Below are positions 1 to 64,000 of a DNA stretch of 64,000 nt, piece by piece. The DNA lies in assembly GCF_000018205.1 (NCBI RefSeq), contig NC_009881.1:62001-126000 (forward strand), in the 5' to 3' direction. The notes beneath the pieces were generated by a model, which did not search any database, was not told where the DNA came from, and worked only from the letters and a program-made list of their open reading frames with translations. Origin of the DNA: Rickettsia akari str. Hartford (GTDB lineage Bacteria > Pseudomonadota > Alphaproteobacteria > Rickettsiales > Rickettsiaceae). The first letter of the stretch is position 1, and each line of letters opens with the position of its first letter. The translations under genes and the position numbers were made by a program.

Positions 1-74
1 AATTATTGATAAAAATAAAATGCTTAGTCATAATAAAAAAGATTTATATTTATAATAATAATGATAGGTAAAAT

Positions 75-1241
75 ATGCAATATTTAATGGATCTATATCA
101 TACCGCAAGTACTGAGTTAGTATTATTGTTTGTTATGTTAGTATCTCTTATACCGGTGATATTTCTAATTAAAAGATTAATTTTTATCCCTGTACAAAAT
201 TATTTAACTAGACATCATGATTATAAGTATGAAAGGATACTAAAAAAATATCCTATATTTCGTTATTTATTACATACTTTATTAGCACTTTACTTTGTAG
301 GTTGGGGAAATATTTTCCATATTACTTCTTTTAAAGCACATGTATTACTTGGAATCAAAGATATTATAGTAATCTTATATACTAGTATATCAGTGACGAT
401 GTTATTATTAACGCTTATAGATGCTTTTGCAGATCTGTATCACGATAGGATCAAAGTTGTTGCAAAAAATGCACCGCTTAGCTTATATTTTCAAATATTG
501 AAAATTATTGTTGTAGTTATTGCAGTAATGGTAACTATTTCATATATGTTAAATATTTCGCTTAGTACATTCTTAACAAGTTTAGGTGCAGCCGCAGCTC
601 TTTTAACATTTGTTTTCAAAGATACCGTTTTAGGGTTACTTGCAAGTTTGCAATTAACTACTCAAGAAATTATTAATATTGGAGACTGGGTACGTATAGG
701 AAAAATTGAGGGAACAGTTGAAAAAATTACTATTTCCGTAGTAACAATTAGGAATTTTGATCAATCTATTTCTACAGTTCCTACTTACAGCATTTTAAAT
801 TCTAATGTAACTAATTATAGAGGAATTAGTGAATCAGGAGCACGAAGGGTAAAGAGAGTATTTAATATTAATATGGCAACTATTAACTTCTGTGATGCGA
901 CTATTTTAAAAGAACTAAAAAAATCTCCTCATATATCAAAGGATGTAATAGATAAAATCACTATTGATAAAGAACAGAAAGATTTAACAAACATTAAGCT
1001 GTTCAAATTATATATTCAGGAATATCTAAAAAATAATCCGGCAGTTTATACTGAAGGATTTACTTTTTTAGTAAGACAACTTGAACCTACAATTACCGGG
1101 TTGCCTATAGAAATATATATATTCATTAAAGAAGTGAATTTAGTAGGTTATGAAAATATACAAGACAATATTTCTGAACATTTAATTTCTATACTTCCTG
1201 AATTTAAATTAAAAATATTTCAGAATATAGGAGTGGTATAA
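75..1241 (+). CDS. MscS-family mechanosensitive channel, YbdG-like
   Basis: Inner-membrane channel that would open under membrane tension and release solutes on osmotic down-shock. The 388-residue protein has about five hydrophobic segments before the pore helix (about 10-30, 60-85, 90-115, 135-160, 165-185). The pore region is Gly/Ala-rich (SLGAAAALLTFVFKDTVLG, about 170-190) and is followed by the beta domain with GDWVRIG. The long N-terminus and the stretch TVPTYSILNSNVTNYRG resemble E. coli YbdG (the MscM type) more than the short MscS. An AGG-like site precedes the ATG. A long hairpin follows the stop. The family call is firm; the YbdG subfamily rests on motif recall. Confidence 0.88.
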   Translation: MQYLMDLYHTASTELVLLFVMLVSLIPVIFLIKRLIFIPVQNYLTRHHDYKYERILKKYPIFRYLLHTLLALYFVGWGNIFHITSFKAHVLLGIKDIIVILYTSISVTMLLLTLIDAFADLYHDRIKVVAKNAPLSLYFQILKIIVVVIAVMVTISYMLNISLSTFLTSLGAAAALLTFVFKDTVLGLLASLQLTTQEIINIGDWVRIGKIEGTVEKITISVVTIRNFDQSISTVPTYSILNSNVTNYRGISESGARRVKRVFNINMATINFCDATILKELKKSPHISKDVIDKITIDKEQKDLTNIKLFKLYIQEYLKNNPAVYTEGFTFLVRQLEPTITGLPIEIYIFIKEVNLVGYENIQDNISEHLISILPEFKLKIFQNIGVV

Positions 1242-1260
1242 TATCCCTGAAGTTAAATTT

Positions 1261-1296
1261 GTATACAAGATGGAAGCCGCACTTCATCTTGTATAT
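1261..1296. terminator. Inverted repeat after the MscS gene
   Basis: The arm TATACAAGATG (1262-1272) pairs with CATCTTGTATA (1285-1295), and AAG/CTT extend the stem inward with one bulged G. It lies 20 bp after the channel gene stop and 75 bp before yidC. No clear T-run follows, so it may be a weak terminator or an RNA-stability hairpin. Confidence 0.4.
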
Positions 1297-1369
1297 ATAC
1301 TACTTGATTATTTTCTCTAAATGCTTTAGAACTTAAGGCTTTAAAAATATGAAAATTTAAGACCTAGGA

Positions 1370-3052
1370 ATGAATAATAATATCATTAATTTAATAGCCG
1401 CTATTGTACTGTCTTTAAGTATAATTTTCGGTTGGCAGTATTTTGTTATAAAACCTGAACAAAAAAAACAGCAACAGCAAATAGCAGTGCAGAAAGCAGC
1501 AAATTTAAAGAAACAACAGTTAAAAGCTTTGGTAGAGCCTGCAACTGATATTGTTGTGCAAGAAGAAAGTCAAGTACAGCGTATTAAAATAGAATCTGAA
1601 TCACTCACCGGTTCTATTTCACTCAAAGGACTTAGATTTGATGATTTGATATTAAAAAAATATAAGCAAGATTTATCTAAAAATAGCTCTGATGTTGTAT
1701 TATTTTCACCTACTAATACAGAGCATTCTTATTTTGCCGAAATTGGATTAGTTAGTAATTTATCTAGTGTAAAACTTCCTAATAACGATACAATATGGAG
1801 TAGTGACGGTGAAATATTAAGTCCTGAAAAACCCGTTAATTTATTTTGGGTCAATGAAGACGGAGTTAAGTTTTTAGTTACTATTACCGTTGATAAAAAC
1901 TATTTATTTACTATAGAACAAACCATAGTTAATAATAGCGATAAAGAGCTTCCAATTCAATCATATGGCTTAATAAATCGTAAATATACTGCCGTAGAAA
2001 AAGCCGTAAATATACTACATCAAGGACCTATCGGTTGTATAGACGAGAATCTTAAAGAATATTCGTATGATGATATTAAAGATAAGAAAAGCGAAAAATT
2101 TGCAGCAAGCAAAGTTGACTGGATAGGCATTACTGATAAATATTGGCTATCTGCTTTAATTCCCGATAAATCAAGTAATTATAGCTCAAATTTTAATTAC
2201 GCTGTTAAACAAGGTATTGAAAAATATCAGGTAGATTTTATTTCACCGGTGCAAATAATAAAACCCGGTGAAAATTTTGCCATTAAAAGCAGAATTTTTG
2301 CCGGAGCAAAAAAAGTAGACTTACTGGATCAATATGAAAAACAATATGATATTAAATTATTTGATAGAGCTATTGATTTCGGTTGGTTTTATATAATTAC
2401 TAAGCCGGTCTTCTACGCCATGAATTTTTTCTATGGCTATGTCGGTAATTTCGGTGTGAGTATATTAATTGTTACGGTCATAATTAAGCTCTTAATGTTT
2501 ACTTTAGCCAATAAATCTTATCGTTCGATGAAAAAAATAAAAAATTTACAACCGGAAATCGATAGGATAAAAAATTTATACAGTGATGATAAAGCACGTT
2601 TAAATCAAGAAATTATGGCTTTATATAAAAAAGAAAAAGTAAATCCGGTAGCGGGTTGTTTGCCTATACTTGTTCAAATTCCGGTATTTTTCTCTATCTA
2701 TAAAGTATTATATGTAACTATTGAAATGCGGCAAGCACAGTTCTATGGTTGGATTAAAGATTTATCCGCACCTGACCCTACTACTATTTTTAATTTATTC
2801 GGCTTATTACCGTTTTCACCACCGTCATTTTTAATGATTGGAGCATGGCCTATTTTAATGGCTATTACTATGTTCTTACAGCAAAAAATGAGTCCTGAAC
2901 CTGCGGATCCGATGCAAGCTCAAGTAATGAAATTTATGCCGCTAATTTTTTTATTTATGTTTAGTAGTTTTCCTGTTGGGCTTTTAATATACTGGTCTTG
3001 GAATAATATTCTATCCATAATTCAACAATATTATATTAATAAATTTAATTAA
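1370..3052 (+). CDS. yidC: Membrane protein insertase YidC
   Basis: Inserts and folds inner-membrane proteins, alone or with SecYEG. The 560 residues match the Gram-negative type: an N-terminal anchor (about 5-25), a large periplasmic P1 domain (about 60-330), and the conserved five-helix core from about 350. The core carries [20 protein letters not shown] and a proline-rich loop with the hydrophobic C-terminal helices. The short basic tail (YYINKFN) lacks the long C-terminal extension found in some bacteria. The stop TAA shares its last A with the ATG of pgsA, so the two are translationally coupled. SecG and SecB elsewhere in the window act in the same export route. Confidence 0.97.
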
Positions 3053-3597
3053 TGAGAATAGATAAAAATTTACCTAATTATCTAACTATTGCTCGAATAA
3101 TGGTAATTCCGGTTATTATACTGGCATTTTATATAAATAATTCACTTGCACGTAAAATTGGAGCATTATTATTTGTTTTAGCTAGTATTACGGATTTTTT
3201 TGACGGTTATATTGCAAGAAAATATAATTTAGTTACGAGTTTTGGCAAGATGTTTGATCCTATAGCAGATAAGATACTAGTGGGTTGCGTTATTATAATG
3301 CTACTAAAAAAAGGTAACATAGATGAGATACCTTGTCTATTAATTTTAGCACGAGAATTTTTAGTTAGCGGTCTTCGGGAATTTTTAGCTTTGGTAAAGG
3401 TGAGTGTGCCTGTATCGAGACTCGCTAAGGTAAAAACGTTTTTACAAATGTTTGCTTTATCGATATTGATACTAGGATCCAAAGGTGCAGGCATTATTTA
3501 TTTAGATATAGTAGGGGAAATAATTTTATGGATTGCCGCTTTTTTAACAATCATTACAGGTTATTCTTATTTTAAAGCATGTAAGAAATATTTTTAA
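3052..3597 (+). CDS. pgsA: CDP-diacylglycerol-glycerol-3-phosphate 3-phosphatidyltransferase
   Basis: Makes phosphatidylglycerophosphate from CDP-diacylglycerol and glycerol-3-phosphate, the committed step to phosphatidylglycerol and cardiolipin, in the inner membrane. The CDP-alcohol phosphotransferase signature D-G-x2-A-R-x8-G-x3-D-x3-D is complete: D51, G52, A55, R56, G65, D69, D73. Four to five hydrophobic segments surround it, and 181 residues is normal for PgsA. It overlaps yidC by one base (TAATG). Its substrate glycerol-3-phosphate could be supplied by the GlpT transporter encoded at 8.8 kb; that link is inference. Confidence 0.95.
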
Positions 3598-3611
3598 CAT
3601 AGGAGACTTTT

Positions 3612-4172
3612 ATGATATATGTAAAATATACAATTTTAGTGTTTATTATGGTGTTTAGTGTAAATCTTTACGCTACTCACAATGATATAATTGCCAATAA
3701 GAAAATTGTAAAGGTAGAAGTAAGTAATGAACATTTAAAAACATTAAATGAAGCTTCGACTCTTTTAATTAGTTGTGTAGATTTTAGATTAATAGATGAA
3801 ACAGATAAATTAATGAAGCAATTAGGGTTAGAAGATAATTTTGATAAAGTATCACTGCCCGGTGCATCGCTTGCCCTCGTTAATGACAAATATACTTATT
3901 GGGGGAAAACAATAGAAGATACTATCGAGATTTTACAAGAATTACATAACATCAAACAAGTTGTTTTTCTTGATCATCGCGAATGTGGAGCTTACAAAAT
4001 ACTTATAGGTCAGGAACAGCTAAATACCAAGGAAAGAGAAACGGCAGCCCATGCAGAAATTTTAAACAAAGCACGTGATATAATAAAAGAAAAATTCCCC
4101 CAATTAAAAGTTTATACTTTTCTGATGGATCTTGATGGTGTAGTAGAGCAGATTTATGAAATACCTAGCTAA
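3612..4172 (+). CDS. Secreted beta-carbonic-anhydrase-like protein
   Basis: The 186-residue protein has an N-terminal Sec signal peptide (about 1-21, ending near LYA) and a core resembling beta-class carbonic anhydrases. The zinc ligand pattern C-x-D-x-R is present as C55-V-D57-F-R59, and H-x-x-C as H122-R-E-C125. It is shorter than ordinary beta-carbonic anhydrases (about 200-230 residues), so it may be a minimal or non-catalytic member of the fold. It starts 14 bp after pgsA with an AGGAGA ribosome site, so it may be the third gene of the yidC-pgsA operon. The zinc-site call is direct; enzymatic activity is inference. Confidence 0.7.
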
Positions 4173-4175
4173 AAG

Positions 4176-4435
4176 TGGCGTTGTTGTATGGCTCTTATGT
4201 CATTACTGCGACAGCAGGAATCTAGGCTTCATAACCGTTACCATGTGGCTTGACTATAGTACCGGATAGTTTAAAAAAAAACTCTCGATGTTATGCCCGT
4301 GAAAGCGTGGATCCAGGCTAAGAAATCTTAAGTTTAAAGATTTTTTATTATATTATTTTTTTCAAGGTAAAATTTTTAAAAAGCTTTAAAGTACTGGACT
4401 CCCGATGTTGCAGGCGCGACATAGGAACAGGTTTT
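4176..4435. repeat. Degraded Rickettsia palindromic element cluster
   Basis: Non-coding stretch with worn forms of two palindromic repeat types seen many times in the window: a Cys-rich-looking 'gtcattactgcgacagcaggaa' type and a 'gtggcttgac' type. AT-rich fill lies between the arms. No gene is seen on + in this stretch. Confidence 0.55.
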
Positions 4436-4475
4436 CTCTACCAATACCATACATCTACAAGTTCAGAAAAAGATT

Positions 4476-4859
4476 TTATTTTGTATCGCTATCCTTATTG
4501 TTATTAGAATCATCAGTATTATTTTTTGGTTCGTCTTCTGCCGTTAGTTTAGAAATAGATAGTTTTTGTTTATATTTTTGTTGCACTGCTAAAAAATTTT
4601 GAGCCTCTTTGGAAAGGCTCTTATATAGTTCACGTTTCTTCTTATTAATAGCAACTATTTCTACTCTATATTTTTGTATTTCTTCCCGTACTTCCGGTTT
4701 TATAGTACCGGCATAAGCAGAAAAATCATCTATAATTTTTTGTGTTGTAGCGTCGTTGCTTTTTGTTGCATCTTTTTTTGAGCCGTTGGACGTTGTACTA
4801 TTGGCAAAGCAGCTTGTACTAAGTAAAATAGCTATTCCAAATATTATTTTTTTTATCAT
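4476..4859 (-). CDS. Small secreted hypothetical protein
   Basis: Not recognised as a named family. The 127-residue protein has a good Sec signal peptide (about 1-19, [17 protein letters not shown]), a Ser/Thr/Asn/Lys-rich stretch (20-45), a helical, probably coiled-coil middle (about 45-105) and a very polar Asp/Asn/Lys tail. Cys17 sits near the cleavage site, but the residues before it (STS) do not make a good lipobox, so a soluble periplasmic or secreted protein is more likely than a lipoprotein. It is flanked by palindromic repeats on both sides and stands alone on the minus strand. Confidence 0.6.
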
Positions 4860-4956
4860 ATAAACCTTAAGCCTTATTCTTAATAAGTGGTATTGTTGTG
4901 TGGATATCTATGTCACTCCCACAAGGCATTGTTGCATAGACTGGTAAAACCTACTG

Positions 4957-5055
4957 TGTCACACCGTGGCTTGCTAACCAGGTCCATAAAAACAATAAAA
5001 ATACTAATAATTTTAGTATTTTTAACTGGATCCCGTGGTCAAACCACGGGATGAC
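4957..5055. repeat. Rickettsia palindromic element, 'CCGTGG' type
   Basis: Starts TGTCACACCGTGGCTTG and ends with the near inverse CAAACCACGGGATGAC, around an AT-rich centre that is itself palindromic (AATACTAATAATTTTAGTATT). Copies of this type occur near 6.0, 22.5, 31.8, 38.4, 52.4 and 57.9 kb. The repeat neighbourhood extends to about 5158. Confidence 0.8.
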
Positions 5056-5283
5056 GGAGGTAAAACTGATCCACGCAAGAACACCTTTCCGCTTTCGCGG
5101 AAATAACATAAGAACCACGCCTATGCTTGTATGCAATGATGACTACGGTATCTACGCGAAAACTTCTTAATAAGTAAACCATTTTTAAGTCTAACAGTCA
5201 ATGAAAAGATATAATAGAAATTATTTGTATTTTGTTGTTTGGTGAGTATAACTATACTAATAGTTGAGAATAAATATAAAGTT

Positions 5284-5760
5284 ATGAAAAATATATAATA
5301 TTATAAATCATGCTCAAGAGTTTTACGATAGAACGATTAATGCAGATTTATCCGGTAATTATAAAGTATTGACTAGCTATTTAGCTAAAAAAGCCCATAT
5401 TTTAGATGCCGGTTACGGAGTCGGTCGTGATACAAAGTATTTTTTAGGTCAAGGTTATCAAGTGAGCGCTTTTGATGGCTCAAGTGAAATTGTTAAATTA
5501 GCCACGAAAGAAACCGGAATAGATGTACTGCACTCAACTTTTCAGGATATCGATTTTAAGGAGTCGTTTGGTGTGGTTTGGGCTCAAGCAACTCTCTTGC
5601 ATAGATCTTATAATGAAACAATCAATGTGTATAAAAAATTTACGCTGAATTAAAGTTGGAATGGATTTTTTATGCTTCTTACGGGTACGGTTCTGATATT
5701 ATATGCAAACTGATGGTCGTGATGTTTATAATATGAATAAAGATACAATAAAACTGTAAA
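5284..5760 (+). pseudogene. Broken class I SAM-dependent methyltransferase
   Basis: Opens with ATGAAAAATATA, then a frameshift leads into a frame reading NIINHAQEFYDRTINADLS and a Rossmann motif I (ILDAGYGVGRDTKYF) near 5400-5440. A further acidic motif (AFDGSSE) and a motif IV-like segment follow. The frame breaks at 5651-5653, yet the next frame continues sensibly (AELKLEWIFYASYGYGSDI). A third frame then gives TDGRDVYNMNKDTIKL. At least three frameshifts show this is a dead gene. Methyltransferase ancestry is well supported by motif I; the substrate is unknown. It is assigned + strand because all fragments follow in order. Confidence 0.7.
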
Positions 5761-5769
5761 AGACCTTAT

Positions 5770-5960
5770 AGCTTGTAGATTACATGTGAAGCCTTAGATG
5801 CAAAGCGGCAATTAACCTAGACGGTGCCGGTTCTGCTACATTCTTTATGGACAGAAAAATTATAAATAATGTTACAGGAAATGAGTATGAAGCTTTAGGT
5901 GAACTACAATACGTCCCGTATCTGATGCAATAGTTATTATACTAAATTAATATGGACTAA
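5770..5960 (+). pseudogene. C-terminal fragment of a phosphodiester glycosidase-like (NAGPA/DUF2233) gene
   Basis: One frame reads KAAINLDGAGSATFFMDRK. It resembles the C-terminal signature of the phosphodiester glycosidase family, normally like NLDGGGSTTM. The frame ends shortly after with a frameshift near the end (VRPVSDAIVI in the next frame). No N-terminal portion is found, so this is a relic. The family call is from memory of one motif. Confidence 0.45.
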
Positions 5961-6030
5961 ATTTATGTTGCCTTAGCATGGAATGATATAATTCCTGCTA
6001 GGCATTGCCAGCGTGGATCAAGTTTACCGC

Positions 6031-6133
6031 TGTCATCCCGTGGCTTGACCACTGGATCTAGTTAAAAATACTAAAATTATTAGTATTTTTATTATTTTTA
6101 TGGACCATGTGGTCAAGCGAACTAGGTGACACA
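6031..6133. repeat. Rickettsia palindromic element, 'CCGTGG' type
   Basis: TGTCATCCCGTGGCTTGAC at the left, TGGTCAAG and GGTGACA at the right, with the palindromic AT-rich core AATACTAAAATTATTAGTATT. Same family as the copy at 4957. Confidence 0.75.
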
Positions 6134-6175
6134 GTAGGTTTTACCGGTCCACGCAACAATACTTGCCTGCGAAGA

Positions 6176-6272
6176 AGGCCAGGAATCCAATAACTAAAAA
6201 TATAATTTTTATATTAAAAGCGCGCATAATTTTGTTTTTTTGAGATTCCCGTTTTTGCGGCAATGACATCGT
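6176..6272. repeat. Rickettsia palindromic element, 'GGGAATGAC' type
   Basis: Left arm GCGAAGAAGGCCAGGAATCC is worn; the right arm GATTCCCGTTTTTGCGG plus CAATGACAT is typical of the second repeat family, which recurs near 18.9, 19.4, 27.0, 34.2, 53.5, 54.7, 59.3 and 61.9 kb. Confidence 0.6.
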
Positions 6273-6371
6273 TTCATACAATAACGCAGCTTTTAGTGAG
6301 GCATGACATACTAAAATTTAGCTAGAATGATATTTGAAATTTGGATGAATCTAAGATTTTATATTTTCCTG

Positions 6372-7026
6372 CTACATAGCTTTTTTACGTTTTTCTAAAT
6401 ATTTTTCTTTTGTCATTATTTTTTCGGGAGCTACATAATCTAAAAATACTTTTCCGTTTAGATGATCGATTTCATGCTGGATAACTCTTGCTAAAAATCC
6501 TTCTGTGATGCCTTGGATTTGATGTCCATTTATATCATATGCGTGACAATGAATCTTTTTGAATCTTGCAACTGGACCTGTAGCATTTTCAACCGAAAAA
6601 AATCCTTCATAATCTTCATGTTTATCAATATCTACCTGTTTATATGATGGATTAATCCATATAGTTTTAGGCATTGTATCCTTAAGATCAGGACGTCATT
6701 TTTTTAACTCTTCATTTTCATTTACTGCAAATATTATTATATATTTTGAGATATCTATTTGCGGTGCAGCAAGCCTTGCACCATTTTCTTCTTGATAATA
6801 TTTGTTTCTAGATATAGATATATCGCGTAAATCTTCTGCAGATAAAGGGAAGTTTAACGTTTTTGCCTTTATTCTAATAGTTTTATCCTAAGAATTATTT
6901 AGAGTCTCTAAGTTTAAGGTTACATATTCCAGTAATGAAATATTTGTTTTCATTTTTCATATTACTTTTAGAACCTGTTATGCAAATTATAGCAGTTAAT
7001 AATAGAGTTATTTTTAATTTGGACAT
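6372..7026 (-). pseudogene. Peptide deformylase-like gene with signal peptide, broken
   Basis: The intact part (ATG at 6674) encodes 100 residues with deformylase motif II in altered form (YEGFFSV instead of EGCLS) and motif III HEIDH. Reading upstream on the minus strand shows the missing front: a signal peptide from an ATG at 7026 (MSKLKITLLLTAIICITG), then, after a frame change near 6885, a segment with motif I (GARLAAPQ). An in-frame TGA just before RPDLKDT separates the two halves. The ancestral protein was thus a secreted second deformylase homologue. The metal-binding Cys of motif II is replaced by Phe, so it had probably lost normal activity before breaking. Initiation at 6674 would give only a partial fold. 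Confidence 0.75.
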
Positions 7027-7163
7027 ATATTTTATTGTGATAATTTATAAATAGAAAATTATAGATAGAAATTAAAATCAAGTAAATAAATTATCATATT
7101 TCTTTTATACATCTCAGAGTTAGACATTTTATTTAATTTACTTTGAGAAAAAATCAATAAGGT

Positions 7164-7192
7164 TTGACTTCTCTAACATATTCTAGTATAGT
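7164..7192 (+). promoter_or_regulatory. Sigma-70 promoter of tlcA
   Basis: TTGACT (7164-7169), a 17-bp spacer and TATAGT (7187-7192), about 35 bp before the tlcA ATG. This is close to the sigma-70 consensus with ideal spacing. It was found by eye, so the transcription start is not known. Confidence 0.6.
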
Positions 7193-7226
7193 GCTTATTT
7201 TCAAAATAAATAGAAAAATTTAATTT

Positions 7227-8723
7227 ATGAGTACTCCTAAAAGTGACAATTGTCTCTCGGAACTAAGAAAGGTAATTTGGCCTATAGAACGATATGAAAA
7301 TAAGAAGTTTCTTCCTATGGCGTTTATGATGTTCTGTATTTTATTAAACTACTCAACGCTTCGTTCAATTAAAGATGGGTTTGTAGTAACGGATATAGGG
7401 GCGGAAGCAATAAGTTTCTTAAAAACATATATAGTACTACCTTCTGCCGTAGTCGCTATGGTAATTTATGTTAAGCTCTGCGATATTTTAAAGCAAGAAA
7501 ACGTATTTTATGTTATTGCTTCATTTTTCTTAGGGTATTTTGCGTTATTTGCTTTTGTGCTTTACCCTTATCCTGATTTAGTTCATCCTGATCCTGAAAC
7601 CATAGAATCTTTAAGTTTAGCTTACCCTAATTTTAAATGGTTTATAAGAATAGTTGGTCAATGGAGTTTTGCATCTTTTTATACTATGGCAGAGCTTTGG
7701 GGAACAATGATGCTTAGTTTATTATTTTGGCAGTTTGCTAACCAAATTACCAAAACCGATGAAGCTAAACGTTTTTACTCAATGTTTGGTTTACTTGCTA
7801 ATTTAGCATTGCCTGTAACATCAGTGATTATTGGATATTTCTTGCATGAAAAGACTCAAATAGTTGCAGAACATCTAAAATTTGTGCCTTTATTTGTTAT
7901 AATGATGACAAGTAGCTTGTTGGTAATATTAACATATAGATGGATGAATAAAAATGTTCTAACCGATCCTGGACTTTATGATCCGGCATTAGTAAAAGAA
8001 AAGAAAGCTAAAGCTAAAATGTCATTAATAGACAGTTTTAAAATGATCTTCACCTCTAAGTATGTAGGTTATATTGCGTTGTTACTTATTGCTTACGGTG
8101 TTTCAGTAAATTTAGTTGAAGGTGTTTGGAAATCCAAAGTAAAAGAATTGTATCCGACGAAAGAGGCGTATACTATATATATGGGTAAGTTCCAATTTTA
8201 TCAAGGTTGGGTTGCAATTGCTTTCATGCTTATAGGTAGTAATATTTTAAGAAAAGTATCATGGCTAACTGCAGCTATGATAACTCCATTAATGATGTTA
8301 ATTACCGGTGCAGCATTTTTTACATTTATCTTTTTTGATAGTGTTATTGCTATGCATTTAACAGGTATTCTTGCTTCAGGTCCTTTAGCACTTGCTGTTA
8401 TGATTGGTATGATTCAAAATGTTTTAAGTAAAGGTGTAAAATATTCCTTATTTGATGCCACTAAAAACATGGCATATATCCCGCTTGATAAGGATTTACG
8501 AGTAAAAGGGCAAGCTGCTGTTGAAGTTATCGGAGGAAGATTCGGTAAATCAGGCGGTGCTATTATTCAATCTACATTCTTTATTTTATTTCCTGCATTT
8601 GGTTTTGTAGAGGCGACTCCTTATTTTGCTTCTATATTCTTTGTAATAGTAATATTATGGATATATGCTGTTAAAGGTTTAAATAAAGAGTATCAAGTTT
8701 TGGTAAATAAAACTGAAAAATAG
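7227..8723 (+). CDS. tlcA: ADP,ATP carrier protein 1 (ATP/ADP translocase)
   Basis: Exchanges host cytosolic ATP for bacterial ADP across the inner membrane: the energy-parasitism protein of Rickettsia and Chlamydia. The 498 residues equal the length of R. prowazekii Tlc1, and the sequence is recognisable along its whole length (N-terminus [20 protein letters not shown]-terminus [12 protein letters not shown]). About 12 hydrophobic segments are visible. Rickettsia carry five Tlc paralogues; only Tlc1 is the classical ATP/ADP exchanger, others move different nucleotides. Followed by a terminator-like hairpin and then glpT, giving a pair of host-metabolite transporters. Confidence 0.97.
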
Positions 8724-8749
8724 AATGTGTTAAAATTTAATATTATAAC

Positions 8750-8786
8750 AAAAGTAAGCTGCTCGACTCTGAAACTTGCTTTTTTT
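8750..8786 (+). terminator. Rho-independent terminator after tlcA
   Basis: AAAGTAAG (8751-8758) pairs with CTTGCTTT, with one G-U pair, followed by a run of seven T (8780-8786). It sits between the tlcA stop (8723) and the glpT start (8807), so most tlcA transcripts probably end here. Confidence 0.55.
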
Positions 8787-8806
8787 ATAGTCGTGGAGTT
8801 TATAAT

Positions 8807-10096
8807 ATGACAGATACAAAACCCAAAATTAAAACTCCAAGATCGCCATATGTAAAAAAATATAATAGTTGGCGAGTAAGGATTTTATATTCTATTATTA
8901 TAGGTTATGCGACTTTTTATTTGTGTCGTCAGAATTTTAATATAGCAACTCCTGCTATAAGAGAATATTTTGGGGTTACTAAAACGCAAATTGGTTGGAT
9001 ATTAACTGCTTCATCTATTATGTATGGAGTGAGTAAAGCTTGTAATGGGTTTATTAGCGACAAAGTTAATGCTCGGATATTTATGGTTTTGGGTCTTTTA
9101 GTTGTCGGAATCATTACTATTCTAATAGGTTTTTCATATTCTTTGTGGTTTATAGGAATTTTATGGATATCCAGTAACTGGTTTCAATCGATGGGGTGGC
9201 CCCCTGCAACAAAAATGCTTACTCACTGGTTTGCTTCAAAAGAACTTGGCACTAAATGGGCTATGGGTACAACCTCTAATCAAATAGGTGGTGCCATTGC
9301 TATGATAAGCTGCGGTTATTTAATCGATAAATTTGATTGGAGAGCTGCTTTTTTCGTTCCTGGTGTAGTCGCTTGTGTAGTATCGCTTTTTTTATATAAT
9401 AGGCTTCGTAATTCCCCAAAAGAAGTAGGTTTATCTACCGTAGAGGAATATAAAGAATATCCGCCTGAATCTATAGGAGATTATGAGAAGCTATTAACTC
9501 CACAATTACTTAGAATGGTCTTTTGTAATAGGCTAATATGGTATGTTTGTTTAGCAAATATGTTTGTTTATATAATACGTTCCGGAGTAATTTATTGGGC
9601 TCCAACATTTTTAAAAGATTTACGTAATATAAGCCTTGCAAATGCAGGATTACAAATTGGTTTATATGAAATGATAGGTATTCCCGGGGCGTTGATAGCT
9701 GGCTTTTTATCGGATAAATTATTTCAAGGACGTCGCGGTCCTATTGGAGCGATATGTATGGTATTGCTTAGCTTATTGTTAGTCTTGTTTTGGACAATTC
9801 CTATTCAAAGTGAATTATTAAGTATAGTAATTCTATCTTTAATAGGCTTTTTTGTTGCAGGACCTCAGCTCCTTGTAGGTATAGCAGCTGCTGATTTCAG
9901 TACTCGTCAAGCTGTCGGTACGGCTAATGGATTATCAGGGTTATTTGGTTATTTAGGAGCCTCTATTGCAGGAATCGGCGTAGGATGGATTAGCGATCAT
10001 TATGGTTGGAATGGAGTATTTATATTTTTCAGTATTTCTGCTCTTTTAGGAGGAGGGTTGTTTGCTTTAACATGGAATCGTTCAGCTAAAAAATAA
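8807..10096 (+). CDS. glpT: Glycerol-3-phosphate transporter
   Basis: Organophosphate:phosphate antiporter-type MFS permease that imports glycerol-3-phosphate from the host for phospholipid synthesis. The 429 residues have 12 hydrophobic segments in two halves. The MFS-OPA features visible include YATFYLCRQNFNIATP in helix 1 and the stretch WFQSMGWPPATKMLTHWF, typical of GlpT/UhpT. Its R. prowazekii homologue lies next to tlc1 as here. It is preceded by a GTGGAG ribosome site and followed 27 bp later by ndk. The product supplies PgsA and other phospholipid enzymes. Confidence 0.93.
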   Translation: MTDTKPKIKTPRSPYVKKYNSWRVRILYSIIIGYATFYLCRQNFNIATPAIREYFGVTKTQIGWILTASSIMYGVSKACNGFISDKVNARIFMVLGLLVVGIITILIGFSYSLWFIGILWISSNWFQSMGWPPATKMLTHWFASKELGTKWAMGTTSNQIGGAIAMISCGYLIDKFDWRAAFFVPGVVACVVSLFLYNRLRNSPKEVGLSTVEEYKEYPPESIGDYEKLLTPQLLRMVFCNRLIWYVCLANMFVYIIRSGVIYWAPTFLKDLRNISLANAGLQIGLYEMIGIPGALIAGFLSDKLFQGRRGPIGAICMVLLSLLLVLFWTIPIQSELLSIVILSLIGFFVAGPQLLVGIAAADFSTRQAVGTANGLSGLFGYLGASIAGIGVGWISDHYGWNGVFIFFSISALLGGGLFALTWNRSAKK

Positions 10097-10123
10097 ATTT
10101 AATCATTATATAAAGGTTACAAA

Positions 10124-10546
10124 ATGACAATACAATATACTTTTTCAATGATTAAGCCTGATGCTATCAAGAGGAATAAAATAGGACAAGTTAATGCTTA
10201 TTTAGAAAATGGAGGCTTAAAGATAGTGGCTCAGAAAATGAGATTTTTAACTAAATATGAAGCTGAGTGTTTCTACGATGAACATAGAGCAAGAACGTTT
10301 TTTAATAGCTTAGTTGAATATATTACTTCAGGAGCGGTAGTACTTCAAGTTCTTAAGGGAGAAGATGCTATAATTTTAAACCGTACCATTATGGGTGCAA
10401 CTAATCCTGCTGAAGCTGAAGCAGGAACTATTAGAAAAGATTTAGGCGAATCAATTGAGGCTAATAGTATTCATGGTTCAGATAGTGAAAACAGTGCGAA
10501 AAGAGAAATCGCATTTTTCTTTAACAAATCTGAAATTATAGAATAA
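10124..10546 (+). CDS. ndk: Nucleoside diphosphate kinase
   Basis: Transfers the gamma phosphate of ATP to NDPs through a phosphohistidine. The catalytic region IHGSDS is present with H117, and the 140-residue length is standard. The N-terminal [14 protein letters not shown] is the family start. It lies 27 bp after glpT and only 3 bp before mnmG, so the three probably share transcription. With the Tlc transporters supplying ATP, Ndk would balance the other nucleoside triphosphates in the cell. Confidence 0.97.
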
Positions 10547-10549
10547 TTA

Positions 10550-12418
10550 ATGCTAAAATATGACGTAATAGTTATAGGTGGCGGACATGCAGGCGTGGAA
10601 GCAGCAGCAGCTTCTGCACGTCTTGGAGTTTCTACTCTCTTAATTACGTTAAAACCGGACAATTTAGGCGAAATGTCTTGCAATCCAGCAATTGGTGGCA
10701 TTGCAAAGGGTACATTAGTTAAAGAAATCGATGCCCTTGATGGGTTAATGGGTTATGTTATAGATCAAGCAGGTATACATTATAAAATGCTGAATGAGAC
10801 TAGAGGACCGGCAGTTTGGGGACCTAGAGCTCAAGCTGATCGAAAGCTTTATAAAAAAGCGATGTATCAAATATTAACAAATTACCCTAATCTGGATATA
10901 CTATATGGGAAAGTAGAAGATATAGAAATTAAATCTTCTAAAGTTGCAGCGATTGTTTTAAATAATGATAGCAAAATTCCTTGTCAAAAAATTATATTAA
11001 CTACGGGTACTTTTCTATCAGGTCTTATTCATATTGGAAAAAAAAAAATTCCTGCCGGTAGAGTAGATGAAGAGCCTTCGTATGGATTATCAAAGACATT
11101 AAAAAAAGTAGGATTTAAAATTGCCCGTTTAAAAACAGGTACACCACCAAGAATTGACGGGCGTACTATTGATTATAGTAAAACAGCTTTACAGCCTGGA
11201 GATAAAGCTCCTCGTCCTTTTTCTGAATTAACAAATGTTGTCAATGTTCCTCAGATAAATTGTTTTATTACAAAAACAACCTCAGAAACTCATGATATTA
11301 TACGTGAGAACCTTAATAAATCCGCAATGTATTCGGGGCAGATAGAAGGAATAGGACCGCGATATTGTCCTTCTATTGAAGATAAAATAGTCAGATTTAG
11401 TACAAAATCAGAACATCGTATATTTTTAGAACCTGAGGGGTTAGATGATTATACGATTTATCCAAATGGTATTTCTACTTCTTTGCCTGAAGATGTACAA
11501 CATAAATTAATCAAAACAATACCAGGATTAGAAAATGTAAAGGTTTTACGTCTAGGTTATGCTATAGAATATGATTATGTTGATCCACGTGAAATAAGTG
11601 TTACGCTAGAGACAAAAAAAATAGCTGGATTGTATTTTGCTGGGCAAATTAACGGTACTACAGGATATGAAGAGGCCGCAGGGCAAGGTATAATAGCCGG
11701 TATAAATGCTGCTTTAGCAGTAAAAGATCAAGCACAATTTATATTAACAAGAGCAAACAGTTATATTGGAGTAATGATTGATGATTTAACAACATTTGGT
11801 ACTATAGAACCTTATCGTATGTTTACTTCTCGTTCAGAATATAGATTATCTTTAAGAGCAGATAATGCTGATTTACGTTTAACGGAATTAGGGATCAACA
11901 TTGGCGTTATATCAGAAAAACGTAAAAAAATATTTACAAAAAAATATGAAGATATAGAAAAAACAAAATCATTATTAAATACCTTATCTTTCACTACTAG
12001 TAAACTTGCTAAAATGGACATACAAGTTGCACAGGATGGTACATATAAAACAGTATTAGACTTATTTAAAATACCTAGTTTTAATATTGAACAAGCTATT
12101 AAAATTTTTCCTATGCTTAAAGAAATGCAAAATAATAATATTTTGCAATTACTCTATATTGAAGCAAAATATGCTTCATATTTAACTAGACAACAAGCAG
12201 ATATTAATTTATTTCAAAGTGAAGAGGCACAGTTAATACCTAAAAATATTGACTATTTTAAAATACCAAGTATATCATTAGAGATACAGGAAAAACTTTC
12301 TTCCCATAAACCTACTACTATTGGTTTAGCACGTCGAATTCCAGGGATTACACCTGCAGCAATTACGTCTATTATAATTTATTTAAAAACTAAATATAGT
12401 GATGGAAGTTTCACGTGA
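10550..12418 (+). CDS. mnmG: tRNA uridine-5-carboxymethylaminomethyl modification enzyme MnmG (GidA)
   Basis: With MnmE it installs (carboxymethyl)aminomethyl groups on wobble uridine 34 of tRNAs, using FAD, NADH and tetrahydrofolate. The FAD-binding motif [18 protein letters not shown] is at residues 8-25, and the family signatures [11 protein letters not shown] and [16 protein letters not shown] are present. 622 residues is full length. Its last 17-20 bp overlap rsmG, and the overlap holds a parS-like palindrome. The gene order mnmG-rsmG-parA-parB is the ancient cluster found near origins in many bacteria. Confidence 0.98.
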
Positions 12419-12977
12419 AATAATTGAAAAATTAGAAATTTTTCAAAAGTTAGTTAAAAAATGGAATAAATCAATCAATCTTGTATCGGGTAATACTATA
12501 CATAATTTTTGGCAACGTCATATATTAGACTCATTACAATTAATGCAATATATTGATAATAAAGAAATACACTTGGTTGATATAGGAAGTGGGGCCGGTT
12601 TTCCCGGTATAGTATTATCTATAGCAGGGGTAGCAAAAGTAAGTTTGATAGAAGCTGATTTACGCAAATGTATATTTTTAGAGAAAGCATCAAAGATATC
12701 AAATAATAACATACAAATAATAAATCAAAGAATAGAAAAAGTAGCAATAGATTGTAGTATATTGACTTGTAGGGCTTTTTCTAAATTAAATACAATATTT
12801 AATTGTATAAAAAATATTTCAGTACAAGAAAAAGTTTTATTATTAAAAGGAAAAAATTATTTAACAGAAATAGTAGCAGCTAAAGAGATGTGGTTATTTG
12901 ATTATTTAATACATCAAAGTATTACTTGTGAAGAAGGGAAAATTCTAGAAGTTAGTAATTTAACAAAAATTATATGA
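12402..12977 (+). CDS. rsmG: 16S rRNA (guanine-527-N7)-methyltransferase RsmG (GidB)
   Basis: SAM-dependent methylation of G527 in 16S rRNA; loss gives low-level streptomycin resistance in other bacteria. The Rossmann motif [16 protein letters not shown] lies near residues 60-75, and the N-terminal motif [10 protein letters not shown] is typical. 191 residues is close to normal. Start chosen at ATG 12402; an in-frame GTG at 12399 is three bases upstream. It overlaps the mnmG end by 17 bp and parA by 4 bp (ATGA), so translation of the three is likely coupled. Confidence 0.95.
12407..12422. promoter_or_regulatory. parS-like centromere site
   Basis: AGTTTCACGTGAAATA matches 14 of 16 bases of the parS consensus (TGTTTCACGTGAAACA), including the perfect 12-bp palindrome TTTCACGTGAAA (12409-12420). 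ParB binds this motif to start its spreading complex. It lies inside the mnmG/rsmG overlap, about 550 bp before parA and 1.3 kb before parB. In other bacteria parS sites cluster close to parAB. The pattern is direct; binding is inference. Confidence 0.75.
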
Positions 12978-13741
12978 AAGTAATTGCGATTGTTAATCAA
13001 AAAGGAGGAGTGGCTAAAACTACAACTACTGTAAATTTAGCTACAGCTTTTGCTGCGGTAAATAAAAAAATTTTAGTTATAGATCTTGATCCTCAAGGGA
13101 ATAGTAGTACTGGTTTTGGAATTCGTCAGCAACAACGCAAAAATACTATATACCAAGTATTAACAAATTTAATAGAATTGAAAGATGCAATAATTTCTAC
13201 AGATATACCAAATTTAGCAATAGTTACTTCAAACACTAATCTATCTGCGGCTGAATTGGATTTAACAAAATTAAAGGACCGAGAATATATTTTAATGAAG
13301 CTGTTGGAAGAAATAAAAATATTATATGATTATATAATTATTGATTGCCCTCCTTCATTAAATTTATTAACGGTAAACGCTTTAGTTGCAAGTGATGAAG
13401 TGCTGATTCCAATGCAATGTGATTTTTATTCTTTGGAAGGATTAAGTCATTTGCTAAAAACAATTGAAATTGTAGAGAAAAGATTAAATCCTAAGATAAA
13501 GATTGCAGGTATATTATTTACAATGTATGATAAGCGTAATCGTTTAACTGAGCAAGTAGAAGATGATGTGAGAAAATGCTTAGGAGAATTGGTATTTAAA
13601 ACCGTTATTCCAAGAAATATTAAATTATCTGAAGCTCCTTCATACGGAAAACCGGCTATTATATATGATTATAAATGTTCGGGAGCAGTTGCATATATAG
13701 AACTTACAAAAGAAATTTTAGAAAGATATGGCGAAAAATAA
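12974..13741 (+). CDS. parA: Chromosome partitioning ATPase ParA (Soj)
   Basis: DNA-bound ATPase that moves ParB-parS complexes apart during chromosome segregation. The deviant Walker A motif KGGVAKTTTT is at residues 10-19, with the signature lysine. The switch region DLDPQGNSSTGFG and the motif DCPPSLN follow. 255 residues is a chromosomal ParA without the extra N-terminal DNA-binding domain of plasmid types. It overlaps parB by 14 bp and rsmG by 4 bp. Confidence 0.97.
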   Translation: MKVIAIVNQKGGVAKTTTTVNLATAFAAVNKKILVIDLDPQGNSSTGFGIRQQQRKNTIYQVLTNLIELKDAIISTDIPNLAIVTSNTNLSAAELDLTKLKDREYILMKLLEEIKILYDYIIIDCPPSLNLLTVNALVASDEVLIPMQCDFYSLEGLSHLLKTIEIVEKRLNPKIKIAGILFTMYDKRNRLTEQVEDDVRKCLGELVFKTVIPRNIKLSEAPSYGKPAIIYDYKCSGAVAYIELTKEILERYGEK

Positions 13742-14588
13742 AGGGCTAGGCAGAGGGTTATCTTCATTACTTGGAGAAGAAGTTATTTCTATAGAATCAG
13801 AAAGAATACAAACAATAAATATCGATAAAATAAGACCAAATGAGAATCAGCCTAGAAAAAACTTAGAATATGATAAAATAAAAGAATTAGCAGATTCTAT
13901 ATTGAATAATGGTTTATTACAGCCTATTATTGTTGATAATAATTTCCAAATTATAGCAGGAGAGCGACGCTGGCGTGCGTGTAAATTAGCAAAAGTTTTA
14001 GAGATACCAGTAATTATAAAAAATTTAGATGCTAGAGAGAGTATGGAAATAGCATTAATTGAGAATATACAAAGAACTGATTTAACAGTGATGGAAGAAG
14101 CTCGTGGCTTTAAATATTTAGTAGAAAATTTTAATTATACGACAGAAAAATTAGCTGAAAGGCTTGGCAAAAGTCGTAGTCATATAGCTAATTTGTTGAG
14201 GCTTAATAATTTGCCACAATCTATTCAAGATAAACTAAATGACAATATATTAAGCATGGGACAAGCTCGATGTTTAATAAATCATGAACACGCAGAAGTA
14301 ATAGCCGATCATATTATAAAGAATGATTTAAATGTACGTCAAACAGAAGAGCTAGTAAGGCAATGGTATAAAAATGAGTGTAAAAAATCTCCTAAAAATA
14401 ATCACAAAGTAGAAAAGCGTTTTTTAAAGGACAACGCTGCCGATAATGATTTAGAATTATTAGTAAAAGCTTTGTCAGAAAAATTTGGCATAGAAATAAC
14501 AATAGAGAATTATCAATTAGGCGGAAAATTAATATTTCATTATAAAGATTTGGAAGAATTAGACTTAATATTATTAAAATTAAATTAA
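13728..14588 (+). CDS. parB: Chromosome partitioning protein ParB (Spo0J)
   Basis: CTP-dependent DNA clamp that loads at parS. The N-terminal domain has IRPNENQPRKN and GERRWRACKLAK (CTP-binding region, about residues 80-92), then the box ENIQRTDLTVMEEARGF. The helix-turn-helix LAERLGKSRSHIANLL lies near 140-160, and the C-terminal dimerisation domain is at about 245-286. 286 residues is typical. The start lies inside the last 14 bp of parA. The closest visible target is the parS-like site at 12407. Confidence 0.97.
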   Translation: MAKNKGLGRGLSSLLGEEVISIESERIQTINIDKIRPNENQPRKNLEYDKIKELADSILNNGLLQPIIVDNNFQIIAGERRWRACKLAKVLEIPVIIKNLDARESMEIALIENIQRTDLTVMEEARGFKYLVENFNYTTEKLAERLGKSRSHIANLLRLNNLPQSIQDKLNDNILSMGQARCLINHEHAEVIADHIIKNDLNVRQTEELVRQWYKNECKKSPKNNHKVEKRFLKDNAADNDLELLVKALSEKFGIEITIENYQLGGKLIFHYKDLEELDLILLKLN

Positions 14589-14672
14589 AAAAGTATTAAG
14601 ATTAAAGTATATATACAGTATTTTCTTTCTTAAGATAAATACCCAAACTAGAAAAATAATGGTAGGCATACA

Positions 14673-14768
14673 ATGTCTAATTTTGAATTATATGATCATA
14701 CAGCAATAAATTCATACAATGCAGTAGTAAATATATGTATCAGTACAAATAATAATATAAGGAAATAA
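14673..14768 (+). other. Weak 31-codon open frame in the parB-ettA gap
   Basis: The 187-bp gap between parB and ettA holds a short frame starting MSNFELYDHTAINSYNAVV. It has no clear ribosome site and no recognised family. It could be a leader or a relic; no terminator or promoter is evident in the gap. Confidence 0.2.
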
Positions 14769-14775
14769 GTAATTT

Positions 14776-16443
14776 ATGTCATATCAATATGTTTATGAAA
14801 TGGTTGGTTTAAGCAAAATTATAAATGGTAAACGAATTTTAAAAGAAACAAATTTATCATTTTTACCAAAAGCTAAAATCGGTATAATAGGTCCAAATGG
14901 AGCAGGTAAATCAACTTTATTAAAAATAATGGCAGGTATTGATAAAGAGTTTGAAGGTAAAGCAATAGCTAAAATCGGTATAAAAGTAGGATATTTACCT
15001 CAAGAACCATATCTTGATTCTAGTAAAAATGTGTTTGATAATATCATAGAAGGCCTTTATGAAAAGAAAAAACTTATTGACGAATTTAACGATATAAGTA
15101 ACAAATTTGCTGCTGAAATCACTGATGAAGAAATGCAACAGCTTTTTGATAAACAAGCAAAATTACAAGAAAAAATAGATAATTGTGATGGATGGAATCT
15201 GGAACGTGAAATAGAGATCGCAATGCTTGCTTTACGTTGCCCACCAAAAGAAGCAGATATTACAAAAATTTCTGGTGGAGAAAAAAGAAGAGTTGCTTTA
15301 TGTAAATTGCTTTTAGAGAAACCTGATATGTTGTTACTTGATGAACCTACAAATCATTTAGATGCAGAATCAGTTTCTTGGCTTGAGGGTTATTTAAAGC
15401 ATTATGAAGGTACTGTAATAGTAATTACCCATGATCGTTATTTTTTAGATAATGTTACAGAATGGATACTAGAAATAGATCGTGGAAATTGTATAGCGTG
15501 GGAATCAAATTATAGTTCTTGGCTTGAACAGAAGCAACAAAAATTAGCTTTAGAAAGTAAAGAAGACAATGATAGAAAAAAACAATTGAATCGTGAACTT
15601 GAATGGATTCGTCAGACTCCAAAAGCTAGACAATCAAAAAATAAAGCACGTATTACAGCATATCAAGAGTTATTAAATAAACAACAGAAACAAAAAATTG
15701 ATCCTACTCAAATAATTATACCTAATGGACCTCGTTTAGGCGATCTTGTTATTGAAGCAGAACATATAGCTAAAAAATTTGATAGTAAAATATTATTATC
15801 AGATTTTAGTTTTAAAGTTCCACGTGGAGCTATTGTAGGAATTATTGGACCGAATGGAGCAGGTAAGTCTACATTGTTTAATATTATTACAGGTAAAATA
15901 ACGCCGGATAGTGGTAGTATTAAAATTGGTCAAACGGTAAAATTAGGGTATGTTGATCAATCAAGGGATCATTTAGATGATAATAAGACTATATGGGAAG
16001 AAATTTCAGAAGGTTTAGATGAATTACAACTTGGTAATAGAATAATTAAAAGTAGAGCTTATTGTGCAGCTTTTAATTTTAGAGGCGGTGATCAACAAAA
16101 AAAAGTTGGACAACTTTCAGGTGGAGAACGTAACAGAGTACATTTGGCGAAATTACTAAAAGAAGGAGCAAATGTTATATTATTAGATGAGCCGTCTAAT
16201 GATTTAGATATTGATACGTTAAGAGCACTTGAAGATGCTATTTTAGATTTTGCAGGTTGTGTATTAGTAATTAGTCATGACAGGTGGTTTTTAGATAGAA
16301 TAGCTACTCATATTATATCATACGATAAAGACAATAATGCCACATGGTTTGAAGGAAATTATCAAGATTACCATGAATATATGTTAAGTACTAATGGGGA
16401 AAGTATTTTAAATCCAAAATATAAACATAAGAAGTTAATATAA
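14776..16443 (+). CDS. ettA: Energy-dependent translational throttle EttA (ABC-F)
   Basis: ABC-F ATPase that binds the ribosomal E site and gates the first elongation steps according to the ATP/ADP ratio. Two nucleotide domains: Walker A GPNGAGKS at residue 39 and again near 360, with signatures ISGGEKRR and LSGGERNR. The P-site tRNA interaction motif linker (about 240-325) lies between. The 555 residues are the same length as E. coli EttA. In an organism that imports its ATP, an energy-sensing ribosome factor is a fitting neighbour, but that is inference. A small membrane protein gene follows 2 bp later. Confidence 0.93.
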   Translation: MSYQYVYEMVGLSKIINGKRILKETNLSFLPKAKIGIIGPNGAGKSTLLKIMAGIDKEFEGKAIAKIGIKVGYLPQEPYLDSSKNVFDNIIEGLYEKKKLIDEFNDISNKFAAEITDEEMQQLFDKQAKLQEKIDNCDGWNLEREIEIAMLALRCPPKEADITKISGGEKRRVALCKLLLEKPDMLLLDEPTNHLDAESVSWLEGYLKHYEGTVIVITHDRYFLDNVTEWILEIDRGNCIAWESNYSSWLEQKQQKLALESKEDNDRKKQLNRELEWIRQTPKARQSKNKARITAYQELLNKQQKQKIDPTQIIIPNGPRLGDLVIEAEHIAKKFDSKILLSDFSFKVPRGAIVGIIGPNGAGKSTLFNIITGKITPDSGSIKIGQTVKLGYVDQSRDHLDDNKTIWEEISEGLDELQLGNRIIKSRAYCAAFNFRGGDQQKKVGQLSGGERNRVHLAKLLKEGANVILLDEPSNDLDIDTLRALEDAILDFAGCVLVISHDRWFLDRIATHIISYDKDNNATWFEGNYQDYHEYMLSTNGESILNPKYKHKKLI

Positions 16444-16445
16444 AT

Positions 16446-16763
16446 ATGTCTTTAACACAAATATTATTAATTTTATTTGTAGGAATATTGGTAACAAAAC
16501 CGCATGATATTTTTATAATTATTAAAGAATTAAAAAAAATAAAAGCATATTTAATTAATATTAAGTCGTCTATTATAAGAAATATAGATGAGCCGTTAGA
16601 AACAGAGCAGATAAATTTTTATTTAAAGAACATTATTAACCTAGAAGGTTATTATCATGGTAATTACGATTTAACGACAATAAAAGAAAAATATTATACA
16701 CTGATAATTAACAATGACTTAATAAAAAATGAATCAGTACCTGATATAACAGAGCAACACTAA
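16446..16763 (+). CDS. Small TatA/TatB-like membrane protein, hypothetical
   Basis: The 105-residue protein has one N-terminal membrane helix (about 4-18), a short polar break (TKPHD) and then a basic amphipathic helix (IIIKELKKIKAYLINIKS, about 25-42). This is the layout of TatA/TatB translocase subunits, but the usual F-G-P-x-x-L-P turn is replaced by VTKPHDI. The C-terminal half is unrecognised, with EGYYHGNYD in the middle. It starts 2 bp after ettA and ends 34 bp before kdsA. It may be a diverged TatB; I cannot prove it. Confidence 0.55.
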   Translation: MSLTQILLILFVGILVTKPHDIFIIIKELKKIKAYLINIKSSIIRNIDEPLETEQINFYLKNIINLEGYYHGNYDLTTIKEKYYTLIINNDLIKNESVPDITEQH

Positions 16764-16797
16764 TCCATGCATCACTCAATAATTAAATCTAAGAATT

Positions 16798-17622
16798 ATG
16801 CAAAAAATAGTAAAACTTAACAATATCAAAATAGGAAATGATTTACCGTTTGTTCTCATTGCAGGGCCTTGTCAGATTGAAGGAAAAGATCATGCATTGT
16901 TTATGGCAGAAAAACTTGTTAAATTAACTAGCAAGCTGGATATTGCATTTATTTATAAATCTTCTTTTGATAAAGCTAATAGAACTTCCGTAAATGGAAT
17001 TAGAGGAGTTGGTATTGAGAAAGGTTTAGAAATTTTATCAAAAGTAAAATCTGAATTCGATTGCCCTATTGTTACTGATATTCATTCAGAGAGTCAATGT
17101 ACTGAAACAGCCGAAGTAGCAGATATTTTACAAATTCCGGCATTTCTATGTAGACAAACTGACTTGCTACAAGCTGCAGCAAAAACAGGTAAAATAGTAA
17201 AAGTCAAAAAAGGGCAGTTTCTAGCTCCGTGGGATATGAAAAATGTACAAACAAAACTACAAGCTTTTGGAGTAAAGGATATATTATTTACAGAGCGGGG
17301 AGCATGTTTTGGTTATAATAATTTGGTATCTGATATGCGTAGTCTTGCAATAATGGCAGAATTAAATGTACCTATAGTTTTTGATGCAACACATTCCGTT
17401 CAGCAGCCTGGAGGACTAGGAGGTAGTACCGGAGGGGACAGAAAATATGTAGAGCTACTTGCAAAGGCAGCAATTGCTGTAGGTATCGCCGGTATGTATA
17501 TGGAAGTACATCAAGATCCCGATAACGCTCCAAGTGATGGTCCATGTATGATGAAGTTAGATAATCTAGAGTCCATACTTATCAAACTAAAAAAATATGA
17601 TAAAATTACAAAAGAAAAATAA
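16798..17622 (+). CDS. kdsA: 3-deoxy-D-manno-octulosonate 8-phosphate synthase
   Basis: Condenses arabinose 5-phosphate with phosphoenolpyruvate to Kdo-8-phosphate, the first step to the Kdo of lipopolysaccharide. Motifs: IAGPCQIEG near the N-terminus (about residues 22-30), [24 protein letters not shown] and [14 protein letters not shown]. 274 residues is standard. Its product is used by the Kdo transferase WaaA encoded at 56-57 kb, so both ends of the Kdo route occur in this window. No terminator is clear after the stop; a 1.3-kb decay region follows. Confidence 0.96.
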
Positions 17623-18007
17623 CCTCAAATTTTATTTTTCAAAAAACATATACAATATCCTCTATTAATTCAATTTAAAAATGGAAGTGATAATTTTTTG
17701 CAAAATAAAAAATAGAATTTTCTTATCCTCAGAATTTCACCAATTCACCTTTAAGTGCTTGTTGTGAATTTATTTACCCAAATTTTCAAGTAGTATTAAT
17801 GTTTATTTATTCAACTTACGGAGCAAAATGTTTGTATTTGGAGTAATATAAATTATTTTAGGTAAATATATATGTTTAGTTTGTGTGGAGCACCAAATAG
17901 ACACGATGTTTAAAAAATATATATGATTTTTGACGTAGTATTTTAATAATATTTTAGAACAAAAAAACACTCCAAACATAATTATTCTTGAAGCATATAA
18001 TATATTA

Positions 18008-18793
18008 ATGAAATTATGTAATATTGAAGAGATATTAACTCCAAACACAAGCTTCATATATAAGTATGAATATAAAGATATTATAGCTTGGCTTTCTAAT
18101 AACACTCGGTCTATATTTAATGAAATATTAGTAAAACCAAATAGCGGGCTTGCAGAGTTTATCCAGGAACTGCTTGGGATTTTAGTAACTAACCCTTTAT
18201 AACGGAAGATATACAATATACAGCAAATTATTTAAGAAATAACAAGATTATCGAGCGAGTATTTTTGGACAATTGCGATATCAATGATAAGTAAACAAAA
18301 ATTTTAGCCGAACTATTTAGGCTTAACAAAACAATAACCAAACTTTCTTGAGTAAGTAATAAAACAATCACTAATATCGGAATAAAAACTTTATTAGAGA
18401 TAAAACATAATAATCACAGCATAAGTTAGCAGAATTAAAAATCTCTACTAAGTTTAATGATAATTCAGAATTTTAGCTCGTTTCCGAAGTAGATATTTTA
18501 AATGAAAATTCTGTAAATGCATATTTAAAGAAAACAAAAGCTCGAAACCTCGATTCTGAAATCGAAAATAAAAATTTACAACCTCTTTAAAATTACTATG
18601 AGTTAGAAAGAGCGTTCATAAAGAACGTTAATAATCTTTTAAGATTAATTGCAGAATGCCATCATGAAATTACTAAAACAGGAAAGGATAAGAAGGAGAA
18701 TAATAGAAATAATAATGAAGAAATAGCCTATCCTCCTTATGGTGATAATGGTGAAGTTGATATGCTTGGTATTGCCTCTCAACATAATGAGTA
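18008..18793 (+). pseudogene. Leucine-rich-repeat protein pseudogene
   Basis: The first block (18008-18202) reads NIEEILTPNTSFIYKYEYK and is followed, after a frameshift near 18200, by a frame containing ribonuclease-inhibitor-type leucine-rich repeats: ANYLRNNKIIERVFLDNCD, then ILAELFRLNKTITKLS, then NKTITNIGIKTLLEIKHN. Stops interrupt this frame (for example TAA after NDK and TGA after KLS). A third block ends in a polar tail (DKKENNRNNNEEIAYPPYGD) at a stop near 18793. Frameshifts and stops show a dead gene. Rickettsia use leucine-rich-repeat proteins as possible host-interaction factors; the lost function here is unknown. The stretch 17623-18007 before it holds no gene I can support. Confidence 0.65.
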
Positions 18794-18845
18794 ACATTAG
18801 ATTATAGAAAATGTTTGTGAATTTTGCTAGAAGTTGGACGTTGCG

Positions 18846-18963
18846 ATGTCATTCCTGCAAAAGCAGTAATCTAGAAAAAAGAGGTATACATACAGCAAAT
18901 TTTTGAAATTAAAAGCTCTATTTATATCGCCTTATGCTGGATTTCCACCTACGCGGGATGACA
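18846..18963. repeat. Rickettsia palindromic element, 'GGGAATGAC' type
   Basis: Left arm ATGTCATTCCTGCAAAAGCAG, right arm TGGATTTCCACC then GCGGGATGACA, with a worn AT-rich centre. It abuts the stop of the iron-sulfur assembly gene at 18966. Confidence 0.6.
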
Positions 18964-18965
18964 CG

Positions 18966-19301
18966 TTACACCGAAAAAGAATTACCGCAGCCGCATTTTA
19001 GTTTAGCTTGCGGATTACTAACGTTGAAATATGAACTACCGAGTTCCTCTATAAAATCTAAAGTACAATCTAGCATAAATTTTTGAGAGATAGGATCAAC
19101 AATAATTGTAGCATTATGTTTAGTAATAACATAATCATCTTGATCTATATCATCTTTTGAGACTAGTTCGTAATTATACATAAGTCCTGAACAACCGCCG
19201 CTATCAACAGAAACTCGCAGTACTAAATGCTTATCTTTTTCTAGCTCTATTAACTCACAAACTCGTTGAAAAGCTCTATCCGTAATTGTTATCGTCACCA
19301 A
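18966..19301 (-). CDS. IscA/ErpA-type iron-sulfur cluster assembly protein
   Basis: A-type carrier that passes iron-sulfur clusters to target enzymes. All three conserved cysteines are present: C37 (in SGGCSG) and C103 and C105 (in KCGCGNSF). The 111-residue length and the C-terminal GNSF fit the HesB/IscA/ErpA family; which subtype cannot be told. It stands alone on the minus strand between palindromic repeats. The main isc genes are not in this window. Confidence 0.92.
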   Translation of the reverse strand: MVTITITDRAFQRVCELIELEKDKHLVLRVSVDSGGCSGLMYNYELVSKDDIDQDDYVITKHNATIIVDPISQKFMLDCTLDFIEELGSSYFNVSNPQAKLKCGCGNSFSV

Positions 19302-19390
19302 AATTACCTTGTAAAAGTCTTGTGAATTATATAGTATAACGAATATTTTTTCAAGATGGCGTTGTGGTGTAGCTTTGGTACAGCAGTTCT

Positions 19391-19515
19391 ATGTCATTCC
19401 CGTGTAGGCGAGAATCCAGAATAAATAGCCTAATAATAAGCAGGTTTAATAAAATAAATCTATAAAAACAAGTTGTTATAGATTTTACTGGATTTCCGCC
19501 TACACGGGATGACAT
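19391..19515. repeat. Rickettsia palindromic element, 'GGGAATGAC' type
   Basis: Very regular copy: ATGTCATTCCCGTGTAGGCG at the left is answered by CGCCTACACGGGATGACAT at the right, with AATCCAG and CTGGATT inside. It lies between the divergent IscA-type gene and dgt and may affect both promoters. Confidence 0.85.
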
Positions 19516-19555
19516 AACAGACTCATAATAACGCCTTTCAAAATAAAGGATAACG

Positions 19556-20731
19556 ATGCTTGCTTCATACGCTTCTGATCCTCTTAAAAGTAGGGGAAGA
19601 TTATATAAAGAAATTCCTACCTCTTATAGAAACGAGTTTGAATGCGATCGTGATCGCATTATTAATACCAATGCATTTAGACGTTTACAATATAAAACTC
19701 AGGTTTTTATTAATCATGAGGGAGACCATTACAGAAATAGGCTGACTCATTCCCTAGAGGTTTCGACTGTTGCACGTTCGGTTGCTAATACTTTAAATTT
19801 ATCAAGTGATTTAGCTGAGACAATAGCACTTGCTCACGATCTTGGGCATACGCCTTTCGGTCATGCGGGAGAGAGAGCTCTAAATGAATGTATGAAAGAG
19901 TATAGCGGCTTTTCCCATAATGCTCAATCTTTAAAGATACTAACACTACTTGAAAAAAGATATGCGGCTTATAACGGAGTAAATTTAACATGGGAAGTTT
20001 TAGAAGGAATCATAAAACATAATGGTCCTATAACTGGTGAAATAAATGAATATATAGCGGAGTATAATAAACAAAATGATTTAGAGCTTAGTACTTATGC
20101 GTCGGCTGAGGCTCAAATAGCATCACTTGCCGATGATATTAGCTATATTTCGCATGATTTGGAAGATAGTATTGGTGCTAAAATTATCGATTTTAATAGT
20201 CTTGCTGAGCTTAAATATATTGATCAGCATGTTTTTGAACTCAAATCAAAATTTAAGAATATTAGCTCCTCTTGTCTGATTTATGAGGTAGTACGTAAGC
20301 TAATGCATGAATTGATTACCGATTTATTATGGCAAACAAAAGAAAATTTAAATAAAGAAAAAATTATTAATATATATGAAATACGTCACTTAAATTATCA
20401 GATAGTTGATTTTACCGAAAAAACTAATGACCGTATTAAGGAAACTAAAAAGTTTCTGCATGAGCGAGTTTATAAAAGTAATAAAATTACGGCCATCAGC
20501 CTTAAATGTACTAAAATCGTACAAGGTCTATTTAAGGTTTATATGGATGATATTAATTTATTACCGGTTAATTGGAAAATGCTAATAGACTCTGATGACA
20601 CATATAGTAAAGCTAGAGTTATTGCCGATTATATAGCAGGTATGACCGACCGTTTTGCTATTCAAGAATATAATCAGCTTTGTTCACTGAATTTTAATAA
20701 TATCTTAAAACTTAATTATGAATATATTTAA
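19556..20731 (+). CDS. dgt: Deoxyguanosinetriphosphate triphosphohydrolase-like protein
   Basis: HD-domain enzyme that cleaves dGTP (or other dNTPs) to deoxynucleoside and triphosphate, a control on the dNTP pool. The metal-binding residues are seen as H65 ([10 protein letters not shown]) and H94-D95 ([16 protein letters not shown]). The 391 residues match the alphaproteobacterial dGTPase-like subfamily. It overlaps argS by 14 bp, so the two are probably cotranscribed. The substrate specificity is not shown by sequence. Confidence 0.93.
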
Positions 20732-22448
20732 TAAATTAAAACAAGATATAATTGCGGCAAGCAGGCAATTATATAATAATCAAGAAATAGCAAATAATGC
20801 TACTATTGAAACTCCAAAAGATAATTTTAACGGCGATTTATCCAGTAATATTGCAATGATTATTGCTGCTAAAGAAAATATTTCGCCTCGGGAAGTTGCT
20901 TTAAAGTTTAAAGAAATCCTTATAACATTACCTTATATTGCAAGTATAGAAATAGCAGGACCCGGCTTTATTAACTTTACTATAAAAGCCGAAACTTGGC
21001 AGATAGCAATTAAAGATATTCTACAGCACGAAGAAAAGTTTTGTGAAATTGATATAGATAAAAGCAGAAATATTAACATCGAGTATGTTTCGGCAAATCC
21101 CACCGGTCCAATGCATATAGGGCATGCTAGGGGTGCGGTATATGGTGATGTGTTAGCTAGAATTTTGCAAAAAGTAGGTTATTTCGTTACAAAAGAATAT
21201 TATGTTAATGATGCAGGTTCGCAAATAAATGATTTAGTTAGTACGGTATTATTACGTTATAGAGAAGCGTTGGGCGAGACAATTACTATCCCTGACGGTT
21301 TGTACCCAGGCGAGTATTTAATTCCGCTTGGGCAAATTTTGGCGGAAGAATACGGTAATAAATTATTAATGATGGATGAAGAGGAAAGATTCAAAATAGT
21401 GAAAAATTTTGCCGTAGAAAAGATGCTTGATTTAAATAGAAAAGATCTAGCAGACCTTGGTATTAAACATGATATATTTTTTTCTGAACAGTCATTGCAT
21501 GATAAATGCGCAATAGAGGAAACGGTGAAATTACTTACCGGTATGGGGCTGATTTATGAAGGAATACTCCCACCTCCTAAAGGGAAAGTTCACGATGAAT
21601 GGGATAACAGAGTTCAAAAGTTATTTAAATCTACTAACTATGGTGATAGTCAGGATCGTCCTATAGAAAAAGCTGACGGAAGTTGGTCTTATTTTGCTTC
21701 CGATCTTGCATATGCTAAGGATAAAATAGATAGGGGAGTGAGCCACCTAATTTATGTACTTGGTGCTGATCATAGCGGGTATGTTAAAAGAATTGAGGCA
21801 ATAGTTAAGGCTCTAGGCAAAGAGCAAGTTAAAGTAGACGTTAAAATCTGTCAATTGGTTAATTTTGTTGAAAACGGTGTGCCGGTTAAAATGTCAAAAC
21901 GTCTTGGAAGCTTTGCTAGTGTACAAGACGTAAATCATGAGGTAGGGAAAGATATCATAAGATTTATGATGTTAACAAGGCAAAATGATAAGCCTCTTGA
22001 TTTTGATTTAGTAAAAGTGAAAGAACAATCAAGAGAAAATCCCATTTTTTATGTACAATATGCACATGTAAGAACAATATCAATTTTATCAAAAGCTAGA
22101 GAATTAATGCCTGAATCTTATAATAACTTTGAAGCCTGCAAGTATGATTTATCTTTATTATCCTCAGAAGAAGAAATTGCGATCATAAAACTTTTAGCTA
22201 GTTGGACAAAAACATTAGAAACATCTGCAAAATATTTTGAACCGCACCGCATTGCATTTTATTTAATAAATTTAGCTTCAAAATTTCATTCTATGTGGAA
22301 TTTTGGTAAAGAACATAGCGACTATAGATTTATAATTGAGAGCAATAAAGAATTAACTACTGCTCGTCTTGCTCTTGCAACTGCAATACAGAAAGTTATA
22401 GCTAGTGGTCTTGAAGTGATAGGTGTAGAACCTATGGATAGGATGTAA
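20718..22448 (+). CDS. argS: Arginyl-tRNA synthetase
   Basis: Charges tRNA-Arg. The N-terminal recognition domain (about 1-110) is followed by the class I catalytic core with the HIGH motif in [16 protein letters not shown] near residue 137. The KMSKS-equivalent is KMSKRLGSF (about 394). The C-terminal helix-rich anticodon domain ends with [12 protein letters not shown], close to the usual ending (GVxxPxRM). 576 residues is full length. The start overlaps the end of dgt by 14 bp. Confidence 0.98.
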
Positions 22449-22464
22449 TATGAGGCAACTAATC

Positions 22465-22572
22465 CTGTCATCCAGTGGCTTGAGCATGTGATCCAGCATA
22501 AAGCGAGATAAATCAAGCTTTTTGTATTCGTATTTTTTTACTGGACCCCGTGGTCAAGGTACTGGGTGACAG
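22465..22572. repeat. Rickettsia palindromic element, 'CCGTGG' type
   Basis: CTGTCATCCAGTGGCTTGAGC at the left, CCCCGTGGTCAAGG and GGGTGACAG at the right. It sits between argS and the SPOR-domain gene, ending 22 bp before that gene's ATG, so it supplies the upstream leader of the next gene. Confidence 0.75.
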
Positions 22573-22594
22573 TGGTGAAACTGAGCCATACAAT

Positions 22595-23269
22595 ATGATC
22601 AATAATGTTTTTGTTAAAATATGTCTAGTATGCTTGATATGTATATCAGGTGTTTATTTTAGTTATCAATATTATCAGAATAGTAAGCCGGTAATTACTA
22701 TTTATCCTGATGAGCTGCCTACAAAAATAAGACCATCTATAATAGAAAATAACCAAATAGCAGCAGTACATAGTACGATATATGAAAATCTTATTGCTAA
22801 AGATACAAATATTCAAACCGTAATATTGCTTCCTGACCCTGAGAAACCTATGAGTATAGATTCTCGTAATCAAAGTCAAAGTGATGAATCTTTTGATGAA
22901 ATATCCAACCTTATTGCATTAATAGAGCCAAGTAATAATGCCAAAAATGAAACTGATTTAAATATAATAAAGCTTGAAAATGGAAGTAAGAATAAGGTTA
23001 GTAATGCTAAAAATTGTAAAAATAATGAAAGTTATAAAGTACAACTAGGTTCAGTAAAATCTGAAGCAGAAGCAATGCAAGAAGGGGAAAGAATAAAAAA
23101 GAAATTCCCAAAAATTTTTAAAAATGTTGTGATCACAACCAAAAAAGTTAAATATGACGACGGAAAATTTTTCTATTTAATCTTAGCCGGTGATTATGGT
23201 AGTCTTAGTCAAGCTAAAGCGGTTTGTAAAAAACTAGCATATAATAAGCAGAGTTGTGTGTTGAAATAA
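22595..23269 (+). CDS. SPOR-domain membrane protein
   Basis: Probable envelope or cell-division protein. The 224 residues have a single membrane anchor (about 5-24), a long polar linker (about 30-140) and a C-terminal SPOR domain (about 148-224; [21 protein letters not shown] and [21 protein letters not shown]). SPOR domains bind glycan strands stripped of side peptides at the septum. The start was set at ATG 22595 because a longer frame from 22550 would run through the palindromic repeat. The linker is unlike any family I know. Confidence 0.8.
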
Positions 23270-23286
23270 TATAATTGGAATAATTT

Positions 23287-23445
23287 ATGATAGAAGATTT
23301 TGATGAAATGACAATTGAGGAAGATGTAGCATTTTCAACACTTGCAGATAAAAGATTGAAAGAAACTAAATATTGGATAAAACATGAAGATGCTTGGGAT
23401 ATTTCTGGCATTGTTAGTGAGCGTTGTTGCGTGGATACACAGTAA
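23287..23445 (+). CDS. Possible 52-residue protein with repeat-encoded end
   Basis: Frame MIEDFDEMTIEEDVAFSTLA continues into an acidic and then more basic stretch (KRLKETKYWIKHEDAWD) and ends RCCVDTQ. The last seven codons (cgttgttgcgtggatacacag) match the flank typical of palindromic repeats, so the original C-terminus was probably replaced or cut off. Start 17 bp after the SPOR gene, with no strong ribosome site. No family is recognised. It may be a truncated relic. Confidence 0.4.
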   Translation: MIEDFDEMTIEEDVAFSTLADKRLKETKYWIKHEDAWDISGIVSERCCVDTQ

Positions 23446-23563
23446 TCATTGAGAGGAGCGAAGCGATGTATCAATCGAGAGAATAATTAAACAAATTCTG
23501 TAAATCAGAATTTTTTACTGGATTGCTTCGTCGAATTACTACGTAATTCTTCTCGCAATGATG
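23446..23563. repeat. Rickettsia palindromic element, 'GCGAGGAG' type
   Basis: Left arm TCATTGAGAGGAGCGAAGCGA, right arm GATTGCTTCGTCG and CTCGCAATGATGA. This third repeat family recurs near 38.5 and 52.3 kb. Confidence 0.75.
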
Positions 23564-23585
23564 ATAAATAAAAATTAAATAACTT

Positions 23586-25799
23586 ATGAAAGAAGCTAAA
23601 ATAGAAAATATTGACTTTGGTAATGCATTATCGGAGCGTTATCTTGCTTACGCGTTGTCAACGATTATGTCACGTTCGCTTCCTGACGTACGCGATGGAC
23701 TTAAGCCTGTACATCGTAGGTTATTATACGCAATGCTACAGCTAAAGCTTGAGCCGAATTCCGGCTATAAGAAATGTGCAAGGGTGGTTGGTGACGTAAT
23801 AGGTAAATACCACCCGCACGGTGATGTGGCAGTGTATGATACTTTGGTACGCCTTGCTCAGCATTTTTCGTTACGTTATCCTTTGATTGACGGGCAGGGT
23901 AATTTCGGCTCTATCGACGGTGATAATGCAGCAGCTATGCGTTATACCGAATCACGTATGACGGAAATATGTACTTTATTAATGGTAGACATTGATAAAG
24001 ATACGGTAGATTTTCGCCCTACTTATGATGATTCCGATTTAGAACCGATAATAATGCCGGCAAGTTTTCCGAATTTACTAGCTAACGGTTCTGAAGGGAT
24101 AGCAGTCGGTATGGCAACCAATATACCGCCGCACAATTTACATGAGCTTTGTGATGCTCTAATACATTTAATCGACCACCCGAACGCTGAAATTAATGAT
24201 ATAATGAACTTTATCAAAGGTCCTGATTTTCCAACAGGCGGTATAATTATTGATAAAGCTGAAGTTATTAATGCTGCATATAATACCGGACGCGGTAGTT
24301 TTAGAGTGAGAAGTAGATGGGAAAAAGAGGCGTTAAGTTACGGTACATATCAGATAGTCGTAACCGAAATACCTTATCAGGTTCAGAAATCAAAACTTAT
24401 AGAACAAGTAGCCATATTACTAAAGGATAAAAAAATCCCGCTTGTTAGCAATATTAGAGATGAATCAACCGACATTATAAGGTTGGTTATAGAGCCAAGA
24501 GACCGGAGTTGTGATCCGCAGATAGTTATGGAGTCTTTATTTAAGCTAACTAATTTAGAAAGCCGCATTCAGCTAAATATGAATGTGATTGGCAGTAATA
24601 ACGTGCCTAGAGTAATGAATATTTTAGAGGTTTTACAAGAGTTTTTAGCTCATAGACAAAATATTGTTACTCGCAGGTCAACTTATCTTGTGAATAAAAT
24701 CAAGCATCGTTTAGAAATTCTAGCAGGGCTTAGAATAGCTTATCTAAATCTTGATGAGATAATTAAAATTATTCGTGAAGAGGATGAGCCGAAAGCGATA
24801 ATGATGGAGCGGTTTAAACTAACCGAAATACAGGTAGAAGCAATATTAAATACTCGTCTTCGTTCGCTACGCAAGCTTGAAGAGCATGAAATTATTAATG
24901 AGCATAGTAATTTGCAGAAGCAGCAAGCTATATTAGAAGAGATTTTAAATAATCCTAAAGAGCTATGGAAAATAGTTAAAAAAGAAATCAAAGCAGTACA
25001 AATGCAATTTGGATTAAATACCGTAATAGGAGATAGACGTACAAGCTTTGAAGAAGTAACGCTTACGAATCAAGTAGTTGATATAACAGCGTTTGTTACT
25101 AAAGAGCCGATTACTATTATCTGCTCAAAAATGGGGTGGGTGCGTTCACTAAAAGGTCATAACACCGATTTATCGAATATTAAATACAAAGAAGGTGATG
25201 CAGAGAAGTTTATTTTAGAAGCTTATACAACTGATAAAATATTAATAGTTAGTTCGGAAGGTAGGTTTTTTACTTTGCTTGCCGATAATATTCCCAAAGG
25301 TAAAGGAACCGGCGAATCTATAAAGCTGCTTGTGGATATAGGTAATAACGATATTACTAATATTTTAGTCCATAAACCTGATCAGCTTTTATTACTCGCA
25401 AGTAGTGTAGGGAAGGGGTTTTTAGTTAATTCAAACGAAGTAATAGCTCAAACAAAAACAGGGAAGCAGGTTATGAATGTACCGGATGGTCATGCATGTA
25501 TAGCTTGTTTACATGTAGCGGGTGATGCCGTTGCCTGTATCGGTGAGAGCCGTAAATTATTGGTATTTAATGTAGATGAAATACCGGAAATGAAAAAGGG
25601 GCAAGGCGTAACGCTGCAAAAATTTAAGAATGCAAAGTTACTTGATATTAAAATATTTAATAAAGAAGATGGCTTATGTTGGAACAACAATGGAAAAGTA
25701 AAACTTGAGAAAAATATCATTGCATTTTTAGGACAAAGAGGTAGTACTGGTAAATTACCGCCTATGGGTTTTCCCAAAAATAATAGATTTTCATCATAA
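23586..25799 (+). CDS. parC: DNA topoisomerase IV subunit A
   Basis: Decatenates sister chromosomes with ParE (not in this window). The catalytic tyrosine is Y120 in [11 protein letters not shown]. The N-terminal 5Y-CAP domain (about 20-190), the tower and coiled-coil (about 220-480) and a short C-terminal beta-pinwheel (about 495-730) are present. 737 residues is the alphaproteobacterial size. In the quinolone-resistance region [13 protein letters not shown] the position equal to E. coli Ser80 is Val (V81), with Asp at the position equal to Glu84 (D85). It could also be read as GyrA-like, but the length and short C-terminal domain favour ParC. Confidence 0.93.
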
Positions 25800-25928
25800 T
25801 TATAATATAGATTGAGTGTATACAAAAAAATAGCATATTTTATATTGTGTGATACAAGCGACTTATCTATAAATTCGCTTGTATCGTTCTATTATTAAAA
25901 ATTTTTAAATGCATCTTATCTATTTAAA

Positions 25929-26617
25929 TTAGTAGATGTTACTATCTCCTACTCCTATAATATCAACCTGATTATCCTGATGACTTTCCTCTAACTGATA
26001 ATATGTCAAATCTTCATTATTATTACCGAAAAGGTTATAAACACCAGTTAATAGCTTATTACTATCTTTAACAAATTGCATTATAGTAAAATAATCCTCT
26101 CTCATTATATCTATTAAAGATTTTCAGATAGCGGTAGCAGCAGCCATAAGTGCCGGTACCTTTTTATTGCATCAAATTTACTTATAACATGGTTGGTCTT
26201 GAAATTTTTTTTGGTAAAACCTATACTCATTAAATTATGGATTGTAGTAATATATTTATCTATAATATTACTTATTTCCATCATGTTGTTAAATACGTTT
26301 AATATAGGAGAGAAAAAATTTTCACGGTCTTCTGACGCTGGTTTTTCTATGTTCTGAGTTACATCTATCTTTTATCTTGAGAGAATTATCCTGTTTCACA
26401 TTAAAAAACTTCAATGATGCCTTAAAATCCACGTCTTTTGTATAGACTTTCTGAATATTTAAAGCATGTAATATTGTAAATATTTTTTTAAGTTGGAACT
26501 AGAAATAAAATTATATGCATTTTTAAATAATAATTTAGTATCGGTTGCATATCGTGTAACTGCTTTTAATCCATTTACAAAGGAATATCCTGATGTTGTA
26601 AATTGAGCATGATTCAT
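25929..26617 (-). pseudogene. Dead gene of unknown function
   Basis: The minus strand starts MNHAQFTTSGYSFVNGLKAV at 26617 and stops after 53 codons. Reading on in shifting frames gives coherent pieces: VYTKDVDFKASLKFFNVKQD, ENFFSPILNVFNNMMEISN, and a last open part ending in QDNQVDIIGVGDSNIY before a stop at 25929-25931. At least three frame changes are needed. No domain is recognised; the C-terminal part is acidic. This accounts for most of the 1.35-kb gap after parC. Nothing clear lies at 26620-26920. Confidence 0.55.
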
Positions 26618-26922
26618 AGTGTTACTCCTGTTTTAAAATAATACAAATCATATATCACATGATTACCATATATTATGGTTGCAACACAATATATGGTAAT
26701 CAGAGAGCGTCAATATCTAAAAATAAAATATATAATTTTATTTAATCAAAAGTCAGTATAACCGGAATTTTTCAAAGTTCACTTGGTACTTTAAAGTACA
26801 AAGCTAAGTATAATTTGACAAGAATTAGAGAGATGTAAGCTAATATGATGGTTTAAAGGTTTAGTAGAAGAGTAGACAAAACTATAAAATTAATGCGCAA
26901 GATACAAGAAAATTTTTACTCT

Positions 26923-27072
26923 ATGTCATTCCCGCATTCGCGGGAATGACATAGAACTGGTTCCGCGAGCCATGCAACAACGCCTAAAAGCTGGAATCCA
27001 GTAAAAGCCAAAAAATCTTGATTTTAAAGATTTTTTAGCTTGGATCCCTGCTTTCTCATGGATGATATAGGA
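26923..27072. repeat. Rickettsia palindromic element with perfect 13-bp hairpin
   Basis: ATGTCATTCCCGC (26923-26935) and GCGGGAATGACAT (26940-26952) form a perfect 13-bp inverted repeat with a 4-base loop: two abutted arms of the 'GGGAATGAC' family. A second half with TGGAATCCAG and TTGGATCCCTGC follows to about 27072. Confidence 0.8.
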
Positions 27073-27149
27073 GAGCTTTTTAAAAATTATCCAATACTAC
27101 ACATAAGATTGCTCTAAGCATTGATTATAGTAGTAATGGGAATTAATAA

Positions 27150-28469
27150 TCAAAACTTAAGCTTTGTACCTATAAGACCAACAGTACCTCGTGTTGTTTT
27201 AATAGGTGCTTCAGGGTAATATACAGGTTTACCTTTAGCTTGGAAATGAGAAATTTCAGCATATGGTAATAAACCAGGCATAATCTTATATTCAGTAGCG
27301 AGGCTCACAGCATCGACGGTGTTTTTATATCTTGAAGTTTTAATATATTCTAGACTTGTCTTTATAGGTCCTTGTCCATAAGCAACTGCGCCATTGTAAT
27401 AATAGGTATCACGACCGACTTTATAATATTCCTTAGCGGTTAAGCTTCTACCTAAATTACCGTAAGAAGCCCCACAAGAGAAATTACCATAAGTAAATAC
27501 AGCTCCAAGATTATATGCTTTTAAATTAGAAAGCTTATAGGTATTTAATACTTCTATTACCTTAGTGTCTTCCATTTTAGCATGAACAAGACGACGAGCA
27601 GGTTTACCATACTCTCCGGTAACAGATAATTTCAAGTCTGCATCTTCGCTAATTTCATGTTCATAAGTTAAGCCGGCAGAAAAAGCATCTCTAATATTCT
27701 GATTTATAGCCATAGTCTCGCCATTTCCTAAGGAAACCGTCTTTATTCCGGTTCTAGCAACACTAACCCCGTTTCTTCCTGAGCCTTCAAGAGTTAAATT
27801 ATTTATATTTTTGTTACCGCCCGTATTAGCAGTATCGGGAGTATAAGAGATACCAGCCTGGAAGCCTTTCATTTTAGGTGTGAAAAAATTGAGTCTTCTA
27901 GCTTTTTCAGTTTTTTCATTGATTTGATTAAAAGAGTTCGAGTATGATTCAAGATAAAAGCTAGCACTAGTATCGAAATCTGGTTTTAAACCGTGAAACC
28001 TCATATATTGCCCATCAAGTAGAGCATATCTATACCATCCTCCGGTACCTGCGGTTACTTGAGAGCCTGTAATACGTAATTTAGAACTTGCATCGACAGG
28101 AGAACCTAATTCTACTTTACCGTAACTAGTTTTAATAAAGATATGTGATCCGTTATAACTTGCAGAGGTTTTTACTTTTGTAGTAGGCTGAAGCACTATT
28201 TTAGCACCTACTATTACATCATTGATAGTTTTAGAAACAGTTGCCGCAAACGCTCCTTCCGTGTAAAACCCTAACGTTTTCCTGTTATCAGTTACATTTT
28301 TATCAAATAAAATTAAATGATTCTGTTTAATATAACCGCTTTCAAATAAATAAAATCCTTCTAATTTTATTTCAGTATCAGAATTAGAAATAACAGGTGT
28401 CGAATTTTCTTCGGCAAGAGTAGCCGATGCAAAGCAAATAATACTTGCAGCTAATAATAATTTTTTCAT
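27150..28469 (-). CDS. Outer-membrane porin
   Basis: Beta-barrel porin that lets small hydrophilic solutes cross the outer membrane. The 439 residues begin with a signal peptide (about 1-19, ending ATLAEE). A barrel of alternating strands follows, with porin-like stretches (FIKTSYGKVELGSPVDAS resembles the L3/GSV porin motif). It ends in a terminal phenylalanine (GTKLKF), the Omp85 recognition signature. The gene stands alone on the minus strand, diverging from dcd. Alphaproteobacterial porin family is likely; solute specificity is not known. Confidence 0.88.
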   Translation of the reverse strand: MKKLLLAASIICFASATLAEENSTPVISNSDTEIKLEGFYLFESGYIKQNHLILFDKNVTDNRKTLGFYTEGAFAATVSKTINDVIVGAKIVLQPTTKVKTSASYNGSHIFIKTSYGKVELGSPVDASSKLRITGSQVTAGTGGWYRYALLDGQYMRFHGLKPDFDTSASFYLESYSNSFNQINEKTEKARRLNFFTPKMKGFQAGISYTPDTANTGGNKNINNLTLEGSGRNGVSVARTGIKTVSLGNGETMAINQNIRDAFSAGLTYEHEISEDADLKLSVTGEYGKPARRLVHAKMEDTKVIEVLNTYKLSNLKAYNLGAVFTYGNFSCGASYGNLGRSLTAKEYYKVGRDTYYYNGAVAYGQGPIKTSLEYIKTSRYKNTVDAVSLATEYKIMPGLLPYAEISHFQAKGKPVYYPEAPIKTTRGTVGLIGTKLKF

Positions 28470-28606
28470 CTTTAATAAAGTCCCTATAAACTTAAATAAT
28501 CAAATTTACTATACAAAATAAATTTTTAGTATTGATATAAATATAAATCAACTACGCTAAAAGATAATAATACTTTTTAGAATTGACAATAAAAAACTAT
28601 TTTAAT

Positions 28607-28635
28607 TTGTAATAATTTAATTTAAAGTATATAAT
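28607..28635 (+). promoter_or_regulatory. Possible promoter upstream of dcd
   Basis: TTGTAA (28607-28612), 17-bp spacer, TATAAT (28630-28635), about 120 bp before the dcd ATG. The region is very AT-rich, so chance matches are common. Confidence 0.35.
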
Positions 28636-28753
28636 GTTGTATTATTATCACTATCTCAAGTAGTCCTAGACTTATAGTGTAAAAGAAAAATTTTGTATTA
28701 TAAATGATTATGAGTTATAATCGTTGGTTTATTAATTAAATTAAGTTTTGATT

Positions 28754-29320
28754 ATGGCTATAATGTCAGATAAGTGGATAAAGGAAGCTGTTATAAATCA
28801 AAGTATGATAAGTCCCTTTGCGGAAAAGCAGGTAAGAGTTCATAATAAAGAAAAAATTATTTCTTACGGTTTATCTTCTTACGGTTATGATGCTAGAGTA
28901 TCTAATGAATTCAAAATATTCACCAATATAAATTCTACTACGGTTGATCCAAAAAATTTCAGTGAATATAATTTGGTTGATAGAGAAGTAGATGTGTGTA
29001 TTATTCCACCTAATAGTTTTGCTCTTGGCCGAACTATAGAATATTTTAAAATACCGCGTGATGTATTAGTTATTTGTGTCGGCAAGTCCACTTATGCAAG
29101 ATGCGGTATAATAGTAAATGTGACTCCGTTAGAACCGGAGTGGGAAGGACATGTAACTTTAGAGTTTTCTAATACTACTCCATTACCTGCCAAAATATAT
29201 GCAAATGAAGGAGCTTGTCAGTTTTTATTTTTAAAGAGTGATCAAATTTGTGATACTTCATATGCCGATCGTCAAGGAAAATATATGAAGCAGGTAGGCG
29301 TAACTTTACCGTTAACCTAA
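28754..29320 (+). CDS. dcd: dCTP deaminase
   Basis: Deaminates dCTP to dUTP, the precursor for dTMP. The trimeric dUTPase-like fold is visible: [20 protein letters not shown] includes the catalytic region with the Glu of EPEWEGHV, and GACQFLFLK precedes the C-terminal lid. 188 residues from ATG 28754 matches the Rickettsia enzyme; a TTG at 28748 would add two residues. With dgt at 19.6 kb it is the second dNTP-pool enzyme in the window. Confidence 0.96.
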
Positions 29321-29332
29321 CTTTTTTATGTA

Positions 29333-29494
29333 AGAACCTGTTCACGATCTTGATTTTAAAGCTAATTAAAATCTTTTTAGCCGCAAATTATAAGATTTTT
29401 TTGAAATAAGAATACTGTTCCTACAAAAATCTTATTAATTTTCGCTTAAAAATCTGTTTCATTATCAATCAAAATAAAATCGTGAATAGGCTCT
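29333..29494. repeat. Long palindromic repeat of a fourth type
   Basis: AGAACCTGTTCACGAT at the left is answered by ATCGTGAATAGGCTCT at the right, about 160 bp apart. Internal inverted pieces include AAGATTTTTTTG and CAAAAATCTT. The core (29382-29437) recurs inverted at 44938-45015 between the two sca genes. It separates dcd from secB. Confidence 0.65.
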
Positions 29495-29528
29495 AAAAAA
29501 TTATATTAAATTTTTAATAAGGATTTTT

Positions 29529-29987
29529 ATGAGTACAATAAACACCGATACTAATGAGGCAATGCCGCATATTTCCGTTAACGCACAATATATAAAAGAT
29601 TTATCTCTTGAGAACCCTTCTGCCCCGTCTTCTCTTGCGGCTTTAGATCAACGCCCTCAAATTGATTTATCTCTAGATATAAATATTACTAATTTATCAG
29701 AAGAAAATTTCTATGAAGTAGAGTTAAATATCGAAGCAACTGCAAGAAATGAAAAATATAAATTATTTCATATAGAATTAAAATATGCTGGAGTATTTAA
29801 TTTAATTAATATTGATTCTGAACAACATCCGATTTTATTATCTGTTCATTGTCCGGCAATGATATTTCCATTTGCTAGAAAAATTATATCTAGCTGTACT
29901 CAAGATGCAGGATTCCAGCCTTTAATGATTGATCCTATAGATTTTGGTGCCTTATATCATAAGAAAATGTCAGAGCATCAAAACTAA
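29529..29987 (+). CDS. secB: Protein-export chaperone SecB
   Basis: Keeps precursor proteins unfolded and delivers them to SecA. The 152-residue protein has the family pattern: a beta-rich core from about residue 15 ([19 protein letters not shown]), [20 protein letters not shown] in the middle and the conserved C-terminal part with [14 protein letters not shown] and PLMIDPIDF. Its likely clients include the large autotransporters and porin encoded in this window. It lies after a palindromic repeat, with AAGGA as ribosome site. Confidence 0.97.
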
Positions 29988-30145
29988 GAAAATCATTTAA
30001 TTATTTAATAAATTTCGTTTTCAACGCCATGGTTCTTAGGTCACAGATAGAGTTTAATAGTAAAAATTTTATCAATTTGATTAAATATTCTTTACCGATA
30101 TAATTAATGAATGTATAAAGCACTAGATAAAAAATTATAATTTAG

Positions 30146-30169
30146 TTAACAATGATTAAGTGTAATTAA
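30146..30169 (+). promoter_or_regulatory. Three TTAA motifs at exact 10-bp spacing before ctrA
   Basis: TTAA occurs at 30146, 30156 and 30166, 43-66 bp before the ctrA ATG. CtrA in Caulobacter binds TTAA-N7-TTAA; here the spacer is N6, so the match is imperfect. The phasing on one face of the helix suggests possible autoregulation. AT-rich background makes chance a real alternative. Confidence 0.35.
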
Positions 30170-30211
30170 GTTATAGCACAATATAAAAATTGAATTTTAT
30201 GGAGAAAAATA

Positions 30212-30925
30212 ATGAGAGTTTTGTTAATTGAAGATGAGCTGGAAATGGCTAACTTAATTGAGCTAACTTTAGCTTCAGAAGGTATAGTTTGCGATAAAGC
30301 TTCAGTTGGTGTGGAAGGTTTAAGGATTGGTAAAGTCTGTGGTTATGATCTAGTGATTTTAGACATTATGTTACCGGATATTAATGGTTTTGAGATATTA
30401 TTAAGATTGCGTGCTGCAAAAATAAAAACCCCAATCTTAATTTTATCTAGCTTAACGGATACGGATCAAAAGATTAACGGTTTCTATTCTGGAGCCGATG
30501 ATTATTTAACCAAGCCGTTTGTAAGAGAGGAATTAATTGCTAGAATTAAAGCTATAGTTAGACGTTCGAAAGGTCATGCAGCATCAATATTTATGTTTGA
30601 TAAGGTTAGCGTAAACCTAGATACTAGAACTGTAGAAGTTGACGGCAAAAAAGTACATTTGACGAACAAAGAATATGCTATTTTAGAGCTATTAATACTA
30701 CGAAGAGGAACTATTTTAACTAAAGAAATGTTTTTAAATCACTTATATAGTAGTGTTGACGAACCGGAAATGAAAATTATTGACGTATTTATTTGTAAAC
30801 TTCGTAAAAAGTTAAGTGATGCTGCTGGCGGTAGAGATTATATCGACACAGTATGGGGACGCGGTTATATGCTAAAAGAATATGATGAATTACAACAAAA
30901 AGAAATTTTAGCACAAGGAGCATAA
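30212..30925 (+). CDS. ctrA: Cell-cycle response regulator CtrA
   Basis: OmpR-family transcription factor that controls cell-cycle and replication genes in alphaproteobacteria. The receiver domain (about 1-115) has the phospho-acceptor D51 in VILDIMLPD and the switch lysine in [10 protein letters not shown]. The winged-helix domain (about 125-230) ends [12 protein letters not shown]...WGRGYMLK. The N-terminus MRVLLIEDE is the CtrA signature. 237 residues is normal. The gene is followed 3 bp later by queF. Rickettsia annotations sometimes call it CzcR. A helically phased TTAA array lies upstream. Confidence 0.93.
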
Positions 30926-30928
30926 TTA

Positions 30929-31750
30929 ATGCCTTTATCTACTTCTTTGCTTGGTAAAACAAGTACCTATAAAGATAGTTATGATGCGACTTTATTATTT
31001 AAAATTCCACGTATAAATAATCGAAACGCACTTGGAATAAATAGTAATAATCTTCCGTTTTACGGTGTAGATATTTGGAATACATATGAACTATCTTGTA
31101 TTAATAAGAAAGGTAAGCCATGGGTTGGAGTAGGCACTTTTTATATACCGACGGATTCTGAAAACATAGTAGAATCAAAATCATTTAAACTATATCTAAA
31201 TTCTTTTAATAATTTTGTTGTTGAATCAGTAGAAGAACTAGAAAGAATTATCTTGCAGGATCTAAGTAATGTTACACACGCTAAAGTAACAGGACGCATA
31301 TTTCCTATAAATACAAAAATAGCATTTGGTGTTCCAAGCGGTAAAAATATCGATGCTTTAGATATAGTATGCAATAATTACGGTCCGCCCGATAATAGTT
31401 TAGTTGAGTATGAAGAGGTTTTAGTAGAAGAAGAGATTAATTCTAATTTACTAAAATCAAATTGCTTAGTCACTGGTCAACCTGATTGGGGTTCAATCGT
31501 TATAAAATATAAAGGAAAAAAGTTAAAACATGATTCTTTTCTGAAATATTTAATATCTTTTAGAAATTATCATGAGTTTGCAGAGCAGTGTGCTGAGCGT
31601 ATTTTTACAGATATTAAAAATGCTATAAAGCCTGACTTTCTTTCTCTTTATATAGTATATACTAGGCGCGGAGGAATTGATATTTGTCCCTATCGTTCTA
31701 CCGACAAAAGTTATAGTTTACCTAGCGATAAACGACTTATTAGGCAATAA
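30929..31750 (+). CDS. queF: NADPH-dependent 7-cyano-7-deazaguanine reductase
   Basis: Reduces preQ0 to preQ1 in the queuosine tRNA-modification pathway. The 273-residue bimodular (type II) form resembles E. coli QueF. The QueF motif [12 protein letters not shown] is at 82-93 in the first half. The catalytic Cys179 and Asp186 are in [11 protein letters not shown] in the second half. It starts 3 bp after ctrA; this pairing is seen by position only, and no functional link is known. A queuosine-precursor transporter gene is found at 38.6 kb. Confidence 0.95.
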
Positions 31751-31778
31751 TCACTTTTCTAATCCATAAAAAATCCAC

Positions 31779-31992
31779 TCGATGTCATATAGTGGTCAAA
31801 GCCACGGTGTTCAAAAACAACTTAAAATACTAATAGCTTTAGTATTTTAGACTGAATTCTGCCACAAGCTCGCAGGATGGTTTTTAACGTAATTGCAAGA
31901 AAATTACATAAGTAGTTGTACGTATGCAATCTCAAGAGTTTGTTATTATTTTATGAGTTTGCCACAATGCTTACGGCTGCAAAGCAATGACA
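31779..31992. repeat. Degraded palindromic elements
   Basis: A worn 'CCGTGG' type copy (31779-31878; core AATACTAATAGCTTTAGTATT still palindromic) is followed by a worn third-type copy (31880-31992). They fill the gap between queF and the stop of trcR. Confidence 0.55.
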
Positions 31993-32038
31993 ATTTGCTA
32001 TCAACGCAAAATAAGCGGGACAACAATCAAAGAATAAT

Positions 32039-32650
32039 TCACGTAAGCAAGCTTTTCGCAGGATAGAAGTTAGTATAATTTGATGATTCTTTCATAGGAT
32101 TTTTTGTGTAGCCTTGTAGGCTTTCCACTATTTTATTCAGGTCTATTTGACTACAGATCCCCAATAATACGGGATCACGAGGACGAATAGAATTCATATT
32201 CCAATGGCTACGAGTTCTAATAGCATCTATAGTAGCCTTAGTAGTGCCTATTAATTTAATTATTTGATGGTCTTGGATGTTCGGATAATTAGATAATAAC
32301 CAATATATAGCATCCGGTTTATCTTGACGTCTTGCTATAGGGGTGTATTTAGCATGCTGTTTTTTCTGATTTTTCATCAATTCATCGGCAGGACTATATG
32401 AAATTTGTAAATTAGCATTAGAATCTTTACTGCAACGCTCAATTTCCTCTAAAGTTAACTGACCGTTTGCAATTGGATTTAAACCTTTTATAGATTGTGC
32501 TACTTCACCGTCAGCCATACCTTTTATTTCAAATTCATGAATACCACAAAAATCGGCAATTTGTTTAAAAGTTAAAGAAGTATTTTCAATTAACCACATA
32601 GCCGTGGCTTTTGGCAGAAGCGGTAATGTTTTTTGCGAATTCATGATCAT
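32039..32650 (-). CDS. Cell-cycle regulator TrcR-like (DUF1013)
   Basis: Alphaproteobacterial DUF1013 protein, called cell-cycle transcriptional regulator TrcR in recent annotation. The 203 residues contain two helix-turn-helix-like parts: TAMWLIENTSLTFKQIADF near 16-34 and AIYWLLSNYPNIQDHQIIKL near 115-135. The family motif TRSHWNMNSIRPRDPV follows. ATG 32650 was kept; a second in-frame ATG lies two codons downstream. With ctrA nearby on the other strand it adds to the cell-cycle genes in this area. Confidence 0.8.
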   Translation of the reverse strand: MIMNSQKTLPLLPKATAMWLIENTSLTFKQIADFCGIHEFEIKGMADGEVAQSIKGLNPIANGQLTLEEIERCSKDSNANLQISYSPADELMKNQKKQHAKYTPIARRQDKPDAIYWLLSNYPNIQDHQIIKLIGTTKATIDAIRTRSHWNMNSIRPRDPVLLGICSQIDLNKIVESLQGYTKNPMKESSNYTNFYPAKSLLT

Positions 32651-32697
32651 TGTTTTTGGCTTAATTCAAGGAACTATAACAAATAGAGTGATTTAAG

Positions 32698-34107
32698 TCA
32701 ATCTTCATTTAGAAACTTAACTATCTCCTCAACTACTTTCTTAGCATCGCCGAATAACATAAAAGTATTATCGTGATAAAATAGCTCATTTTCTATACCT
32801 GCATATCCTGAAGCCATAGAACGTTTAATAAACAAAATCGTACGTGCTTTTTCAGCATCGAGTACCGGCATACCATAAATTGGACTGTTCGGATCATTTT
32901 TGGCAGCAGGATTAGTTACATCATTTGCCCCAATCACAAGCACTACGTCAGTGGTAGCGAAATCTCTATTAATTGCTTCAAGCTCAAGTACTTTATCGTA
33001 ATCTATATTAGCTTCTGCAAGTAAAACATTCATATGCCCCGGCATTCTACCTGCTACCGGATGTACGGCAAAACGTATATTAATATCTGAACATTCTAAT
33101 ATATCAACCATCTCTTTTATAATATGCTGAGACTGGGCTACTGCCATACCGTAACCGGGAACAATTATCACCGATGATGCATTAAGTAGTAAATGTGCCG
33201 CATCTTCAGGGCAGCTTGTTTTTACTATTTTATCGTCGTCTATATCATTGTGAAGTCCGGTAGGTGTAGGTAAAAATGCTCCAAAAATAACCTTGATTAA
33301 TGAGCGATTCATAGCCTTGCACATTATATGGCTAAGTATAGCTCCGCTACTACCAACTAATGCTCCGGTAATAATAAGTAGGCTATTGCTAAGCGTAAAG
33401 CCTATACCTGCTGCCGCAAAACCTGAATAAGAGTTTAGCATTGATAATATAACGGGCATATCTGCACCACCTACCGGTATTATTAGTAATACTCCGATTA
33501 ACAGCGATAAAAAGACTATTAGATTAAATAAAAATATATTTTCTGAACGAATAAAAGATATTACGAGAATAACTAATATTATTGCCGTTAATAAGCATAT
33601 ATATTGCTGACCGTAGAATTTTAACGGGCTACTTTTCATTAATCCTTGTAGTTTTAGAAAAGCTATAACCGAACCGCTAAAAGTTAAAGCACCAATAGAG
33701 ACGCCTACTGATATTTCTATTAATGAATTAATCGTTAAACTTCCTGCTATTCCTATAGAAAAATTTTCAGGAGCAAGTATCGTAGAGTAAGCTACAAATA
33801 CCGCAGCAAGACCGACAAAAGAGTGAAAACCTGCTACTAATTGAGGTATTGCCGTCATGGAGATTTTAAGTGCAATAATCCTTCCGATTATAGCGCCTAA
33901 CAATATGGTTGCTATAATCGGTAATTTATGAGTAAAATCCGGAAGAAAAAAAGTAACGCCGACTGCTATTACCATTCCCAAGGTACCTATGGTAGTACCT
34001 AAACGTGCTTGTTTCTGTGAGGATAAGAATTTGAGCGATAGAATAAAGCAAACAGCCGCAACTAAGTATAATAACTGGATAATTTGTAGGGACATAGAGG
34101 TAATCAT
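32698..34107 (-). CDS. pntB: NAD(P) transhydrogenase subunit beta
   Basis: Inner-membrane proton-driven hydride transfer from NADH to NADP, making NADPH. The 469 residues have about eight or nine membrane segments (about 5-265), then the NADP-binding domain dIII (about 285-469). The signature VPGYGMAVAQSQH is present, as is GANDVTNPAA. pntA is not in this window. Start at 34107 gives MITSMSLQ; the second Met (34095) is also possible. A palindromic repeat starts only 4 bp upstream of the chosen ATG. Confidence 0.95.
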   Translation of the reverse strand: MITSMSLQIIQLLYLVAAVCFILSLKFLSSQKQARLGTTIGTLGMVIAVGVTFFLPDFTHKLPIIATILLGAIIGRIIALKISMTAIPQLVAGFHSFVGLAAVFVAYSTILAPENFSIGIAGSLTINSLIEISVGVSIGALTFSGSVIAFLKLQGLMKSSPLKFYGQQYICLLTAIILVILVISFIRSENIFLFNLIVFLSLLIGVLLIIPVGGADMPVILSMLNSYSGFAAAGIGFTLSNSLLIITGALVGSSGAILSHIMCKAMNRSLIKVIFGAFLPTPTGLHNDIDDDKIVKTSCPEDAAHLLLNASSVIIVPGYGMAVAQSQHIIKEMVDILECSDINIRFAVHPVAGRMPGHMNVLLAEANIDYDKVLELEAINRDFATTDVVLVIGANDVTNPAAKNDPNSPIYGMPVLDAEKARTILFIKRSMASGYAGIENELFYHDNTFMLFGDAKKVVEEIVKFLNED

Positions 34108-34110
34108 TAT

Positions 34111-34270
34111 ATGTTATTCCCGAGTTGCGTTGTTGCGTGGAAACTTATATCACGCCCGCGAAAGAAGAAACTAATCATAACATGAGATAAATCGAGCTTT
34201 TAATTTTAAAAATTTGCTGTATCTACACTTTTATTCTGGATTCCCGCTTTTGCGCTGGGGCATGACATAG
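34111..34270. repeat. Rickettsia palindromic element, 'GGGAATGAC' type
   Basis: Left part ATGTTATTCCCGAG then TTGCGTTGTTGCGTGG, right part TGGATTCCCGCTTTTGCG and GGCATGACAT. It separates pntB from the OmpW-like gene. Confidence 0.7.
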
Positions 34271-34287
34271 AAAAGTGCCGTATATTC

Positions 34288-35022
34288 TTAAAAAGTAAAT
34301 CCTATACCTATAGAAACTATTAAAGGATTAAGTTTCACTTTAGAGGTAATGGTTTTAGTACCTACTAAATTCGGTTTATACTCAAGTTTAGGATTTAAGA
34401 AAAATTGCCTTACGTCAATATTGATTAAAGTCTCATCTTTAGCATAAAAATCTACACCTATTTGTCCTACGGCACCGTATCCGTTTCTAATTTTAAGACC
34501 GGTAGCTTGCGTAAGCATATAAGAACCGTGATAACCTATGCCTATATACGGTCTTATTCCACCGTAAGGGGCTATATGAAATTGTCCGGTAACCGTTGCA
34601 GGAATCATATAAATAGGTTTGTGTTTTCCTAGTTTGACATTATCAACGCTATAATTATGAGCAACGGATGCAAGGGATGTATATTTAGTGCGTAAAACAT
34701 TAAAGCCAAGCGATAATTCAGTAGCTAAATAATTGTTAAAGAATATAGTAGTAGATGCATCACCTCCATAACCGTTTTTTGCAACTTCTCCCACTGGAAC
34801 AGGTTGAGGAGAGGTAGGCGTAGGTAGTACTTTTTGCTTAGCACTTGAGAAAACACCTCCTAGACGCATCTTGAAAACTAAATTTCCTTCGTTTTCGTAA
34901 TACGGTGTACTATCATAATCAGGAGCAGAATCTACATCATCATACATGATTTTAGCAAAACTATTAATACTTATGCTGGATACAAACAAAATTATCCCTA
35001 ATTTTTGCACTATTCTTAACAT
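34288..35022 (-). CDS. OmpW-like outer-membrane protein
   Basis: Small beta-barrel outer-membrane protein. The 244 residues start with a signal peptide (about 1-23, ending NSFAK). A polar Asp/Tyr-rich segment (25-45) follows, then strands typical of an eight-stranded barrel. These include [15 protein letters not shown] near 50-64 and [18 protein letters not shown], an OmpW-like motif. It ends in a terminal Phe (IGIGFTF), the barrel-assembly signal. Adhesins Adr1/Adr2 of Rickettsia have similar length, so an adhesin role is an alternative. Function is not shown. Confidence 0.75.
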
Positions 35023-35177
35023 ATTAATTATAACCTTTACTTGCTTAAAATTGATTACCGTATTAGTATATAAAATTTTTATTTATATATTTATACTATC
35101 GTTATAAATGATAGAATTCTTTTATGCTAAAAGTCAAGACATTTAAGTAACATTATAGAAATTATTGGAGCATATTA

Positions 35178-36062
35178 ATGAATGATGCATTAAAAACATA
35201 TTTAACAGGTATAGGTTGGTTTTTACTTAGTTTAGCAAGTAGTAGTGCCAATGATGTAATGTCTAAATATCTTGGGACTCGTTTACATAGCTTTGAAGTA
35301 GCTTTTTTTCGATTCTTTTTCAGTAGCATAGTTTTACTACCTTTTGTTGTGTATTACAGTAAAAATACCTTAAAAACAAGTCGTCCTTTTGTACATATAT
35401 TAAGAGGATTATTATTATTTTTTGGTATGACTTCATGGACTTACGGTTTGACTATAGCTCCTGTTACTACCGCAACCGTTGTAAGTTTTTCTATCCCTTT
35501 ATTTACTTTAACACTTGCCGTATTTTTTCTAAACGAAAATATTATTTGGCAAAGATGGGTAGTTACCGTAGTAGGATTTATAGGGCTTGTTGTTACGCTT
35601 AAACCGCATGCCCAGGATTTTAACCCAGAAATTTTGTATTTTGTATTAGCGGCTATTTCATTTGCTATGCTTGATATTATTAATAAAAAATTCATAATAA
35701 AAGAATCAATGATTAGCATGCTATTTTATTCGGCAATAGTAACTGCTATAGTGTCGCTACCTGTGGCATCGCAGTATTGGCTAACTCCTAGTGGTTTTGA
35801 ATTAGCTTTATTATTCGTACTTGGTAGTAGCGGAAGCTTAATATTATTCTTTCTGCTTAAAGCTTTTTCCATGGTAGATGCAACCGCTACCGCTCCTTAT
35901 AGATATTTAGAGCTCGTGATTTCGGCAATAACGGCATATTTCATATTTAACGAGTTTCCTGATAAAAATACACTTCATGGAGCAGTAATAATAATTCCTG
36001 CCACCTTATTTATAATATACTCCGAAAAAAAAGCTATGAGTAGAAAACATGAATCGCAGTAA
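35178..36062 (+). CDS. sam: S-adenosylmethionine transporter
   Basis: Drug/metabolite-superfamily (EamA) permease with ten hydrophobic segments. The 294 residues match R. prowazekii RP076, which was shown experimentally to import S-adenosylmethionine from the host. The sequence is recognised along its length (start [15 protein letters not shown], end [14 protein letters not shown]). Imported SAM would feed methyltransferases such as RsmG and the TPR-methyltransferase in this window. It overlaps proP by 14 bp. Confidence 0.9.
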
Positions 36063-37305
36063 GCTAGTATTTTCAAGCGGTATCGCTAACACTTTTGAAT
36101 GGTATGATTATGTATTATTCGGTTATTTTGCACCCATAATAGGAGCAAAATTTTTCCCTAATTATGATGCTAATACTGCTTTACTGCAAGCTTTTTTAGT
36201 TTTTGCTATAGGTTATTTGGCAAGACCGTTGGGTGGCATATTTTTTGGTGTTATTGGTGATAGATTGGGACGCAAAGTAGCCTTAACTAGTGCGTTATTT
36301 TGCATGTCTTCCCCAACCGTATTAATAGGAATATTACCTACGTACCATACTATAGGTATAACTGCGACTATATTAATGATTTGTGTACGCATTCTACAAG
36401 GATTATCAATGGGAGGAGCTTTGACCGGTTCTATTTCTTTTGTTATTGAACATACTAGCCATAAACACCGAGGCTTTACCGGTAGTATTTCAATGTCTAG
36501 TATATGCTCCGGTTTATTGCTTGGTTCTTTTGTTTCTTATATTGTTAAGAATATCCTAACAGCTTCACAATTTGATAGTTTTGGCTGGAGAATACCTTTT
36601 TTACTTGGATTTTTTATTCTTTTTGCAGCATTTTATATTAAAAAAAATACACACGAAACACCGGATTTTAAAAATCTAAGAGAGCAGAAAAAGATTTTAC
36701 AATCACCGTTAAAAAGAGTCATTACCAATCATTGGTTTGATATATTAATCTCGATTTTTATCAATGCTCCCGGTTCGATAATATTCTATCTAACTACAAT
36801 TTACTTGGTATCGTTTTTAAAAATTAGCCGTAACTTTACTGAAAATGAGGTAAATAGCTTCGCTAGTGTATGTTATGTGATTATGATAGCCGTAACTTTA
36901 TTAAGCGGTTATCTATCCGATATTATAGGTCGCAGGAAAATTTTTGTAATTAATCTGATAATAATTATTGTAACAACACCCTTTTTATTTCATAATTTTG
37001 AGAGCGGGGATTTCACAAGTGTAATTATTTCACAATTTATACTTGCTATACTGGCGGCTAGCTATATCGGTCCTGAACCGGCATTACAAGCAGAATTTTA
37101 TCCTACAAATATACGTAACACTGCTCTCTCTATTTCATATAACACTGCTACAAGTATTTTTGGTGGTACTACGCCTCTTGTCTTTGAATACTTAGTACAA
37201 AAAACAGGGAATGTCACCTCGGCAATTTATTATGTCATATTAAGCTGTATTTTTGCATTGATCGCCTTATCTTTTTACAAAAATAGAAGTTTAGATACAA
37301 TATGA
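36049..37305 (+). CDS. proP: Proline/betaine-type MFS transporter
   Basis: MFS metabolite:H+ symporter family permease related to ProP/KgtP. The 418 residues have 12 hydrophobic segments. Motifs seen are [16 protein letters not shown] at the start, the loop 2-3 motif [24 protein letters not shown] and the second-half motif [10 protein letters not shown]. The start lies in the last 14 bp of sam, so the two transporters are cotranscribed. Substrate is inferred from the family only; Rickettsia have many ProP paralogues with unknown substrates. Confidence 0.85.
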
Positions 37306-37795
37306 AAAAATTACAAAACCTGCAAACATAGTTGAGTTTAATGATAAAATTGTAGTCTTGACACCTAAGAGTTCTTACTATGGCAATGCTTACGAACACA
37401 AAATAACTAAAAATGATTAGTTTTTGCTAGTATCTCACATGGTAGTATAAATCACTCAAAAACTGTTGAAAAAATAACTAGTAACGAGGCGATTTCAAGG
37501 ATAGATATAGACTTATGCGGTACATGCCATCGCATTACTACAGCTGTAACGACTGACCAACTACGGCAAGAAGAAAACCGATCTTTAGAAATGAGACCTG
37601 CTTCTGCAAATGAGATAGCACAATTACAAAAGTGAGTACAAGATAATAAAATGATATTATCATGCCAAACCAAAGAAAAAACTAAAGATTCTAAGTGATT
37701 ATTTGCAGAAAGAATTTGGGATGTATGCTAATGAAACTACAGCAGCGTCTTCTGATGAAGTACATACAGGTGAAGCGAATGAAAAGCTAGAATAA
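37302..37795 (+). pseudogene. Dead gene after proP
   Basis: ATGAAAAAATTACAAAAC at 37302 overlaps the proP stop (ATGA). Shifting frames then give PANIVEFNDKIVVLTPKSSY, LVFASISHGSINHSKTVEK and RIDIDLCGTCHRITTAVTT. A stop is met after IAQLQK, and a last open part EFGMYANETTAASSDEVH ends at 37795. Three or more breaks make it a pseudogene. A CGTCH pattern is visible, but with no other haem or zinc motif. No family recognised. Position suggests it was once the third gene of the sam-proP operon. Confidence 0.55.
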
Positions 37796-37886
37796 GAGCT
37801 GTGTTGTAAATAGTAAACGAATTTCCAAAATTCTTCTTGATTTAATAACAAATATGTGGCAAAAAGGGTTAGAAATAAAATTCTAA

Positions 37887-37961
37887 GCTACTATAGCTCA
37901 GGGGTAGAGCACTTCATTGGTAATGAAGAGGTCGGGGGTTCAATTCCCCCTAGTAGCACCA
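37887..37961 (+). tRNA. tRNA-Thr (anticodon GGT)
   Basis: Cloverleaf by eye: acceptor GCTACTA/TAGTAGC, D arm GCTC-AGGGGTA-GAGC, anticodon arm CTTCA-TTGGTAA-TGAAG with anticodon GGT, T arm GGGGG-TTCAATT-CCCCC. A discriminator A and an encoded CCA end (37959-37961) follow. The secG ATG is 15 bp downstream, so processing of the tRNA would free the secG message. Confidence 0.95.
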
Positions 37962-37976
37962 CTGAAAATATATGTT

Positions 37977-38279
37977 ATGATCAATATTCTTCTTTTTGTG
38001 CATATTACCATTGCAATATTGTTAATTATAGTTATTCTGATGCAGCGTAGCGGATCTGATGGAATTAGTAGTATAAGCGGTGGTAATAATATGGGGGTAG
38101 TTAGTGCTAAAACAGTCAGTAATTTTCTTACTAAAAGCACTATAATACTTACAACATTATTTTTAATAAATGCAATAGTACTTGCTAATCTTTCCTCAAA
38201 AAAGAAATCTGATTTAGTTTCTAAGATTAATGAAATTGAAGAAAATCAAGCAGAAAATAGTTTACCTATAGCTAAATAG
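37977..38279 (+). CDS. secG: Preprotein translocase subunit SecG
   Basis: Small SecYEG accessory subunit. The 100 residues from ATG 37977 have two membrane helices (about 3-23 and 52-72) around the conserved loop [19 protein letters not shown] longer open frame starts inside the tRNA gene and is an artefact. The C-terminus is charged ([17 protein letters not shown]). It is probably cotranscribed with the tRNA-Thr just upstream. Confidence 0.93.
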
Positions 38280-38367
38280 TTACAGCTTTATCTTGATAAT
38301 ATCTCTCATACTTGTCATTGTCTACCTTTGTTGGTATTGCCAGCATGGATACACGAACGGTCGTTGC

Positions 38368-38570
38368 AAAGAGGCATTGTTGCGTAGACCGGTAAAACCT
38401 GCTGTGTCACCCCGTGGCTTGACAGAGGTAAAACTGATCTACGAAACAACAACTTACGAGGAGCAAGACGACGTGGCAATCCAAAAAAATAATTAAAGAA
38501 ATTCTGATTTACAGGATTTCTTACTGGATTGCTTCGTCAAAACTTACAGTTTCTTCTCGCAATGATGACA
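38368..38570. repeat. Two abutted palindromic elements
   Basis: Left: flank GCATTGTTGCGTAGACCGG with a shortened 'CCGTGG' copy (to about 38455). Right: third-type copy with AAGACGACGTGGCAATCC and GGATTGCTTCGTC plus CTCGCAATGATGAC (to 38570). They lie between secG and yhhQ; the right copy's flank supplies an in-frame ATG at 38581 that I regard as spurious for yhhQ. Confidence 0.7.
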
Positions 38571-38625
38571 AAACCGAATCATGCAACAAAGCTGCATGAC
38601 AATAATTCACACAATAATTTTAGCA

Positions 38626-39300
38626 ATGTCTATAGAATTTAATATAAAAGGCAAATTTTATGTCATTTTATGTACGTTTTTTACAGTCCTTATTATAGTA
38701 GGAAACTTAATATATCAAAAATTTGTTTACCTTAATATTTTTAATTTTTATATTCTTGAATTATCTATAGGAGCAATTTTTTACCCGTTAACTTTTTTAT
38801 TAACAGATTTAATAGCTGAGTTTTATGGTAAAGCAAGAGCAAATTTTTGCGTGAAGCTTGCTATCATTTTTAATATAATAGTAGTTTTAATAATAAGTCT
38901 TATGGACAAATTGGAAGCGACTAATTGGTCTAAGGTTGATAACATAACTTTTAATCAAGTTTTTGGTTCATGTTATATATCTTTTTTAGCATCAACTTTT
39001 GCCTGTTATATAGCTCAACTTGTTGATATTAATATCTATTTATGGATACGTAAAATTACTCAAGGTAAATATTTATGGATAAGAAACAATTTTAGTACGG
39101 CAATTTCTTTATTTATTGATACTTTTATTGTAATTGGGATTATGAGCTTATTTAATATTGTTCCTTATGACCAATTACGTCATCTTGTACTCAATAGCTA
39201 TTCGTTTAAACTATTTTTTACCGTATTTAGTACACCGATATTCTATTTGGCAGTTTGGTTGATACGCTTATCTATTAAGAGGTTTGATAAATCAGGATAA
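38626..39300 (+). CDS. yhhQ: Queuosine precursor transporter (YhhQ/VUT family)
   Basis: Six-helix membrane protein of the DUF165/VUT family; E. coli YhhQ imports preQ0 and preQ1. From ATG 38626 the protein has 224 residues. Typical motifs are the N-terminal helix VILCTFFTVLIIVGNLIY, then FYPLTFLLTDLIAEFYGKARA and LWIRNNFSTAISLFIDTF. An upstream in-frame ATG at 38581 lies in repeat flank and would add 15 unlikely residues. The gene ends in a hairpin convergent with the sca2-like gene. QueF, encoded at 30.9 kb, would reduce imported preQ0. Confidence 0.88.
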   Translation: MSIEFNIKGKFYVILCTFFTVLIIVGNLIYQKFVYLNIFNFYILELSIGAIFYPLTFLLTDLIAEFYGKARANFCVKLAIIFNIIVVLIISLMDKLEATNWSKVDNITFNQVFGSCYISFLASTFACYIAQLVDINIYLWIRKITQGKYLWIRNNFSTAISLFIDTFIVIGIMSLFNIVPYDQLRHLVLNSYSFKLFFTVFSTPIFYLAVWLIRLSIKRFDKSG

Positions 39301-39329
39301 GATTCTCAAAAAACTATCCTGTATTTATC
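39286..39329. terminator. Convergent bidirectional terminator hairpin
   Basis: GATAAATCAGGATA (39286-39299) pairs with TATCCTG-T-ATTTATC (39315-39329) with one bulged base, around an A-rich loop. It covers the yhhQ stop codon and ends one base before the sca2-like stop (39331), so it can end transcripts from both sides. Confidence 0.6.
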
Positions 39330-39330
39330 T

Positions 39331-42300
39331 TTACAAATTGACTTTTAACTTAACAAGTCCTTGATGGCTTTGATATTTTCTATGAGTATAATAATTATAC
39401 TCAAGTAGAACATTTATATTTTTTCTGCTCATAAGCATATTACTACCTATATTATATCCAAGCTTAGGTTGCTTCGGTATAATAATTGTTTCTTGTAATA
39501 TTTGTCCTTTAAAAGTTGCTTTTGCATTCACTTTTGTATTTTTATGATTGAAGTGACGCTCAATATTACCATACAAACTCGGTGTTAATACTACATTACT
39601 TATGGTTGCTATAGGTTTAAACACTATTTTACCGCCAATACTACTTTCAAATAATTGATTTGATTTCTTTTGAATCACTAAGTTTTCTATATCTACATTA
39701 TACTCTTTATAGCTGCTAGCTCTTGAATAATCATATTTAAAACCGATATTAGGAATAAAATGTAAATCGTCTTTTGTACGATATTTATAATTTAATAAAG
39801 TTTGGAAGCTGAAATTATTGTTTTGATATTTTCCAACGATATTATTAATACTTTTAGATTTATTCTTAATATAATTATGACCATAAGATGTTATAGCCTG
39901 TAATGAGAAACCTTTATTGAGTTCTTTTAGACCGTAAATGCTGAAAAGATGAACGTTAACCGCTGTTTTTCCTAGTTTTTCATTATATTTAATTTTAGAT
40001 TCTAAACGGCTATAAGCTATTCCGATCACATCATGACTATTGATAAATTCAATATCAGCTCCGATAGTTATGCCGGTGGTACGACCTTGATATTTTGGAA
40101 TATTCTTCCAAGTTCCTTGTTTGTTCATACCGTATAAGCCGCTAATCCATACTCCTCTTGCGATAGTTGGTTCTTCATCACCGGTAGCTATTGCAGAAAC
40201 CTTTAATCTATCACTTAAAATATTATGATGAACAGGTTTGTGAAGAGTTGAAGTAGCCTTAACTAATATTGCTACTTTCCTACTGGTGTCATCAGATACT
40301 TGTTGTCTCTGTGCTGCCTCATCTTGTTCCACGATTGCTTCAGTTTTGAATGACACACCAATATCTTCATCTTCACCTTCTAAAGCTATATCGTTTTTTA
40401 ATTTTTCTTCCTCGGTTTCTTCTTGTTTACGTGTGGTCTTTTCTGTTTGTTCATCTTCTTCGGCTGCTAGACGTTTACGTTCTTGCTCTTGGCAGTTCTG
40501 CTCTTCTTGACGCTGACGGTTTTCATTTTCTTTGTGTTCAGCTTCATCTTCTGCATTTTCTGCTTTACGTTCTACCTCATCTTCTACCATTTTGCGATTT
40601 ACTTCGTCTTGACGCTGACGGTTTGCTTTTTCTTTGTATTCAGCTTCATCTTCTGCATTTTTAAACATTGCAGCCATATCTTCTAGATATTCATCCTCTG
40701 CATTTTCTGCTTTACGTTCTACCTCATCTTCTACCATTTTGCAATTTACTTCGTCTTGTTTACGCTTCAGTTCTTCTTGACGCTGACGATTTGCTTTTTC
40801 TTTGTGTTCAGCTTCATCTTTTGCATTTTTAAACATTGCATCCATATCTTCTAGACGTTCTGCTTGTGCATTTTCTGCTTTACGTTCTACCTCATCTTCT
40901 ACTATTTTGCGATTTACTTCGTCTTGACGCTGACGGTTTGCTTTTTCTTTGTATTCAGCTTCATCTTTTGCATTTTTAAACATTGCAGCCATATCTTCTA
41001 GACGTTCTGCTTGTGCATTTTCTGCTTTACGTTCTACCTCATCTTCTACTATTTTGCGATTTACTTCGTCTTGTTTACGCTTCAGTTCTTCTTGACGCTG
41101 ACGGTTTGCTTTTTCTTTGTGTTCAGCTTCATCTTTTGCATTTTTAAACACTGCATCCATATCTTCTAGACGTTCTGCTTGTACATTTTCTGCTTTACGT
41201 TTTACCTCATCTTCTACTATTTTGCGATTTACTTCGTCTTGTTTACGCTTCAGTTCTTCTTGACGCTGACGATTTGCTTTTTCTTTGTGTTCAGCTTCAT
41301 CTTTTGCATTTTTAAACATTGCATCCATATCTTCTAGACGTTCTGCTTGTGCATTTTCTGCTTTACGTTCTACCTCATCTTCTACTATTTTGTGATTTAC
41401 TTCGTCTTGTTTACGCTTCAGTTCTTCTTGACGCTGACGATTTGCTTTTTCTTTGTGTTCAGCTTCATCTTTTGCATTTTTAAACATTGCATCCATATCT
41501 TCTAGACGTTCTGCTTGTGCATTTTCTGCTTTACGTTCTACCTCATCTTCTACTATTTTGCGATTTACTTCGTCTTGACGCTGACGGTTTGCTTTTTCTT
41601 TGTATTCAGCTTCATCTTTTGCATTTTTAAACATTGCATCCATATCTTCTAGACGTTCTGCTTGTGCATTTTCTGCTTTACGTTCTACCTCATCTTCTAC
41701 TATTTTGCGATTTACTTCGTCTTGTTTACGCTTCAGTTCTTCTTGACGCTGACGGTTTGCTTTTTCTTTGTGTTCAGCTTCATCTTTTGCATTTTTAAAC
41801 ACTGCATCCATATCTTCTAGACGTTCTGCTTGTACATTTTCTGCTTTACGTTTTACCTCATCTTCTACTATTTTGCGATTTACTTCGTCTTGTTTACGCT
41901 TCAGTTCTTCTTGACGCTGACGATTTGCTTTTTCTTTGTGTTCAGCTTCATCTTTTGCATTTTTAAACATTGCATCCATATCTTCTAGACGTTCTGCTTG
42001 TGCATTTTCTGCTTTACGTTCTACCTCATCTTCTACTATTTTGTGATTTACTTCGTCTTGTTTACGCTTCAGTTCTTCTTGACGCTTTGCTGCTGCTTCT
42101 TGTTGTTTACGCTCTGCATCTCTTACCTCAGCATTCTCTAAGTTTTTTTTAGCTTGTTTTATCTCTTCTTGAGCATCTTCTAGCTCTTGTTTTTGTTTAT
42201 TTGCTAACTCTTCTTTTTGTTTTGTTGCCTTTTTATCATAATCATCATCCCACTCATCATCAGAATCTTCGTCAGAACTATCCGCCTTCCTCTGTTTAGC

Positions 42301-44664
42301 AATTGTATTCTTGAATTTAATACGTTCTAATTTTTGTTCAGCTTTTTTAAGCTGCTCTCGAGCCTCGAATATTTCCTTAGAAATTAGTGGACTAGATTCT
42401 GCATTATCGTTTTTATTTTCTTTCTTCTTGTTTAAGTACTCTAAAGTTGTTTCTATTTTTCCTACTGCCTTTTTAGCATTTGTGAGCATTTCATCTACGT
42501 AGTCTTTGACAAGTTTTTCTTGTTGCTTTGCGATTCCGATTTTTTGTAATTCTGAAAGTAGTGTGTGATATTTTTGTTGTTTTGCTTTAAATTGTGATGC
42601 GTCTGCAGTTGATGTGAATTTTCCAGCTTTATTTTTTTTGCTCTTTAGTGTATTAGTTTCGTCACTTAGTGCATTTAGTGCTATTATTTCTTTCGGTGAT
42701 AAATAATTCTGCCAATTATCATCCATATTATCTTGAGATTTTTTAGGTATTATTTTAAATGCTTGAACTGAATTTTCTATTAGTTCTTGTCCTTTTTCTT
42801 TTGCTAAGGCCAGTTGATCTTCAGCTCCTTTTAAATATCCTTGGCATGCTGTTGCATTTTTTATTGTATTGTCTTTTAGGAGACTGCTCATTTCACTAAA
42901 TTTTCTTGTTGCAGCGTTAACTGCTTGCTCTAACTCATTCTTTGCTTTTGTTATTCTGTCAACATCGTTATTATTTGCATCCTGTGCATTTTGATTATCC
43001 TCTTTCCATCCTTTATTATTCTCATCGTGTGTGTTTGGATTATCATTTTGGTTATTTGGATTATGCATATTCTGTCTAACCCGATCCCACGCATTCAAAT
43101 CTCTTGGTGTTTCGTGCTTTCTTCTTTCTAGCTCTTTTTGTATTGTTTCTGGATCTGATTTCCTTTGTACAAGTGCCTTCTTTAGTGCATCTACGAAAGG
43201 ATCACCTTCTGTATTTTTGTTTAATTTTTGATTTCGTTCTTGTCTTCGCTCTCTGTCTATTTTGGTTATAAGAGCTTTTCGTATCCTGGTATTATGAGTC
43301 AATACGTCTACGATCAATCCTCGTTGTTCTGGAGTAGTGTTTTCTAAACCTTTTGCTAAAGTTTTACTTACAGTTTCATTACTTTCATTGCCATCAATAT
43401 ATATTATAGCTTTAGTTAAATTCTTTATTAAATCTGTTTCTTTATATTTTTGTAATATTCTAGTTAAATCTTGTTCAGTTATCGTACCATCATCATGGAG
43501 AAAAATTTTCTCTAGGATTTCATTATTTAAGTTATTTACTTGCTCTCTTACTTTTTTTGCTGAAAAAGGAACATTTTTTAAGTTTGTGTTGATCTTATTT
43601 TCATCGAGTATAAAACCTACTAATTGATTACTTGAAATTGTATCTAATTGCTTAGATAATTCTTTTAGTTTATCTTTTAATATTGCCTTACTGTGTCCGC
43701 ATAATAAAATTTCAGAATTGTCATTTATAAATTTCAATTGTCCTAATATATCACCCTGTTGACTTAAAATTTTAGGTAGTTCTTTAGGTAATTTTTTTGA
43801 TATATCTGTTGATACAGTCTTACCGTACGCACCTAGAATTTCAGAATTTTCCTTTATAAATCTTAATTGTCCTAATATATCACCCTGTTGACTTAAAATT
43901 TTAGGTAATTCTTCAGGTAGTTTTTTTGATATATTTGTTGATTCGGTCTTACCGTACGACCCCAGAATTTCAGAATTTTCCTTTATAAATTTTAATTGCT
44001 CTAATATATTCCCTTGTTGACTTAAAATGTCTTGTTTCCTTTGTGCATCGAGTTGCTCTAATGATAAAAGACGCAATATTGCCTCTTCATGACTTTCCTC
44101 AAAGAGCTTATTATCTAAGAAATCTCCTGTTTGTTTGTTTTTATTTGTAAACTGAGCTATATAAGGGTCATTTATAAACTCTTGGTATATTTTTTTTGCG
44201 TTATCTAAGATTGAATCTTCTCTCTTATTAAACAATGTAATAATGTTGTGCACACTAGTGTCAAGGTTCTGAAGTGTTAATTCTTGGCGTATCAAATATG
44301 CTATTACTTTTGGAAATTGTATTATTAGATTTTGTTTCCTATCATGTATATCAATTAATTTAGCGTATCTTTTACCTAGCTCTGTAGTAGGGGGATGCAC
44401 TTCTGGTATTTTTGTTGATGAGGAAGATTTTTTACTGCTACCAGTGCTTTTTGATGACTCTGGTTGAGTAGTTTGTCCTCCACTACCAGTATTGTTTGAT
44501 GACGCTGCTTGATATGTCCATCCCGGTGGAGGAAGAGGTGGTGGTGGTGGAGGTGGTGGTGGATTGCCGGCTGCTTCTGAACCGGTGGTAAATAAATTTA
44601 TTGATATACTAATAATGAAAGAGTATGTCAACAATACTGATTTTAATTTGCCTGTTATACTCAT
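39331..44664 (-). CDS. Sca2-like autotransporter with coiled-coil repeat passenger
   Basis: Giant type V autotransporter (1777 residues), a tandem paralogue of sca2. Order: signal peptide (about 1-32), then at once a run of proline (NPPPPPPPPPLPPPG). A helical region (about 85-500) aligns with the Sca2 passenger after its first proline block (shared DPYI, LF-x-E and (N)T(N)-(L/I)RK patterns) and holds three 43-residue repeats of ILSQQGDILGQL type. An Asn-rich linker follows. Next comes a highly charged coiled-coil array (about 850-1390) with 49/56-residue units. The C-terminal barrel (about the last 300 residues) is nearly the same as in Sca2. It lacks the formin-like N-terminal domain of Sca2. 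It may be one of the numbered sca genes; I cannot tell which. Function unknown; probably surface exposed. Confidence 0.88.
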   Translation of the reverse strand: MSITGKLKSVLLTYSFIISISINLFTTGSEAAGNPPPPPPPPPLPPPGWTYQAASSNNTGSGGQTTQPESSKSTGSSKKSSSSTKIPEVHPPTTELGKRYAKLIDIHDRKQNLIIQFPKVIAYLIRQELTLQNLDTSVHNIITLFNKREDSILDNAKKIYQEFINDPYIAQFTNKNKQTGDFLDNKLFEESHEEAILRLLSLEQLDAQRKQDILSQQGNILEQLKFIKENSEILGSYGKTESTNISKKLPEELPKILSQQGDILGQLRFIKENSEILGAYGKTVSTDISKKLPKELPKILSQQGDILGQLKFINDNSEILLCGHSKAILKDKLKELSKQLDTISSNQLVGFILDENKINTNLKNVPFSAKKVREQVNNLNNEILEKIFLHDDGTITEQDLTRILQKYKETDLIKNLTKAIIYIDGNESNETVSKTLAKGLENTTPEQRGLIVDVLTHNTRIRKALITKIDRERRQERNQKLNKNTEGDPFVDALKKALVQRKSDPETIQKELERRKHETPRDLNAWDRVRQNMHNPNNQNDNPNTHDENNKGWKEDNQNAQDANNNDVDRITKAKNELEQAVNAATRKFSEMSSLLKDNTIKNATACQGYLKGAEDQLALAKEKGQELIENSVQAFKIIPKKSQDNMDDNWQNYLSPKEIIALNALSDETNTLKSKKNKAGKFTSTADASQFKAKQQKYHTLLSELQKIGIAKQQEKLVKDYVDEMLTNAKKAVGKIETTLEYLNKKKENKNDNAESSPLISKEIFEAREQLKKAEQKLERIKFKNTIAKQRKADSSDEDSDDEWDDDYDKKATKQKEELANKQKQELEDAQEEIKQAKKNLENAEVRDAERKQQEAAAKRQEELKRKQDEVNHKIVEDEVERKAENAQAERLEDMDAMFKNAKDEAEHKEKANRQRQEELKRKQDEVNRKIVEDEVKRKAENVQAERLEDMDAVFKNAKDEAEHKEKANRQRQEELKRKQDEVNRKIVEDEVERKAENAQAERLEDMDAMFKNAKDEAEYKEKANRQRQDEVNRKIVEDEVERKAENAQAERLEDMDAMFKNAKDEAEHKEKANRQRQEELKRKQDEVNHKIVEDEVERKAENAQAERLEDMDAMFKNAKDEAEHKEKANRQRQEELKRKQDEVNRKIVEDEVKRKAENVQAERLEDMDAVFKNAKDEAEHKEKANRQRQEELKRKQDEVNRKIVEDEVERKAENAQAERLEDMAAMFKNAKDEAEYKEKANRQRQDEVNRKIVEDEVERKAENAQAERLEDMDAMFKNAKDEAEHKEKANRQRQEELKRKQDEVNCKMVEDEVERKAENAEDEYLEDMAAMFKNAEDEAEYKEKANRQRQDEVNRKMVEDEVERKAENAEDEAEHKENENRQRQEEQNCQEQERKRLAAEEDEQTEKTTRKQEETEEEKLKNDIALEGEDEDIGVSFKTEAIVEQDEAAQRQQVSDDTSRKVAILVKATSTLHKPVHHNILSDRLKVSAIATGDEEPTIARGVWISGLYGMNKQGTWKNIPKYQGRTTGITIGADIEFINSHDVIGIAYSRLESKIKYNEKLGKTAVNVHLFSIYGLKELNKGFSLQAITSYGHNYIKNKSKSINNIVGKYQNNNFSFQTLLNYKYRTKDDLHFIPNIGFKYDYSRASSYKEYNVDIENLVIQKKSNQLFESSIGGKIVFKPIATISNVVLTPSLYGNIERHFNHKNTKVNAKATFKGQILQETIIIPKQPKLGYNIGSNMLMSRKNINVLLEYNYYTHRKYQSHQGLVKLKVNL
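40500..42110. repeat. Coding tandem repeat with 651-bp higher-order period
   Basis: The units encode variants of RQEELKRKQDEVNRKIVEDE and onward to KEKANRQ: 56 residues (168 bp), or 49 residues (147 bp) when EELKRKQ is missing. Eight regular copies are followed by worn ones. Copies 1-4 (168+168+168+147 = 651 bp) are repeated almost unchanged as copies 5-8. The rare variant NHK recurs exactly 651 bp apart (41391 and 42042). Confidence 0.9.
43690..44040. repeat. Three 129-bp coding repeats in the sca2-like gene
   Basis: Each encodes about 43 residues around ILSQQGDILGQLRFIKENSE followed by ILG-x-YGKT and ISKKLP-x-ELPK. The third copy diverges at its end. They lie in the N-terminal half of the passenger. 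Confidence 0.75.
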
Positions 44665-44707
44665 TACTTAACCTCAATGATTATTTTTTGATATATAAAC
44701 GAGGAGC

Positions 44708-44736
44708 ATTATATAACATTTAATAATATTTATCAA
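44708..44736 (-). promoter_or_regulatory. Promoter of the sca2-like gene
   Basis: On the minus strand TTGATA (44736-44731), 17-bp spacer, TATAAT (44713-44708), about 45 bp before the start codon; ribosome site GAGG follows. Similar sequence (TAATAAATATTATAT, GTTTATAT, GAGGTT) precedes sca2, showing the upstream region was duplicated with the gene. Confidence 0.6.
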
Positions 44737-44919
44737 GAAAAACATTATTTTTAATTTAACCTATTGGTTACATTAAAAATAATTGTTGCCATCAATTAGC
44801 GGATAAGTTAGGAAGATTAAGAAAAATATACTAAGATAAAACTTGAAAAATTGCCTACAATGTTTTTGTAAGTCCTCAGAGCATATCCGTAAATTAGTTT
44901 TAATTAATAATTAAAGGGC

Positions 44920-45030
44920 TTTTTTTAGTAAAAACTGATAAGATTTTTGCTGGAAATATTGTTCATATTTCAAAAAAATCTCATAATTTGCAGTAAAAAA
45001 GAACTGAATTAGCGGTTAAAATTTGTTTAC
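44920..45030. repeat. Second copy of the fourth repeat type, inverted
   Basis: The core 44938-45015 (ATAAGATTTTTGC, GTTCATATTTC, AAAAAAATCTCATAATTTGC) is the reverse complement match of 29382-29437 between dcd and secB. It is the main content of the 481-bp gap between the two sca genes. Confidence 0.55.
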
Positions 45031-45106
45031 TGATAGGCATCTCAGATGCTGAATGTTTAATAATGGCTGCCGTTCCATGGCTTATTTCCAACTTGTGTTG
45101 CAGTAT

Positions 45107-45146
45107 ACTCAACCACTAATAAGCTAAAATCCTATAGTGGTTGAGT
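45107..45146 (-). terminator. 12-bp hairpin at the sca2 stop
   Basis: ACTCAACCACTA (45107-45118) and TAGTGGTTGAGT (45135-45146) pair perfectly with a 16-base loop. It begins on the last base of the sca2 stop codon. No T-run follows on the minus strand, so it may protect the mRNA end rather than terminate. Confidence 0.5.
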
Positions 45147-48100
45147 TACAAATTGACTTTTAACTTAACAAGTCCTTGATGGCTTTGATATTTTCTATGA
45201 GTATAATAATTATACTCAAGTAGAACATTTATATTTTTTCTGCTCATAAGCATATTACTACCTATATTATATCCAAGCTTAGGTTGCTTCGGTATAATAA
45301 TTGTTTCTTGTAATATTTGTCCTTTAAAAGTTGCTTTTGCATTCACTTTTGTATTTTTATGATTGAAGTGACGCTCAATATTACCATACAAACTCGGTGT
45401 TAATACTACATTACTTATGGTTGCTATAGGTTTAAACACTATTTTACCGCCAATACTACTTTCAAATAATTGATTTGATTTCTTTTGAATCATCAAATTT
45501 TCTATATCTACATTATATTCTTTGTAGTTGCTAGCTCTTGAATAATCATATTTAAAACCGATATTAGGAATAAAATGTAAATCGTATTTTGTATGATATT
45601 TATAATTTAACAAGCTTTCAAAACTTAAATTATTGTTTTGATATTTTCCAATTATATTATTAATATTTTTAGATTTATTCTTAACATAATTATGACCGTA
45701 AGATGTTATAGCATGTAACGATAAGTCTTTAATGAGTTCTTTTAGACCGTAAATGCTGAAAAGATGACCGTTAACAGCTATTGTTCCTAGTTTTTTATTA
45801 TATTTAATTTTAGATTCTAAACGGCTATAAGCTATTCCGATCACATCATGACTATTGATAAATTCAACATCAGCTCCGATAGTTATGCCGGTGGTACGAC
45901 CTTGATATTTTGGAATATTCTTCCAAGTTCCTTGTTTGTTCATGCCGTATAAGCCGCTAATCCATACTCCTCTTGCGATAATTGGTTCTTCATCACCGGC
46001 ACCTATTGCAGAAACCTTTAATCTATCACTTAAAATATTATAGTGAACAGGTTTGTGAAGAGTTGAAGTTGCCTTAGCTAATATTGCTACTTTCCTACTG
46101 GTGTCATCAGATACCTGTTGTCTCTGTGTTGCCTCATCTTGTTCTGCGATTGCTTCAGTTGTGAATGACACATCGATAGCTTCATCCTCGCTTTCTAAAG
46201 CTATATCTTTTTGTGATTCTTCTTTGGTTGTATTATTGCTTTCTTTTAATTCTTCATCAGTTTCATATCCTTTATCTTCTTCATCACTAGATCTTAAGTC
46301 TATATTATCTGATGATTTATCATTTTTGCTATCGTTAGAACTCAGTAACCTAGGTGATAAAGCGGTTTCTGAATCGAATTCCTCTGACTTTTTATTACTA
46401 TCTTCAGGTTGTGTATTATCCTTTGTTGAGGATTCGTCATTTGCAGATTCGTTTGCCTGTAGGAATAATCGTAATTGTTTCGGATCTAAACGTCCTACTT
46501 TCTTTTCCTGGTTATTATTTTCTGATTGAAGATCAGTACCATATTTTTGTTCTAGTTCAGCAGACTCTGCTAGTAATTGTTCAACACATAGAAACAATTC
46601 TTTATCTTTTGCTAACTCTAAAAGTTTGGATTTATAAATATTATGTACTTCTTGTCCTATTTCAGTTCTAGGACCTATAAAATCAGAGTTAGCAGTATTA
46701 AATGCCTCTTTTACTGTTTCTTCTGGATATTTTGCTAATTGCTGTGTATAAATATTATGTACTTCTTGTCCTATTTCAGTTCTAGGACCTATAAAATCAG
46801 AATCAGCTGAAGTAAACGCCTCCGTTAATTTTTTACTAAGTATAATATCATCTTCAACATATTTAATAAATTCTTTATCTTTTGTTAATGCCAACAGTTT
46901 AGAAGTATAAATATTATGTATTTCTTGTCCTATTTCAGTTCTAGGACCTATAAAGCTAGAGTGCATAGTGTCGATTGCTTCTTGGATTTTTGCAAAATAC
47001 GTATTATTTTGATGAACTTTAGATAAATTTTTTGAATGCTCAAATGCTACTGATTCCACTATAGCTTTTTGAAACAAATCGGCATCAGAGTATTTTGCTT
47101 TATGTCCTGCTGATTTTTGTCCTGATAAAGCAAATTCTTTATATCTTACAGCTATATCTGAGCTAAAGTTATAAATTTTTGGAGTTGTTTTAAAAGTAGA
47201 TGTAGATGTCTTTACATTTAATCTAGCAATTCTACTGATCCAATCTTTAGTAATCCCTAAAGTTGTTAGATAAGCTAATTCCGCATCTTTTAAACCGGAG
47301 GGTGGCGGTGGCGGTGGCGGTGGCATGTTTCCGGTATTGATGTGTTTTTTAGCTTTTACTTGTGAGTACTCTTTAAGAGCGTTTAATATTATAGTCATAT
47401 TTAATTTACTAGCAAGAACTCTTAGCTGTTCATCGCTCATACATGTAAATGAAGGCAAAACTAATCTTAATTGATCTAAATTATTATTACCTTCTAGTTT
47501 GATAGTATTAGCTTTTAAAAACTCTTTTAATAATTCAGGTTCTTTTTCCTTGACTATCGCAATAAACTCATTGTGAGGTAAATTTGCTTTAATTAATTCT
47601 TCAAGTTTTATTGTGCTTAAAATAGCTTTTCTTAAATCATCAAGTTTAGCCTGTGCTTGATCAGTGTCAATTGTTTTTCTTAAGTTGGTATCTTCTGTTA
47701 TTAAAAAAGTAGCTTGTTGTGCTGTAGTTAATGTTTTAGGGTTGTTAATTAACTCTTCAACTTTATTGCCAAATATATCTTGATCTAAGTTTTTTGCGTT
47801 AGCATATGCAAACTCTAATTGTTCAAATAGAGTTGTTTTGCTCTCGAATTCTCTCATCAATTTTAATTGATTTAATTCATGTTTAATAGGCTTCTTTAAT
47901 TCTTCAGATATTTTGCATGACGATAATAAAATACGTTTTACAGCATCATCAGTGTCTTCATTGAAAAGATTTTTAATTATGTCTTCGCTTGTTGTTGCTT
48001 TCTTACCATTTACGGTTATATATTGTATATACGGGTCTTGAACAAGTTTGTTAAAAACATCTTTAGCTTTTGCTTCGATTTCAGGGGTTGAAATGCTAAA

Positions 48101-50626
48101 TACATTTACAAGAGTTTTTTCATCAGCTCCTTGGTTGGCGTATGATGTGGTTAATATTTGACGTATAACATTTGTAAGATCAGCTTGTCTTTTTATAAGC
48201 TGATCCTGTAAATCATAAGCTTTTTTACCTCCTGTCTCAGTTCTATATTCTACATATAATTTTGCATAAGCTGTCTCTGGCTCACTTCTTTCTGTGCTGG
48301 TTGCACTAGAAGCTGTAGGTTGGGGTAACACTTTTGGTTGAACAGTAGTATTAAGAATAAACTGAGTATATAATGAGTGTATGTGAGAATATTCTGCTTG
48401 TAACTTATTTAAATCCAAATTGTTCGAGTTGCTAATAAAGCCTTGAGAATTTAAGTGAGGAGGTGGTGGCATACTCCCATTTAGTGGTAGAGGCGGCGGA
48501 TTTGGAATACCACCACTTAGTGGTAGAGGCGGCGGATTTGGAATACCACCACTTAGTGGTAGAGGCGGCGGATTTGGAATACCACCACTCAGTGGTAGAG
48601 GTGGTGGATTCGGCATACCACTTTGTGTTTGTGCTAAATTATTTGCATTATTACCTACTGCTAATCCTAAAATTTTATTGGTTTCATTGCTTAGTGTATT
48701 ATTATCAGATAATATTACTTTAATTGCTGAATTTAATGCTTGTTTATTTACTTCTTTGGCTAGTTTAATCATATTGTCTTTAGTTAAACTATCTATTATT
48801 AGTCCTTGATTTTTTAGTTCTATATTTATTTCTGCTACTATTTTTGGCGTTAAAATATACTCGCTTTTTACAATATGTGATTGCATTTTATTTTTTAACT
48901 CTAATTGCAGAGCTAAAAATTTTTCTACTAGACTCCTATCTTTACTTGCTGCTAGTTTGATAAGATCTAATCGTGCCTTTTCTTCAAATTGACTATTAGA
49001 TATATTTCGCGTTGCATAGTCTTGAATTCTTTCAGCAAATTTAGTTTTTTCTTCAGAAGAACTATTTTCTAATAATGCTTTTAGAATAGGTCTATTTTTA
49101 ACGTCAATATTGGTCTTGAAATCTAATTGTCCCATATCGTCGCTAAATAATACCCTTTGAATAGTATCATCATTAAAATCACTTAATATACTAGTTACTG
49201 CTTCTTTTTTATAACTACTATCTACTGTAAGATTTAATGCTGCTATAGGATCTGTTTTAATAAGATTTTTAAATTCTTCAATATTTTCTTCTTGTTGTAT
49301 TATTCTATTTATATTGTGTTGAGGCTGCGTTAAATTACCATTATTTTCTTTATTATTAAAGTGAGCTTTAAAAGTACTTATAGGATCAAAATAATATGAT
49401 TGTTTCTCTTTTCTACCCGTGGTAACTACCGAAGATGTTTCTGTAGTGTTTATACCTTGATTTGACATATACCAATTATCACTTTTGGTCTCAATCTTTT
49501 TTGTTGAGCCTACGGTAGACGGTTTAGTAGTATTATTGTTATTTAACAGCTGGTTTGCATTTATTCCATCTGTGATTTGCTGTATATAAGAATTCGCTTT
49601 TATTTTCCCTATCCTAAATTCTTGCTTTAATTCTTCAACTGCAGGGATAATATTATTATCTATATAATATGCTTTTTTATTAAGCATTTTCTGAGTTGCT
49701 ATTGATGCAATATAGTTTGTTGCCTCACCTTTATCACAACCAAATTTCTGCTCTAGCTCTTTTTCTGTAGGAATACTATTAGCAGCTATATATTGCGGCT
49801 TTTCTTTGTCCATAACTTTAAGTCTTATTGACTTAATATAGGCATCTCTATTATCATCACGAGATATACCAAACCTATTTTTTAACTCTTTTTCTGTAGG
49901 AATATGTCTATCCGCTATATATTGTTCCTTTGCGTTTTCCATAATTTCAGTTCTTATTGATAAAACAAAAGATTCTGCATCATCTTTATCCATGTTAAGA
50001 GCAGTCTTTACTTCTTTTATTTCAGGGATAATATGATTATTAACATAATGTCTGTATTTAATATCTCTTTTTATTGAGCTAATATATAGATCGATTAACG
50101 CTTTTTTGTCTTTTTCTGCACGACGTACATTTTGATCTTTTTCTACATTATCGTATATTTTGCTAGGGTCATAACTTATTCCAAGAATTGTTGCTGCTTC
50201 CATATATGTAGGAACTATGCCTTGCTTAATATATTCTTGTTTTTTTGTATCAAAATCCTGTTGTTTTATTCTTTGGATGTATAATAAAATTTCAGCTCTT
50301 GCTTGTCTTGCTTTATGTCTAGTATTATCTAAAAAGCTTGATAAATCTGTTTCCTTATACTGTATTCCTAGATCATCTTGTGCTTGAGTAAAACTAGGAA
50401 TTAAGTTTGCTTCTTGCCATTTTTTTATTTTTTCATTTGGAGTAAAATCCTTCCAAATATTTTGTTGCTGTTTTGCATTGTGCTTTTGCCATGTCGGGGT
50501 TTTACTAACTAAATCCTTAAAGCTTGCCGCTCTAGTACTTGTACTCAAAAAGCTACTAGTAAATAAACAGGTTGACATGAAAAAAGTTAAAACATATTTT
50601 TTTGAGTAGGAATTTTGTAATTTCAT
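45146..50626 (-). CDS. sca2: Autotransporter Sca2, formin-like actin nucleator
   Basis: Surface protein that nucleates and elongates host actin filaments for late motility and spread. 1826 residues, full length for spotted-fever Sca2 (about 1800). Order: signal peptide (about 1-33), helix-loop-helix repeats of about 45 residues (about 40-360; IPTEKELKNRFGISRDD, IPTEKELEQKFGCDKG) that form the formin-mimicking crescent. The first proline block is at about 667-720 (four PNPPPLPL units). A helical middle follows, then a second proline run (MPPPPPPPPSG, about 1100), three FIGPRTEIGQE motifs (about 1220-1320), an acidic linker and the barrel (last about 300). Adjacent to cysS as in other Rickettsia. 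sca2 is broken in several species but intact here. Confidence 0.93.
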   Translation of the reverse strand: MKLQNSYSKKYVLTFFMSTCLFTSSFLSTSTRAASFKDLVSKTPTWQKHNAKQQQNIWKDFTPNEKIKKWQEANLIPSFTQAQDDLGIQYKETDLSSFLDNTRHKARQARAEILLYIQRIKQQDFDTKKQEYIKQGIVPTYMEAATILGISYDPSKIYDNVEKDQNVRRAEKDKKALIDLYISSIKRDIKYRHYVNNHIIPEIKEVKTALNMDKDDAESFVLSIRTEIMENAKEQYIADRHIPTEKELKNRFGISRDDNRDAYIKSIRLKVMDKEKPQYIAANSIPTEKELEQKFGCDKGEATNYIASIATQKMLNKKAYYIDNNIIPAVEELKQEFRIGKIKANSYIQQITDGINANQLLNNNNTTKPSTVGSTKKIETKSDNWYMSNQGINTTETSSVVTTGRKEKQSYYFDPISTFKAHFNNKENNGNLTQPQHNINRIIQQEENIEEFKNLIKTDPIAALNLTVDSSYKKEAVTSILSDFNDDTIQRVLFSDDMGQLDFKTNIDVKNRPILKALLENSSSEEKTKFAERIQDYATRNISNSQFEEKARLDLIKLAASKDRSLVEKFLALQLELKNKMQSHIVKSEYILTPKIVAEINIELKNQGLIIDSLTKDNMIKLAKEVNKQALNSAIKVILSDNNTLSNETNKILGLAVGNNANNLAQTQSGMPNPPPLPLSGGIPNPPPLPLSGGIPNPPPLPLSGGIPNPPPLPLNGSMPPPPHLNSQGFISNSNNLDLNKLQAEYSHIHSLYTQFILNTTVQPKVLPQPTASSATSTERSEPETAYAKLYVEYRTETGGKKAYDLQDQLIKRQADLTNVIRQILTTSYANQGADEKTLVNVFSISTPEIEAKAKDVFNKLVQDPYIQYITVNGKKATTSEDIIKNLFNEDTDDAVKRILLSSCKISEELKKPIKHELNQLKLMREFESKTTLFEQLEFAYANAKNLDQDIFGNKVEELINNPKTLTTAQQATFLITEDTNLRKTIDTDQAQAKLDDLRKAILSTIKLEELIKANLPHNEFIAIVKEKEPELLKEFLKANTIKLEGNNNLDQLRLVLPSFTCMSDEQLRVLASKLNMTIILNALKEYSQVKAKKHINTGNMPPPPPPPPSGLKDAELAYLTTLGITKDWISRIARLNVKTSTSTFKTTPKIYNFSSDIAVRYKEFALSGQKSAGHKAKYSDADLFQKAIVESVAFEHSKNLSKVHQNNTYFAKIQEAIDTMHSSFIGPRTEIGQEIHNIYTSKLLALTKDKEFIKYVEDDIILSKKLTEAFTSADSDFIGPRTEIGQEVHNIYTQQLAKYPEETVKEAFNTANSDFIGPRTEIGQEVHNIYKSKLLELAKDKELFLCVEQLLAESAELEQKYGTDLQSENNNQEKKVGRLDPKQLRLFLQANESANDESSTKDNTQPEDSNKKSEEFDSETALSPRLLSSNDSKNDKSSDNIDLRSSDEEDKGYETDEELKESNNTTKEESQKDIALESEDEAIDVSFTTEAIAEQDEATQRQQVSDDTSRKVAILAKATSTLHKPVHYNILSDRLKVSAIGAGDEEPIIARGVWISGLYGMNKQGTWKNIPKYQGRTTGITIGADVEFINSHDVIGIAYSRLESKIKYNKKLGTIAVNGHLFSIYGLKELIKDLSLHAITSYGHNYVKNKSKNINNIIGKYQNNNLSFESLLNYKYHTKYDLHFIPNIGFKYDYSRASNYKEYNVDIENLMIQKKSNQLFESSIGGKIVFKPIATISNVVLTPSLYGNIERHFNHKNTKVNAKATFKGQILQETIIIPKQPKLGYNIGSNMLMSRKNINVLLEYNYYTHRKYQSHQGLVKLKVNL
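46660..46970. repeat. Three spaced FIGPRTEIGQE motifs in sca2
   Basis: The motif FIGPRTEIGQE-(I/V)-HNIY occurs three times, at about 46925-46965, 46765-46805 and 46645-46685. The base sequence is nearly the same each time, while the sequence between copies differs in length and content. Confidence 0.8.
48480..48623. repeat. 36-bp proline-rich tandem repeats in sca2
   Basis: Four copies of a 36-bp unit (on + strand AGTGGTAGAGGCGGCGG and so on) encode GGIPNPPPLPLS. Three are the same at base level; the outer ones differ by a few bases. They form the profilin-binding FH1-like block of Sca2. Confidence 0.9.
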
Positions 50627-50798
50627 TCAAACCTCGATCAGCTATTATCTTTTTTTAATATAAACTAAAGAGTGATATAATATTTATTAACTTATGTAAA
50701 TTATTAATTATTAGTTTTGTTTAACTAATAGATTTTTAAACTAAAATGTGTTTAATACATCACATACTAATTGCATCTCAATTTTTGGTAAATAAAAT

Positions 50799-52178
50799 AT
50801 GCAAATTCAATTGCACTTGTATAACACTCTTAGCCGTACTAAAGAGGTTTTTAATCCTCAAGATCAAGCTAACATAAAAATGTATGTGTGTGGACCGACT
50901 GTTTATGATAATCCTCATATAGGCAATAGTAGATCGGTAGTAGTATATGATTTACTTTATCGTATAGTTATAAAAATATTCGGCAGTAGAGCAGTAAAAT
51001 ATGTACGCAATATTACCGATGTTGACGATAAAATTATTGATAGAGCTGAACTACTTGGCATTACTATTAATGAGTTGACTGATAAAGTTACACAAGAGTT
51101 TCATACAAATATGGCATATTTAGGTTGCATGCTACCGAATATTGAGCCGAAAGCTACAGAGCATATTGATGTAATGATCGAAATAATAGAGCGCTTAATA
51201 GCAAAAGATCATGCATATATTACAGATAATCATGTTTATTTTGATGTTTTATCAGCTCCAAATTATACGGAATTATCTAACCGAAATTTAGAAGAAATGT
51301 TTGAGGGAGTGCGTATAGAAAAGAGCAAAACCAAAAATCATCCACAGGATTTTGTATTATGGAAACCGGCAAAGCCAAATGAATCCACAAATATGAATTT
51401 TGAAAGTCCTTGGGGATTTGGTCGCCCTGGATGGCACATTGAATGTTCAGCCATGAGCTATAAATATTTAGGTGAGAATTTTGATATTCACGGTGGCGGA
51501 GCAGATTTAGTCTTTCCGCATCATACTAATGAAATTGCACAAAGTAGATGTGCTTTTCCGGATTCTACCTATGCTAAATATTGGGTACATAATGGCTTTC
51601 TAACGGTGAATGGTGAGAAAATGAGTAAATCTCTCGGTAATTTTATTACAGTAAGGGATTTAATGGATAAGGACATTTCAGGAGAGGTAGTAAGATTATT
51701 CTTATTAAGTAGCCATTATAGGCGTCCACTTGATTATAATGATAAAGCTATAGAAGATGCTAAGAAGACTTTAGATTATTGGTATAGAGCCATAGAAAAT
51801 ATTAATGTACAAAAAATAGATTTACCTCACAATTTCATGCAAAGCTTACTTGATGACATGAATACGCCGCTTGCCGTTAAAATAATTAATGACTATGCTA
51901 AAGGTGTTTTTATTGCTAAAACTGAAAAAGAAAGACAGCTTAATGCCTCTGTTATTATTACTTGTGCTAATTTTATTGGTTTAATGAATCAGACTCCCCA
52001 TGAGTGGTTTAATAGCGGTGTAGATTCACTCTATATAAATGAGCTTGTAAATAAGCGTTTGGAAGCAAAAAAACAAAAAAATTGGTTATTAGCCGATCAA
52101 ATTCGTAACCAGTTATTAGAGGGAAAAATAATTCTAGAAGATAAATCTGATGGTACCACTATTTGGCGAAAAGAATAA
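50799..52178 (+). CDS. cysS: Cysteinyl-tRNA synthetase
   Basis: Charges tRNA-Cys. Class I motifs are clear: HIGN at residues 40-43 after the zinc ligand C31 ([16 protein letters not shown]), the zinc-site stretch [11 protein letters not shown], and KMSKSLGNF near 272. 459 residues is standard. It diverges from sca2, with a 172-bp AT-rich intergenic region that must hold both promoters. Followed by a palindromic repeat rather than by an operon partner. Confidence 0.98.
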
Positions 52179-52230
52179 AAGCTTGTAAATTATGCAATAT
52201 ACTTATATAGTTTGCAGGCCTATTGTAGAA

Positions 52231-52324
52231 CGTCATTGCGAGGAAATTGTGTAAAATAATTGACGCAGCAATCTCAGGATATTGGATGAGATTGCCGTGC
52301 AGTCTACTGCTGCTCACAATGACG
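52231..52324. repeat. Rickettsia palindromic element, 'GCGAGGAG' type
   Basis: CGTCATTGCGAGGAAATTG at the left and GCTCACAATGACG at the right; inside, GCAATCTCAGGATATTGG and GAGATTGC are inverted. Located between cysS and rpsB. Confidence 0.7.
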
Positions 52325-52374
52325 ATTAAGCAAAAAATTCGCACGTAAGATATATGTTAGTTCATGTATAGAGC

Positions 52375-52459
52375 TGTCATGCTAGTTCCTTGATCACGGC
52401 ATCTAGTAAATATATGGTAATAGGTTGTTTTTGGATCCTGTTGTCAAGCCACGGGATGA
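52375..52459. repeat. Worn palindromic element, 'CCGTGG' type
   Basis: GCTGTCATGCTAGTTCC then TTGATCACGGCATC at the left, GGATCCTGTTGTCAAGCC and ACGGGATGA at the right. It lies 56 bp before the rpsB ATG and may overlap its promoter region. Confidence 0.6.
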
Positions 52460-52514
52460 AAAATATACACAATATCTTACGGAGGTATAAACTAACAATC
52501 AGGAGAATTTAAAA

Positions 52515-53402
52515 ATGTCAAACATATCATCTGTTAACATTAAAGAATTATTGGATGCAGGAGTGCATTTCGGTCATAAGACCTCACGTTGGAATCCTAA
52601 AATGGCATCTTATATATATGGTGAACGTGATGATGTTCATATAATCGATTTAAGACAAAGCGCCGCTTTAATGAGTGTTGCTTTGAATGCAATATATGAA
52701 ACCGTAAAAAAAGACGGTAAAGTATTATTTGTAAGTACTAAAATACAGGCTAGTGATATTATAGCGGAATACGCCGAAAAATGCGGACAATATTACGTAA
52801 ATCATAGATGGCTTGGCGGTATGCTAACTAACTGGAAAACTATTGCGGGTTCAATAGAGAAACTAAATAAGTTAGAAAAAACCTTAGAAAATGCAGAAGC
52901 ACTTATAGGTTATACTAAGAAAGAGATACTCGATATGAGCCGTAAGAAAGAGAAGTTACTTCTATCTCTTGCTGGTATTAGAAATCTTAATTCTAAACCT
53001 GATCTTCTAGTAGTGATTGATACTAATAAAGAGCATATCGCAATTAATGAAGCAGTAAAGCTGAATGTGCCTATAGTTGCAGTAGTAGATACTAATTCTA
53101 ATCCTGATAATGTAGATTATCCGATTCCGGGTAATGACGATTCTATAAGGTCAATAAGACTTTATTGCCGTTTATTTGCAGATGCAGCATTACAAGGACT
53201 TGAAGAATCAATGAAAGCTTCAGGGGTTGATATGGGCGCTATGCATGAGCATACAGATAATGCGTTAATTTCTAAAAATGTTTCTAAATTAAAACAAGCT
53301 AAAAAATTCTCTAAAACAAAAAATATTGATGAAGAGACAAATACAGAATTTGAGCAAGCATTAAATGATACCGATGAAAATAAAAATGCTGATAATGCAT
53401 AA
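52515..53402 (+). CDS. rpsB: 30S ribosomal protein S2
   Basis: Late-assembly protein of the small subunit. The N-terminal [19 protein letters not shown] and [14 protein letters not shown] motifs are typical, as is [16 protein letters not shown] near residue 200. 295 residues is longer than the usual 240-260 because of a charged C-terminal tail (about 245-295, Lys/Asn/Glu-rich), seen in other Rickettsia too. AGGAG lies 8 bp before the ATG. tsf follows, but a palindromic repeat has entered the gap. Confidence 0.98.
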
Positions 53403-53433
53403 ATGTTGTTGTATGGATTGAAGAACCTACTCG

Positions 53434-53565
53434 ATGTCATCCCTGCGTAGGCTGGAATCCAGAAAAATAGTGTTAATATTAATATAGACGCTATATAATT
53501 TTATAGAATAAAAGATAGAAATTTTTATCTGTTTTACTGGATTCCCGCTTTCGCGGGAATGACAT
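53434..53565. repeat. Rickettsia palindromic element, 'GGGAATGAC' type, inside rpsB-tsf
   Basis: ATGTCATCCCTGCGTAGGC and GGAATCCAG at the left are answered by CTGGATTCC and CGCTTTCGCGGGAATGACAT at the right. It lies between rpsB and tsf, which form one operon in most bacteria, so it would be transcribed as a long hairpin in that mRNA. Confidence 0.85.
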
Positions 53566-53645
53566 AAAGAGCGATTTCCATAGTTCAGACGATTAGGTAT
53601 ATACAAACCACAAGCCAAATATAATAATTAAGGAGAAAGTAAGGT

Positions 53646-54575
53646 ATGAGTGAAATAAATATAAGTGCTGCAGCGGTTAAAGAATTAAGAGAAAAAACAG
53701 GTGCAGGTATGATGGACTGCAAAAAAGCATTAATAGAAACCAGCGGTAATTTTGAAGAAGCTATAGATTTTTTGCGTAAGAAAGGCTTAGCTGTAGCAGC
53801 AAAAAAAGCCGGACGTATTGCTGCTGAAGGTTTAACGGCTGTAAAAGTTGATGGGCTTACCGGAGTGGTGGTTGAAGTCAATTCCGAAACGGATTTTGTT
53901 GCTAGAAATGCGCGATTTCAGGATTTAGCTAAGGATATTGCAAACCTTGCAGTAATTGCAAAAAATATAGACACGCTAAAAACATCTAAAATGCAAAGCG
54001 GTAAATCAGTTGAAGAAGAGATTATAGCAAATATCGCGACAATAGGTGAAAATTTAGCATTACGTCGTATGGATATATTAGAGATATCCGAAGGAGCAAT
54101 CGGTTCGTACGTACATAATGAAGTTGTACCGAATCTAGGCAAAATTTCCGTATTAGTAGGTCTTGTGTCTAATGCAAAAGATAAAGCAAAGCTAGAAGCT
54201 TTAGCTAAACAAATTGCTGTTCATGTAGCAGGAAATAACCCACAAAGTATAGATGATTCAAGCTTGGATCAAGCACTCGTAGAGCGTGAGAGAAAAGTAT
54301 TTTTTGAGAAATCTAAAGAAGAAGGAAAGCCTGATAATATTATAGAAAAAATGGTAGAGGGTAGAATACGTAAATTCTTCTCTGAAGTTGTATTGCTTCA
54401 GCAAAATTTTTTATTTGATCCTAAACTTACTGTTGCGGAAGTAATTAAAAATGCTGAACAAGAACTCGGTGCAGAAATTAAAATCGCCAAATTTATTAGA
54501 TACGAACTTGGTGAAGGTATAGAACACGAAGAAAAAAACTTTGTCGATGAAGTAGCTGCTATTACGCGAAGTTAA
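53646..54575 (+). CDS. tsf: Elongation factor Ts
   Basis: Exchanges GDP for GTP on EF-Tu. The N-terminal UBA-like domain has [18 protein letters not shown] (residues 12-29). The core holds [13 protein letters not shown] and [12 protein letters not shown] motifs. 309 residues is normal for alphaproteobacteria. A strong GGAG ribosome site precedes the ATG. It is followed by about 330 bp of palindromic repeats with no terminator obvious. Confidence 0.98.
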
Positions 54576-54596
54576 GTGGTTTGTTTCATAGATTCA

Positions 54597-54790
54597 ATGT
54601 CATTCCCACTTGGATACCAAGTCATCATTGCGAGCATGCGTTGTTGTGCAGACACAATTCCATCCTATCATCCCGCGAAGATAAAAGCTGGAATCCAGTA
54701 ATTAGGAAGTACAAATATAACAAGTTTTAAAATTAAAAGCTTGCTTTACCTCGCTTTTGTCTAGATTCCGGCTTTCGCGGGAATGACATC
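54597..54790. repeat. Composite palindromic elements after tsf
   Basis: Left arm AATGTCATTCCCACTTGG, an inserted third-type scrap (GTCATCATTGCGAGC), then GCTGGAATCCAG. The right arm is TAGATTCCGGCTTTCG followed by CGGGAATGACAT. At least two families are mixed here. Confidence 0.65.
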
Positions 54791-54916
54791 GAGTAGGTTT
54801 GCAAGCCATGCAATAAAGCTTATAGTTGCCCATAATGATGATTTTTGGTTCATACAACAAATCTCTACTGTGGTGTGGATAACATCTAGTACTTTTTGAA
54901 TTCACTCAGTGTCTCG

Positions 54917-55912
54917 TTAATCTCCTAAAAGTTCTATAGTAAATTCGCGTTCTAGGTGCTGTATGTTTACACCACCTGCATTTTGTTGTACTAGTTTATT
55001 TCAATACTTATAGTATCCGCTACTTACTGGTATGGAATATAATTTACCATTATAAACAGTTAATGCTGGATACCGTTGGTTCTCAAAAATTATAGGAGTA
55101 TTGGGTAACGATGATAGCCATTTTAATTTTCCGTCTCTATCATAACTTATCTTTAAGATGAGCAGAATCAAAATTTTCCCCATCTGAATCTTTTAAAACT
55201 AGCGAAAGATCAAAAGTTTCTCCTGTGTCTTGTGTAGTGTCATGTAGCATAATTCTTCTGAATGCTGTATAAACTTAAATACAAGCTTATTATTGAAGAC
55301 TGCTGCCAAATGCGATACCGTATTTATAACCCATCTTCATGTTTAAATTTCATTGTAATAATCTTACGCTCAGTAGGTTCAGAAAATATAAATTTTTCTT
55401 TGCCGTCTTTAGTGAACTCGCTGTCCTAGTACTGCTACTTTATCCGTAGTTAACTTATAATCAGTCAAAAGAATTTTAGCACCGGTTTTTTCATCTTCTA
55501 AAATTTGTTTTCTTCATTTTTAAACTTTTTATATTTTAGAACTATGAGAAACTTGCTCAGCAAAATCTAAAGATTCAGTGGTACTAGTAAGTACTGTGAG
55601 GAGTAGGATTCCTTGCTATATAGGTTGTTTTACTTTCAGGATTGGTACCTAAAACTTCTATTTTCCTGTATTTATCTTATAAGCATTTACCAAAATTTTA
55701 CTGTCGGCAGTTGTAACTTTTAGCACCACTTCCACTGCTTTATAGAATACATAAGCGGTAATTATTATTACGGCTCCTAAAAATTCGCCCTCTCCACTAT
55801 CAGATGAATTTTTGTATTTTTGTCTTCTTTCTCTTGCCTCGATTTGATCTGTTGCCTGTTTATTTACAATTTGACGTATAGTATCCGGATCTTGCATAAT
55901 TATATCCTTCAT
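54917..55912 (-). pseudogene. Broken membrane-protein gene of unknown function
   Basis: The intact front (ATG 55912 to stop 55658, 84 codons) reads MKDIIMQDPDTIRQIVNKQA, a basic stretch, one membrane helix (FLGAVIIITAYVFYKAVEVV) and VTTADSKILVNAYKINTGK. Past the stop, shifting frames continue: IEVLGTNPESKTTYIARNP, ILEDEKTGAKILLTDYKLT, YMTLHKTQEKLLIF and a longer open part with YDRDGKLKWLSSLPNTPII. The last part is GGVNIQHLEREFTIELLGD before the stop at 54917. So the ancestor was a protein of about 330 residues with one membrane anchor and a repetitive beta-rich outer part. No family is recognised. Confidence 0.6.
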
Positions 55913-55993
55913 GATTAAATAGCTATTTAATCATATAACAATCAAAAGTTAAATTTTATTTTTGAAAATTCTACTTTTATTAACTAACCTTAG

Positions 55994-57250
55994 CTATGGC
56001 AGAAACTTCGTAATGACCTTTAAATATTCATCTAGGACTTTTTGGTTATTCTCAACAAATTTAAAAGCTTTTTCACGATAAGCTTTAAGTTCTAGAGAAT
56101 TATTAGGGTTAAGGAGATATGTTAGTTTGGTGAGTAAATCTTCACCATTTTTGATTTGGATAGCTGCTTCATTTTGCAGTACGCCTTTAGCGATATCGGT
56201 GTTTTTACTCATATCGGGACCGAATATAATACAATTAGAGAAATATGCCGCTTCTAAAATATTATGTCCGCCTTGTTTAAAAGAACCGCCGATAAAAGAA
56301 ATTGTAGCTACGGAAAAAAATAATCCCATTTCGCCGAATCTATCAACTATATAAATATCATTGCTTAAAACAGGTAAATCATTTTGTGACTTAGCGGTGG
56401 CGGATAAATTATGTGATTTACAATTATCGATAATGGATTTAACTCGCTCGGGATGTCTTGGAATTAGGATAATATAGCAATCTAAACACTGCTCTTGTAG
56501 GTTTTTGATTATTGGTAAAATCACCTCTTCATCTTCATGGTGAGTGCTAGCAAATACCAACACTTGTCTATTGTCTAAATGTGAGATTAATTTTGATAAC
56601 TCTTCTTGATTCACTGGAAGTTTTTCATTGGCAAATTTAATATTGCCTAAATTAATTGCATCTGATACGCCAAGTTCATTGAATTTTTGTAAGTCACGCT
56701 CGCTTTGCACAATAATTTTACTAAAATGTTTGATGATAAGCTGAAAGAAGCTTTTTCTTTTTAGCCAAGCTTTAAATGATTTATCGGAAATACGTGCATT
56801 AACTAACAGCAATTTAAACTGCCTTGCTCCTTCATTAATAGTACACGGCCATAATTCCGATTCTATAAAAATACCTAAATTAGGTTGCCAATTTTTTAAA
56901 AATTTTCGAGTAAAAATAATATTATCTATCGGTAAAAATTGGTGAACTGCTATTTTAGGTAATTTGGCAGTTAATATTTTAGCGGAGCTGTTAGTCCAAG
57001 AAGTTACTAAAAAACGAATTTTAGGATAGCGTTTACTTATATTATATATTAATGTTAAAGCTGCCATAGACTCACCGACGCTAGCTGCATGGATCCATAT
57101 TAAGAAGGAGTTGTCTTGTCGATACTTACCTATAGCAAAACGTTCTTGGATGCGTCTTATATCTTCTTTACCTATTAATAAGCGTATAATAATTATGATA
57201 AAATAAACAGGCAATAATATAAAGCTTAAAGCATAATATAATAACATCAT
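55994..57250 (-). CDS. waaA: 3-deoxy-D-manno-octulosonic acid (Kdo) transferase
   Basis: GT30 glycosyltransferase that links Kdo to lipid IVA at the cytoplasmic face of the inner membrane. The 418 residues have an N-terminal membrane segment (about 4-24), then the family motif LIWIHAASVGESMAALTLI with the catalytic Glu. ESELWPCTINEGARQ, FASTHHEDEEV and FIGGSFKQGGHNILEAAY follow. It overlaps the acyltransferase gene upstream by ATGA. KdsA at 16.8 kb makes the sugar precursor. Whether it adds one, two or more Kdo residues cannot be told. Confidence 0.95.
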   Translation of the reverse strand: MMLLYYALSFILLPVYFIIIIIRLLIGKEDIRRIQERFAIGKYRQDNSFLIWIHAASVGESMAALTLIYNISKRYPKIRFLVTSWTNSSAKILTAKLPKIAVHQFLPIDNIIFTRKFLKNWQPNLGIFIESELWPCTINEGARQFKLLLVNARISDKSFKAWLKRKSFFQLIIKHFSKIIVQSERDLQKFNELGVSDAINLGNIKFANEKLPVNQEELSKLISHLDNRQVLVFASTHHEDEEVILPIIKNLQEQCLDCYIILIPRHPERVKSIIDNCKSHNLSATAKSQNDLPVLSNDIYIVDRFGEMGLFFSVATISFIGGSFKQGGHNILEAAYFSNCIIFGPDMSKNTDIAKGVLQNEAAIQIKNGEDLLTKLTYLLNPNNSLELKAYREKAFKFVENNQKVLDEYLKVITKFLP

Positions 57251-57903
57251 TTCTTTAAGCTCTCTGTTAAGCTTGTTAGTTGTTGTTCAAGGCTTATATG
57301 GTTTTGTATTTTATCATTTGTGAGTTCTAAAGGTGAGCCAACTATGATTTTAATGATACCAAACGGTAGGGGTATTATTAATTTATCCCAACTTTTTAAC
57401 CTGAAACATCTAGAAGTGGAACTGACTATAGGCATAAGTTTTTTGTTATATCTATAAGCAATTTCGGTAATGCCGCTATTTACTTTATATATCGGTCCTT
57501 TAGGACCGTCCGGTGTGACTATTATATTTGCACCTTGAGATAACTTACTTATAATATTACGTAAAGCTCCAATTGGATTTCTATTAGTAGAACCTACTAT
57601 CACTCTGCAACCGAATTTTTCTACTAAATTGTTTAAAATTGCACCGTCTAAATGCGGTGATATTAATGCATAGATATTTCTATGTCCTATAAACATAGCC
57701 GGACTTAAGGCAAGCATATTATGCCAAAATGCAAAGATTACCCCTTGTTCGTTGAGGAATTTTTCCTTATTGCCGTTATCGTAAAAAATAAATTTTTGTT
57801 TTGATGTAAAATAAACAAAAAGCAAATACCAATATAGTATAATAGTAATTATACTAAGTACGTATTTATTATTTTTTAAAAATTTTTTAAAAACTTTCCG
57901 CAT
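57247..57903 (-). CDS. DUF374 lysophospholipid acyltransferase-like protein
   Basis: Predicted membrane-bound acyltransferase of the LPLAT/DUF374 group, possibly acting in lipid A or phospholipid synthesis. The 218 residues have one membrane helix (about 12-32), the family motif IFAFWHNMLAL (with His), ISPHLDGA, GSTNRNPIGALR and IVTPDGPKGP. Start set at 57903; an earlier ATG at 57924 lies at the edge of a palindromic repeat and its extra seven residues are repeat flank. It ends by overlapping waaA (ATGA), so the two work as an operon. Confidence 0.82.
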   Translation of the reverse strand: MRKVFKKFLKNNKYVLSIITIILYWYLLFVYFTSKQKFIFYDNGNKEKFLNEQGVIFAFWHNMLALSPAMFIGHRNIYALISPHLDGAILNNLVEKFGCRVIVGSTNRNPIGALRNIISKLSQGANIIVTPDGPKGPIYKVNSGITEIAYRYNKKLMPIVSSTSRCFRLKSWDKLIIPLPFGIIKIIVGSPLELTNDKIQNHISLEQQLTSLTESLKK

Positions 57904-57918
57904 GATGTGTTTTGCAGA

Positions 57919-58011
57919 TGTCATACCGCGGCTTGAATGCGGTATCCATATAAAGATTTACATTGTTAATATTATTTTTTTTAGATACCGCGGTCAAGCT
58001 GCGGTATGACA
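57919..58011. repeat. Near-perfect palindromic element, 'CCGCGG' variant
   Basis: TGTCATACCGCGGCTTGAATGCGGTAT... at the left (57919-57945) is answered by ATACCGCGGTCAAGCTGCGGTATGACA at the right (57985-58011), as almost exact inverse. It separates aatA from the acyltransferase-waaA pair. Confidence 0.85.
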
Positions 58012-58020
58012 AGCTTAGTA

Positions 58021-59220
58021 CTATAAAGCATTACAAGCTCTCTCAATTCTCATACAAGCTTCTTCTATCTCTTCCATAGAAGTAGAATAAGAGATTCTAA
58101 AATAACCCTCTAATCCGAAAGCGATACCGGGTACCACTGCAACTTTTGCTTCTTCAAGTAAATATTCGGCAAAATCATTACTATTGCTAATTATTTTTCC
58201 TGACCTAGTTTTATGCCCCAATATTTTATCGCATTTAACAAATAAGTAAAACGCACCTTCCGGCTTATAGCACTCAAAATATTTTACTCTTTTCAAAATT
58301 GATAAAGCAAAATCACGCTTTTTTTGAAAATTTAAGGCATTAGGCTTTATATAATCTTGAGGACCGTTTAATGCTTCAATAGCAGCCATTTGACTTATTG
58401 AACAAGGGTTTGAAGTACTTTGAGACTGAATAATAGTCATTGCTTTAATTAAAGTTTTAGAGCCCACGCCGTAGCCTATACGCCAACCTGTCATAGAATA
58501 AGCTTTAGATACTCCGTTTACGGTAAATATTCTCTCTTTTAAATCAGGTGCTATTTGGGCTAATGTATAAAATTTAAAATCATCAAAAATAATATGTTCA
58601 TAAATATCATCGGACATTACGTTCACATGAGGATATTTTCTTAAAACTTTAGCAATATTTTCTAGCTCTTCAAAGTTATAGCTTGCACCTGTTGGATTAC
58701 TAGGTGAGTTAATAATAAGCCATTTAGTTTTATCCGTAATTGAACGTTCTAAAGCTTCTGCACTTAATTTAAAGTTATGTTCAATTCCGCAATTTACAAA
58801 AACAGGTGTACCTGTGCTAAGTGCAACTATATCAGGATATGAAACCCAATAGGGTGCTGGAATAATTACCTCATGCCCTTTATCTAAGGATGCCATAAAT
58901 AAATTATATATAACTTGTTTACCGCCGGTACTTACTATTATTTCATCAAGTTCGTAATCTATACTATTTTCACGTTTGAATTTGTCTTTTATTGCTTGCT
59001 TTAAAAGAGGCATACCCTCAACGTTAGTATATTTAGTAAAGCCGTCTTGAATCGCTTTAATCGCCGCTTCCTTAATATTGTCAGGTGTATCAAAATCAGG
59101 CTCACCTGCACCAAGTGCAATAATATCAATTCCCGATTTTTTAAGTTCAAGGGTTTTCTTTACAACTGCAAGGGTTGGTGACGGCTTTATAGAATTTAGC
59201 CTTGTAGAAATAATTGACAT
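58021..59220 (-). CDS. aatA: Aspartate aminotransferase (class I)
   Basis: PLP enzyme exchanging amino groups between aspartate and 2-oxoglutarate; some homologues also act on prephenate. The PLP lysine is K239 in NGVSKAYSMTGWRIGYG. N175 in INSPSNPTGA and the Asp near 205 in VMSDDIYEH bind the cofactor. GYFRISYSTS near the end carries the substrate-binding Arg. 399 residues matches the Rickettsia AatA. It is alone on the minus strand, with palindromic repeats on both sides. Confidence 0.95.
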   Translation of the reverse strand: MSIISTRLNSIKPSPTLAVVKKTLELKKSGIDIIALGAGEPDFDTPDNIKEAAIKAIQDGFTKYTNVEGMPLLKQAIKDKFKRENSIDYELDEIIVSTGGKQVIYNLFMASLDKGHEVIIPAPYWVSYPDIVALSTGTPVFVNCGIEHNFKLSAEALERSITDKTKWLIINSPSNPTGASYNFEELENIAKVLRKYPHVNVMSDDIYEHIIFDDFKFYTLAQIAPDLKERIFTVNGVSKAYSMTGWRIGYGVGSKTLIKAMTIIQSQSTSNPCSISQMAAIEALNGPQDYIKPNALNFQKKRDFALSILKRVKYFECYKPEGAFYLFVKCDKILGHKTRSGKIISNSNDFAEYLLEEAKVAVVPGIAFGLEGYFRISYSTSMEEIEEACMRIERACNAL

Positions 59221-59251
59221 AATTTTGAGTCCGTATTAATGAGGTAGTTTG

Positions 59252-59328
59252 ATGTCATTCCTGCGACAGCAGGAATCCAGAGTAAAGCGAGTTAAAGTAC
59301 TGGATGCCCGCTTCCTCGGGAATGACAT
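59252..59328. repeat. Short Rickettsia palindromic element
   Basis: ATGTCATTCCTGCGACAGCAGG and AATCCAG at the left, CTGGATGCCCG and CCTCGGGAATGACAT at the right; a compact copy with a short centre, between aatA and the divergent TPR-methyltransferase gene. Confidence 0.8.
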
Positions 59329-59438
59329 TAATAACAAGCGATAATACAGCAATTTTAATCGCAATAAAATTATTTTATTTAAAAATTTATCAAGATATGC
59401 TTTATTATACTCAGTAATATTAATTTAGTAATTAAACT

Positions 59439-60443
59439 ATGCTCGGTAAAATAAAAGAAAAAATCAAACCCTATTGCTTAACTATAATAAATATACCGAA
59501 TTTTATTAAGAATAAAATTTTAGAATTTAGAAATTATATAAGTGATTGTAAATATAAATTTTCTCATTTAGCCGAAACTAATTATCAGCTTGGACTTGAT
59601 CATTTATATAGAGGTAATTTAAATGATGCATTGCTTAGGTTTAAACTAGTCGATAAATTTTTTAATCCTAATGATTCTAAAGTATATTATCAACTCGGAT
59701 TGGTTTATTTTTTAAAAAATAATTACAGACAAGCTATAGAATATTTAGAACAATCTAATGAACAATATAAAGCTATATTTATAAATTTTTTGAAAAATTA
59801 TAACGATATTACTGAAATACCTCAAGAAATTTGGAAAAAATATCATGATTTAACTGCACAATATTATCCTACTATTTTTAATAACGATAAAAATATCCAT
59901 CTCCCGTATAGGTTTGTTAATGATACACTCAAGCAGATATCTGATTTACCGGATAATTATTCTATTTTAGAACTTGGAAGTAATATAGGGCTGGTAGGTT
60001 ATGAAATACAAAAACATTTTCCAGAAAGTTTTACTTTAACCGGTGTAGAAATTTCTACTTTAATGAATGATTTACAAGAAACATATTACCCGAACACTAA
60101 AATTTACGATCAAATATATAATATTGCTATCGATGAATTTTTAAAACAAAACTCTAATAAATTTGATATTATTTTTAGTTTTTGCGGATTATCGTTTACT
60201 AACAATTTAATAGAATATTTTAATTTAATATACTCATCTCTTAGTGAACAAGGGTATTTTGCCCTGTGTTTACCGAACGCAGTGAAGACGCAATTCTCAG
60301 TAAAACGCAAAGAATTTATTTTTAACTTGAATGAAATAAATAATTTTTTACAAAAAAATAATTTTACTATATTCACTTCGGAAGAAATAATACTAGCGGA
60401 AAACAATAAATATAGTATTATTGTTTGTAAGAAAATAACATAA
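59439..60443 (+). CDS. TPR-repeat protein with methyltransferase domain
   Basis: The 334-residue protein joins two parts. Residues about 45-120 hold two tetratricopeptide-like repeats ([20 protein letters not shown], then [21 protein letters not shown]). Residues about 140-334 form a class I methyltransferase with motif [16 protein letters not shown] near 176-190, an acidic end of strand two (GVEIS), and a later [10 protein letters not shown]. The fold resembles predicted TPR-containing methyltransferases of alphaproteobacteria. It starts a run with mlaA (5-bp gap) and mlaC, so it may modify an envelope component or transport protein; that is inference. Substrate unknown. Confidence 0.75.
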
Positions 60444-60447
60444 ATCA

Positions 60448-61203
60448 ATGAGAATTTTAATTATACTATTTATTATACTATGCTCATTATTCGTAAGAGC
60501 TGATTTTGAATATGTTGATAATGAAATATATAACTATAATGGTGGAAGAAATGAAAACGGTTGCTTGGACGTTTATGATCCATACGAAAAATTTAACCGT
60601 AAAGTGTTTGCATTTAATTCTGTAGTAGATCATATAATATTGCGTCCTTTAGCTATAGGTTATAAGAATATAACGAATGATTACGTAAAAGCACGCGTTA
60701 ATAGTTTCGTCAGTAATGTCGATACACCGCTTACGGCAGTAAATTACGGGCTTCAGTTAAATTACGATAAAACTATGAAAAGCGTTTGGCGGTTTCTCAT
60801 TAATACGACGCTTGGCATAGGCGGTTTATTTGATGTTGCAGGTAAAGTAGGTTTGTCGTCTGAACGTCAAACTTTCGGTAGTACCCTTGCATATTATGGA
60901 GTTGCCCCAGGTCCTTATTTAGTATTGCCGATAATCGGTAGTACTAACGCAAGAGATATGACAGATTCGGTAGTTACTAATTATGCTCTTAACCCATTAA
61001 TGTACTATACTCATCATGATTTTGACTTAGGCGTACTAGCAGTTAGTAAAATAAACGATCGATATGTGGTATTACCGTTTAGTGATTATGTGATGAAGAA
61101 TTCTACCGATCCTTATGTGGCTATTAGATCAGCATTACATCGTGTTCGTGAAGCATCGGTTCAATATCCTGAAAATTTTAAATGTCCTAAACCCAAGAAT
61201 TAA
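60448..61203 (+). CDS. mlaA: MlaA (VacJ) family outer-membrane lipid-asymmetry protein
   Basis: Removes misplaced phospholipids from the outer leaflet of the outer membrane and passes them to MlaC. The family motif VYDPYEKFNRKVFAFNS is at about 42-58, and GGLFDVAGKVGL and PYLVLPIIGSTNARD are typical. 251 residues is normal. MlaA is usually a lipoprotein, but the N-terminal hydrophobic segment (about 3-16) has its only Cys preceded by IIL, a poor lipobox. It starts 5 bp after the methyltransferase gene and is followed 19 bp later by mlaC. Confidence 0.93.
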   Translation: MRILIILFIILCSLFVRADFEYVDNEIYNYNGGRNENGCLDVYDPYEKFNRKVFAFNSVVDHIILRPLAIGYKNITNDYVKARVNSFVSNVDTPLTAVNYGLQLNYDKTMKSVWRFLINTTLGIGGLFDVAGKVGLSSERQTFGSTLAYYGVAPGPYLVLPIIGSTNARDMTDSVVTNYALNPLMYYTHHDFDLGVLAVSKINDRYVVLPFSDYVMKNSTDPYVAIRSALHRVREASVQYPENFKCPKPKN

Positions 61204-61222
61204 TTAAATTAACGAGGATTAT

Positions 61223-61822
61223 ATGCAAAAAATTATTACAGGTTTATGTTTATTAGTTATGACATTTTCCGCTTATTCTAGCGAGAAAGTGCCTGCTGGT
61301 TTGAATGATTACGTGATTAATTTAGTAAATGAAGCTTCTAATATATTAAACGATAGTAAGCTATCTGAGCGAGTAAAAATTGCTAAAGCACGTGAGTTAA
61401 TGTCTCAGAACCTAGATTTTGATTGGATGGCTAAATATACATTAGGTAGAAACGGGATAAAAACTTTATCAGGTGAGCAGGTTCAGGAATTCATCAAAGT
61501 TTACTCTAAATATGTTACTAAATCTTATACTGATTTAATAAAAGATTATAAAGGTGAACGGCCTAAAATAGTAGGAGTTCGTCCTTTAAGCTCGACCGAT
61601 TTTATGGTTGCTATGAATATCATTAGTAATAAAGAGCAAGACCCTATTAAAGTAGAATATCTTGTACGTGAAATGAAAGGGAACGGAAAAGATGTTTTTA
61701 AAGTTTCTGATATAATTACGGAAGGTGTAAGTCTTATTGGGGCTCAACAAGACGAGTTTACTGATACTTTAAAAAATCAAGGATTTGAGTCACTAATACA
61801 AAAATTAGAAAGTCGTTCTTAA
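61223..61822 (+). CDS. mlaC: MlaC family periplasmic phospholipid-binding protein
   Basis: Shuttles phospholipid between MlaA at the outer membrane and the MlaFEDB complex at the inner membrane. The 199 residues have a signal peptide (about 1-19, ending AYSSE) and the Ttg2D/MlaC fold: FDWMAKYTLGRNGIKTLSGEQ near 65-85 and VRPLSSTDFMVAMNIIS in the middle. It sits 19 bp after mlaA with GAGGA as ribosome site. The mlaFED genes are not in this window. Confidence 0.9.
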   Translation: MQKIITGLCLLVMTFSAYSSEKVPAGLNDYVINLVNEASNILNDSKLSERVKIAKARELMSQNLDFDWMAKYTLGRNGIKTLSGEQVQEFIKVYSKYVTKSYTDLIKDYKGERPKIVGVRPLSSTDFMVAMNIISNKEQDPIKVEYLVREMKGNGKDVFKVSDIITEGVSLIGAQQDEFTDTLKNQGFESLIQKLESRS

Positions 61823-61845
61823 ATGTATCATTTTGTATGATTCGA

Positions 61846-61980
61846 TGTCATCAACGCGAAAGCGGGAATCCAGTCTTCTATTGTATCATACCGTGGATTG
61901 ACGACGGTATCTAGGAAATAATAACAATACTAATAATATTATTATTTTTAACTTGATTCCCGCTTTTGCAGGAATGACAT
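61846..61980. repeat. Nested palindromic elements (one family inside another)
   Basis: Outer arms ATGTCATCAACGCGAAAGCG and GATTCCCGCTTTTGC with AGGAATGACAT belong to the 'GGGAATGAC' type. The centre holds a 'CCGTGG'-type sequence (ATCATACCGTGGATTGACGA and ACGGTATCTAGG). So one repeat seems to have entered another. Confidence 0.7.
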
Positions 61981-62077
61981 CGAGATCTATGGGTTAAGCC
62001 ACGGGACTCAAGCACTTTAAAACATTATCTCCATGAAGATCTTAGCATGCAGTAGTAATAAGTTACTTGTATCTCGT

Positions 62078-62613
62078 TTAGCTATAGCATGAAATACTAA
62101 ACAACTCTCGGCTATAAGCTGAGATGTTATAAATAGAAGTGTAATCGATTAGAAATAGGTCATCATTAATAGTTGCACCTTCTTGCTCATCAATATACTG
62201 CTGTATCATTTCATCAGTAATATTACCCAAATTAACTGCCATATAACCTCTAGCCCAAAAATGATTGCCCCAATACTGCTTTCTCAAATAAGCAAATTCT
62301 TGCAATAATATTCTTGAGCTACTGCATTTTCAATACTGCACAAGTTTGCTAGGTGTTATTTGCGGTCTATACTAGATAAACATATGAACATGATCACAAG
62401 CTACTTTGCCTGAAATTATCTGTACTTCATGTTCCATACAAATACTCCTAAATAAATCTCTAGATCTCTCTTCGCTACCTTTCACATTAATACACTCTTG
62501 CTATACTTTGGTACCCACATATTGTGTACTTTTAAATCATACTGGATATGGCTATTTTTTTCTATAACTTCTCATATCTCTTTATAAATTCGTCGCCAAG
62601 GCAACTTCATTAT
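62078..62613 (-). pseudogene. tnpA: Decayed IS200/IS605-type Y1 transposase
   Basis: The intact end (62305-62078) reads LRKQYWGNHFWARGYMAVN and GNITDEMIQQYIDEQEG, the C-terminal signature of IS200-like TnpA. Upstream on the minus strand, broken frames give KSHIQYD-like HNMWVPKYSKSVLM, then IISGKVACDHVHMFI with the HUH histidine pair, then YRPQITPSKLVQY. Stops and frameshifts fall between them, so it is inactive. The catalytic Tyr region would lie near the intact part. No end hairpins of the element are clear. It marks an old insertion in this graveyard. Confidence 0.8.
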
Positions 62614-62639
62614 ATCTTACATTCGACTAAAGGCGATTG

Positions 62640-63375
62640 ATTGTTCATCCCAAATCGGCATATTAACAAAAGCAATAAAAGAAAGAAATACAATAGAAGC
62701 CAAAAAATTAATTGAAAAGATAAAAAAATACTGAGTTATTCAACAAGGCTAATGCTTCTCATAATACTCTTCTACATTTTGCTATTGAACAATGTTTAGA
62801 AGAAGTTAGTGAGATACTCATTTCAAAAATGTCTAATGACGCTATCAATATTATTGAAAAATATATTTTATCCGGTGAGCAAAAAGGCAAAACGTATTTA
62901 ACATTACTTGCCTCTAAAGATTTTGGAAAAGCTTGCGAAATGCTTATTCCTAGAACGTCCGATGATAATATTTATGTTTATTGATAGGTATTCTGAAAAT
63001 ACATTAATTACAGCAGCTAAAAAAGGCATGAAAACAGTTTGTAAAATGCTTATTTCTAGAATGCCTCTTGAGCTTATTAATCACATTAACAATGACGGAG
63101 ATACGGCTTCCAAGCATATCAAGCAAAGATACAGAAAATTCTAAAGAAATATTTGATTTATTGCAAAAAAACAAGAAGAGTTTTTAAAAATAATAACCAT
63201 AAAAAAACAAAATATTGAAAACTCCCTAAAAGACGTAGAAAGTGCTTTCAATACTAATAAGAAGATATTGGATGTTTTATTTGAGAAGATACAAAAGCTA
63301 GGAGACGGATAAAGCTGCTTTACTAACAATCGATAAACAAATAGGAGATATTACAAATAATAATATCATTATTAA
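62640..63375 (+). pseudogene. Ankyrin-repeat protein relic
   Basis: Several frames give ankyrin-like pieces: GILTKAIKERNTIEAKKLIE, NKANASHNTLLHFAIEQCLE, LTLLASKDFGKACEMLI, and ENTLITAAKKGMKTVCKMLI with SRMPLELINHINNDGDTA. After these comes a coiled-coil-like tail (FLKIITIKKQNIENSLKDVE) ending near 63375 (IGDITNNNIIIKN). Stops and frameshifts lie between pieces. Ankyrin proteins are common host-interaction candidates in Rickettsiales; this one is dead. Confidence 0.65.
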
Positions 63376-63513
63376 AAATTAATTGATTTAGATATAATAA
63401 AGTGCCAAGAATAATTGAACGAAGTAAGCCAAGAGATGCTTTTAAAAGTTATTTATCAATTATAAGTACAATTTTCGATATGGTAATGTGAATAAATTTC
63501 TGATTAATTTGTA

Positions 63514-63651
63514 CTAAGAATATGATGTGTAAGGTTTTTTATCTAAAATAAGTTCTATTTTTAATTCCTTATTTATACCATTCGGATAAATTTCACGTAA
63601 TAAATTTTTGTCTTTAATAATAAAATCTAGATACGGCTCAATGATAGCCAT
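63514..63651 (-). CDS. Possible 45-residue protein or relic
   Basis: Open frame MAIIEPYLDFIIKDKNLLRE continuing to KPYTSYS. Acidic/basic mix, no signal or family recognised. It lies among relics near the window end and may be the last part of a broken gene that begins further right. Confidence 0.3.
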   Translation of the reverse strand: MAIIEPYLDFIIKDKNLLREIYPNGINKELKIELILDKKPYTSYS

Positions 63652-63654
63652 TTT

Positions 63655-63890
63655 TTATTTTGGTGTTTTAGTGTTCATAATCGCTTCGTTCTGCTGATTA
63701 AACTTAAATAATTCAAGTTTGATCAACAAGAAATTGGTGATCAGGGAGTTAGAAACATCGTCAACAAGAACAGCTGAGCAGTGTTTAGGCTTAAAGTTAT
63801 ACTCTAAGCCCTGAATATGACTACTACCTCCCAGACCGTAAAATATCGAGGAATAAACCAATTTAACAGTGGTTTTACCACCTGTTGATG
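63655..63890 (-). pseudogene. Fragment with possible P-loop
   Basis: One minus-strand frame reads KPPSTGGKTTVKLVYSSIFY, then GLGGSSHIQGLEYNFKPKH and later NEAIMNTKTPK. PSTGGKTT resembles a Walker A motif. No start or complete domain is visible, and the sequence before it holds stops. MutS-like or other ATPase ancestry is possible but not proven. The gene may extend beyond the window. Confidence 0.3.
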
Positions 63891-64000
63891 GAGGTTTCTA
63901 CACCCCAGAACAACCTTAGCTGTTCCAAGATGATTCTAAGCAAAACTTTAAACAAGTCAATATGATTAAAGCGAATAGTGGGTTATCAACTCGCATTGTT

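What the first reader, a model, noticed from the sequence alone, without database searches (positions are those of the whole stretch)
39331..50626. Tandem sca2 pair in which one copy has lost the formin-like domain and gained a coiled-coil array
Seen directly: two adjacent same-strand autotransporters share upstream sequence, part of the mid-passenger (patterns around DPYI and TxxQ/R) and about 395 C-terminal residues. Sca2 keeps the N-terminal helix-loop-helix repeats. The neighbour goes from signal peptide straight into polyproline and then carries about 540 residues of charged repeats. Known: Sca2 uses the N-terminal domain plus proline blocks to act like a formin. Inference: duplication followed by domain loss made a surface protein that keeps profilin-binding-type prolines without the nucleator, perhaps an adhesin or an actin modulator.
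Basis: partly seen in the sequence, partly recalled or inferred. Interest (0 to 1): 0.85.

Follow-up and report, generated by a model that had tools for sequence, protein, structure and literature searches.

The report
Ancient paralog of Sca2 beside Sca2
Beside the gene for Sca2, the surface protein that some Rickettsia use to build actin tails, lies an old sister gene (Sca6) that lacks Sca2's ring-forming front part but keeps a proline tip and a relative of its middle domain; the typhus bacterium's so-called Sca2 is this sister, which bears on how that bacterium handles host actin.

Summary
In detail: two tandem same-strand autotransporters with related upstream regions, related middle passengers and near-identical C-termini. 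The interpretation needs correcting. The neighbour is the ortholog of R. typhi RT0052, printed as 'Sca2', 'dSca2' or sca6, so the family is known. It is not a recent Sca2 duplicate: in a middle-domain tree six Sca6 form a 100/100 clade outside ten Sca2, and recent duplication is rejected (p-AU 0.0003, 0.003). The last 330 residues give the opposite tree, grouping copies by genome (Sca6 clade rejected, p-AU 3e-6): gene conversion. Loss of sca6 through these shared ends is suggested, not shown, by 3' flanks. 'Lost the formin domain' is half right: basal orthologs carry Sca2's second N-terminal block but no detected NRD, so NRD loss in Sca6 is not shown. Sca6's signal peptide resembles that of R. 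bellii-type proteins, not Sca2's. Homology to Sca2's middle, reportedly actin-binding, domain is not stated in the passages I read, one of which calls these passengers 'completely different'. Best functional guess (about 0.4): a stalked display of poly-proline plus an actin-binding-type domain that modulates host actin without Sca2's ring.

The parts
39331..44664 (-). Sca6 / dSca2 autotransporter, 1777 aa
   Evidence: intact ORF; 63% to the R. typhi 1483-aa protein over 99% of residues 85-830
44566..44664 (-). signal peptide of the R. bellii type (residues 1-33)
   Evidence: scores 80-91 vs shuffles about 23 +- 4.5 against three bellii-type peptides; 22 (chance) against Sca2
44527..44562 (-). 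poly-proline tip (residues 35-46)
   Evidence: seen directly; seven invariant prolines in the six aligned Sca6 orthologs
43297..44475 (-). middle domain related to Sca2 (residues 64-456), all-helical in the model
43708..44028 (-). 129-bp (43-residue) tandem repeats inside the middle domain
   Evidence: same period in R. typhi RT0052
42130..43044 (-). residues 541-845, no counterpart found in Sca2
   Evidence: no hit above controls
40312..42129 (-). charged helical repeat rod with LEDMxxMFK motif (residues 846-1451)
39331..40409 (-). 3' tract homogenised with Sca2 (94.9% over 1079 nt, last ~300 nt 100%)
45146..50626 (-). Sca2, 1826 aa
49541..50527 (-). Sca2 NRD, PF22203 (residues 34-362)
48632..49426 (-). 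Sca2 second N-terminal block (residues 401-665); matched in basal orthologs from about residue 438, absent from Sca6
48458..48622 (-). Sca2 first proline-rich region
   Evidence: Drf_FH1-like, 36.3 bits, below its cut-off of 40
47342..48424 (-). Sca2 middle domain (residues 735-1095)
45146..46224 (-). Sca2 copy of the homogenised 3' tract
44665..44739 (-). Sca6 upstream region related to that of Sca2
50627..50701 (-). Sca2 upstream region related to that of Sca6
39271..39330 (-). 3' flank of sca6, also found behind solitary sca2 genes of seven relatives and behind sca6 of G015
45086..45145 (-). 3' flank of sca2 in the two-gene state, seen here, in G022 and in G005

Best explanation
The neighbour is Sca6 (also printed as dSca2, or as R. 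typhi 'Sca2'), an ancient paralog of Sca2. SHOWN (the confidence given is for this part): it shares with Sca2 an upstream region, the module 'proline tract + middle helical domain' and the translocator; the two split before the Sca2 clade diversified; their 3' ends have been homogenised by gene conversion inside genomes. SUGGESTED BY THE FLANKS: the near-identical ends let sca6 drop out by recombination, giving the one-gene Sca2 loci of many spotted-fever-type genomes. INFERRED FUNCTION (probability about 0.4): a beta-barrel anchors a species-variable charged helical rod. The rod holds out a helical domain related to Sca2's middle actin-binding domain, with a free N-terminal poly-proline tip. 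The protein thereby recruits profilin-actin or other proline-binding host proteins and modulates actin, without the NRD half that Sca2 needs to close a ring round the filament end.
For: Orthology to R. typhi; the published anti-'Sca2' peptide of R. typhi lies at residues 496-509 of that protein and in 0 of 11 Sca2. Middle-domain homology; both models are helical with similar helix order over the first helices. Ancient split: Sca6 100/100 and ten Sca2 100/100; a clade of Sca6 with the window's Sca2 is rejected, p-AU 0.0003, and with seven Sca2, p-AU 0.003. Gene conversion: 94.9, 99.0 and 99.4% between paralogs in three genomes, against 84-99% per 100 nt between species in the same tract; in the tree of the last 330 residues the window's pair joins at 100/99 and G022's at 95/94, and a Sca6 clade is rejected, p-AU 2.7e-6. 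Deletion: 7 of 10 solitary sca2 tested carry the flank of the window's sca6, 0 of 500 simple shuffles each. Maintained gene: long open frames in four genomes here and in the R. typhi and R. asiatica records; dN/dS 0.28-0.80 in 6 of 6 Sca6 segment comparisons. Function: the review PMC9569871 reports that R. conorii Sca2 869-1060 is an actin-binding surface and that the PRDs take up profilin-actin. PMC2440523 lists sca6 as full-length in R. typhi, which makes small, rare tails, and as split in R. prowazekii, which is non-motile.
Against: The second half of the middle domain is only weakly matched directly to Sca2 (295-456 vs 922-1076, probability 17); it rests on the link through the basal pair G020/G017a, while the third basal copy gave only 7.6. 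The alignment behind the Sca6 model contained Sca2 rows, so the models are not independent. In the window's genome the paralogs beat the orthologs clearly only in the last 300 nt; in some windows further in (89-91%) they do not. The deletion reading is weakened by sca6 of G022 and G005, whose flanks do not match the window's. No WH2 or other actin motif was found, although that search is insensitive. R. helvetica has rickA, a broken sca2 and no actin tails (PMC5825168); if G005 is that species, an intact Sca6 is not enough for tails. The Sca6 passenger was found at length in only 4 of 23 Rickettsia genomes, so it is dispensable. PDB matches are unspecific.
Confidence: 0.8

Rival explanations
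1. A recent tandem duplication of Sca2 in this lineage, followed by loss of the NRD and gain of a repeat array.
For: Tandem position and near-identical C-termini; basal orthologs have Sca2's second N-terminal block, which Sca6 lacks.
Against: Middle-domain tree and AU tests; different signal peptides; orthologs in R. typhi and R. asiatica and in G005, G015 and G022; the high identity is confined to the 3' tract.
Confidence: 0.06
2. Sca6 is chiefly an adhesin: the rod and helical domain bind a host-surface receptor, and the prolines are only a flexible spacer.
For: Surface exposure of the R. typhi ortholog under the name Sca2 (PMC3415449); other Sca proteins, and R. conorii Sca2 when expressed in E. 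coli, act as adhesins; the rod diverges fast between species.
Against: The proline run is kept in all six aligned orthologs and the middle domain is under constraint, although the rod turns over freely.
Confidence: 0.35
3. The neighbour is a decaying relic.
For: Not found in most of the 23 Rickettsia genomes searched; split in R. prowazekii according to PMC2440523.
Against: Open frames of 1483-2191 aa in six orthologs and dN/dS below 1 in all six segment comparisons. In G005 and G015 Sca6 is intact while sca2 is broken.
Confidence: 0.05
4. Instead of deletion through the 3' ends, the one-gene genomes lost sca6 in another way or never had it, and carry the flank because it lies beside the same downstream gene.
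For: The flank adjoins the same downstream gene; sca6 of G022 and G005 do not carry it; three canadensis-type genomes match neither flank. I raised this from 0.25 to 0.4.
Against: The split predates these genomes; G015's relocated sca6 carries the same flank away from the locus; in seven genomes the sca2 stop runs straight into it.
Confidence: 0.4

Closest known systems
R. typhi RT0052 ('Sca2', dSca2, sca6)
   Same: Signal peptide, poly-proline start, middle domain, 129-bp repeats, LEDMxxMFK array, translocator
   Different: Array of six 50-residue units instead of 49/56-residue heptad units; held here only as a protein, so its neighbourhood was not seen
Sca2 of spotted-fever-type Rickettsia (formin mimic)
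   Same: Upstream region, first proline tract, middle domain, translocator
   Different: Neighbour lacks NRD, the second N-terminal block, PRD2 and the tail; different signal peptide; has the charged rod
R. bellii-type 'Sca2-6'
   Same: Signal peptide followed at once by poly-proline; translocator; near cysS in G002 and G012
   Different: No middle domain detected and no rod; 892-924 aa
Basal Rickettsia Sca (G020, beside cysS; G017a, elsewhere)
   Same: Proline tract and middle domain related to both paralogs
   Different: Has the second N-terminal block, PRD2 and tail of Sca2, without a detected NRD

Membership tests
Sca2 (NCBIfam NF052625) | Whole-protein score over the curated cut-off of 2200 bits | tested here: not met
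   Neighbour 823.7, Sca2 2938.7
Sca2 (formin mimic) | NRD helix-loop-helix repeats, PF22203 | tested here: not met
   No hit in the neighbour at E up to 1
Sca2 (formin mimic) | Second proline region and FIGPRTEIG tail | tested here: not met
   No counterpart of Sca2 1110-1392 found in the neighbour
Sca2 (formin mimic) | Middle helical domain | tested here: met
   hhalign probability 97.4 for the first half; second half only through basal orthologs
Sca2 (formin mimic) | Nucleates actin and tracks barbed ends | not testable with these tools
   Needs biochemistry
Sca6 / dSca2 | Ortholog of R. typhi RT0052 along the passenger | tested here: met
   63% over 99% of residues 85-830; one clade 100/100
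Sca6 / dSca2 | Poly-proline directly after the signal peptide | tested here: met
   All six aligned orthologs
Sca6 / dSca2 | Label sca6 applied to this very gene in print | tested here: inconclusive
   Sca6 is listed for R. typhi in PMC2440523; no passage read gives the R. akari gene that label
Classical autotransporter (type Va) | C-terminal beta domain PF03797 | tested here: met
   E 2.1e-31, residues 1505-1756
Classical autotransporter (type Va) | Sec signal peptide | tested here: inconclusive
   Clear by eye; no signal-peptide predictor was run
R. bellii-type Sca2-6 | Same passenger after the proline run | tested here: not met
   Only an 18-column stretch of prolines aligns with Sca6

The most novel reading that the evidence does not exclude
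Sca6 is a second kind of actin-handling autotransporter: Sca2's proline plus middle actin-binding module on a long rod, without the ring-closing N-terminal half. It is what the typhus group uses for its short actin tails in place of Sca2. The locus is a recombination machine: conversion keeps the translocators interchangeable, and deletion or conversion then shuffles passengers onto them.
Probability: 0.3. Interest if true: 0.75.

Novelty: already known. Interest (0 to 1): 0.5.

Why it matters
Reviews call the typhus-group protein a 'truncated' Sca2 (PMC10883807), a 'divergent' one (PMC9553169) or 'completely different' (PMC9569871), and findings on spotted-fever Sca2 are carried over to it (for example in PMC12919770). 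Here it is the ortholog of a separate ancient paralog that shares one specific, reportedly actin-binding, domain with Sca2. That gives a concrete candidate and domain to test for how R. typhi, which lacks rickA, makes actin tails. The window's genome and G022, with both paralogs intact, are natural places to separate the two functions. Gene conversion at the 3' ends also warns that sca2 phylogenies that include the translocator mix two histories.

Tried and rejected

Naming: the first genome-contig scan found no relative; the second named seven records. Plasmid searches to name G005 and G006 found nothing. G005 as R. helvetica is a guess from recalled sizes: its RickA frame is 628 aa against 559 published. 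Papers not held: (among them the main Sca2 structure and mechanism papers), so the Sca2 mechanism is taken from a review.

Rows dropped: G004's Sca2 and G017b were left out of the second middle-domain tree as long branches; in the first G004's Sca2 was on a long branch outside both the Sca6 clade and the ten-Sca2 clade. G018 had no intact cysS frame for the species tree. R. typhi and R. asiatica are not in the species tree. G014 is cut by a contig end. R. australis has its sca2 split over two contigs and is taken as one-gene because no Sca6 passenger was found in it.

Full report
What is there. Two intact genes lie head to tail on the - strand between a cysS gene (50799-52178) and a membrane-protein gene (38581-39300; both labels are my reading): Sca2, 1826 aa, and its neighbour, 1777 aa. 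Sca2 has the N-terminal repeat domain (PF22203, E 9e-184), matches the solved structure 4J7O, and passes the Sca2 family cut-off (2938.7 against 2200 bits). The neighbour has only the autotransporter beta domain and scores 823.7 bits in that family. The genome is 1,231,060 bp. I take it for R. akari from the recalled length and its place beside R. australis, but two published primers failed to confirm this.

The C-terminal 409 residues align at 78%. The middle passengers are related: profile comparison without the proline tract gives probability 97.4 (E 1e-11) for neighbour 64-235 against Sca2 755-948, and the best hit to the reversed Sca2 profile reaches 0.6. A colinear second stretch is weak (17%). 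Through the basal pair G020/G017a the match extends: neighbour 70-432 against G020 435-733 at probability 98.0; a third basal copy (G017b) gave only 7.6. The upstream 75 nt of the two genes beat all 300 simple shuffles.

What it is. A protein search with residues 85-830 found seven proteins: the window's own, one of R. asiatica, and five R. typhi-type forms, four of them named R. typhi and one unnamed, at 63-68% (only the 7999 candidates sharing most words were scored). The peptide used to raise antibody to R. typhi 'Sca2' (PMC3415449, passages read) sits at residues 496-509 of the 1483-aa R. typhi protein and in none of 11 Sca2. PMC2440523 (passages) lists sca6 as full-length in R. typhi. PMC3415449 (passages) already notes that one of two R. 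akari Sca2 proteins resembles the R. typhi one in the placing of its motifs, and PMC11077975 (passages) calls the R. typhi form dSca2, function unknown. So the family is known under several names. I use Sca6.

Distribution. Among 23 Rickettsia genomes, both genes are intact in 2 (the window's and G022). Sca6 is intact with a broken sca2 in 2 (G005; G015, where sca6 lies elsewhere). Sca2 without Sca6 is in 10. R. bellii-type proteins are in 4, and a remnant of one in G019. One hybrid is in G013, basal forms are in 2 (G017, G020), and 1 is cut by a contig end (G014). PF22203 was found in 15 of 85 genomes of the family, all in this genus. The Sca6 passenger was found at length in 4 of 85, with two further weak partial matches, in G009 and G020. 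A RickA match, not always intact, was found in 21 of 23.

Age. In a tree of the middle domain, six Sca6 form one clade (100/100) and ten Sca2, including the canadensis type, form another (100/100). A clade of Sca6 with the window's Sca2 is rejected (p-AU 0.0003), and so is one with the seven non-canadensis Sca2 (p-AU 0.003). The divergent Sca2 of G004 was left out there; with it in it stood outside both clades on a long branch. Sca6 itself sits on a long branch (1.9), so exact rooting is less sure than the separation.

Gene conversion. The 3' ends tell another story. Paralogs in one genome are 94.9% (1079 nt), 99.0% (1081 nt) and 99.4% (868 nt) identical in the window, G022 and G005. In the window the last 300 nt are identical while each copy differs 4-10% from G022; further in, two windows of 100 nt (89 and 91%) are no more alike than orthologs, so the newest exchange there was short. 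In a tree of the last 330 residues, Sca6 and Sca2 of the window pair at 100/99 and those of G022 at 95/94, and a Sca6 clade is rejected (p-AU 2.7e-6). Two parts of one gene with two histories are most simply explained by conversion.

Loss. The 60 nt behind sca6 here match those behind solitary sca2 in 7 of 10 genomes tested (R. tamurae, R. australis, Ca. R. kotlanii, G004, G006, G009, G010; 0 of 500 shuffles each), and behind the relocated sca6 of G015. The window's own sca2 has another flank, shared with sca2 of G022 and G005. The three canadensis-type genomes (G003, G008, G018) match neither, and the sca6 flanks of G022 and G005 do not match the window's. Recombination between near-identical 3' ends would leave the pattern seen in the seven; a flank kept by position is a serious rival, which I raised to 0.4.

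Direction of domain change. The most basal orthologs (G020, G017a) are colinear with Sca2 438-1263 (probability 100, E 5e-74) but have no PF22203. So the NRD is either a gain of the Sca2 side or a loss elsewhere, and its loss in Sca6 is not shown. What Sca6 lacks relative to them is the block before the first proline region, and PRD2 with its tail. Sca6's signal peptide matches three R. bellii-type peptides (80-91 for the window's copy against about 23 +- 4.5, 0 of 1000 shuffles) and is at chance against Sca2's. A Pyrocoelia endosymbiont protein (G013) mixes a Sca2-type signal peptide, part of the NRD, an R. bellii-like middle and two LEDM-type motifs (15.2 and 6.0 bits, controls at most 1.8); its signal peptide also scores above shuffles against the other kind. 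The family appears to evolve by swapping modules.

The rod. The charged array is 379-1033 residues long in six orthologs, built from different units: 49/56 residues here (heptads), 50 in R. typhi, 15 in G022, 8 in R. asiatica and G005, 43 and 19 in G015. Length and unit drift freely. The middle domain is constrained (dN/dS 0.28-0.66; 0.80 for the segment between it and the rod).

How it may work. By autotransporter logic (established knowledge, not tested here) the N-terminus ends outermost, so the proline run would be a free tip on a rod, followed by a helical domain. The model has mean pLDDT 77.5, is helical from residue 95 on, and has very low confidence through the proline-rich stretch. 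According to the review PMC9569871 (passages), R. conorii Sca2 869-1060 is an actin-binding surface, both proline regions take up profilin-actin, and N- and C-terminal halves close round the filament end. Sca6 has a proline region and a relative of the middle domain but no N-terminal half. I therefore favour actin recruitment or modulation without Sca2-type processive assembly, at about 0.4. For: full-length in R. typhi with small, rare tails and split in non-motile R. prowazekii, one of 19 such genes (PMC2440523). Against: R. helvetica, with rickA, a broken sca2 and no tails (PMC5825168, passages), if G005 is that species; and the lack of any recognised actin motif. Adhesion is the main rival.

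What is not in print, as far as searched. Searches (listings) and the passages read gave no statement that Sca6/dSca2 shares Sca2's middle domain, nor of gene conversion or 3'-end deletion at this locus. The papers naming sca6 and solving Sca2 were not held, so this is a limited claim. I rate the object itself as already known and the relationships as the new part.

Noticed in passing
L122:6989-9073 (genome G020): A 694-aa autotransporter with signal-peptide-like start, PPPPPPP and a WH2 motif (PF02205, 27.3 bits, over its cut-off of 23.1) before a charged helix and beta domain; a compact actin-binding-type passenger in a basal Rickettsia.
   Followed up: partly
L040:12403-13482 (genome G005): A transposase-like ORF (359 aa) sits between an intact sca6 and a broken sca2.
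   Followed up: no
L046:8194-14769 and L117 (genome G015): sca6 lies away from the cysS locus, where only NRD remnants with stops remain, with transposase-like ORFs nearby.
   Followed up: partly
L050:7885-11304 (genome G013): Hybrid Sca protein: Sca2-type signal peptide, partial NRD, R. bellii-like middle, two LEDM-type motifs.
   Followed up: partly
window 39331-44664 versus R. typhi RT0052: A published R. typhi qPCR (PMC12919770) targets the six 150-bp repeats of this gene as 'sca2'; repeat units differ between species, which fits its reported species specificity.
   Followed up: no
L039 (genome G004): Its Sca2 is unusually divergent in the NRD (36%) and middle domain (29%) although the genome is close to the window's.
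   Followed up: no
Sca6 middle-domain tree: The window's Sca6 pairs with that of G015 (92/92) rather than with that of G022, unlike the species tree, hinting at exchange between species.
   Followed up: no
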